This document shows, in pieces, positions 1 through 33,864 of a stretch of DNA of 33,864 nt. Position 1 is the first letter of the stretch. Every line of letters begins with the position of its first letter. The DNA is taken from NCBI GenBank assembly GCA_012838945.1, contig DUOG01000064.1, positions 1-33,864 of the forward strand, read 5' to 3'. The notes under the pieces were generated by a model, which made no database searches, was not told the DNA's origin, and saw only the letters and a program-made list of their open reading frames with translations. Made by a program: the position numbers and the translations under genes. This DNA is from Acholeplasmataceae bacterium (GTDB lineage Bacteria; Bacillota_I; Bacilli_A; ML615J-28; CAG-313).

Positions 1-60
1 AAAGATTGCAAGTAATAAGATAAATGATCGCAACAATACTCTAATTCTAATCTTTCTCAT
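1..60 (-). CDS. 5' end of a leftward gene, N-terminal 20 residues only
   Basis: An ATG on the minus strand at 60-58 opens a frame that runs off the left edge. It encodes 20 residues starting MRKIRIRVLLRSFILLLAIF, a basic start followed by a hydrophobic run, as expected for a signal peptide or first membrane segment. An AAGGTGA ribosome binding site lies just upstream (about 65-71), and a good sigma-A promoter lies at 78-106. The gene is divergent from the metallophosphoesterase. Too little is visible to name it. Confidence 0.6.
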   Translation of the reverse strand, partial: MRKIRIRVLLRSFILLLAIF

Positions 61-77
61 AATTTCACCTTATATAT

Positions 78-106
78 ATTATAAGGTATAATGCCGATAT
101 TTGCAA
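78..106 (-). promoter_or_regulatory. sigma-A promoter of the leftward edge gene
   Basis: On the minus strand, TTGCAA (101-106) and TATAAT (78-83) are separated by exactly 17 bp, followed about 10 bp later by a ribosome binding site and ATG. This is a near-consensus housekeeping promoter. Confidence 0.7.
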
Positions 107-161
107 AGGTTTTTATTTTTTTGTAACGATAAGATAATAATTAAAACGTTTTTATTTTTGA

Positions 162-190
162 TTGTCTATTACTTTTGATTATGGTATAAT
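162..190 (+). promoter_or_regulatory. sigma-A promoter of the metallophosphoesterase gene
   Basis: TTGTCT (162-167), a 17-bp spacer and TATAAT (185-190) lie just upstream of the AAGGAG ribosome binding site at 197-202. It is back to back with the leftward promoter at 78-106. Confidence 0.7.
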
Positions 191-211
191 TATTGAAAAG
201 GAGTGAAGCCA

Positions 212-2116
212 ATGAAAATGAAAAAGTTTTTAAGTTTGTTAATGTTAATAGGTATTATTTGCTTCTCAACCACTACTATTGTTTTTGGAGAAGAAATAGT
301 ATATGATGCTTATTATATAGTAACGACCCCTGGTGAAGATGCTAGCACCCAAATGAATATCAATTATCATACTCACAATAAGTTAACTAGTCTTGAGTAT
401 ACTGTTGCTAGCGATATCAATTACGAAAATAAGACAGTTGTTACTGGTGATTTAGTAGAATTTGAAGCTAAAGATGATCCTACCGATGTTGGAAAACGAG
501 TTGAAGAAGACTTTGAACTTCGCAATATCGTTAGTGTATATCTTACTGGACTTGAACCAGGCACTGAATATCGTTATCGTATTAATAAGGGTGATGGTAC
601 TTACACTGAAGACTATACCTTCCGTACCGCTGATGGTGGCAAGGAAACTACCTTCTTATTCTTAACTGATGCTCACGTTCATAAATACAGCACTCAAGAA
701 GCTACTGAAAATACTTATCACTATGATCGTGTTGTCGTTAATCGTGCCCTTGAAATGGCTCCAAATCTAGCCTTTGTACTTCACACTGGTGATATGGTTG
801 ACCGCGGTGGAAAGCAAAGTGAGTGGGATACTTTCTTCCAAGCCAGTACTAACCTAAGAAGAATTCCTATGGTTGGTTCTCCAGGAAACCATGAATACTA
901 TCACTATAGTACCGGTGAATATAGTGCCAAATTCTATAATGCACATTTCAATAGTCCAAAAAATGGACCTGCTGAACTATTAGGCTCAACCTCATATTTC
1001 ATTTATAACAATATCCTATTTGTTCAACTTGATACAGTTAAACGACTCAACATGCAAAAACAAATGGATTGGTTCGAAGAAATTGTTTACAATAACCCAA
1101 CCAAATACATCGTAGTATCAGCTCACAAACCATTCCAAGGTTATGCGGAAGAATGGTTTAAACTATTCGAACAATTCTCAGTTGACCTTGTATTAACTGG
1201 CCACACTCATAGTCAAAACTATCGACCTAACCACTTGTTCACCCAAAACAAAAAAGCCGATGATCCAAATCTCGGTGTTACTTATCTTACTGGTTATGGT
1301 TCCGGGGAAAAAGGAGCTAATGACGGTTTCGGATACCTAATTACAATCAAAGATGATAAAATTGATATCCAAAGTTATAAGGGAGAACAAAATCTAGCTC
1401 GTTTTGAACATGAAGCCAAACGTCCAGACACCCATGAACCTATTACAAAACAAGAATTCATTGATTCATTAACATTTACTGTTGATAAAGAAAATGAAAG
1501 AGCTGGTTTAACCTGGACTGAGAAAGCTTATGGAAACGTCTTAAAAGTTGAAGTTAAAGATAATATCAGAAACTATGATAATAAACAATATATCTGGACA
1601 CCATCAAAAACATTCATCTACTTTGAAAACATTCATGATGGTTACGTATATGACTACACAGCGACCGTAACGTTTGCTGATGGAACAACGGAATCTTTCA
1701 ATTATGTATTTGATCTTGACCCTAATTCCAATATCAGACTTACATATGAAGAAGAAACTCCATCAAAAGCAATCGTTGATGTCGACCTCAAAGATAACCT
1801 ATATCACTTTACATACTTCAGTGTTTTCCTAAATGATGAATTATTTGATGAATATAACATCTTCTTCGATGGTTTCACTAAAAAGTTTACTTTCGAAGAC
1901 CTCGATCCTAACACTGAATACACTGTCCGCGTTGAGGCTCGCACTCACCGAAATGAAGTAATTTGGACCGATGAATTAACCTTTACTACAGTTGATTTTA
2001 AAACCACAACTGATGAAGGCGGCTGTAAGAGCGGAACTAGCCTTCCATATGCTATCCTAATGGGACTATCAGCCGTTGCATCAACAATCTTTGTTGTCCG
2101 AAGAAAAAAATACTAA
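212..2116 (+). CDS. Secreted, membrane-anchored metallophosphoesterase with FN3-like domains
   Basis: 634 residues. I start at the ATG at 212 (9 nt after AAGGAG) rather than the GTG at 203, which abuts the ribosome binding site. Residues 1-26 form a signal peptide. Residues about 30-140 resemble the Ig-like N-terminal domain of purple acid phosphatases. The calcineurin-like core has all the expected metal motifs: DAH (D153, H155), GDMVDRGG (D194), GNHE (N226, H227), a lone H305, and GHTH (H331, H333). About 200 further residues look like two FN3-like beta domains. The tail has GGCKSG, a hydrophobic segment and RRKKY at the extreme C-terminus, suggesting anchoring at the membrane. The protein probably hydrolyses phosphoesters outside the cell; the substrate is unknown. 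It is monocistronic and ends in a strong terminator. Confidence 0.85.
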   Translation: MKMKKFLSLLMLIGIICFSTTTIVFGEEIVYDAYYIVTTPGEDASTQMNINYHTHNKLTSLEYTVASDINYENKTVVTGDLVEFEAKDDPTDVGKRVEEDFELRNIVSVYLTGLEPGTEYRYRINKGDGTYTEDYTFRTADGGKETTFLFLTDAHVHKYSTQEATENTYHYDRVVVNRALEMAPNLAFVLHTGDMVDRGGKQSEWDTFFQASTNLRRIPMVGSPGNHEYYHYSTGEYSAKFYNAHFNSPKNGPAELLGSTSYFIYNNILFVQLDTVKRLNMQKQMDWFEEIVYNNPTKYIVVSAHKPFQGYAEEWFKLFEQFSVDLVLTGHTHSQNYRPNHLFTQNKKADDPNLGVTYLTGYGSGEKGANDGFGYLITIKDDKIDIQSYKGEQNLARFEHEAKRPDTHEPITKQEFIDSLTFTVDKENERAGLTWTEKAYGNVLKVEVKDNIRNYDNKQYIWTPSKTFIYFENIHDGYVYDYTATVTFADGTTESFNYVFDLDPNSNIRLTYEEETPSKAIVDVDLKDNLYHFTYFSVFLNDELFDEYNIFFDGFTKKFTFEDLDPNTEYTVRVEARTHRNEVIWTDELTFTTVDFKTTTDEGGCKSGTSLPYAILMGLSAVASTIFVVRRKKY

Positions 2117-2126
2117 AATAAAAAAC

Positions 2127-2157
2127 AAAACTAGATATTGACTCAATATCTAGTTTT
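2127..2157. terminator. Bidirectional terminator
   Basis: A 14-bp perfect stem (2127-2140 with 2144-2157, 3-nt loop) has A runs on the left and T runs on the right. It serves both the metallophosphoesterase and the convergent gene, whose stop codon overlaps it. Confidence 0.85.
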
Positions 2158-2819
2158 TATTTTGCGCTTTGATATGTTTTTACAATTTCACTTAGGTTAA
2201 TCTCTTCACCAAAGAAAGATATAATATCAAAAATGATTTTTTCATAAAAGATAATTTTATTATAATCCCTTAAGTCTAACCACGGACTTTCTAATAAATA
2301 GTGGGTATTAACTTGATCCTTTTGCTTAAAAGTATAATAACTAACATCATTACTTAAACTACCACTTTGAAGGTAACTATTAGATCCTTCTAACGGTCCA
2401 ATAATAACCGTATCACCATTTGGCGGAGTCATAATCCGATTATTTAAAAATGGATACTTTAGATTGTCAAGACCAAGTTTTAAATCTTGACCAAATAGTA
2501 CTTTTATTATTTTCTTTGAATCACTTATTAATTGAAGATCATAAAAGAGGACAAAATTGTGGAAAGTAATTTTTATTTTATATTTTACCTCTTTGAAACT
2601 ATCTTCAACTTCAAAAGCTTTTTGAAAAGGATTTAAGATATTATCAGGAATAATGTTAGAGTAGTGAAGTTTATTATCTTCATATACAATCAAATAGATA
2701 TTAGCAAGTCCAAGATCTATTCGCACTTCCTCTTCGCTGGGATAATCAAAAGTACTTGAAAAATCTTTTTCTATTATGACTTCATTTGGACTTTCATTTA
2801 CCAATTTCACTTTGTTCAC
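2157..2819 (-). CDS. Unrecognised protein of about 220 residues
   Basis: I do not recognise this protein. The frame is open from a GTG at 2834, but GAGGGTGA at 2832-2825 sits 5 nt before a GTG at 2819, which I prefer. It has no signal peptide and no clear membrane segment. It is rich in Ile, Leu, Asp and Lys, with alternating hydrophobic stretches typical of beta-rich soluble proteins (for example YKIKITFHNFVLFYDLQLI) and a Gly/Pro-containing middle (MTPPNGDTVIIGPLEGSN). The last 40 residues look helical. It is divergent from ku-ligD, with a 96-bp gap, and convergent with the metallophosphoesterase. A link to repair or sporulation would be guesswork. Confidence 0.6.
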   Translation of the reverse strand: MNKVKLVNESPNEVIIEKDFSSTFDYPSEEEVRIDLGLANIYLIVYEDNKLHYSNIIPDNILNPFQKAFEVEDSFKEVKYKIKITFHNFVLFYDLQLISDSKKIIKVLFGQDLKLGLDNLKYPFLNNRIMTPPNGDTVIIGPLEGSNSYLQSGSLSNDVSYYTFKQKDQVNTHYLLESPWLDLRDYNKIIFYEKIIFDIISFFGEEINLSEIVKTYQSAK

Positions 2820-2914
2820 TTTTTTCACCCTCACTAATATTCTTTACAATATTCGACCTTTATAATACATTTTTTTAAATGTTTTTGGTAAATATAAAGT
2901 GAGGAGGTAATATT

Positions 2915-3739
2915 ATGGCCTATAGTTATAAAGGTGCAATTAGTTTTGGATTGGTGTATATCCCAATCACTCTACACGCTGCTACTAAAGAAAACACCAT
3001 TAATTTTAATCTGCTTGATAAAAACACGATGAGTCGCATCCAATATACCAAGTCTTGTGTTAATTGTGGTGGTGCAGAAGTCACCAATGATAATATTGTC
3101 AAAGGGTATCGCTATGATGATGATAAATACATAATTTTTGAAGAGGAAGACTTTGAAAAGTTAAAATCAAAGAAAGATAAGAATATTACCATAGAACAAT
3201 TTGTTGAGTTACAAGAAATTGATCCTGTTTATTTTAAAAAGAGTTATTATGTCGTTCCAACTGGCGGCGAAAGAGCCTTTGCCTTATTAAGAGAAGCCCT
3301 GGAAAGTGAAAATAAAGTAGGTATAGCAAAAACAGTCCTCGGCACCAAAGAGACCTTAATTGCCTTAAGAGTCTTAGGGGGCGATTTAGTCTTGAGTACG
3401 ATGTATTTTTATGATGAGATTCAACCAAATCCAATCAAACAAACTACTGATTTGGTCATTGATCCAGAAGAATTAAAGCTGGCAAAAATGTTGATCAATA
3501 ACTTAAGTGGTCCTTTTGAACCGGAAAAATATCATAATGAGTACAATCAAAAAATCCAAGCAGCGATTGAAGCTAAGATTGCTGGAAAAGAATTTAGTGC
3601 CCCAAAAGATGATGCTTCAAGGAGCATCGCTAATTTAATGGATGCTCTAACTGAAAGCCTAAAAGCAACCACTAAAAAGACAACCCCAAAGAAAAGAACG
3701 AGAAAACCCAAAACTGAAAGGCCCCAACCTTCTGCATGA
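2915..3739 (+). CDS. ku: Ku, DNA end-binding protein of bacterial NHEJ
   Basis: 274 residues, close to the usual bacterial Ku length. It starts YSYKGAISFGLVYIPITLH, the conserved Ku opening, followed by a core with SCVNCGG and VKGYRYDDDKYI, which in the family forms the homodimeric ring that threads onto double-strand ends. The last 25 residues are a Lys/Arg-rich tail (KKTTPKKRTRKPK), as in Ku proteins whose tail helps DNA binding and ligase recruitment. GAGGAGG at 2901-2907 fixes the ATG. The stop overlaps the ligase start by 4 bp (ATGA), so the two are translationally coupled. In Bacillus the homologous pair acts in germinating spores; that it does so here is inference. No confident promoter was seen: a TATAAT at 2861-2866 lacks a correctly spaced -35. 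Confidence 0.93.
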   Translation: MAYSYKGAISFGLVYIPITLHAATKENTINFNLLDKNTMSRIQYTKSCVNCGGAEVTNDNIVKGYRYDDDKYIIFEEEDFEKLKSKKDKNITIEQFVELQEIDPVYFKKSYYVVPTGGERAFALLREALESENKVGIAKTVLGTKETLIALRVLGGDLVLSTMYFYDEIQPNPIKQTTDLVIDPEELKLAKMLINNLSGPFEPEKYHNEYNQKIQAAIEAKIAGKEFSAPKDDASRSIANLMDALTESLKATTKKTTPKKRTRKPKTERPQPSA

Positions 3740-4686
3740 AACTAGATCTTTTTGACCAAAAAGATATTTCACCGATGCTATTATCAGAAAGTGAACCTTT
3801 TGATCACAAAGACTATATCTTTGAATTAAAACTTGATGGGATTCGTGCCCTCGCCTATTTAGACAAAAAAGAAACTATCATCAAGAATAAACGCAATAAA
3901 GATATTACTAATATTTATCCCGAACTAAAGAGTATTCATAAACAAGTAAATAAAAGATGTATTCTTGATGGAGAAATCATTGTAATGAAAAATGGGCGTC
4001 CTGACTTTTTCGCCTTGCAATCACGTTCCATATTAAGTGATAGCTTAAAAATTAGTCTTGCCTCCAAACTTAATACTGCTTCTTTTGTCGCTTATGATAT
4101 TCTGTATTATGACAAAGAAGACATTACCGATTGGCCCTTACTTAAACGAAAAGAAGTATTAAAAGAGATAATAACAGAAAATGAATTTTTAAGCTATTCC
4201 CGGTTTATTGAAGAAAAGGGGAGAGAGTTTTACGAGCTTGCTAGGGATAATCACTTAGAAGGTATTGTAGCAAAAGAAAAGAATAGTAAATATTATATCG
4301 GTAAAAGAGCAAAAGTATGGATTAAAATGAAAGTGATGCAAGAAGAGGACTTAATCATTTGTGGTTATATTAAAAAAGATGGAACAATCAAAGACTTAAT
4401 CCTTGGGATCTATGATAAAGACTATAATCTACACTTTAGAGGAACCATTTATTTAGGTGTATCAACAATTGATAAAAATAAAATAATCGATACTGCTATT
4501 AAACATCCCTCTCCACCTTTGTTTGCTCTAAATAATAAGGAGGGAGAGATCATTTGGATGAAACCACTTCTAGTGGGAGTAGTGAAGTATATGATGAAAA
4601 CAAAAAGTGGCGGAATGCGTCAACCGATATTTAAAGGACTTCGTGATGATAAAATAGCAACTGACTGTATTGACCCCAAAATATAA
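3736..4686 (+). CDS. ligD: ATP-dependent DNA ligase, LigD ligase domain only
   Basis: 316 residues with the nucleotidyltransferase and OB-fold domains of LigD-type ligases. Motif I is ELKLDGIR, with nucleophile K32. Motif III-like (YDILYYD), motif IV (LEGIVAKE) and motif V (WIKMK) follow in order, and the C-terminal half carries the OB fold with a conserved GGMRQPIFKGLR end. It lacks both the polymerase/primase and the phosphoesterase domains of larger LigD proteins; Bacillus LigD is about twice this length. It overlaps ku by 4 bp. It would seal Ku-held ends after AMP transfer. The symbol is used in the ligase-domain sense. Confidence 0.9.
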   Translation: MKLDLFDQKDISPMLLSESEPFDHKDYIFELKLDGIRALAYLDKKETIIKNKRNKDITNIYPELKSIHKQVNKRCILDGEIIVMKNGRPDFFALQSRSILSDSLKISLASKLNTASFVAYDILYYDKEDITDWPLLKRKEVLKEIITENEFLSYSRFIEEKGREFYELARDNHLEGIVAKEKNSKYYIGKRAKVWIKMKVMQEEDLIICGYIKKDGTIKDLILGIYDKDYNLHFRGTIYLGVSTIDKNKIIDTAIKHPSPPLFALNNKEGEIIWMKPLLVGVVKYMMKTKSGGMRQPIFKGLRDDKIATDCIDPKI

Positions 4687-4730
4687 GGCTAGAAAAAACT
4701 GATACTATAAAAGTATCAGTTTATCTAGCC
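4687..4730. terminator. Bidirectional terminator between ligD and rbr
   Basis: An 11-bp stem (4696-4706 with 4712-4722) lies inside an outer 7-bp pairing GGCTAGA/TCTAGCC. On the minus strand the inner hairpin is followed by a run of six Ts. It lies between the convergent ligD and rubrerythrin genes. Confidence 0.8.
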
Positions 4731-4747
4731 TTATCTATCTTTAAATC

Positions 4748-5281
4748 TTAATAGTTTTCTGCGTGGATTTCAAAGAAGCTTTGTTGATGTTCACAAACTG
4801 GGCAAACACCTGGAGCTTTGGCACCTAAATGTAAGTGACCACAGTTGCGGCAAATCCATACTTCTTTTCCTTCTCTTGCGAAAACACGTCCAGTTTGAAT
4901 GTTTTCAACTAAACGACGATAACGCTCTTCATGAGCTTTTTCAATTTTCGCAACACCTTCAAATAAGATTGCTAATTTCTTGAAACCTTCTTCGCGAGCT
5001 GTTTTGGCGAATTCTGCATACATTTCAGTCCACTCATAGTTTTCACCAGCTGCAGCGTCTAATAGGTTTTGTTCAGTAGAACCAATTCCATTTAACGCTT
5101 TGAACCATAGCTTAGCATGTTCTTTTTCGTTTCTTGCAGTTTCTTCAAAGATTGCGGCTATTTGTTCATAACCATCTTTTTTAGCTTTGCTAGCATAATA
5201 CTGATACTTAGTATGTGCTTGAGCTTCACCCGCAAAAGCTATCCATAAGTTCTTTTCTGTTTGAGTACCTTTTAAATCCAT
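4748..5281 (-). CDS. rbr: Rubrerythrin
   Basis: 177 residues. The N-terminal ferritin-like four-helix domain carries the diiron ligands in GEAQAH (E19) and NEKEH (E52, H55), with a second set in KIEKAHEER (E114, H117). The C-terminal rubredoxin-like domain has two CxxC pairs (C144/C147, C160/C163) for one iron. The family reduces hydrogen peroxide to water in anaerobes and microaerophiles, taking electrons from rubredoxin or NADH oxidoreductases. The start follows GGAGGAATG at the end of perR, 3 bp from its stop, so it is co-transcribed with the peroxide regulator. Confidence 0.95.
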
Positions 5282-5284
5282 TCT

Positions 5285-5680
5285 TCATTCCTCCATTTTT
5301 GTATTTTTTTCTTGGCATTTTGGACAAACGCCAGTGAAGACTAGTTCGTGATGCGAAACCATAAATCCTAAACTTTCAATCTTTTCATCAAGTTCTTTGG
5401 AATAATCTAAATCAATATCATAAATGTTCTTACATTCTGAACATCTCAAATGATAGTGACTATCTAAATCCCAATCATAGACTGCTTCTTTTTCTCCAAT
5501 ACAAATCTTTCTTAATAGTCCATCCTCAACCAATAGGTTAACGTTCCGATAAACGGTGGCCTTCCCTATCTGGGGATAGTTTTTCTTGACTTGTTCGTAG
5601 ATATCGTTAACAGTTGGGTGATAAATTGATTTAATTGTATCTAGAATAATGGTTCGTTGAACTGTTTCCCGTCGGTCCAT
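5285..5680 (-). CDS. perR: PerR-type peroxide-sensing Fur-family repressor
   Basis: 131 residues from the ATG at 5680, preceded by AAAGGTG; the upstream TTG has no such site. The winged-helix DNA-binding domain (about 1-65) has the KATVYRNVNLL recognition helix. The structural zinc site is C80/C83 and C119/C122. The regulatory metal ligands align with all five of Bacillus PerR: H21, D69, H75, H77 and D88. The Asp at the last position separates PerR from Fur, and the C-terminal VSHHELVFTGVCPKC is PerR-like. It is transcribed with rubrerythrin, its likely main target. A 7-1-7 operator overlaps its own promoter start region, so it is probably autoregulated: repressed with metal bound and derepressed after peroxide oxidises the histidines. 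Confidence 0.88.
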   Translation of the reverse strand: MDRRETVQRTIILDTIKSIYHPTVNDIYEQVKKNYPQIGKATVYRNVNLLVEDGLLRKICIGEKEAVYDWDLDSHYHLRCSECKNIYDIDLDYSKELDEKIESLGFMVSHHELVFTGVCPKCQEKNTKMEE

Positions 5681-5711
5681 AATAATCACACCTTTAATAA
5701 TCAATTACTAT

Positions 5712-5726
5712 TGAGATTGATTATCA
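5712..5726. promoter_or_regulatory. Fur/PerR-type 7-1-7 operator
   Basis: TGAGATT-G-ATTATCA matches the family consensus TGATAAT-N-ATTATCA at 12 of 14 arm positions. It lies just downstream of the perR -10 element, around the expected transcription start, where binding would block initiation. Confidence 0.6.
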
Positions 5727-5731
5727 TTTAG

Positions 5732-5760
5732 ATTATATCACTTATTCCAAACCTATGCAA
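5732..5760 (-). promoter_or_regulatory. sigma-A promoter of perR-rbr
   Basis: On the minus strand TTGCAT (5755-5760), a 17-bp spacer and TATAAT (5732-5737) are followed directly by the operator at 5712-5726. Confidence 0.7.
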
Positions 5761-5779
5761 CCAATATTAGAATTTATTT

Positions 5780-6643
5780 TTAAATTTTAAAATCATTTTC
5801 TTGGAGAAACTTCATGGCGCTGGCATATCCGGAAATATATAAGCGATGTTTATCTTTAGCACTAATTTTAAAGTCCATTGTCTTAATATTAAAGGTATTG
5901 ATATTGATTATTTTTATTTGGTCACTCACAGTACGATACTTGTTAATTTGCCCACTGGAGATGACACTCGCAATATAATCTAAAAATGGACTGCGGTGAT
6001 TTATTTTATCTTTTTTAGAATATAAGTTAAAACCAATGGTTGGGAGTTTTTCACTCTTGTTAAAGATCCATAAGGGAAAGTTACTAACAACCCCACCATC
6101 AATCACCAAGTTTTTCAATAGTTTCATTGGCTGATAAAAGAACGGCATACATGAACTCATCGCCACCCCCTTCGCAATCGGAAAAGCATCAGGGTCAATA
6201 CTGTAGCGCTTCAAATCATTAGGAATCACTACAATTTTACGGCTGGTGAGATCAGTAACCACTACTTTAAGTATGTAATCATCGCCTCTTTTCAAGTCAA
6301 TGAACTTACTTTTTCCCTTGGCTAGATAGAGCTCTTCCAATTCTTTTTCAAGGGGTGTGATGCTATACATCCCTTTACTCACTAACATATTTATCAAAGG
6401 TCCAATACCTTTAATCCGACTGTAGTTATTCTTCCCTTTTAGTTTTTCCAAATCTAGTTCAAACATAATTTTTTTTAACTCTTCAGGACTATAACCACAG
6501 GCTATTAGCGAAGAGATGATTGCTCCAACACTTGTACCTGCCACCCTAAATGGGTGAAATCCTCGATCAGCCAAAGCTTTTAAGGCACCAATGTAAGCAA
6601 TGCCCTTGACGCCTCCGCCTTCAAAAACACCATTGAAATACAT
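5780..6643 (-). CDS. Patatin-like phospholipase (RssA/YchK-type)
   Basis: 287 residues from the ATG at 6643, which has AGGTGA just upstream; the longer frame to 6691 has no ribosome binding site. It shows the patatin oxyanion loop EGGGVKG (8-14), the nucleophile elbow GTSVG with S38, and the catalytic aspartate in IDGGV (D182), giving the Ser-Asp dyad of a lipid acyl hydrolase. There is no signal peptide, so it is cytoplasmic or peripheral. The substrate cannot be told from sequence. It follows the DJ-1 gene by 67 bp in the same direction and may be the last gene of that operon. An inverted repeat in the gap includes its ribosome binding site. Confidence 0.88.
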   Translation of the reverse strand: MYFNGVFEGGGVKGIAYIGALKALADRGFHPFRVAGTSVGAIISSLIACGYSPEELKKIMFELDLEKLKGKNNYSRIKGIGPLINMLVSKGMYSITPLEKELEELYLAKGKSKFIDLKRGDDYILKVVVTDLTSRKIVVIPNDLKRYSIDPDAFPIAKGVAMSSCMPFFYQPMKLLKNLVIDGGVVSNFPLWIFNKSEKLPTIGFNLYSKKDKINHRSPFLDYIASVISSGQINKYRTVSDQIKIININTFNIKTMDFKISAKDKHRLYISGYASAMKFLQENDFKI

Positions 6644-6710
6644 AAAATCACCTGCTAAATTATATGTCAAAATATAATGAAACTTGACCAATTCAACAGG
6701 TGAATTTACA

Positions 6711-7256
6711 TTAACGTTCGTAATATACTGATTTTAATAAATCTTTTGCTTGTTCTTCGCCTTTTAGGTATTTTACAATCTCATATGCAAATTCAAAGGT
6801 TGTCCCACATGCTTTACTAGTAATTAGATTATCTCTAACAACCACTTTTTCATTTGGCAAGTAGTTTCCTTTAGGAACCATTGTTTCACAACTTGGGAAA
6901 CAAGTAAAGTCCACTCCCTCCAAATAATCACTTAAAAGTCCAGGGGCTGCACAGATGGCAGCGACAAGGGCTTGTTTTTGATAGAAGTGTTTGATAACTT
7001 TTTTTGTTTTTTCACTTTTGATATGTGTAAAGCTTACTGCTCTTCCCCCAGGAACTATCAAAAATGAATATTCATTTAAGTCAATATCTTTTAAATAACG
7101 GTCTGGTACAATCTTAACATTGTATTGAGTCGTAACATAAGGTTCATCATCAATACTGACGGTATCGACATTTAGTTTAGCTCTACGAAGTAGATCCAAA
7201 GTTCCTAAACCTTCGATATCTTCAAAATAATTACTTAACAATAAGATTCCTTTCAT
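6711..7256 (-). CDS. DJ-1/PfpI family protein (YajL-like)
   Basis: 181 residues, the usual single-domain length. It has the DJ-1 fold signatures: an N-terminal strand (KGILLLSNYFEDIEG) with the conserved Glu, LIVPGGRAV, and the nucleophile elbow AAICAAPGLL containing the reactive Cys, followed by the G.T..F motif near the C-terminus. Members act as redox-sensitive chaperones or glyoxal/methylglyoxal detoxifying enzymes; which applies here is unknown. Its start overlaps the DUF84 stop by 4 bp, so the two are translationally coupled. Confidence 0.88.
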   Translation of the reverse strand: MKGILLLSNYFEDIEGLGTLDLLRRAKLNVDTVSIDDEPYVTTQYNVKIVPDRYLKDIDLNEYSFLIVPGGRAVSFTHIKSEKTKKVIKHFYQKQALVAAICAAPGLLSDYLEGVDFTCFPSCETMVPKGNYLPNEKVVVRDNLITSKACGTTFEFAYEIVKYLKGEEQAKDLLKSVYYER

Positions 7257-7765
7257 TCTTTACCTCCCATCAAATATTGACCATATAGTAGTTTTACAAT
7301 ATGGACAAATAGATCCACTCTTTTCACAACATTATTGGTAAAATAACCAACTGCTCCTTCATTGTGTTTGATGTCTTCGGTCTTAAAATAATAATCCATT
7401 GCCTCAGCTAGTTCCATTCTTTTATTTAAGATCAAGTCCTTAATTACATCAGGTAAGGGGATACGTGCCCCACCCGCAAAATACTCTTTACCATTACCAC
7501 TAATAAGAGCACCATAGTTAGTAAGAAACAAAGTATCGCCGATAAGCATGACACCTGCTTCTAAGCCGATCTTTAGATCGGCCTCACTACAGTTTTGAGC
7601 GCGGTTTAGGGCTCCCTTAATCGTTTCTTCATCAGTAAGGGGTTGATCACTCACCAAACTATCAACAGCCTCCCCAACAACTTCATATCCAAAAGGCTCT
7701 AAGACTTGGCGAACCGCTTCGATTTTGACAATGTTGCCAGAGCCAACGACCGCTCGCTTAGACAT
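7253..7765 (-). CDS. DUF84 family inosine/xanthosine triphosphatase-like protein (YjjX-like)
   Basis: 170 residues from the ATG at 7765; the frame extends to an ATG at 7795, but that would overlap the upstream gene by 38 bp, and GGAGG lies inside that stretch. The start AVVGSGNIVKIEAVRQVL is the NTP-binding SxNxxKxxA motif of the ITPase/Maf-like fold. IGLEAGV corresponds to the conserved acidic loop, and the middle has GGARIPLP. Known members hydrolyse ITP/XTP and other non-canonical nucleotides. It overlaps the M42 peptidase stop by 8 bp and the DJ-1 start by 4 bp, so it sits firmly inside the operon. Confidence 0.82.
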   Translation of the reverse strand: MSKRAVVGSGNIVKIEAVRQVLEPFGYEVVGEAVDSLVSDQPLTDEETIKGALNRAQNCSEADLKIGLEAGVMLIGDTLFLTNYGALISGNGKEYFAGGARIPLPDVIKDLILNKRMELAEAMDYYFKTEDIKHNEGAVGYFTNNVVKRVDLFVHIVKLLYGQYLMGGKE

Positions 7766-8828
7766 TGCTTTTGATTTCCTCCAAGACTTTTTCATCTACT
7801 ATATCAATGATTTTTTTAACCATCTCTAAAACTGCATCATAATCATCGACATGAATCATGCCAGCAGTTGAATGGATGTAGCGAGCCGGCATTCCAATGG
7901 TAGCACTTAAGATACCTTCATTTGATAGTTGAGCTGCGGCAGCATCAGTTCCTCCCATTGATAAAAATGGTTGGTATGGAATATTATATTTTTCAGCTGT
8001 TTCGATAAAGAATTCCTTCATACCTTGATGCATGATGCAACGAGGATCATAAAAACGTAATAAGAAACCTTTACCTAAGGCACCAAAACTACGTGGATGA
8101 TTTTTATCAAGGAAATCACCTACCGGTGAACAGTCAATCGCAATAAACAAATCCGGATTAATCATTTGAGAAATGGTGATCGCACCTCTTAATCCAACCT
8201 CTTCTTGAACGGTTGCTCCAGCATATACCGTATTAGGATGCTCTTTGCTCATTGCATATTTCAATGCTTCTAATGCAACACCACAGCCAAGACGGTTATC
8301 CCAAGCTTTTGAAACAACCTTTTTACCATCGGCAGTCACATAAAAATCATTTACTGGTACTACTTGTTGACCAATTTTAACTCCTAATTCTTTAGCATGG
8401 TCTGCAGAATCTGCCCCAATATCAAGGAGCATATCATCAACTTCAAGTTTTTGGGAGCCTTGATCTAAGCCCCGACCAATGTGTGGAGGAGTACTACCAA
8501 AGACACCTCTTATTTCTTTACCTTCATCGGTAATGATTCTCATATTTTGTGATAAGAAGACATTCCCATCAATTCCACCAATTGATTTTACTTGAATAAA
8601 ACCATTGTCTTTAATACCGGTGACGATAGCACCAACTTCATCCATGTGTCCAGCAATCATAATCACTGGCCCTTTTCCTTTAGAAACACCCATAATACTT
8701 CCCAAATTGTCTTGAACAATTTCATCAGTTAGTTTGGAGATTTCTTCTCTCATAAATTCTCGGACATACTTTTCTCGGCCCGAAACACCTGGTAAATTTG
8801 TTAATTTTTCAAAAAATTTTAAATCCAT
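7758..8828 (-). CDS. M42 family aminopeptidase (YsdC/FrvX-like)
   Basis: 356 residues. The dinuclear metal site is visible: AGHMDEVG (H61, D63), KAWDNRLGC (bridging D177), the catalytic pair VQEEVG (E209, E210), and IDCSPVGD, with a C-terminal IHSTAGMIH histidine. M42 enzymes are large tetrahedral cytosolic complexes that trim N-terminal residues from peptides; individual members prefer Glu/Asp, Leu or Lys, which sequence alone does not settle. Its ATG overlaps the trmB stop in TAATG. Confidence 0.9.
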   Translation of the reverse strand: MDLKFFEKLTNLPGVSGREKYVREFMREEISKLTDEIVQDNLGSIMGVSKGKGPVIMIAGHMDEVGAIVTGIKDNGFIQVKSIGGIDGNVFLSQNMRIITDEGKEIRGVFGSTPPHIGRGLDQGSQKLEVDDMLLDIGADSADHAKELGVKIGQQVVPVNDFYVTADGKKVVSKAWDNRLGCGVALEALKYAMSKEHPNTVYAGATVQEEVGLRGAITISQMINPDLFIAIDCSPVGDFLDKNHPRSFGALGKGFLLRFYDPRCIMHQGMKEFFIETAEKYNIPYQPFLSMGGTDAAAAQLSNEGILSATIGMPARYIHSTAGMIHVDDYDAVLEMVKKIIDIVDEKVLEEIKSNV

Positions 8829-9472
8829 TATTTCACTCCCTTGAGTTTAACTTTTACAAAATAGATTGGTTGATTACGTGCTAAGAATCGATCTTCATAT
8901 TCAGTAGTTACAATTTCTTCGTCTCGGGCATGTAAGTCAACACTAAAGTCTTCAAAGATAAAATCATTATTATTAAAACTAATTATTGAGTATTCAAATA
9001 AATGTACATTGTCAGTTTTAAATTCAATCTCTCCACCTTCTACTAATACCTTACGATATATTTCTAAAAAGGCTGGATAAGTTAGTCTTCTTTTAGCATG
9101 ACGCGATTTAGGCCACGGGTCGCTAAAGTTAAGATATATTTTTTCTATTTCGTGTTCTTCAAAGATGTCTAATAAACGAGCACCATCGAAGTGAATCAAT
9201 CTTAAATTAGGAAGTTTTACTTCCAAGGCCTTTTTCATCGCTTGTAAGATGACACTATCAAAACGTTCAATCCCAATGAAGTTGATATCAGGATTAAGGG
9301 TAGCCATCTTGATGATAAATTGCCCTTTCCCCATTCCTAGTTCTAAATGAATTGGATTGTTATTATTAAATAGTTTTTTCCACTTGCCACGATGAATTTC
9401 TGGATTAGGTATGACTAGTTCTGGATGTTTAGCAAGTTGTAATCCAGCATTTTTAATTTTTCTAAGTCTCAT
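8828..9472 (-). CDS. trmB: tRNA (guanine-N7-)-methyltransferase TrmB
   Basis: 214 residues, typical for the Gram-positive enzyme. The S-adenosylmethionine motif I is LELGMGKGQFI, followed by NFIGIERFDSV. The family hallmark SDPWPKSRHAKRRL carries the catalytic Asp and the tRNA-contacting basic residues. It forms m7G46 in the variable loop of tRNAs. It lies 1 bp after pepV and overlaps the M42 peptidase gene, so it is transcribed with the peptidases. Confidence 0.96.
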   Translation of the reverse strand: MRLRKIKNAGLQLAKHPELVIPNPEIHRGKWKKLFNNNNPIHLELGMGKGQFIIKMATLNPDINFIGIERFDSVILQAMKKALEVKLPNLRLIHFDGARLLDIFEEHEIEKIYLNFSDPWPKSRHAKRRLTYPAFLEIYRKVLVEGGEIEFKTDNVHLFEYSIISFNNNDFIFEDFSVDLHARDEEIVTTEYEDRFLARNQPIYFVKVKLKGVK

Positions 9473-9473
9473 A

Positions 9474-10832
9474 CTATCTCCCTAATACCATCATTGCTTC
9501 AGCATAGATTGCGGTGGCGAGTATCAAGTCTTCAATAAAGACATGTTCGTCAGCTTGATGTACGACATCAGGTCGACCTGGCATTAACATACCAAAAGCA
9601 ACACCTTTCTTTAAAGCACGTGCATAAGTCCCCCCACCAATGGTCATTGGTTTATTCTTTTCATCGCCAGTATATTTTACATAAATATCGTATAAACTTG
9701 TAACTAGCGGATCACTTGGATCAACAAAATGTGGTTTGCTGTCACTCACAACTTCGTATGATAAATTGTATGGAGCTAGTGCATTCGCTAATTTTTGATA
9801 AAATTCATCCTTGTTAAAGTTGATTGGACAGCGTAAATTTAAGCCTGTGAGCCCTTGAGAATTAAAATATTTAATAATTCCTACGTTACACGTTAAATCG
9901 CCCATTTGATCATCGGTAAAGTTTGCTCCTATTTTGTTTAATCTTGTATCATCATGTAAAACCTTATCGATAAAATTAATTAAAGGATTAGTAATATACT
10001 TACTAGCAAAGTTTGCAAGGTAGGTTCCAGCGTTAATTCCTTTCTCTGGTTCCATAGCATGAGCGCCTTTTCCTTTTAAGTAATACTGATAGCGACCATT
10101 CTCATTAAATGTATGGCCTTCCATTTTGTTTTCTTTTAAGTATGCTTCAAACTGCGGTCTAAAGTCACTGATTGTTTCCATCATAGCACTACTTGGAACC
10201 ACATTATAACGTTCTCCGGCTTGAAAGTTAACTATTTCATTACAAGTAAAATCTCCGGTTACATTAATAGTTAAGATTCCCTTTTCACCATAGATTAGTG
10301 GAAAGTTAGCGTCAGGAGCAAATCCCACTACTGGCATCGGTTGATGCTTAAAGTAGTATTCTATGCCACCCCAACCACTTTCTTCATCAGTTCCGAGGAT
10401 TATTCTAATTCTTTTATTTAATTTAATATTTAAATCCTTTAATAGTTTCAATCCATAATAGGCGGCCATAGTTGGTCCCTTATCATCAAGGGCACCTCTA
10501 GCATATATCTTACCATCTTTTATTTCAGCTCCATATGGTGGGAAAGTCCAGTTGTCTCCCTCTGGAACTACGTCCAAGTGACATAAGACACCAACAATTT
10601 CTTCACCTTCACCATATTCAATATGACCAGCGTAACCGTCGATGTTTTCTGTCTTAAAACCATCTCGTTTAGCTATATCTAACATTTTTTCTAGGGCATC
10701 ATTTATTCCTTTTCCAAAAGGCATATTATTAGAAGAAGTTGTTTCATCTTTAACACTTTTTATTTTTAGTATCTCTTGTGTATCTTGCACAAGTTCTGCT
10801 TCATGTGCTTTTACCCATTTTAAAAAGTCCAT
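9474..10832 (-). CDS. pepV: Dipeptidase PepV, M20 family
   Basis: 452 residues, with the two-metal M20 site in order: GVLCHLDVVPEG (H85, D87), ALDDKGP (bridging D117) and GTDEESGW (catalytic E150, E151), plus the lid-domain segment before the C-terminal histidine near VVHQADEHV. PepV hydrolyses a wide range of dipeptides in the cytosol, the last step of peptide catabolism. It is the first gene of a leftward run pepV-trmB-M42 with spacings of 1 bp or less. The ATG at 10832 follows GGAGG. Confidence 0.93.
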   Translation of the reverse strand: MDFLKWVKAHEAELVQDTQEILKIKSVKDETTSSNNMPFGKGINDALEKMLDIAKRDGFKTENIDGYAGHIEYGEGEEIVGVLCHLDVVPEGDNWTFPPYGAEIKDGKIYARGALDDKGPTMAAYYGLKLLKDLNIKLNKRIRIILGTDEESGWGGIEYYFKHQPMPVVGFAPDANFPLIYGEKGILTINVTGDFTCNEIVNFQAGERYNVVPSSAMMETISDFRPQFEAYLKENKMEGHTFNENGRYQYYLKGKGAHAMEPEKGINAGTYLANFASKYITNPLINFIDKVLHDDTRLNKIGANFTDDQMGDLTCNVGIIKYFNSQGLTGLNLRCPINFNKDEFYQKLANALAPYNLSYEVVSDSKPHFVDPSDPLVTSLYDIYVKYTGDEKNKPMTIGGGTYARALKKGVAFGMLMPGRPDVVHQADEHVFIEDLILATAIYAEAMMVLGR

Positions 10833-10860
10833 TATATTCCTCCATTTTAAATCCTTATAT

Positions 10861-10890
10861 GCATATTATAACACCTTTTGGTGCAAAATA
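10861..10890 (+). promoter_or_regulatory. Candidate sigma-G promoter of sspI
   Basis: GCATA (10861-10865) fits the sigma-G -35 (GHATR). An 18-bp spacer leads to CAAAATA (10884-10890), which matches the -10 CATWHTA at six of seven positions. The spacing, and a small acid-soluble spore protein gene directly downstream, make a forespore promoter likely. Confidence 0.6.
10865..10873 (-). promoter_or_regulatory. Candidate extended -10 promoter of the pepV operon
   Basis: On the minus strand TGTTATAAT is an extended -10 (TATAAT at 10865-10870) about 30 bp upstream of the pepV ATG. No good -35 is visible. It abuts the sigma-G-like -35 of the divergent sspI. Confidence 0.45.
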
Positions 10891-10920
10891 ACATCGAAAA
10901 GTTAATTAAAGGAGGAAAAT

Positions 10921-11127
10921 ATGGATATTAATATTCGTAAAGCAGTAATGGCCAATCTTAACGGCGCAACCAATGATGATGTACGCAAAACCATTGTTGA
11001 TGCCATCAATATGGGAGAAGAAAAAGTGCTTCCTGGCTTAGGCGTTTTGTTTGAAGTCTTCTGGCAAAAATGCAACGAAGATGAAAGAGCCGTTGTTCTT
11101 CAAAAGATAGCTGAAGCAATTAAATAG
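10921..11127 (+). CDS. sspI: Small acid-soluble spore protein I
   Basis: 68 residues, the family's usual size. It matches Bacillus SspI along its length: the MDxNxRxAVxAN start, TIVDAIxxGEEKxLPGLGVLFE in the middle (GEEKVLPGLGVLFEVFW here) and a helical C-terminus. SspI is a minor forespore protein, distinct from the DNA-saturating alpha/beta type. AAAGGAGG gives a strong ribosome binding site, the upstream promoter looks sigma-G-like, and a strong terminator follows directly, so it is monocistronic. This is the clearest single sign that the organism makes endospores. Confidence 0.95.
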   Translation: MDINIRKAVMANLNGATNDDVRKTIVDAINMGEEKVLPGLGVLFEVFWQKCNEDERAVVLQKIAEAIK

Positions 11128-11134
11128 CCCATAG

Positions 11135-11165
11135 AAAAAATGACCGTAATTTTACGGTCATTTTT
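11135..11165. terminator. Bidirectional terminator after sspI
   Basis: TGACCGTA (11141-11148) pairs with TACGGTCA (11153-11160), flanked by A6 on the left and T5 on the right. It serves sspI and the convergent EIIB-like gene. Confidence 0.88.
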
Positions 11166-11170
11166 AACTA

Positions 11171-11524
11171 CTACTTTTCATAATTTTCAAATGCTTTAGC
11201 AATTGCTTCTGATGAACACTTGATGGTATTGCCGACAATTAAAGTGCCAACATTTAAGCCCTTTAACTTATCCATATCAACAGCCTCTAGTGATTTAACT
11301 TCAATACTAACCCGAGTTAACTCTTTACTGACATTGACAATATTATCATTGCCACCAAAAATATCAATAAGTTCATTAGCTTCAGATCCTTTTCTCGGCT
11401 GCGCTTTGGCACGTTTTAGTATAATCTTTATTAACACAATCATCGATAATACTAAAATCGGAACAATTGAAAATAACAAAATTACATAAACAACTATATC
11501 CGAAGAGTTAGTTAAAAACAACAT
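11171..11524 (-). CDS. Membrane-tethered, EIIB-like domain protein lacking the phosphocysteine
   Basis: 117 residues from the ATG at 11524 (GAGGTGA 5 nt upstream; the frame extends to a GTG at 11533). Residues 9-37 are one transmembrane helix, followed by a basic linker (KRAKAQPRK) predicting a cytoplasmic C-terminus. Residues 51-110 align with the glucose-type PTS EIIB fold: IFGGNDNI matches the FGGxxNI motif, LTR matches the active-site xTR, and LIVGNTI matches the VVxGxxV strand. The phosphorylated Cys of the DACITRLR motif aligns with E68, and the second Arg is lost, so it cannot accept phosphate in the normal way. No EIIC or EIIA gene lies nearby. It may be a sensor, a scaffold or a relic. 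The fold call is by eye. Confidence 0.6.
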   Translation of the reverse strand: MLFLTNSSDIVVYVILLFSIVPILVLSMIVLIKIILKRAKAQPRKGSEANELIDIFGGNDNIVNVSKELTRVSIEVKSLEAVDMDKLKGLNVGTLIVGNTIKCSSEAIAKAFENYEK

Positions 11525-11620
11525 AAATTTCACCTCATTCTCTTAACATTATAAACAATTTATCTAATTTATTCAAGTATTGTTTACTATAATATTCACA
11601 TATATTGTAATGGTGATAAG

Positions 11621-12418
11621 ATGACTCCCTTACAAAAGTTTGTGAAATACTTACTCCTTGGATTAATCCAAGGAATTACTGAACCTTTACCGATATCTTC
11701 AAGTGGTCATGTTCTAATCTTTGATCTCCTTTTAGGTATTAATATCATTGACATTAATTTTGAGATTATTATTAATTTTGCTTCCTTCTTGGCCATTCTT
11801 TTTTTCTTTAGAAAAGACATCTTTGAACTAATATCCAATATCTTTAAGGGGAAAAAAGACACAGAGTTAAATATCAATTATGTGATAAAGCTAATCATTG
11901 CCTCGCTACCTGCCATCATAGTTGGTTTCTTCCTTAAAGATACTATTGATAGATATCTCATGAATATCCTAACTCTTGGTATTAGTTTTATTATTACTGG
12001 TATCTTGTTGCTCTTTGCAAGTAAAGTGAAAAGCAAATATCATGATTCAACCATCACCAATAAAGACTCCTTATTTATTGGAATTATGCAAAGCATCGCT
12101 TTAATTCCTGGAATTAGCCGTTCTGGTGCTACCTTATCAGGGGGACTCTTCTTGAAAAAAGATATAAAATCGGTTTTGAGATTTTCTTTTTTCATGTATA
12201 TGATTGTAAGCCTTGGTTCAATGGTCTTAATGATCAAAGATATTGATGCAAGTACCATTTTTATTAGTGGCTATCTTGGAGCCTTTATCGTTTCTTTAGT
12301 TTCCACTTTTATTTCAATTAAGTGGTTTTACAATTTAATTTTAACCAAAAGCCTTAAAGGTTTTTCCTACTATTGCTTTATTCTTGGAATTGTCATCTTT
12401 ATATTTAAATTATTTTGA
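11621..12418 (+). CDS. uppP: Undecaprenyl-diphosphate phosphatase
   Basis: 265 residues of integral membrane protein with about eight hydrophobic segments. Both catalytic signatures of the BacA/UppP family are present: GLIQGITEPLPISSSGH near the N-terminus, with the conserved Glu and Ser residues, and PGISRSGATLSGG in the middle with the conserved Arg. It recycles the lipid carrier for peptidoglycan and teichoic acid synthesis, and overexpression is known to give bacitracin tolerance. Position 3 of the signature is E-P-L-P where most members have E-F-L-P. A GGTGAT ribosome binding site precedes the ATG. A TATAAT at 11588-11593 may be the -10, but no -35 is convincing. Confidence 0.95.
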   Translation: MTPLQKFVKYLLLGLIQGITEPLPISSSGHVLIFDLLLGINIIDINFEIIINFASFLAILFFFRKDIFELISNIFKGKKDTELNINYVIKLIIASLPAIIVGFFLKDTIDRYLMNILTLGISFIITGILLLFASKVKSKYHDSTITNKDSLFIGIMQSIALIPGISRSGATLSGGLFLKKDIKSVLRFSFFMYMIVSLGSMVLMIKDIDASTIFISGYLGAFIVSLVSTFISIKWFYNLILTKSLKGFSYYCFILGIVIFIFKLF

Positions 12419-12443
12419 TAAATTCTAGATAGGTTAACAACCA

Positions 12444-12472
12444 CACCATAACTACTTATATAACATAACTTA
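12444..12472 (+). promoter_or_regulatory. Candidate sigma-K promoter of the CotY/Z-like gene
   Basis: CACC (12444-12447) fits the sigma-K -35 (mACm). A 16-bp spacer leads to CATAACTTA (12464-12472), a full match to CATAnnnTA. The start codon is 22 bp further on. A mother-cell late promoter is what a crust/outer-coat gene would be expected to have. Confidence 0.6.
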
Positions 12473-12494
12473 TACTGAAAGTGTGGTGAATTTT

Positions 12495-12905
12495 ATGGGA
12501 TGCGATACTCGAAATAATGATCAAGTAAGCAACCGTAACCTTCGGAATAATAACATATGTGAAACCTTGAGACGTATTGAACAAGTTCAAAAAGAAGCAC
12601 TTTTAGCATCGGCATGCGGAAGGGATTTAACATCATGTGACTCCAGTCTAATAGCTGCCGTCTTTAACACGAAACCAATATCAATATATACAAGTGAAGG
12701 TATCTTTGAGGCAACGGTCGGACCAAATGGACCTTTTACTAGACTCTTCCGCGTCGAAGACGTTAAAGGCTGTGATGTCGTTGTCTTAAGACTTTTGACT
12801 TTAGAAAATGGCGTCTATACTTGCACCCCATATACTTGTATATTTAAAATAGATTGTATTTGTTGTTTACAATGTTTTGACCCAACCAATTGTCCAATAT
12901 GCTAA
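12495..12905 (+). CDS. Cysteine-rich spore coat protein, CotY/CotZ family
   Basis: 136 residues from the ATG at 12495 (GGTGA just upstream; an in-frame GTG at 12483 lacks one). It has 13 cysteines, clustered at the end as CICCLQCFDPTNCPIC. The central FRVEDVKGCDVVVLRLL parallels FRVERVHGSCATLSLL of Bacillus CotZ, and the IDCICCLQCFDP stretch parallels its DLDCFCAINCLNP, so family membership is well supported. These proteins self-assemble through disulfides into the outermost spore crust. Only one copy is present here, against the cotY-cotZ pair of Bacillus, so I give no symbol. The gene has its own promoter and terminator. Confidence 0.85.
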   Translation: MGCDTRNNDQVSNRNLRNNNICETLRRIEQVQKEALLASACGRDLTSCDSSLIAAVFNTKPISIYTSEGIFEATVGPNGPFTRLFRVEDVKGCDVVVLRLLTLENGVYTCTPYTCIFKIDCICCLQCFDPTNCPIC

Positions 12906-12945
12906 AAATAAAGGGATGATCGATAAAAATCATCCTCTTTATTTT
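12905..12945. terminator. Bidirectional terminator
   Basis: AAAATAAAGGGATGAT pairs with ATCATCCTCTTTATTTT with one bulge, with A and T runs on either side. It separates the CotY/Z-like gene from the convergent NCS2 permease. Confidence 0.8.
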
Positions 12946-12949
12946 TTTA

Positions 12950-14335
12950 TTAAGCTTTCTTAAATTGGGCACTAATGGAGTCAATCGCAATAAACAATAA
13001 GTTTAAAAGAATACCAAACACTGCCGCTGTAGCAATAGCTGGAGCTTCAAAACCAAAGAGGGGAATCAAACCATCTTCAAATTGGAATGAACCACCGAGG
13101 CCAACTATTAAAATTGTCGCTATAATTGCTAGTGACTTAGCACTAAAAAGGTCCACCTTTTTATCTATCATAATAGCAATACCTTGTGCCGCAATTACCC
13201 CAAATAGATAAATTGAAACACCACCGATAACCGCATTAGGAATTGAGTAAACGGCTGCTGATAGAGGTGTAAAGAGGGAAATTACCATTGTGATAATGGC
13301 TGCTGTGATTAGGACTTTAACTGAAAAGTTTTTAGTGATTGACATTGTACTAATGTTTTCCCCATAGTTGGTTCCAGCTGGTCCCCCAATCATCCCGCTA
13401 ATGATATCACCCATACCATCACCAATTAAGTTGGCACCTAGTTTTTCCGCAATCGGATACTTCTTAGGGCTCTTTTTTAATTCCGCCAATTTATTAACAT
13501 ATATATCTAATTGAAAAATATGAGCGGTTGATTCTGGAATGGTCGCAATAGCGATTGGCATGATTGCTGCAAGAGCGGCCCATGAAGGTTTTGGAAGAGT
13601 AAAGTGTGGAAGTTCTACTATTTTTCTTCCTTCACCTAGTAGGGCAAAGTTGACAAACTTAATATCGGTAGCCAGACCAATAATAAGGGCTGTTACATAT
13701 CCTAGTCCCAAACCAAGGAGTATTGGAATTTGTCCCCATGTTCCTTTTTTCAAATAGACTGAAAATAAGATTGTTGATATTAAAGTAACTAGCGCTATAA
13801 TCCAATTGTAAGTACTAGCTGCATCAGCGTTGTCAAGAGTAACCCCAACAATACCTGTAACATCATGAACATTGTTTAAAGCTGTTCCTGCTAAAGATAA
13901 ACCAATAACGATAGCGATAGAACCAGTAACTGCAGGAGGTAATACTTTTTCAACTGCATCCATACTGAATCGTTTCACTATTAACCCCGCAATAATTGAA
14001 ACTAAACCACTCATAACGATACCAAATTGGGCTTCACTGATTAATGCATCCGGAGCAATCTGGCCATATTTAGCACCAGTGATTGATACGATTGCTGCGA
14101 TATAAGAAAAACTACTTCCATAATATAAAGGTATTTCTCTTTTAGTAATAAAGATGAAACATAGGGTTGCAAGTCCACTAGCAAAGATTGTAGTAGAAAC
14201 ATGGAAACCGGTTAGTAAAGCAACTAGAACGGTTGCGGGGAACATTACAATAATTTGTTGAATCGCAAAAATAAATAATCTTCCGTAACTTGGGCTTTCA
14301 TCAGGTAAATAGCCAATTGTTTTTTCTTCTAACAT
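12950..14335 (-). CDS. NCS2 family nucleobase permease (uracil permease-like)
   Basis: 461 residues with about 14 hydrophobic segments, the NCS2/UraA architecture. The substrate-site motif GGPAGTNYGENISTMSITKN matches the GGxPxTTYGExxGxxxxT region of UraA-type carriers, and the earlier PESTAHIFQLD matches the conserved Glu/His helix that contacts the base. It is a proton-coupled importer of uracil or possibly xanthine; the motif favours uracil. A strong AAGGAGG precedes the ATG. It lies downstream of the azgA-type permease but behind that gene's terminator, so it is expressed by read-through or by its own promoter, which I could not identify in the 38-bp gap. Confidence 0.85.
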   Translation of the reverse strand: MLEEKTIGYLPDESPSYGRLFIFAIQQIIVMFPATVLVALLTGFHVSTTIFASGLATLCFIFITKREIPLYYGSSFSYIAAIVSITGAKYGQIAPDALISEAQFGIVMSGLVSIIAGLIVKRFSMDAVEKVLPPAVTGSIAIVIGLSLAGTALNNVHDVTGIVGVTLDNADAASTYNWIIALVTLISTILFSVYLKKGTWGQIPILLGLGLGYVTALIIGLATDIKFVNFALLGEGRKIVELPHFTLPKPSWAALAAIMPIAIATIPESTAHIFQLDIYVNKLAELKKSPKKYPIAEKLGANLIGDGMGDIISGMIGGPAGTNYGENISTMSITKNFSVKVLITAAIITMVISLFTPLSAAVYSIPNAVIGGVSIYLFGVIAAQGIAIMIDKKVDLFSAKSLAIIATILIVGLGGSFQFEDGLIPLFGFEAPAIATAAVFGILLNLLFIAIDSISAQFKKA

Positions 14336-14373
14336 TTTATTTTCCTCCTTGTGTTTATTTAAATCCTAAAAAA

Positions 14374-14403
14374 ATGGTGAATCATCGAAAATCGATTCAC
14401 CAT
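14374..14403 (-). terminator. Terminator of the AzgA-type permease gene
   Basis: A 13-bp stem (14374-14386 with 14391-14403) is followed on the minus strand by T7. It sits between the two permease genes. Confidence 0.85.
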
Positions 14404-14410
14404 AAAAATA

Positions 14411-15850
14411 TTAAATTATTCCTACTTCTTTAAAAGCCATTAGGACGAAATATAGTAGGAATAAAGAGGTAGATACCCATAAAATAGGGTGAACCTCTTT
14501 GGTCTTCTTTTGGCATACCTTAACAATAATGTAGAAGATAAAACCAAAAGCAATACCAATAGATATATTGTAAGCAAGTGTCATAATAATAGCACTAAAG
14601 AATGCTGGTAATGCTTCTGCAAAATCATTCCATTCAATTTCTTTGAAACTTCCTGCCATCATAACACCAACAATCATCAATGCTGGAGCTGTAGCGGCTC
14701 CAGGAACCACCGCTACGATTGGTGATAGTAAAATACATAATAGGAAGAAGATTGCGGTGAAGACACTAGTTAAACCCGTGCGGCCGCCAACTTCAATTCC
14801 GGCAGCACTTTCAACATATGTTGTGGTGTTACTTGTTCCAAGGAGGGCTCCCATAGAGGTAGCAATGGAATCAGCAAATAAGGCTTTTTCCATTTTAGTT
14901 TTAAAGCCCTTAGAGTGTTCGATAGCGTCAACGTCTTCATCAGTGAAAATACCACTTCTACGACCTGTACCAATGAATGTACCGATAGTATCAAAAGTAT
15001 CTGATAAGCTAAATGCAAAGATAGCAAGCAATGCCATTGGTAAACGAGAAAGATCACTAAATAAACTACCCATTCCATCAAAGGCAGCAAAGAATGTTTC
15101 ACCAATATCATTAAATGGAGCAACAAATGATTCCCAAGTAAAAGCAACATCTTTTACTGGGCTTACTCCCATTGGAATACCGATAATTGTAGCTGCAACA
15201 ATACCAATTAAAATAGCACCTTTAACTTTAAATAGTAAGAGGACAATTGTAATAACTAAACCAATAAGTGCGACTAGTGGCACCGCAGAGGCAAATTTAG
15301 TTATCTCAGGAATAATTGAGGAATCAATGATAGCCCCACCGCCATCAATCGCAAACCAAGAACCTGGGTCGGCCACAAAGGTTAACATTCCGGCATTTTT
15401 AAGACCGATATAGAAAATAAAAATACCAATACCTCCGCCAATTGCATGTTGTAAACTCTTTGGAATAGACTTAATAATATGCTTTCTGACTTTGGTAACG
15501 GTAATTATAATGTTAATGATTCCGCAAATAAAAACGATGGCTAATGCTTCTTGCCAAGAAAACTTTAAAGCAAAACATACAGTGTATGTGAAAAAAGCAT
15601 TGAGCCCCATCCCTGGCGCAACTGCATAAGGCACATTCGCAAACAAACCCATAAAAAGGGTACCAATGACTGTAGCGAGAATAGTCGCTAAAAAAACCGC
15701 ATTAACAGGCATGCCGGTTAATCCTAAGATTTGAGGATTTACAAAGATGATGTAAACCATCGCAAAGAAAGTTGTTAGTCCAGCCACTAATTCACGAGTA
15801 ACAGTCGTTTTGTGTTCTTCTAACTTGAAAAAGCTTTTGATTTTAGACAT
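14411..15850 (-). CDS. AzgA family guanine/hypoxanthine permease (PbuG/PbuO-like)
   Basis: 479 residues and 12 to 14 membrane helices. It opens with the AzgA signature (TTFFAMVYIIFVNPQIL, then FLATILATVIGTLFMGL and APGMGLNAFFTY), continues with FSLSDTFDTIGTFIGTGRRSG and ends with TSNTTTYVESAAGIEVGGRTGL, the conserved substrate and proton sites. The family imports guanine, hypoxanthine or adenine with protons. The guanine-class riboswitch directly upstream argues for guanine/hypoxanthine. It has its own sigma-A promoter at 16058-16086 and its own terminator. The ATG at 15850 has AAGGTAAGAGAAA upstream. Confidence 0.93.
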   Translation of the reverse strand: MSKIKSFFKLEEHKTTVTRELVAGLTTFFAMVYIIFVNPQILGLTGMPVNAVFLATILATVIGTLFMGLFANVPYAVAPGMGLNAFFTYTVCFALKFSWQEALAIVFICGIINIIITVTKVRKHIIKSIPKSLQHAIGGGIGIFIFYIGLKNAGMLTFVADPGSWFAIDGGGAIIDSSIIPEITKFASAVPLVALIGLVITIVLLLFKVKGAILIGIVAATIIGIPMGVSPVKDVAFTWESFVAPFNDIGETFFAAFDGMGSLFSDLSRLPMALLAIFAFSLSDTFDTIGTFIGTGRRSGIFTDEDVDAIEHSKGFKTKMEKALFADSIATSMGALLGTSNTTTYVESAAGIEVGGRTGLTSVFTAIFFLLCILLSPIVAVVPGAATAPALMIVGVMMAGSFKEIEWNDFAEALPAFFSAIIMTLAYNISIGIAFGFIFYIIVKVCQKKTKEVHPILWVSTSLFLLYFVLMAFKEVGII

Positions 15851-15885
15851 TTTCTCTTACCTTTCTAATTTGATTTTGAATATCG

Positions 15886-15923
15886 CAAGGTAAAAATAAA
15901 AAGCAAGCATAATTTATGCTCGC
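15886..15923 (-). terminator. Riboswitch-controlled intrinsic terminator
   Basis: Stem 15903-15912 with 15914-15923 is followed on the minus strand by a T-rich tract (TTTTTATTTTT). It sits between the guanine aptamer and the permease start codon and is the expected off-switch. Confidence 0.85.
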
Positions 15924-15954
15924 CAATATTATACCCTTTGGGATATCACATTTA

Positions 15955-16019
15955 CCAATAGTCAAGCGATTACGGTCGCTTGGTAGAAACTCTGGAACCA
16001 ATTATCCATATTATATTGG
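15955..16019 (-). ncRNA. Guanine-class purine riboswitch aptamer
   Basis: Read on the minus strand, P1 pairs CCAATA (16019-16014) with TATTGG (15960-15955). Between them are the J1/2 TATAAT, a short P2 with a TTGG-containing loop, the invariant GTTTCTACC of J2/3, and P3 CAAGCGA/TCGCTTG closing the CCGTAA loop. The nucleotide that pairs with the ligand base (position 74 in the xpt numbering) lies in GACTAT and is C, the guanine/hypoxanthine class, not U as in adenine switches. P2 is imperfect, with an A-G mismatch. Ligand binding should favour the terminator at 15886-15923 and so turn off guanine uptake. Confidence 0.93.
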
Positions 16020-16057
16020 CGATGCTATTTAATTTTAACTTTGCAACACTCGACAGT

Positions 16058-16086
16058 ATTTTACCATAGCATCAAATACTTGTCAA
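16058..16086 (-). promoter_or_regulatory. sigma-A promoter of the riboswitch-permease transcript
   Basis: TTGACA (16081-16086), 17 bp, and TAAAAT (16058-16063) on the minus strand. Transcription would start about 30 bp upstream of the aptamer. Confidence 0.8.
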
Positions 16087-16107
16087 CCTTAGGCAATCGC
16101 TTTCACA

Positions 16108-16135
16108 ATAAAAAACACCGCTAACTGGTGCGGTG
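16108..16135 (-). terminator. Terminator of the CotO-like gene
   Basis: CACCGC (16121-16116 region) and GCGGTG form a 6-bp GC-rich stem with an 8-nt loop, followed on the minus strand by TTTTTTATT. It overlaps the end of the upstream gene. Confidence 0.8.
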
Positions 16136-16137
16136 CT

Positions 16138-16611
16138 TCAAAATTTGATAATATAAATGTCTAATAAATCTTTAAGGTTTATTGTTAAATCCTCTTCATC
16201 ATCCGTTTTAACAATTAAATGATCATCCTTAATTTCATATGGATAACAATTAATTTCCTCGGTTTCCGTAATCAAAGTGCATTCAACTGGTCGACCATTA
16301 TGATACATCGTAATGATGTTTTCAAGTTTTACCCTCAACATATCTTCAAGAGGAAGATGTCTTTCAATTAGATCTGGATCAATCACATTTTCATTTGTAG
16401 GTTCTGTTTCCTCAAACTCTTCTTCTTCAAGGGTTTCTAAAAACTTATCTAATTCATCATGTTCTTTTTGGTACTTAGGTTCAATCTTTTTTTCTTGAGG
16501 GTGTTCAGAACTATCATAATAGTCTTGTGCTTTTGTTTCACTGATTTTCGTTGAAACCGTATGAATAAACATTAAAGGGTCAGGTATCTCCTTTGAAATG
16601 TTCTTTTTCAT
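16138..16611 (-). CDS. Acidic protein, possible CotO-like spore coat protein
   Basis: 157 residues, very acidic in the middle (a run with LEEEEFEETEP near 60-70). The N-terminus has DPLMFIH, reminiscent of the PLMYI start of Bacillus CotO (YjbX). After the charged linker, the C-terminal 70 residues form a small beta-rich domain (RPVECTLITETEEINCYPYE, then LTINLKDLLDIYIIKF) laid out like the CotO C-terminus. CotO links inner coat and crust assembly in Bacillus. The match is from memory and weak; the other possibility is an unrelated acidic protein. It follows coaX by 44 bp on the same strand. CATATACTT upstream of the ATG resembles a mother-cell -10, but no -35 fits. Confidence 0.5.
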   Translation of the reverse strand: MKKNISKEIPDPLMFIHTVSTKISETKAQDYYDSSEHPQEKKIEPKYQKEHDELDKFLETLEEEEFEETEPTNENVIDPDLIERHLPLEDMLRVKLENIITMYHNGRPVECTLITETEEINCYPYEIKDDHLIVKTDDEEDLTINLKDLLDIYIIKF

Positions 16612-16655
16612 CTTATCACCTAGTTAAGTATATGATGAGACATATAAAAACTTGC

Positions 16656-17429
16656 TTATTTATTTTTATTATATAAGATGATAAGACCTCTTAAAAGCAA
16701 ATCTTTATCATAGATATATGGAATGGTCAATGAATCCTTAATGAGTTCGGAAAGTCCTCCGGTTAAGATAACCGTAGCTTCGCCAATTTCATCTTTGATT
16801 CTTTTTACCAATCCATCAATCATTGCTGCTGTACCAAAGACAGAGCCGCTTTGAATACAGCTGGCGGTGTCACGACCAATGACATTTTTAGGGGCTGCTA
16901 GTTTCGGCAAGTTTAGTTTTGCGGTTGAGGACACTAGACTGTTTAGTGAACTAATAATCCCCGGCGCAATAATCCCCCCTAAAAACTCACTTTTTGCGTT
17001 AACCACAATTAACTTAGTAGCTGTTCCTAAATCCACAATAATGACATTACCGGAATAACTATCCCGAGCTGCTACTGCTGCTAATAATAAATCTGCTCCT
17101 AATTGTTTTGGATTTTCTAGTTTAATTTTAATTCCGCTTTTTAAACCTGGTCCAACAAAGATTGGCTTTTTATTAAAGTATTTATCAGCCATTATTTCAA
17201 TGGTATGATCAAGCGGAGGAACAACACTAGAGACTATCAACCCTTGAACATCTTCTATTTTATAACCACTACTAAGTAGCATTTCGGTAATTGTTACTCC
17301 ATATTCATCTTCTGTCAGTTTTACATTTGTTGAAAGACGGAAAGTTTTCACGATTTTATCATCAATACAAACTCCAATAACTATATGAGTATTTCCTATA
17401 TCAAAACATAAAACGATTTTTTTATTCAT
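16656..17429 (-). CDS. coaX: Type III pantothenate kinase
   Basis: 257 residues from the ATG at 17429; the frame extends to a GTG at 17438. It shows the ASKHA-fold signatures of CoaX: DIGNTHIVIGV at the N-terminus (phosphate loop, D10), LGADLL with the catalytic Asp, and VDLGTATKL in the second half, then GGIIAPGI. It phosphorylates pantothenate in the first step of coenzyme A synthesis and, unlike CoaA, is not feedback inhibited and needs a monovalent cation. It sits between efp and the CotO-like gene on the same strand, with a terminator between it and efp. Confidence 0.94.
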   Translation of the reverse strand: MNKKIVLCFDIGNTHIVIGVCIDDKIVKTFRLSTNVKLTEDEYGVTITEMLLSSGYKIEDVQGLIVSSVVPPLDHTIEIMADKYFNKKPIFVGPGLKSGIKIKLENPKQLGADLLLAAVAARDSYSGNVIIVDLGTATKLIVVNAKSEFLGGIIAPGIISSLNSLVSSTAKLNLPKLAAPKNVIGRDTASCIQSGSVFGTAAMIDGLVKRIKDEIGEATVILTGGLSELIKDSLTIPYIYDKDLLLRGLIILYNKNK

Positions 17430-17464
17430 TTTTATCACTCACTTTTTTACTTATTTCTCTATCT

Positions 17465-17473
17465 ATTTTACCA
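17465..17473 (-). promoter_or_regulatory. Candidate extended -10 promoter of coaX
   Basis: TGGTAAAAT on the minus strand is an extended -10 about 36 bp upstream of the coaX ATG. The -35 (TTTTCT at 17 bp) is weak. Confidence 0.4.
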
Positions 17474-17491
17474 CATATTTGCATAAAAGAA

Positions 17492-17524
17492 AAATAAAAA
17501 ACTGTAGACATTTACCTACAGTTT
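17492..17524 (-). terminator. Terminator of efp
   Basis: AAACTGTAG (17499-17507) pairs with CTACAGTTT (17516-17524), followed on the minus strand by TTTTTTATTTTT. Confidence 0.85.
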
Positions 17525-17541
17525 ATCATAAATCATAATGT

Positions 17542-18099
17542 TTATGCTCTTGATGAATATTTACCATCAATTGTTGATACGATAATTTTATCTCCTTGAT
17601 TGATAAACATTGGAACCTTAACAACAAATCCAGTTTCTAAAGTAACTTCTTTTTGAGCGTTAGTTGCAGTGTTTCCAGCAACCGCAGGAGCACTTTCAGT
17701 AACTTCTAAAGCTACTTTTTCTGGAAGATTGATTCCTAAAATCTCACCACTATAATCAACAACCTCTACTTCCATACCTTCAAGTAAGAAGTTAGATTCC
17801 CAAGCCATTTTTTCTTTTGCCATTTCAATTTGTTCAAAAGTCTCATTGTCCATGAAAACATATGCATCATTTGTTGAATAAACAAATTGCATCTTTTTCT
17901 TTTCAATGTGTGCTTGTTCAACCTTTTCACCGGCATTAAAAGAATAATCAATTATAGCTCCAGTTCGCAAGTTGCGTAGTTTGGTGCGCACAAATGCTTG
18001 ACCTTTCCCTGGTTTGACGTGTAGGAATTCGATAATTTGATAAATATTACCTTCATATAAAATTGTCATCCCGGTTTTAAAATCACTGGTTAAAATCAT
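17542..18099 (-). CDS. efp: Elongation factor P
   Basis: 185 residues, the full three-domain length. The N-terminal KOW domain carries the modification loop VKPGKGQAF with K32 at the tip, the lysine that in Bacillus receives 5-aminopentanol. The C-terminal OB domains end in GDKIIVSTIDGKYSSRA, the family's conserved finish. EF-P rescues ribosomes stalled on polyproline. It is monocistronic, between a sigma-A promoter and a terminator. The Ala/Thr-rich linker near 135-150 (TESAPAVAGNTATNAQKE) is somewhat variable. Confidence 0.97.
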   Translation of the reverse strand: MILTSDFKTGMTILYEGNIYQIIEFLHVKPGKGQAFVRTKLRNLRTGAIIDYSFNAGEKVEQAHIEKKKMQFVYSTNDAYVFMDNETFEQIEMAKEKMAWESNFLLEGMEVEVVDYSGEILGINLPEKVALEVTESAPAVAGNTATNAQKEVTLETGFVVKVPMFINQGDKIIVSTIDGKYSSRA

Positions 18100-18128
18100 G
18101 TAAATACCTCCATTACTATTACTTATTT

Positions 18129-18157
18129 ATTATACTATTATCTTGTCATTTTTTCAA
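18129..18157 (-). promoter_or_regulatory. sigma-A promoter of efp
   Basis: TTGAAA (18152-18157), 17 bp, TATAAT (18129-18134) on the minus strand, 30 bp from the start codon. Confidence 0.75.
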
Positions 18158-18179
18158 TTGATTTATTATGATAAATTTC

Positions 18180-19733
18180 CTAGTCTACTAATAATGATTC
18201 TATATTAAAGACTTTATTAGTAATTTCCCCAGCAAATTCATTTTCGTGAGTAACAAAAATTACACTACCGGGAAACTCTTTAATTGCTTTAACTAAAGCA
18301 ACTTTGGCGTTGTGGTCGAGGTGATTCGTTGGTTCATCCAGTAACAATACATTACAAGGCTTAAAGAGAATTCGACATAGTTTCACTTTGGCTTGTTCGC
18401 CCCCACTAAGGCTTTTAATTGGCTGAACAGCAACTTCATCAACAATCCCACAACTGGCAAGACGCGATCTAATTTCATTATGGGTCAGAGTTGGATATTC
18501 GTTTTGAATTACTTGAAGGGCTGATAATTCATCATTTTCCCAAATGTGATCTTGTGCGTAATAACCAATGACAACATCAGAGAAGAACTCAAAATGACCT
18601 TTGATTGGCTTTAATTCCCCAATCAGGGTCTTTAATAGGGTACTCTTACCGATACCATTAAATCCTTGAAGTGATAATTTTTCCCGATTGGCTAGTTTAA
18701 AACTCATAGCCGGTAGAAGAGAATAATAATATCCAATTTCTAAATTATTTACTTTCAAAAGAGTTTCAGCTGAAACAGGTTTATAGGTAAACTTAAAGTG
18801 CGGTTCCGGCAATTTCTTTAGTTTAGCCATTGGCTTCATCTTGGCTAATTGTTTTTCTCTACTTTTGGCTAGTTTACTAGTAGAAGCCCTTGCTTTATTC
18901 TTATTAATGTATTCAGTAAGTCTCGCTCTTTCTTTTTGATCCTTAATATATTCTTTCTCATAACTATCGATTCTCATCTGTTTCTTAATTAGGTAATCTT
19001 GGTAATTGCCCTTATATTTAGTTAGACTAGTAAACTCTACTTCAATAATACGATTACAAACATTATTCAAAAACTCTTCATTATGTGAAACAATTAAAAA
19101 GGCACCTTTAAATTCTTTTAAGAATTTAATCAACCATTCAACATGTTCTGCATCCAGAAAGTTTGTTGGCTCATCAAGAATTAATAGTTCTGGAACCTCT
19201 AGTAAGACTTTAGCCAACATCAATTTAACTTTTTGACCACCACTGAGTTTAGCAATTGGTCGGTCCATTCCAATAGCTGTAAGTCCGAGTCCACTAGCAA
19301 TCTTCGCAACTTCGGAGTCAATTTGAAAAAAGTTATGACTTTCTAGTTTCTCTCTGATTCTAGTTGCTTGGCGGATTAGCCGATGCATCGTTTCTTCATC
19401 ACTAGTCTTTCTTAATTCACTATTAATACTATCTAGTTCATCACTTAAAACTAGGAGATCACTAAAAGCACTTTTTAAATATTCTTGAATGGTAAGTTTT
19501 CCATTGAGCTTAGCATATTGATCTAAGTAACCAATCTTGATATTAGGATTAATGGTAATTGATCCTTCATCAGGACTAACATCTCCGCCTAATATTTTTA
19601 TGAGAGTGGTTTTTCCGGTTCCATTTGCTCCTATCAAACCAATTTTTTCTCCACGTAAAACTCTAAAACTAACCTTCTCATATAGTTTTTTATCACCAAA
19701 TGTATGACTTAAATTTTCTACCGTTATTAACAT
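18180..19733 (-). CDS. ABC-F family ATPase, YfmM-like
   Basis: 517 residues from the ATG at 19733, which has AAGGAAG at the right distance; the ATG at 19739 is too close to it. It has two ABC domains in tandem and no membrane segments. Walker A motifs are GANGTGKTT and GFNGIGKST, signatures LSGGQKVKLMLAKVLL and LSGGEQAKVKLCRIL, and Walker B LILDEPTNFLD and LLLDEPTNHLD. A Lys/Arg-rich linker joins them, as in ribosome-binding ABC-F proteins. Length and sequence (NLSHTFGDKKLY, GYLDQYAKL) resemble Bacillus YfmM. Such proteins bind the ribosomal E site; some protect against antibiotics, others act in translation. The linker is short, so a housekeeping role is likelier than resistance. Confidence 0.9.
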   Translation of the reverse strand: MLITVENLSHTFGDKKLYEKVSFRVLRGEKIGLIGANGTGKTTLIKILGGDVSPDEGSITINPNIKIGYLDQYAKLNGKLTIQEYLKSAFSDLLVLSDELDSINSELRKTSDEETMHRLIRQATRIREKLESHNFFQIDSEVAKIASGLGLTAIGMDRPIAKLSGGQKVKLMLAKVLLEVPELLILDEPTNFLDAEHVEWLIKFLKEFKGAFLIVSHNEEFLNNVCNRIIEVEFTSLTKYKGNYQDYLIKKQMRIDSYEKEYIKDQKERARLTEYINKNKARASTSKLAKSREKQLAKMKPMAKLKKLPEPHFKFTYKPVSAETLLKVNNLEIGYYYSLLPAMSFKLANREKLSLQGFNGIGKSTLLKTLIGELKPIKGHFEFFSDVVIGYYAQDHIWENDELSALQVIQNEYPTLTHNEIRSRLASCGIVDEVAVQPIKSLSGGEQAKVKLCRILFKPCNVLLLDEPTNHLDHNAKVALVKAIKEFPGSVIFVTHENEFAGEITNKVFNIESLLVD

Positions 19734-19761
19734 ATTCATTCTTCCTTTTTATATTAATTTA

Positions 19762-19790
19762 ATTTTACTGAAAGTTTGCAAAATATGCAA
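19762..19790 (-). promoter_or_regulatory. sigma-A promoter of the ABC-F gene
   Basis: TTGCAT (19785-19790), 17 bp, TAAAAT (19762-19767) on the minus strand. Confidence 0.6.
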
Positions 19791-19807
19791 GATTTATTGT
19801 AAAAGTC

Positions 19808-19836
19808 TTTAATAATATCCCTCTTTCAGTTATAAT
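19808..19836 (+). promoter_or_regulatory. Candidate sigma-A promoter of ispH
   Basis: TATAAT (19831-19836) with TTTAAT (19808-19813) 17 bp upstream. The -10 is perfect and the -35 is weak. Confidence 0.5.
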
Positions 19837-19852
19837 AAGATTAGGTGATTAT

Positions 19853-20764
19853 ATGAAAATTACAGAATTAAGACCCAATGGGTTTTGTGGAGGAGTTAAA
19901 CGCTCCCTACAAATGGTCCAAGAGGTTATCAATGATCCAAAGTATCCTAGACCCCTTTATCTTCTTGGTCAAATTGTTCATAATAAATTTATCAATAATG
20001 CCTTGCACGAACAAGGAGTAATTATCTTAGAGGGAAATTCGCGCCTTGAAATGCTTGATCAAATAGACCATGGAACGGTAATCTTTACAGCTCATGGAAT
20101 AAGTGAACAAGTTATTCAAAAAGCCAAAGATAAAAACTTACACATTGTGAATGCTACTTGCCCTCATGTCAATAAATCCTTTGAACTAATTAAAGAAAAA
20201 TTGGCGGAAGGCTATACGGTTATATATATAGGTAAAAACCATCATCCGGAAACCGAAGCAGCCCTAGCCATTGACAATTCCATTATTCTAATTGAAAAGG
20301 CAAATGAAGTAGCATCACTAAATATTACTAATGATAAGATAGCACTTATCAATCAAACAACAATGTCTCCCTATGACATAAAGGAAATAACTGATGCGCT
20401 TAAAGATAATTATCCGCATCTTACCCCAATTGATAGTGTTTGTAATTCCACTAAGAAAAGACAGGATGCTTTACAACAAATCGATGAGAGCGTCGACTTA
20501 GTAATTGTTATTGGCGATCGCTCAAGTAACAATACTCAAAAATTAAGAGAAACTAGTGAGAAGGTCTTAAATAAAACGACAATTGCTGTTGAAAATGTCG
20601 AAGACCTAAATGGCCATGACCTATCAAAATATCAAAATATTGTGGTGACAGCAGGTACTTCTACGCCAAGAGCCATCATCAATGAAATAATTGAAACACT
20701 TAATACTAACACCAATGCAAAATTTGTTTCTCAACTTAAGGGAATGAATTATTTAAATAGTTAA
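19853..20764 (+). CDS. ispH: 4-hydroxy-3-methylbut-2-enyl diphosphate reductase (IspH/LytB)
   Basis: 303 residues. Three cysteines bind the [4Fe-4S] cluster: C12 in PNGFCGGVKR, the Cys of NATCPHVNK and the Cys of DSVCNSTKKRQ. The substrate-binding histidines are in GQIVHN, TAHGIS and GKNHHPE. It catalyses the last step of the MEP pathway, giving IPP and DMAPP, so the organism makes isoprenoids without mevalonate. GGTGAT lies just before the ATG. It is a single gene with its own promoter and a strong terminator. Confidence 0.97.
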   Translation: MKITELRPNGFCGGVKRSLQMVQEVINDPKYPRPLYLLGQIVHNKFINNALHEQGVIILEGNSRLEMLDQIDHGTVIFTAHGISEQVIQKAKDKNLHIVNATCPHVNKSFELIKEKLAEGYTVIYIGKNHHPETEAALAIDNSIILIEKANEVASLNITNDKIALINQTTMSPYDIKEITDALKDNYPHLTPIDSVCNSTKKRQDALQQIDESVDLVIVIGDRSSNNTQKLRETSEKVLNKTTIAVENVEDLNGHDLSKYQNIVVTAGTSTPRAIINEIIETLNTNTNAKFVSQLKGMNYLNS

Positions 20765-20770
20765 AATGAC

Positions 20771-20800
20771 AAAGCCATAATGGGATTCCATTATGGCTTT
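20771..20800. terminator. Bidirectional terminator between ispH and pheT
   Basis: A 13-bp perfect stem AAAGCCATAATGG (20771-20783) with CCATTATGGCTTT (20788-20800), 4-nt loop. Confidence 0.9.
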
Positions 20801-20807
20801 TATCCTT

Positions 20808-23204
20808 CTATCTTAAGGTTGCCTCAAATTGATATTTGAGTGATTTCACAATCTTATTGATCTTTTCATTGATAATTTCATCCGTTAAAGTCTCATCAGC
20901 TTCTAAGATAACCTTAAAGGCTAAGGAACGATAACCTGCTTCAACCTTGTCGCCTTGATAAAGGTCAAAAATATCAACTTTTTTGATTAACTTCTTATCT
21001 ACACTATAAATTGCCTTTACTAAATCAATGGCTGGAATATCTTCTTTTACCACAAAGGCAAGGTCTCGTTCTACACTTGGAACTTTGGAAATTGGTTGAT
21101 ATTGAACAAGAGTTTTCTCTTTAGTGATAAGTTCAGTTAATAAGATCTCAAATACATATGTATCTTCTAAATCTCTTTCACTTGCCAGTTTTGGATGAAC
21201 TGCACCTAAATAACCGATTACTTGATCGTTGAAGATAATCTCTGCACTTCTAAATGGATGCAGTTCTTCACATTCTTTAGTGATTCTTCTGATATCGACA
21301 TCGGCTTTTAATTTACTGAAGAGGGTTTCAAGAATACCTTTCACTAAGAAGAAGTCAACCTCTTCAACCTTACCATCCCATTTAGTTCCTGCGAATTCTC
21401 CGGTCAATGCCCCAGCTAATACCCATTCTTCCACTGGTTGACCATCATGGAAGTAATAACGTTTAGCAACCTCATAGATTGCTACATCTTTAATCTTACG
21501 GGCATTATTATAACTAATGACGTTTAACAAACTATTCACTAGGCCTAATCTTAAAGTACTATGTTCTTCTGACATTGGATTCAGCAATTTAATGAAACTA
21601 TGGTCGGCAGGGAAGAGATAGTTAAATAACTTGGCTTCTGCCTCACTAACAAGCGAGTAAGTAACTACTTCTCGAAGACCTGCTTCAGTTAAGAAGTTTT
21701 TAGTTTGAGAGCGCACACTTTCAAGTTTAGACACTTCAGCATTGACATTCATGAGTGGTAATGTTTCTTTTAAAGCATCATAACCCTTAATTCGAGCGAT
21801 TTCTTCAACTAAGTCTTCTAGAATGGTGATATCAAGACGGCGGTTAGGCACTTTTACTAAAATACTATTGTGAGTATATTTAGTAGCAAAACCCAAACGA
21901 TTAAAGATATTATTAATTTCTTCTTCTGGAAGATCAATTCCCAAATAACTATTAACATATTCTTTAGTAATGTTAAGTTCTTTATCTGGAGCATTTTTAA
22001 TGCCTTGATGTACATGACCATCTAGTACTTCAGCATCAGCATATTTTTCTAGTAGGTAACATGCATACTCAAGGGCCTCTAAGGTTTGATTTAAATCAAC
22101 ACCTCGTTCAAAGCGAATACTTGATTCACTGCGAAGCCCTAGGCGACTTGAAGTCCTGCGAACACTAAGGGGTCTAAAGACGGCTGCTTCTAAAACAATG
22201 TTTTTCGTATCATCAGTAATTTCAGTATTGGCACATCCCATTACGCCCCCAAGAGCAACGACACGTTCACCATCAGTAATCACAATATCACTAGTATTTA
22301 AGATTCGTTCTTGGTCATCTAAAGTGACGGCTTTTTCCGCATCATGGGCTCTTCTGACAACTATTTCATTACCAAGTTTATCTTGGTCGAAAGCATGAAG
22401 TGGTTGACCAAATAACATTAAAATGTAGTTAGTAATATCAACAACATTATTGATTGGTCTAATGCCTGATGCAATCAATCTTGCCTTAATGAAAGCTGGA
22501 GAATCTTTTATCGTAACATTTTTCACGATTTTTGCATAATAGGAATAGCAATTTGATGTATCTAATCGTAGTTTTAATTCATCTTTTGCTTTTTTCTTAT
22601 TCTTCTTTAGGTCATATTTTAAAGGATGTAATCCTTTATTATAAATGGCATTAACATCACGAGCAACCCCAAGGATTGATAATAAATCCATTCGATTAGG
22701 GGTAAGACCTAGTTCTAAGACATAGTCATCATATCCCAAATATTTAATGGCATCTTCACCTACTGGAGCCGCTTCATCAAGCACATAGATTCCATCTTGA
22801 AATTGTTCAGGAATATATTTTTTTTCAAGTCCAATTTCTTGAAGGGAACAAATCATACCATTTGATTCAACTCCACGGATTGAACTCTTTTTAATTTTAA
22901 AGCCACCAGCTAACTCTGCCCCTGGTAAAGCGACCATTACCTTTTGTCCTGCAGCAACATTTGGCGCCCCACAGACAATTTGAAGATCTTCATTTCCCAC
23001 ATCAACGATACATACTGATAACTTATCAGCATTTGGGTGTTTTTCTCTTTCTTTTACATAACCTATTACGACGCCAGTAGCCTCGGTTAATCTTTGAATT
23101 GTTTCTACTTCAATTGAATGAAGTGATAACTTCTCAGCCAATGCTTCTGGAGTAATGTTTTCTATATTTACTACTTCTTTTAACCAATTATATGAAACGC
23201 GCAT
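20808..23204 (-). CDS. pheT: Phenylalanine-tRNA ligase beta subunit
   Basis: 798 residues, full length. Domains in order are the tRNA-binding OB domain (about 40-150, with HPNADKLSVCIVDVG), the B3/B4 editing domain (about 210-380), the B5 DNA-binding-like domain, the catalytic-like domain, and a C-terminal ferredoxin-fold anticodon-binding domain beginning PSVERDLAFVV. The beta subunit holds the tRNA and edits Tyr-tRNA(Phe). It starts 11 bp after the pheS stop, with GGAGG, so both subunits are made from the T-box-controlled transcript. Confidence 0.97.
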   Translation of the reverse strand: MRVSYNWLKEVVNIENITPEALAEKLSLHSIEVETIQRLTEATGVVIGYVKEREKHPNADKLSVCIVDVGNEDLQIVCGAPNVAAGQKVMVALPGAELAGGFKIKKSSIRGVESNGMICSLQEIGLEKKYIPEQFQDGIYVLDEAAPVGEDAIKYLGYDDYVLELGLTPNRMDLLSILGVARDVNAIYNKGLHPLKYDLKKNKKKAKDELKLRLDTSNCYSYYAKIVKNVTIKDSPAFIKARLIASGIRPINNVVDITNYILMLFGQPLHAFDQDKLGNEIVVRRAHDAEKAVTLDDQERILNTSDIVITDGERVVALGGVMGCANTEITDDTKNIVLEAAVFRPLSVRRTSSRLGLRSESSIRFERGVDLNQTLEALEYACYLLEKYADAEVLDGHVHQGIKNAPDKELNITKEYVNSYLGIDLPEEEINNIFNRLGFATKYTHNSILVKVPNRRLDITILEDLVEEIARIKGYDALKETLPLMNVNAEVSKLESVRSQTKNFLTEAGLREVVTYSLVSEAEAKLFNYLFPADHSFIKLLNPMSEEHSTLRLGLVNSLLNVISYNNARKIKDVAIYEVAKRYYFHDGQPVEEWVLAGALTGEFAGTKWDGKVEEVDFFLVKGILETLFSKLKADVDIRRITKECEELHPFRSAEIIFNDQVIGYLGAVHPKLASERDLEDTYVFEILLTELITKEKTLVQYQPISKVPSVERDLAFVVKEDIPAIDLVKAIYSVDKKLIKKVDIFDLYQGDKVEAGYRSLAFKVILEADETLTDEIINEKINKIVKSLKYQFEATLR

Positions 23205-23215
23205 TCTAATTCCTC

Positions 23216-24247
23216 CTATTCAAACTGTTGTAAGAAACGAATGTCATCAGTGTAGAAATGTCTAATGTCATCAATTCCGTGTCTTAACATGGCTACCCTT
23301 TCAATACCGATTCCAAAAGCAAACCCACGATATAATTTTGGATCATAACCAGAAGCTTTTAAAACATTAGGATGAACCATACCGGCTCCAAGGATTTCGA
23401 TCCAACCGGTTTGTTTACACATCGGGCAGCCTTTACCTTCACATTTAAAGCAGCTTACATCAACTTCAACACTTGGTTCAGTGAATGGGAAGAATGATGG
23501 ACGGAAACGAATTTGAAAGTCTTCTCCAAACATCTTGTTGACAAAGAGTTTTAAAGTTCCTTTTAAATCAGACATTGTGATATGTTTATCAACAACCAAT
23601 CCCTCAAATTGCATGAATTGATGAGAGTGAGTGGCATCGTCATCATCGCGTCGATATACTTTCCCTGGACAAAGAATCTTCACTGGTGCTCCTTTTGATT
23701 CTAAAAGGGTGCGCACTTGAACTGGTGAAGTTTGGGTTCTAAGTAATATCGATTCATTGATATAGAAAGTATCTTGCATATCGCGGGCTGGATGTCCTTT
23801 TGGCACGTTCAACATTTCAAAGTTAAACACATCAAGTTCAACCTCAGGCCCCTCAGCAACCGTATAACCCATTCCCTTAAAGATGGATTCAACTTCCATA
23901 ATAATTTGAGTAAGTGGGTGGTATGAACCACGAGCTACTTTCTTTCCTGGTAAAGTTACATCTATTTTCTCACTATTTAGTTTTTCTAAGATTTTTGCTT
24001 CTTCTAATGCAACCCGTTTATCATCAATTAATTTATTGATTTGATCGCGGCATTCATTTACCTTTTGACCTAATTCTTTTTTCTCTTCAATCGAAAGGTC
24101 TTTCATTGTTTTCATTATAGCTTGTAATGGACTTTTCTTTCCCAAATACCAAGCTTTTGTTTCATTGAGTTCATGAATACTCTTCACTTCATCAATGGCT
24201 TTTTTAGCATCTTCAATTAGTTGAGTTAATTGATCAATGTTACTCAT
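23216..24247 (-). CDS. pheS: Phenylalanine-tRNA ligase alpha subunit
   Basis: 343 residues from the ATG at 24247, which has GGGAGGT 6 nt upstream; the frame opens 5 codons earlier inside that ribosome binding site. It has an N-terminal coiled coil (about 1-85) that contacts tRNA, then the class II catalytic core with motif 2 ([19 protein letters not shown]) and motif 3 ([11 protein letters not shown]). The [17 protein letters not shown] loop holds four closely spaced cysteines of zinc-binding type. It makes Phe-tRNA with PheT and lies directly downstream of a Phe T-box. Confidence 0.97.
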
Positions 24248-24265
24248 TTCATTACCTCCCATATA

Positions 24266-24512
24266 AAATAAAAAACGTCCTTAATCTAAGGACGAAAATT
24301 TCGTGGTACCACCTTAGTTCAATATCATAAATCAAAAATGATATTGCACTCAAAAACTTTTAACGCAGTAACGCGGACGGGATTAGCGTCTCTCCGAGGG
24401 TGAACTTCACTAGCCTTTAAACTTAAGTTAGCTTTCAGCCACGACTAACTCTCTCTAAAAGTAAACAACTAGCTACTCTTCCTCATCAACAATTTTAATC
24501 TTTTTATTTTAT
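24266..24512 (-). ncRNA. T-box leader of pheST, Phe specifier
   Basis: On the minus strand the 14-nt T-box AAGGTGGTACCACG (about 24302-24315) is followed by the terminator CGTCCTTA/TAAGGACG (24276-24294) and a T run. Stem I occupies the first 130 nt. Within GTGAAGTTCACC the specifier codon TTC (24404-24402) is followed by the usual purine and reads Phe, matching the gene. Uncharged tRNA(Phe) would pair with TTC and the T-box bulge and open the terminator, raising pheST expression when Phe-tRNA is short. Confidence 0.93.
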
Positions 24513-24519
24513 TATTCTT

Positions 24520-24548
24520 ATTATACTCTAAGTGCTAAATTTTATCAA
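24520..24548 (-). promoter_or_regulatory. sigma-A promoter of the pheST T-box transcript
   Basis: TTGATA (24543-24548), 17 bp, TATAAT (24520-24525) on the minus strand. Confidence 0.8.
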
Positions 24549-24570
24549 ATGAAATATTAAAATATCCAAC

Positions 24571-24900
24571 TTATTCAAGAATCATAATTATCATCCATAC
24601 CGCCCAAAGACCGATACCGATATAGCACATGGTTCGTTTGTTAGTATCTGTATAGTTCTTAAGTCCAATAATTCCAAAAAGTAAACCTAACCATCCCCCT
24701 AAAGCACCAAAGATTAATGCTAATATTGCATAAACCGATGATACATTGTCTTTGTTTTCTTGAACAGTGTTTTTTTGTAGTTCTGTATTAGTGATAACTT
24801 CTTCATTTTTATTTTCAACATAATGTTCATTTTCGGTTCCACAGTATACACAATGTTTTTGGTTTTCATTAACCTCCTTACCACAATAGCTACAATACAT
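24571..24900 (-). CDS. Zinc-ribbon membrane protein
   Basis: 109 residues from the ATG at 24900 (AGGAGG upstream). The N-terminus is a short zinc ribbon with two CxxC pairs (YCSYCGKEV and HCVYCGTEN). A polar linker (about 26-55) and two hydrophobic segments follow: AILALIFGALGGWLGLLFGIIGL and the C-terminal CYIGIGLWAVWMIIMI. This layout is common among small Firmicutes proteins of unknown function (zinc_ribbon_2 plus DUF4190-like helices). No specific role can be assigned. It has its own promoter at 24953-24981. Confidence 0.75.
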   Translation of the reverse strand: MYCSYCGKEVNENQKHCVYCGTENEHYVENKNEEVITNTELQKNTVQENKDNVSSVYAILALIFGALGGWLGLLFGIIGLKNYTDTNKRTMCYIGIGLWAVWMIIMILE

Positions 24901-24952
24901 AAAAATAAACCTCCTAATTTTTTGCTGGCGCTGTCGCACTTAATCTATCTAT

Positions 24953-24981
24953 ATTGTATCACTAATGGCTTACCTTGTCCA
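24953..24981 (-). promoter_or_regulatory. sigma-A promoter of the zinc-ribbon gene
   Basis: TGGACA (24976-24981), 17 bp, TACAAT (24953-24958) on the minus strand. Confidence 0.6.
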
Positions 24982-25000
24982 CATATTATCAAAAGAAATG

Positions 25001-25025
25001 TAAAACCTTCTACAATCGTAGAAGG
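25001..25025 (-). terminator. Terminator of the CotD-like gene
   Basis: CCTTCTAC (25006-25013) pairs with GTAGAAGG (25018-25025) around a 4-nt loop, followed on the minus strand by TTTTA. Confidence 0.75.
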
Positions 25026-25041
25026 CTAGCGCTTTACATTA

Positions 25042-25419
25042 TTAGATTCTTGGACCACAGCCACAGCTATCGATGACATGTCGTTCACTACATGTATTTC
25101 TTGGGATGAATTCATCCTGTTTAATGTGGTGGTGAATTATTTCAGTGTGATGGTTATGAATATGAGGTTGTTTAACGATATGATAATCTTCAATTACTTG
25201 TTTGCTGCAGGTTATAATCGGTGGACACTCACTGACAATAACTCGACATCTTGGAACCGGACAACAACCGCCCATAAACGGCACGAATGGTAAAGTTGCT
25301 GGTTGGTCAAATTTTCCCTTTTCAAAAGTGCCCATCGGTGCTTGGGTATTTAATTGACTAAAATAGTTTGGATCTACATCAGGCATCAATTGTGGAAAAA
25401 CGGGGTTAATTCGGCGCAT
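25042..25419 (-). CDS. CotD-like, His/Cys-rich spore coat protein
   Basis: 125 residues from the ATG at 25419, with GGGAGGTG directly upstream. The N-terminal third is Pro/Phe-rich (INPVFPQLMPDVDPNYF), the middle has FMGGCCPVPRCRV, and a His cluster (PHIHNHHTEIIHHHI, residues 85-99) precedes a Cys-rich end (DSCGCGPRI). The His clusters and CC pairs resemble Bacillus CotD, an inner coat protein, but composition-biased proteins are easily over-matched. It is divergent from clpP. Its upstream region carries a sigma-G-like promoter with the same geometry as the one before sspI. Confidence 0.65.
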   Translation of the reverse strand: MRRINPVFPQLMPDVDPNYFSQLNTQAPMGTFEKGKFDQPATLPFVPFMGGCCPVPRCRVIVSECPPIITCSKQVIEDYHIVKQPHIHNHHTEIIHHHIKQDEFIPRNTCSERHVIDSCGCGPRI

Positions 25420-25445
25420 TATTTCACCTCCCTTATCAATACTAA

Positions 25446-25475
25446 TATATTGTCGATATGCAAAAGTGTATATGC
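25446..25475 (-). promoter_or_regulatory. Candidate forespore (sigma-G-like) promoter of the CotD-like gene
   Basis: On the minus strand GCATA (25475-25471), an 18-bp spacer and CAATATA (25452-25446) match GHATR-18-CATWHTA at all but one -10 position. A mother-cell promoter would be more usual for a coat gene, so this call is tentative. Confidence 0.4.
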
Positions 25476-25547
25476 GTTTGTCACTTTCAGCTTTTGACAT
25501 TTATTTTAATAACATTCTTATATAATGTTTCAAAGGAGGTTTTTATT

Positions 25548-26135
25548 ATGTACCTAACACCGATAGTAATTGAACAAACTGTTCGTGGTGAACGAAGTTT
25601 TGATATCTATTCAAGACTCCTTCAAGACCGAATCGTCTTAATCTTTGGCGAGATCAATGATGCGGTGGCAGCATCAGTCATCGCTCAGTTATTATTTTTG
25701 GATTCGGTTGATCCTAAAAAGGATATATCGCTATATATTAATTCCCCTGGTGGAGTTGTTTCATCAGGCCTGGCCATTTATGATACAATCAAATTTTTAA
25801 ATTGTGAAGTAGCAACAATTGGAATGGGTCTTTGTGCAAGTATGGCGGCTTTGCTACTTTCAAGTGGAGCAAAAGGGAAACGCTATGCTTTAAGGAATAC
25901 TAAAATTATGATTCACCAACCCTTGGGTGGTGCTCAAGGACAAGCCACTGAGATTAAGATTGTTGCTGAAGAAATAATCAAGACGAGACAACGAATCAAT
26001 GAAATCTTAGCTGAAAATACTAACCAACCACTATCAAAGATTGAATTTGACACCGAACGGGACTTTTACCTATCAACCCAAGAAGCCATTGAATACGGAC
26101 TTATCGATGAAGAGATTAAGAAACGGGAACCGTAG
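25548..26135 (+). CDS. clpP: ATP-dependent Clp protease proteolytic subunit
   Basis: 195 residues from the ATG at 25548, preceded by AAAGGAGG; the open frame further upstream runs through the promoter. The catalytic triad is intact: S98 in GLCASMAA, H123 in [16 protein letters not shown] and D172 in ERDFY. The N-terminal [21 protein letters not shown] is the axial loop and processing region. It forms the 14-mer protease chamber used by ClpX and ClpC. It is monocistronic and ends in a terminator overlapping the stop. A TTGACA at 25494-25499 and TATAAT at 25521-25526 are 21 bp apart, too far for a normal promoter, so the start site is unclear. Confidence 0.95.
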
Positions 26136-26150
26136 TTACGGTTCTTTTTT
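26127..26150 (+). terminator. Terminator of clpP
   Basis: GAACCGTA (26127-26134) and TACGGTTC (26137-26144) followed by T6. The left arm overlaps the stop codon. Confidence 0.88.
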
Positions 26151-26152
26151 CT

Positions 26153-26182
26153 TTGGAAAAATAAATCGAATAATGTTATAAT
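26153..26182 (+). promoter_or_regulatory. sigma-A promoter of purBA
   Basis: TTGGAA (26153-26158), 18 bp, TATAAT (26177-26182), directly behind the clpP terminator. Confidence 0.55.
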
Positions 26183-26227
26183 TATTAGTGGTTTTTAACC
26201 TACTTTAAAAAAGAAAGGTGATCATAA

Positions 26228-27523
26228 ATGATCGATCGCTATCAAAGACCAGAAATGAAAGAACTCTGGAGTGAGCAACGAAGATTTGAAACTTTCCTAA
26301 AAGTTGAACTTCTCGCAACCGAAGCCCATTATCATTTAGGTATTGTCCCGAAAGTTGATTATGAGAAAATTAAAGAAAAGGCAACCTTCTCTCTAACTAA
26401 AGTAAAGGAACTAGAAGAACAAACAAAACATGATGTGATAGCCTTTACTAGAGCTGTCAGTGAATCCTTAGGACCAGAACGCAAATGGTTACACTATGGA
26501 TTAACTAGCACTGATGTTGTCGATACTTCAATGGGATATCTAATCAAACAAGCAAATGATATTATAGAGGATGACTTGGTTCGCTTTATTGAAGTTATTA
26601 AAGAAAAGGCCTTACTTTACAAAGATACTCCGTGCATTGGTCGCACCCATGGTGTGCACGCTGAAATTATGAGTTTTGGATTAAAGTGGGCTCGTTGGTA
26701 TGATGAATTGCAGCGTAACCTTAAACGATTTAAAGCAGTTAGAAAAGAAATAGAAGTTGGAAAAATAAGTGGAGCCGTCGGTAATTTCGCTAATACGGAA
26801 CCTTTTGTGGAAGAGTATGTTTGTGAAAATTTAGGACTAAGCAATGCCTTAATATCCACCCAAGTAATATCTCGTGATGTTCATGCGCACTATATAATGG
26901 TTCTTTCCTTAATTGCTTCTACCATTGAAAAAATTGCAACTGAGATTCGCTTACTTTCTCAAACAGAGATTAGGGAGGTTGCGGAACCTTTTAGTAAAAA
27001 TCAAAAAGGTTCTAGCGCAATGCCTCATAAAAGAAATCCAATTGCTAGTGAGAATATGTGTGGCTGTGCTCGCATCTTAAAATCCTATATCCTCCCAGCA
27101 CTGGAAGACAATATCTTGTGGTATGAAAGAGATATTAGTCATTCATCGGCTGAACGAATTATGATTGCTGATGCTACCACTTTAATTGACTATATGTTAA
27201 ATAGATATCTGAAAACATTAAAAGACTTAAATGTTTACCCAGAAAAGATGAAACAAAATATATATATAACAGGGGGCGTTATCTTCTCTAGCAGAATTAT
27301 GACTGCCCTGATTGATAAGGGGCTTTCCCGAGAAAGTGCTTATGATTTAGTTCAGAAATATGCACTAGCAGCAGATGATGGTGATTTTGTTGACTTAGTT
27401 AAGAATAGCCCTATTATGAATTATTTAACAAGCGAAGAATTAGACCAGTGTTTGACGCTAGATTATTACCTGAAAAATGTCGACACTATTTATAAACGAT
27501 TAAATTTATTAGAGGAGAAATAG
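26228..27523 (+). CDS. purB: Adenylosuccinate lyase
   Basis: 431 residues. The fumarase/aspartase superfamily signature SSAMPHKRNPIASEN is present, as are the catalytic-histidine regions (HDVIAFTRAV and GRTHGVHAE) and TSTDVVDTS. It acts twice in purine synthesis: on SAICAR, and on adenylosuccinate to give AMP and fumarate. The purA start lies 2 bp after its stop, so purB and purA form an operon producing AMP from IMP. No other purine pathway genes or purine riboswitch are adjacent. Confidence 0.97.
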   Translation: MIDRYQRPEMKELWSEQRRFETFLKVELLATEAHYHLGIVPKVDYEKIKEKATFSLTKVKELEEQTKHDVIAFTRAVSESLGPERKWLHYGLTSTDVVDTSMGYLIKQANDIIEDDLVRFIEVIKEKALLYKDTPCIGRTHGVHAEIMSFGLKWARWYDELQRNLKRFKAVRKEIEVGKISGAVGNFANTEPFVEEYVCENLGLSNALISTQVISRDVHAHYIMVLSLIASTIEKIATEIRLLSQTEIREVAEPFSKNQKGSSAMPHKRNPIASENMCGCARILKSYILPALEDNILWYERDISHSSAERIMIADATTLIDYMLNRYLKTLKDLNVYPEKMKQNIYITGGVIFSSRIMTALIDKGLSRESAYDLVQKYALAADDGDFVDLVKNSPIMNYLTSEELDQCLTLDYYLKNVDTIYKRLNLLEEK

Positions 27524-27525
27524 AA

Positions 27526-28812
27526 ATGGCCCAAACTGTTGTTGTTGTCGGAGCCCAATGGGGCGATGAAGGAAAAGGAAAAGTTACCAATTACTTAAGT
27601 GAACAGGCTGATGTTGTGGTTCGTTATCAAGGGGGAGATAATGCTGGACACACCATTAAATTTAATAATGTAACCCATAAACTCCACCTCATCCCATCAG
27701 GAATCTTTAATACCAATGTGATTAATGTAATGGGGAATGGAATGGTTATTAATCCTAGGAGTTTGGTAAACGAAATGAGAGAACTTCAAAAACGAGGCTA
27801 CTATTGTGAAAACTTATATATCAGTGATCGCGCTCATGTCATTTTAGATTATCACCAAACCCTCGATGGTATTAATGAAGAACGCTTAGGCGAAGGTCAA
27901 ATTGGAACCACCAAAAAAGGAATAGGACCGGCCTATACCGATAAAGCGGCTCGCATTGGTATTCGCATGGCTGACTTTGTCTCTGATGATTTCTATTCAG
28001 CTTTAAAGAATACTTTAAAACTAAAAAATAAAGAACTTGTCAGTTTTGGTGCTAAACCAATTGATGTTGTTAAGATGTATAGTGAATATATGGAATTAGC
28101 TGATATCATCAAGCCCCATGTTTGTGATACTATTACTTTATTAAATGATGAAATAAAGAAAGGGAAAAAGGTTCTCTTTGAAGGAGCCCAAGGTGCTTTA
28201 CTTGATATTGACTTTGGAACTTATCCTTATGTCACTTCATCAAATTCTACCAGTGGTGGAGTAACAGTTGGCGCTGGAGTTGGGCCAAAAACAATTGAAG
28301 AAATATTAGGTATTTATAAGGCATATGCAACCAGAGTTGGAAGCGGTGCCTTCCCAACTGAAATCAAAGATAACTACATCAGCAATTATATCCGCGAAAA
28401 GGGCAACGAATACGGTACAACTACTAAGCGTCCGCGTCGCATTGGTTGGTTTGATGCCGTAGCAGCAAAATACAGCGCCATGATCAATGGTTTTACCGGA
28501 ATGGCCGTCATGCTATTGGATGTCTTAACTGGTGTAGATCGTATTAAGATTTGTACTAGTTACTATTTAGATAATCAACCATATCAAACTATACCAGCTC
28601 GTATTGAAGATTTTGAACAATGTCAACCAAAATATATCGAACTGGATGGTTGGACCGAAGATATTACCAATGTTAAATCATTTGAAGAATTACCGGAAAA
28701 CGCTAAGGCATATTTACAAACCCTTGAAGAATTAGTGGGTATTCCAATTGTCTTATTTTCGGTAGGTCCTGATCGTAATCAAACAATAATTCAGCGAAAG
28801 CTCTTTAAATAG
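27526..28812 (+). CDS. purA: Adenylosuccinate synthetase
   Basis: 428 residues, full length. The GTP loop GAQWGDEGKGK with D14, GGDNAGHT with H42, GTTKKGIGPAY, and the late TTKRPRRIGWFD are all intact. It joins IMP and aspartate using GTP, giving adenylosuccinate, the substrate of the upstream purB product. GAGGAG at the end of purB serves as its ribosome binding site. Its stop is followed within 1 bp by a strong terminator. Confidence 0.98.
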   Translation: MAQTVVVVGAQWGDEGKGKVTNYLSEQADVVVRYQGGDNAGHTIKFNNVTHKLHLIPSGIFNTNVINVMGNGMVINPRSLVNEMRELQKRGYYCENLYISDRAHVILDYHQTLDGINEERLGEGQIGTTKKGIGPAYTDKAARIGIRMADFVSDDFYSALKNTLKLKNKELVSFGAKPIDVVKMYSEYMELADIIKPHVCDTITLLNDEIKKGKKVLFEGAQGALLDIDFGTYPYVTSSNSTSGGVTVGAGVGPKTIEEILGIYKAYATRVGSGAFPTEIKDNYISNYIREKGNEYGTTTKRPRRIGWFDAVAAKYSAMINGFTGMAVMLLDVLTGVDRIKICTSYYLDNQPYQTIPARIEDFEQCQPKYIELDGWTEDITNVKSFEELPENAKAYLQTLEELVGIPIVLFSVGPDRNQTIIQRKLFK

Positions 28813-28813
28813 T

Positions 28814-28839
28814 AAAAGGAAGACTCAGGTCTTCCTTTT
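28814..28839. terminator. Bidirectional terminator between purA and the pseudouridine synthase
   Basis: An 11-bp stem AAAAGGAAGAC (28814-28824) with GTCTTCCTTTT (28829-28839), 4-nt TCAG loop. Confidence 0.88.
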
Positions 28840-28846
28840 AATTTAT

Positions 28847-29680
28847 CTAAAAATCATCTGGTTTAGCGATGAATTCCATCTTTTCTTTAGTCACAGGATG
28901 GACAAATTCTAAATAATAACTATGTAAATATAATCTTCCTTCTTCATTACCGTAAAGTTTATCACCAATGATTGGGTGACCAATATGACTAAAGTGCACC
29001 CTCAATTGATGGGTCTTTCCAGTATGTAAAGTAGCTTCTACAATACTTTCATCATCTGTTTCAGATAATACTTTATAACTTGTCCTACTGTTAATAAAAT
29101 CGTCCGTAAAGGCCCTTTTTATCATACTCCCGGGACTTTTAAAGATACCACCTTCAATTACACCTTCTCTATTTGAAATCCTACCTCTTACCTTTAATAA
29201 GTATTTTTTGATAATTGGAATCTCTTGCATTAAATAATGGATATAACCATTCTTCGCTATCAGTACTAATCCACTTGTTGGTGCATCTAAGCGACTAACA
29301 AAGTGAATGTTAGCCACAATTCCTTTTTCATAATAATACTCCATCACATAATTAGCCAGTGATTGGTTTTCGTGATGATAGGCTGGTATTGATGGAAGTC
29401 CTGGTTCTTTGTTTATGATTAGAAAGTATGAATCTTCATAAACTATTTCAAAATGGGACTTTACCGGAATGACATTAATACTTTTATCTTCATCTGGTAA
29501 AATGACCTCTAAGAGGTCACCCTTACTTAATACATAGTAATTCAATACTTGTTGGTCATTGACAATTAGTTTTCCATTTTGGGATCTTATTCTCGCAATC
29601 AAACTATTGGGTAAACCGACCTTTGATAAATAGTCTTTTATCGTTATTTGATCACTTTCAACCTTATATCTTAAAATCAT
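28847..29680 (-). CDS. RluD-family pseudouridine synthase (YjbO-like)
   Basis: 277 residues. An S4-like N-terminal domain (about 12-60, DYLSKVGLPNSLIARIRSQNGKLIVN) precedes the catalytic domain with SRLDAPTSGLVLIAK, where D132 is the catalytic aspartate. The usual HRLD is SRLD here. The remaining motifs are KKYLLKVRG and LHTGKTHQLRVHF...GHPIIGDKLYG. It isomerises uridines in 23S rRNA or tRNA; the site is not known. It is the last gene of relQ-nadK-yjbO, overlapping nadK by 4 bp, the same order as in Bacillus yjbM-yjbN-yjbO. Confidence 0.9.
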   Translation of the reverse strand: MILRYKVESDQITIKDYLSKVGLPNSLIARIRSQNGKLIVNDQQVLNYYVLSKGDLLEVILPDEDKSINVIPVKSHFEIVYEDSYFLIINKEPGLPSIPAYHHENQSLANYVMEYYYEKGIVANIHFVSRLDAPTSGLVLIAKNGYIHYLMQEIPIIKKYLLKVRGRISNREGVIEGGIFKSPGSMIKRAFTDDFINSRTSYKVLSETDDESIVEATLHTGKTHQLRVHFSHIGHPIIGDKLYGNEEGRLYLHSYYLEFVHPVTKEKMEFIAKPDDF

Positions 29681-30456
29681 TCTAAAAACGCCTTTTTAAC
29701 TCGATCCCAGAATGAATGATTCTTTTTGGTTACCAATTGAATGTATCTATCAGAGATTGTAGCCCTTAGTTCTTTCATTTCAGTTGCGCTTTTGTGTAAA
29801 TCATCACAAGTAAAAGTAGTACCAGAAAATGATGGTGATTTTAAGGTAATGACATTACCTTCCCCAAAAACCATTGATGAACCTAAAGTTGCAAACACCC
29901 GATTATTGATACTTGCAATTTCCGTTAATTGAAAAGCCTTTAAATTAATATCAACCACTGAACCGCCCAAGGACTTATTATAAGCTGTCGATCCGGATGG
30001 GGTTGAAATTACTATCCCCGTACCTTTAAATGATTCAAACATTTCATTATTAATATAGATATCTATTCTTTGAGTATGAAGGGGATTGACTACGGTAATT
30101 TCATTTAACGCATATCCAATTTCTGATCCTTGATCAGTAGTAAATTCATACTTTAAAAGTGGCAATCGACAAATTGAATATTGATTGCTTTCAATTAGCG
30201 AGATCATCTCTTTAAATTCATCAGGAAGGAAGTCAGTATAGAAACCTAACTTACCAAAGTTAATTCCAATCATTTTTATTTGGTCTAATGAGTCACGATA
30301 TTCCCGGGCTGCTCTTAAGATGGTACCATCACCACCAAGAACAATCACATACTCGGGATTAATGTAATCAATTATATGTCCTCTTTCTTGAAGATAGTCA
30401 TAAAAATCAACTAGTTTTTGTTCGCAACCCTGACGATAAACAAAGGCGAATCTCAT
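29677..30456 (-). CDS. nadK: NAD kinase
   Basis: 259 residues. It has the GGDGTIL motif with catalytic D43, the NE pair in YALNEITV, and STPSGSTAYNKSLGG. It phosphorylates NAD to NADP. It lies 4 bp after relQ and overlaps the pseudouridine synthase by 4 bp. The corresponding Bacillus gene is yjbN (ppnKA/nadF). Confidence 0.95.
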   Translation of the reverse strand: MRFAFVYRQGCEQKLVDFYDYLQERGHIIDYINPEYVIVLGGDGTILRAAREYRDSLDQIKMIGINFGKLGFYTDFLPDEFKEMISLIESNQYSICRLPLLKYEFTTDQGSEIGYALNEITVVNPLHTQRIDIYINNEMFESFKGTGIVISTPSGSTAYNKSLGGSVVDINLKAFQLTEIASINNRVFATLGSSMVFGEGNVITLKSPSFSGTTFTCDDLHKSATEMKELRATISDRYIQLVTKKNHSFWDRVKKAFLE

Positions 30457-30460
30457 ATTA

Positions 30461-31144
30461 TCACCACTTTTTCAATCTATTCAAAGATATTTCCTCTTCA
30501 TAACTGTCACGATTTTCAATAATAAAATCTTCTGGGTCAATCTTTTTAACTGCTTCATGAATTGAAGACATCTCATTGTCTAAAGCTTCAGCAGCTTTAG
30601 AAGCCGCTAGGAGTCGCTTTTTGATATCATCCGGTATATTTTTTTGATACTTATATTTTAATGAGTGTTCAATACTAGCCCAAAAATGCATCGCATGGGT
30701 TCTAATTTGAAACTCTAGGATAACTGGACTTTGTCCATAAATAGTTTCTACATTATAACGACAAATTAAATGAAGCGACCTATAACCACTTGGTTTTGGG
30801 TTTTTAATATAATCCCGTTCTTCTAGTAAGATGATATCTTTTCTTGCCTTTAATAATTCGGCCATTTCGTAAATATCTTCAATGTATTTACAAGTGATTC
30901 TAATACCTCCGATATCATAAACCTTCTCATCAATATATTCAAATTCTACACCAAGGCGCTTGGCCTTATCTAAAATACTGTCAGGAGTTTTTACTCGTCC
31001 AGATACAATTTCAATTGGACAATGAATGCCCCTAATTTCATATTGTTTTCTAATTCCTTCAATTTTCAAGATAAATCCTTCAACAGCTAATTCATATGGT
31101 TGAAGGAACTTTTTCCAATCAAAATTATATGTATTCACTAACAT
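30461..31144 (-). CDS. relQ: Small alarmone synthetase RelQ/YjbM family
   Basis: 227 residues, the single-domain SAS length, with no hydrolase, TGS or ACT domains. Signatures are SGRVKTPDSILDKAKR, DIGGIRITCKY, the G-loop PKPSGYRSLHL, and EFQIRTHAMHFWASIEH with the catalytic Glu near 144. It makes (p)ppGpp from ATP and GDP/GTP. SAS1 proteins of this type are tetramers activated by pppGpp. It heads the relQ-nadK-yjbO operon and is divergent from the CYTH gene. GGTGAT lies only a few bases from the ATG at 31144; a GTG two codons later is an alternative start. Confidence 0.94.
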   Translation of the reverse strand: MLVNTYNFDWKKFLQPYELAVEGFILKIEGIRKQYEIRGIHCPIEIVSGRVKTPDSILDKAKRLGVEFEYIDEKVYDIGGIRITCKYIEDIYEMAELLKARKDIILLEERDYIKNPKPSGYRSLHLICRYNVETIYGQSPVILEFQIRTHAMHFWASIEHSLKYKYQKNIPDDIKKRLLAASKAAEALDNEMSSIHEAVKKIDPEDFIIENRDSYEEEISLNRLKKW

Positions 31145-31159
31145 ATTATCACCAGTATT

Positions 31160-31168
31160 ATTGTACCA
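31160..31168 (-). promoter_or_regulatory. Candidate extended -10 promoter of the relQ operon
   Basis: TGGTACAAT on the minus strand, 15 bp from the start codon, with no good -35. It implies a very short leader. Confidence 0.4.
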
Positions 31169-31222
31169 TATTTTTTCCCTAAATGCATTATTTTTTTATT
31201 ATCATTATATTATTTCTTTCAC

Positions 31223-31250
31223 TTGCTTTTTTATTATAATTGTGTATAAT
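31223..31250 (+). promoter_or_regulatory. sigma-A promoter of the CYTH gene
   Basis: TTGCTT (31223-31228), 16 bp, TATAAT (31245-31250). Confidence 0.5.
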
Positions 31251-31290
31251 AATTAATGATATAAATACTATAATATTGAAGGTGATAATT

Positions 31291-31860
31291 ATGGCAAAAC
31301 AATTAGAAATTGAATTCAAAACATTACTCACAAAAGAGGAGTACCAAAAACTAATCGAACGTTTTTCCAACTATAAAGGAAATTATCAAACAAATTACTA
31401 CTTTGATACCCCTCGCTTTACACTAAAAGCTACTGATATTGGATTGCGAGTTCGAGTTCGAGATTCATATGAACTTACACTAAAACGTAGAAAGCATTAT
31501 TCTATTATCGAAACTAATAAAATCATCTCTAAAGAAATCTTTGAAGAATTCCTAGAAAATGGAATTGTTCCTGATGAAGAAATAAGAAACGAGATTGCTG
31601 GGATTATTGGCAACCAAAAACTCGTTAACTTTATGAGTCTGACTACCTATCGAGTCAATGTTCCTTATAAGAATGGATTATTAGCGATTGATAAATGTGA
31701 ATATCTCGGAGAAGTTGATTACGAGCTTGAATATGAAGCAACCAGTTATGAGCAAGGTAAACGCGAGTTTGTTGAAATCGTCAATGAATTCGGTGTAAAA
31801 TATAAAAAGAGTGAAGCCAAAATTAAAAGAGCTTATGCAGCTCTTAGAAAAAAAATCTAA
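31291..31860 (+). CDS. CYTH domain protein (YjbK-like)
   Basis: 189 residues from the ATG at 31291 (GAAGGTGAT upstream). The N-terminal EIEFK is the ExExK signature of the CYTH (triphosphate tunnel) fold. Basic strands (RVRVRDSYELTLKRRKH) and acidic ones (YLGEVDYELEYEA) line the tunnel and bind metal. Family members hydrolyse triphosphates; in Bacillus, YjbK sits just upstream of the relQ homologue. Here it is divergent from relQ, sharing a 146-bp gap. Its exact substrate is unknown. Confidence 0.88.
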   Translation: MAKQLEIEFKTLLTKEEYQKLIERFSNYKGNYQTNYYFDTPRFTLKATDIGLRVRVRDSYELTLKRRKHYSIIETNKIISKEIFEEFLENGIVPDEEIRNEIAGIIGNQKLVNFMSLTTYRVNVPYKNGLLAIDKCEYLGEVDYELEYEATSYEQGKREFVEIVNEFGVKYKKSEAKIKRAYAALRKKI

Positions 31861-31878
31861 TTCGTTAATAGCCAAAAG

Positions 31879-31906
31879 AAAAAGAAGAGAATTACCTCTT
31901 CTTTTT
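31879..31906. terminator. Bidirectional terminator between the CYTH gene and spx
   Basis: AAAAAGAAGAG (31879-31889) pairs with CTCTTCTTTTT (31896-31906), 6-nt loop, with a longer T run on the right. Confidence 0.8.
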
Positions 31907-32329
31907 TTAGTTTTCATCCTTTTTCTTTTTTGTATTATTATCGGTATCAAAAGATATAAAACTTTCACGATACCGCAATTCCTTAGGCAAAAAGATTGTA
32001 ATGTCTTCATTGTTATAACCAACTTGTAATTCATTTTCATTGATAATAATAGGGCGTTTTAAAACACTAGGATTCTCAATGATAAAATCAATTAACTCTT
32101 GGCTGGTCATAGCATCAGGGTTTAGCTTCTTCTCTTTAAAAACTTTTGATCGTGTTGAAATAATATCATCAAATCCATTTTCACTATTAGCCAACATTTT
32201 ATAAATGTCTTCACGGCTAAGTTTAATGCTGAAAATGTTCTTTTCTGAATATGGTATGTTGTATTGATCAAACCATTTTTTTGCCTTTCGGCAGGATGCA
32301 CAACTAGGTGTTGTGTAAATTTGAATCAT
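31907..32329 (-). CDS. spx: Redox-responsive transcription regulator Spx
   Basis: 140 residues, ArsC-like fold. It has the redox switch CASC (C10, C13), the SRSK-like ISTRSKVF segment, and VLKRPIIINENELQVGYN, matching Spx at the RNA polymerase alpha-contact region. The Lys/Asp/Glu-rich tail (TDNNTKKKKDEN) differs from Bacillus Spx. Under thiol stress Spx redirects RNA polymerase to thioredoxin genes and is degraded by ClpXP; clpP is in this window. It faces the CYTH gene across a shared terminator. Confidence 0.92.
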   Translation of the reverse strand: MIQIYTTPSCASCRKAKKWFDQYNIPYSEKNIFSIKLSREDIYKMLANSENGFDDIISTRSKVFKEKKLNPDAMTSQELIDFIIENPSVLKRPIIINENELQVGYNNEDITIFLPKELRYRESFISFDTDNNTKKKKDEN

Positions 32330-32347
32330 TTCTCTCTCACCCCTTAT

Positions 32348-32376
32348 ATTTTACCTTATTTTGATAAATTTTTCAA
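32348..32376 (-). promoter_or_regulatory. sigma-A promoter of spx
   Basis: TTGAAA (32371-32376), 17 bp, TAAAAT (32348-32353) on the minus strand, 18 bp from the start codon. Confidence 0.65.
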
Positions 32377-32442
32377 TACCTTTTTTGAAATTTCTTCAGA
32401 TAATTTCAAATTTGTCAACTAATTTATTAAAAAATTTATCAA
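32361..32442. repeat. Nested inverted repeats upstream of spx
   Basis: Outer arms TTGATAAATTTTT (32361-32373) and AAAAATTTATCAA (32430-32442) are perfect 13-mers. Inside are TTTGAAATT (32385-32393) and AATTTCAAA (32402-32410). The outer left arm overlaps the spx promoter. The rest of 32443-32740 is very AT-rich, with no gene, tRNA or clear element that I could see, only another TTGATAAA near 32457. Confidence 0.6.
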
Positions 32443-32740
32443 GTCATTCGATTTTTTTGATAAAATTCGTGTTTAAATGAAGATTTTCCTCCGTTTTCAT
32501 CAAAATCCGACAGTCTATTCACCTGTAGAAAATTTAATATAACTCCTATATTTTTTCAATATTTAATATTTCCAATGTTACAATTACACATTTTAGTTAA
32601 GCGACTACTTCCGATATATAAATATTACTTTATTCTTTTTGATATTTATATTATACTGCTAAAGGACAGGCATTGTCAATGTTATTTTTTTCCGATTTGC
32701 AAATTTTTATAATATACCATATGATATAAACATAATTCTA

Positions 32741-32769
32741 TTGACAAGTAGGCTCTAGTTTTATATAAT
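32741..32769 (+). promoter_or_regulatory. Full-consensus sigma-A promoter of trpS
   Basis: TTGACA (32741-32746), 17 bp, TATAAT (32764-32769): a perfect match in both hexamers and spacing. Confidence 0.9.
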
Positions 32770-32774
32770 AATAG

Positions 32775-32990
32775 AAACAGATGATTGGAAATAGTAGTTA
32801 TGGCTCTTTGGTCTAGGAAGTGACTGGTTGCTGGAAAGTCAACCAAATCCATAATGAATGGGTCCATGATGTGAGAAGAGGAAATGCTTTTCCGCTCCCT
32901 AGCGTTAACAGGTTAGAGTGCAAAGTGTTTAACTTTGAAATAAGGTGGTACCACGGAAACTTTCGTCCTTATATTTTTATAGGGGCTTTT
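32775..32990 (+). ncRNA. T-box leader of trpS, Trp specifier
   Basis: The T-box AAGGTGGTACCACGG lies at 32942-32956, followed by the terminator GTCCTTATA/TATAGGGGC and a T6 run (about 32966-32990). In Stem I, GAATGGGTCC carries the specifier TGG at 32859-32861, the Trp codon. It fits trpS directly downstream. Uncharged tRNA(Trp) would stabilise the antiterminator. Confidence 0.93.
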
Positions 32991-33004
32991 TTATTTTATA
33001 ATGA

Positions 33005-33864
<860 letters not shown>

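Follow-up and report, generated by a model that had tools for sequence, protein, structure and literature searches.

A membrane-anchored EIIB-like protein family, most likely catalytically dead, that persists in genomes without enzyme I

Background

The EIIB-like protein described here is encoded in a 33,864-nucleotide contig of an Acholeplasmataceae bacterium (hereafter the window, that is, the whole stretch of DNA that was analyzed). With the EIIB domain of Escherichia coli PtsG (EIICB-Glc), this protein shares the fold, the GG-x-x-NI motif and the first active-site arginine, but it lacks the equivalents of Cys421 and of the second arginine; furthermore, where PtsG has the EIIC transporter, it possesses one helix, and its genome encodes neither enzyme I nor EIIA. 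In E. coli, according to PMC3901232, dephospho-EIICB-Glc pulls the repressor Mlc to the membrane. The protein in the window resembles this system in that an EIIB domain is held at the membrane, and the best fold match comes from the PDB entry 3bp8, so that docking can be proposed here by analogy; however, the docking of Mlc is switched by phosphorylation of EIICB-Glc, whereas the window protein lacks the phosphorylated cysteine.

The other described relative is that of the mycoplasmas, MG_129 in Mycoplasma genitalium and MPN_268 in M. pneumoniae. A 2026 paper (PMC13047044) refers to MG_129 as "an orphan PTS EIIB protein" and identifies Rny as MG_130, so this description of the mycoplasma member is already published. 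The protein encoded at the MG_129 position has the same arrangement as the window protein, an N-terminal hydrophobic segment followed by an EIIB domain, with 117 aa and no active-site cysteine. It is, however, divergent, with glutamine at the arginine that is conserved in the window family; its gene is translated with UGA as Trp and is surrounded by neighbors unlike those of the window locus. The mycoplasma member aside, no description of the spread of the family, of the loss of the cysteine, of the persistence in PTS-less genomes or of the synteny with ptsH(I) and tkt was found in open-licence PMC text, and the accessible parts of PMC12494982 and PMC6609329 do not mention the EIIB-like protein.

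An EIIB fold on a membrane anchor

The EIIB-like ORF (117 aa plus stop) occupies positions 11171..11524, where the initial annotation had placed it without giving the strand, which is minus (stop codon 11171-11173, ATG 11522-11524). An alternative GTG start at 11533 would add 3 aa, but the ATG is the better start because GAGGTG, a likely ribosome-binding motif recognized from the sequence only (11531..11536, minus strand), is located 6 nt 5' of it. The ORF matches Pfam PTS_EIIB (PF00367) with an E-value of 8.8e-5 and 22.3 bits, under the 27-bit cut-off, and NCBIfam EIIB_glc (TIGR00826) with an E-value of 3.3e-5 and 24.2 bits, under the cut-off of 45.75; the top match in a PDB sequence search is E. 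coli EIIB-Glc (E-value 7e-4). The AlphaFold2 model, for which 46 relatives were aligned, has a mean pLDDT of 79.6 and a pTM of 0.47 and consists of helix 7-40 followed by H47-55, E62-68, E71-76, H84-89, E93-97, E100-104 and H106-111. A Foldseek search started with this model retrieves EIIB-Glc chains as the best PDB matches, namely 3bp8_C, an EIIB chain in complex with Mlc (E-value 2e-5), 1o2f_B and 3bp3_A. With VIA-align, the model superimposes on 3bp3_A over 75 residues with a Z score of 10.7 at 2.5 A; Z exceeds 8 in six rows, every one of them an EIIB, and drops to 5.0 in the next. The domain fits both crystal and NMR structures of EIIB-Glc. The glucose-type EIIB pattern that had been recognized in the initial annotation, with modelling and Foldseek comparison named as the check, thus holds at the level of profiles, PDB matches and predicted structure.

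The N-terminal helix (residues 7-40, 11405..11506 of the minus strand in the AlphaFold model) forms the membrane anchor and is followed by a K/R-rich linker. By the positive-inside rule, this linker implies that the EIIB-fold domain (residues 47-117, 11174..11386 of the minus strand, delineated from the sequence matches and the model) should be cytosolic. The domain contains the motifs FGGNDNI, ELTRVSIEV and VGNTIKC, and no EIIC is present within the ORF. The one-helix membrane tether envisaged previously is borne out by the model; the views that the protein, with one helix and no EIIC, is not a transporter and that it represents a reused fold are supported as well. Members from one GTDB family (f8; e.g., L069:6572-7228 and L126:3480-4157) have a much longer hydrophobic N-terminal part, with a total length of about 216-226 aa.

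In the alignment to EIIB-Glc, the active cysteine corresponds to E68 (codon 11321..11323, minus strand), the first arginine to R71 (11312..11314, minus strand) and the second arginine to S73, so that both the glutamate at the phosphocysteine position and the missing second arginine were read correctly at the outset. Column counts were taken over 127 members, read from 47 plus 80 loci. N61 (codon 11342..11344, minus strand) is invariant (127/127), and the first-arginine column is conserved (R111 K15 T1; entropy rank 3), whereas arginine occupies the second column in 3 of the 127 members, and a single member, L147 (CLSRIRI), has the active-site cysteine; among the mycoplasma-type members, the cysteine is found in 0/11. 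As a control, 19/19 bona fide EIIBs encoded in genomes of this class have C, R and R at the three positions under the same profile alignment. Judging by these residues, the EIIB-like domain is most likely catalytically dead and carries no phosphate; the conserved G, G, N, R and G of the domain may be mainly structural.

The locus agrees with the previously noted adjacency to spore and envelope genes: the divergent neighbor encodes UppP, undecaprenyl-diphosphatase (11621..12418, plus strand), and the convergent one SspI, a small acid-soluble spore protein (10921..11127, plus strand), beyond which the PepV dipeptidase (9474-10832, minus strand) and TrmB (8828-9472, minus strand) are encoded in the same orientation as the EIIB-like ORF. 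Several further loci likewise have a gene of the UppP cluster upstream of the EIIB-like gene. Beside UppP, there is a gene for a 140-aa Cys-rich protein (12483-12905, plus strand) that has no Pfam or NCBIfam match and is spore-coat-like by look only; genes of its cluster are found close to the EIIB-like gene in 24/47 loci. Two adjacent genes of the nucleobase permease family are also present in the window (12950-14335 and 14411-15850, minus strand).

Spread of the family

A search of 60 genomes identifies EIIB-like relatives in 47, the window's own genome counted. Within the window's GTDB family (f1), all 15 genomes searched, i.e., the window's genome and 14 others, carry one copy each, and the gene is usually single-copy elsewhere as well. 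Given the relatives in 14/14 other f1 genomes and in 47/60 overall, the ORF is not a chance reading frame. The profile A1, built from 46 of the 47 rows (L037, which is cut by a contig end, was left out), matches 264 of the 296 genomes drawn from the class, in 151 of 165 genera, and these figures are an upper bound because A1 also matches bona fide EIIBs in PTS-bearing genomes. The genome draw for the phylum consists of genomes of this one class. The matches L100-L105 (Oceanobacillus, three from Vagococcus, Sulfurovum and Alkalibacterium) were rejected as family members; they are read as ordinary transporters because they are located in ORFs of 312-541 aa and because the EIIB stretches that were read, those of L100, L104 and L105, contain the cysteine.

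A tree was built from 71 columns, with the three active-site columns omitted, and from 85 rows, each GTDB family being represented by about 4 at most; of the 19 bona fide EIIBs, one was excluded as too short. One branch, with SH-aLRT support of 95, separates 67 family members from 18 bona fide EIIBs, although many forks of this 71-column tree are open. L147, the single Cys-bearing member, groups with the family, close to f8 and f12. What emerges is a phylum-wide family of EIIBs, most likely catalytically dead, that almost always lack the cysteine, and a "PTS EIIB" label in this phylum should not be equated with sugar transport. The NCBIfam model NF011497 describes a fusion of triosephosphate isomerase and an EIIB domain; its EIIB half is matched by L147, L149, L126 and L069, another link of EIIB domains to glycolysis.

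PTS components in the host genomes

In the window's genome, whose assembly is 96.6% complete, there is no enzyme I, no glucose-type EIIA and no other EIIB, the window ORF being the sole EIIB match. Because these components are absent, the suggestion that the protein reads the state of the PTS fails for this organism. A census of 104 profile-positive genomes from six families (f1, f2, f7, f9, f11 and f18) shows that this situation is common: enzyme I is absent in 101 of them, and enzyme I and HPr are both absent in 85. In the genomes without enzyme I, the EIIB-like protein is accordingly not part of a PEP-driven phosphorelay. Among the drawn genomes of the window's family, HPr is absent in all save the window's own.

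The one HPr-like protein of the window's genome is encoded on another contig (L077:6998-7243 on contig C7, minus strand) and has lost the phospho-histidine, with aspartate in place of His15, but retains the Ser46 region. Its gene is located between pgk and tpiA (gene names read by eye), in a genome where HPr kinase is present and enzyme I is absent. The same pgk-HPr-tpiA order is found in L078, L080 and L084, with aspartate or asparagine at His15, and, with one extra gene after pgk and the histidine kept, in L083. The L077 protein looks like an independent Crh-like regulator.

A proposed docking role and the link to HPr and transketolase

The explanation that we tentatively favor is that the EIIB-like protein provides a constitutive docking surface for a soluble partner. 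The single helix would anchor the catalytically dead EIIB domain at the membrane, and this domain would hold a soluble cytosolic partner there without switching, on the model of dephospho-EIICB-Glc holding Mlc in E. coli; since the phosphorylated cysteine is absent, the partner would be docked all the time. An origin beside ptsH(I) seems likely for the gene, which seems to have outlived the PTS in several lineages; this would imply that its present job needs no PTS. The leading published candidate for the partner is the SRP receptor, FtsY, and the main rival explanation would be HPr-linked regulation.

Comparison of the gene neighborhoods, a further check named in the initial annotation, does reveal conserved neighbors. 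HPr is encoded by the next downstream co-directional gene in 35 of the 127 loci (f8, 8/8; f10, 7/7; f12, 2/3; f13, 4/4; f15, 1/1; f21, 3/8; f22, 10/10), the two genes overlapping by as much as 23 bp or lying up to 125 bp apart, with 25 of the 35 pairs overlapping or separated by no more than 16 bp. Two f12 loci show the arrangement EIIB-like, HPr, enzyme I. The f21 loci that contain HPr read EIIB-like, HPr, PepV, TrmB; many f2 loci have EIIB-like, transketolase, PepV, TrmB; and the window has EIIB-like, SspI (on the opposite strand), PepV, TrmB. Given the common PepV-TrmB order, the window locus is equivalent to the f21 loci with EIIB-like and HPr genes, and SspI occupies the slot that is held by HPr or transketolase in the related families. 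Transketolase is encoded directly downstream in 27/47 loci (26/127 with stricter clustering). Under the simplest reading, the EIIB-like gene would have begun beside ptsH(I); tkt would afterwards have taken the place of HPr in f2, and f1 would have lost HPr.

These neighborhoods bring up an alternative, HPr/Crh-type carbon regulation, whereby the dead EIIB would be the membrane partner of HPr phosphorylated on Ser46 by HPr kinase and would tune central carbon metabolism rather than transport. This possibility, somewhat unlikely in our assessment, would be compatible with the tight linkage to HPr, the EIIB-like-HPr-enzyme I order in f12, the frequent downstream transketolase and the methylglyoxal synthase-like genes near the EIIB-like gene in f8. 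Examination of the HPr sequences adds to this case. In 31 of the 35 loci, HPr contains His15 and the genome encodes enzyme I; in the four others, all from f22 (L114, L118, L121 and L122), glutamine or asparagine is found at position 15 and the genomes lack enzyme I, so that His15 follows the presence of enzyme I with no exceptions. The losses in f22 probably represent one or two events because three of these four loci belong to one genus code. Those HPr copies whose available sequence extends to Ser46 retain the region around it. In these four f22 loci, with HPr devoid of His15 and enzyme I missing, the EIIB-like/HPr pair hence outlasts phosphotransfer. In addition, an association of PtsH with FtsY is predicted in PMC13047044. 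Nevertheless, HPr is absent in 85 of the 101 enzyme I-less profile-positive genomes of the six families, and in the window's genome, the HPr-like gene is on another contig; judging by the genomic data, support for HPr/Crh carbon control would be confined to a subset of the family.

Under another, improbable scenario, the EIIB-like protein would hold transketolase, a metabolic enzyme with which it is co-transcribed, at the membrane or regulate it. The tight operon in f2 and f4, in which the two genes range from an overlap of 23 to a gap of 18 bp, is what such a role would predict, but this arrangement is limited to two sampled families, and tkt is not adjacent to the EIIB-like gene in the window's family. 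Moreover, the identity of the downstream gene varies between families (HPr, tkt or SspI), which looks like turnover at the locus.

FtsY as a candidate partner

One drawn genome, a single contig of 580,076 bp, which matches the genome size of M. genitalium G37, contains a family member, L235:7977-8330 (profile E-value 9.2e-16), in the gene order trpS, ArsC/Spx-like, NAD kinase, family member and a 484-aa ORF. The latter has a hydrophobic N-terminus and is read as Rny. Because this Rny-like ORF adjoins the L235 member, and Rny is MG_130 in the published work, the L235 member is, on genome size and gene order, very probably MG_129. In the tree, this protein falls inside the EIIB-like family group (one branch, SH-aLRT 95, 71 columns), and the trpS, ArsC-like and NAD kinase neighbors are also found, in part or as a whole, in f7, f9 and f18 loci.

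In PMC13047044, a complex of MG_129 with FtsY is predicted with a size-corrected ipTM of 0.496, PtsH is predicted to bind FtsY at a separate interface (0.317), and a single MPN_268-FtsY crosslink is reported, with a span of 33.4 A when placed on the model of the complex; the authors suggest that MG_129 may moonlight, e.g., in co-translational secretion. The ipTM for MG_129 and FtsY is moderate, and the crosslink span is a poor fit. That FtsY is the partner across the whole EIIB-like family appears distinctly unlikely. The broader proposal is equally doubtful, namely, that a PTS domain has been turned, throughout the phylum, into a membrane receptor for FtsY or a regulator of it, in which the dead EIIB would pin FtsY (together with HPr or a His-less, Crh-like HPr where one of these is present) to the membrane and which would have been kept after the loss of the PTS; if true, this would link protein insertion to carbon supply. 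In any case, MG_129 is a gene of unknown role in a minimal genome, and the family context turns this into a testable question of which partner is bound.

Co-occurrence with FtsY was rejected as support for this partner: FtsY exceeds the cut-off in 72 of the 77 family-positive genomes vs 16 of the 20 family-negative ones, which does not discriminate, and several genomes without FtsY are incomplete assemblies. The N-termini of 25 FtsY proteins (14 from family-positive and 11 from family-negative genomes) are alike, with no membrane segment in either group. Within four genes of the EIIB-like gene, no SRP gene is present in 126 of the 127 loci, and one locus has an FtsY-like gene. In one f11 genome (G051, 98% complete, 0.8 Mb), FtsY, Ffh-like matches above 18 bits and the EIIB-like match are all absent; possibly, this is an SRP-less bacterium or an assembly gap.

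The phosphocysteine column and the weakest alternatives

The initial annotation also proposed that the glutamate could be a fixed phospho-mimic, with a protein that reads or mimics the PTS state, and named the alignment of homologs as the check. Glutamate is indeed the commonest residue at this position (43/127) and occurs in 20 of the 26 f2 members. The column, however, is free: it contains 12 residue types among the 127 relatives (E43 N24 K15 S12 D11 Q8 V7 T2 I2 A1 C1 R1) and ranks 47 of 69 domain columns by entropy; within f1, its composition is N5 K4 Q3 V2 E1, so that the window's glutamate is the sole one among the 15 members of its own family, in a genome that encodes neither enzyme I nor EIIA. 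Because the column varies so freely in homologs, an outcome that the initial annotation had itself listed as refuting, the phospho-mimic reading fails, leaving it very improbable, and the rarity of cysteine is to be attributed to the loss of phosphotransfer and not to a need for glutamate. Just as remote is the idea of an active phosphocarrier that would use another residue, such as C103: cysteine is found there in 27 of 46 close relatives but only in 28/127 members overall, so that most of the family lacks it, and the genome has no enzyme I. Thus, C103 was rejected as an alternative nucleophile for lack of conservation.

A decaying relic without function, which the lost active site and the Pfam and NCBIfam scores under the family cut-offs might bring to mind, is scarcely credible and was rejected, given that the frame is open, the gene is single-copy and present in 15/15 genomes of the window's family, and the dN/dS values of 0.07-0.33 in 15 pairs of family members indicate that the EIIB-like protein evolves under purifying selection.
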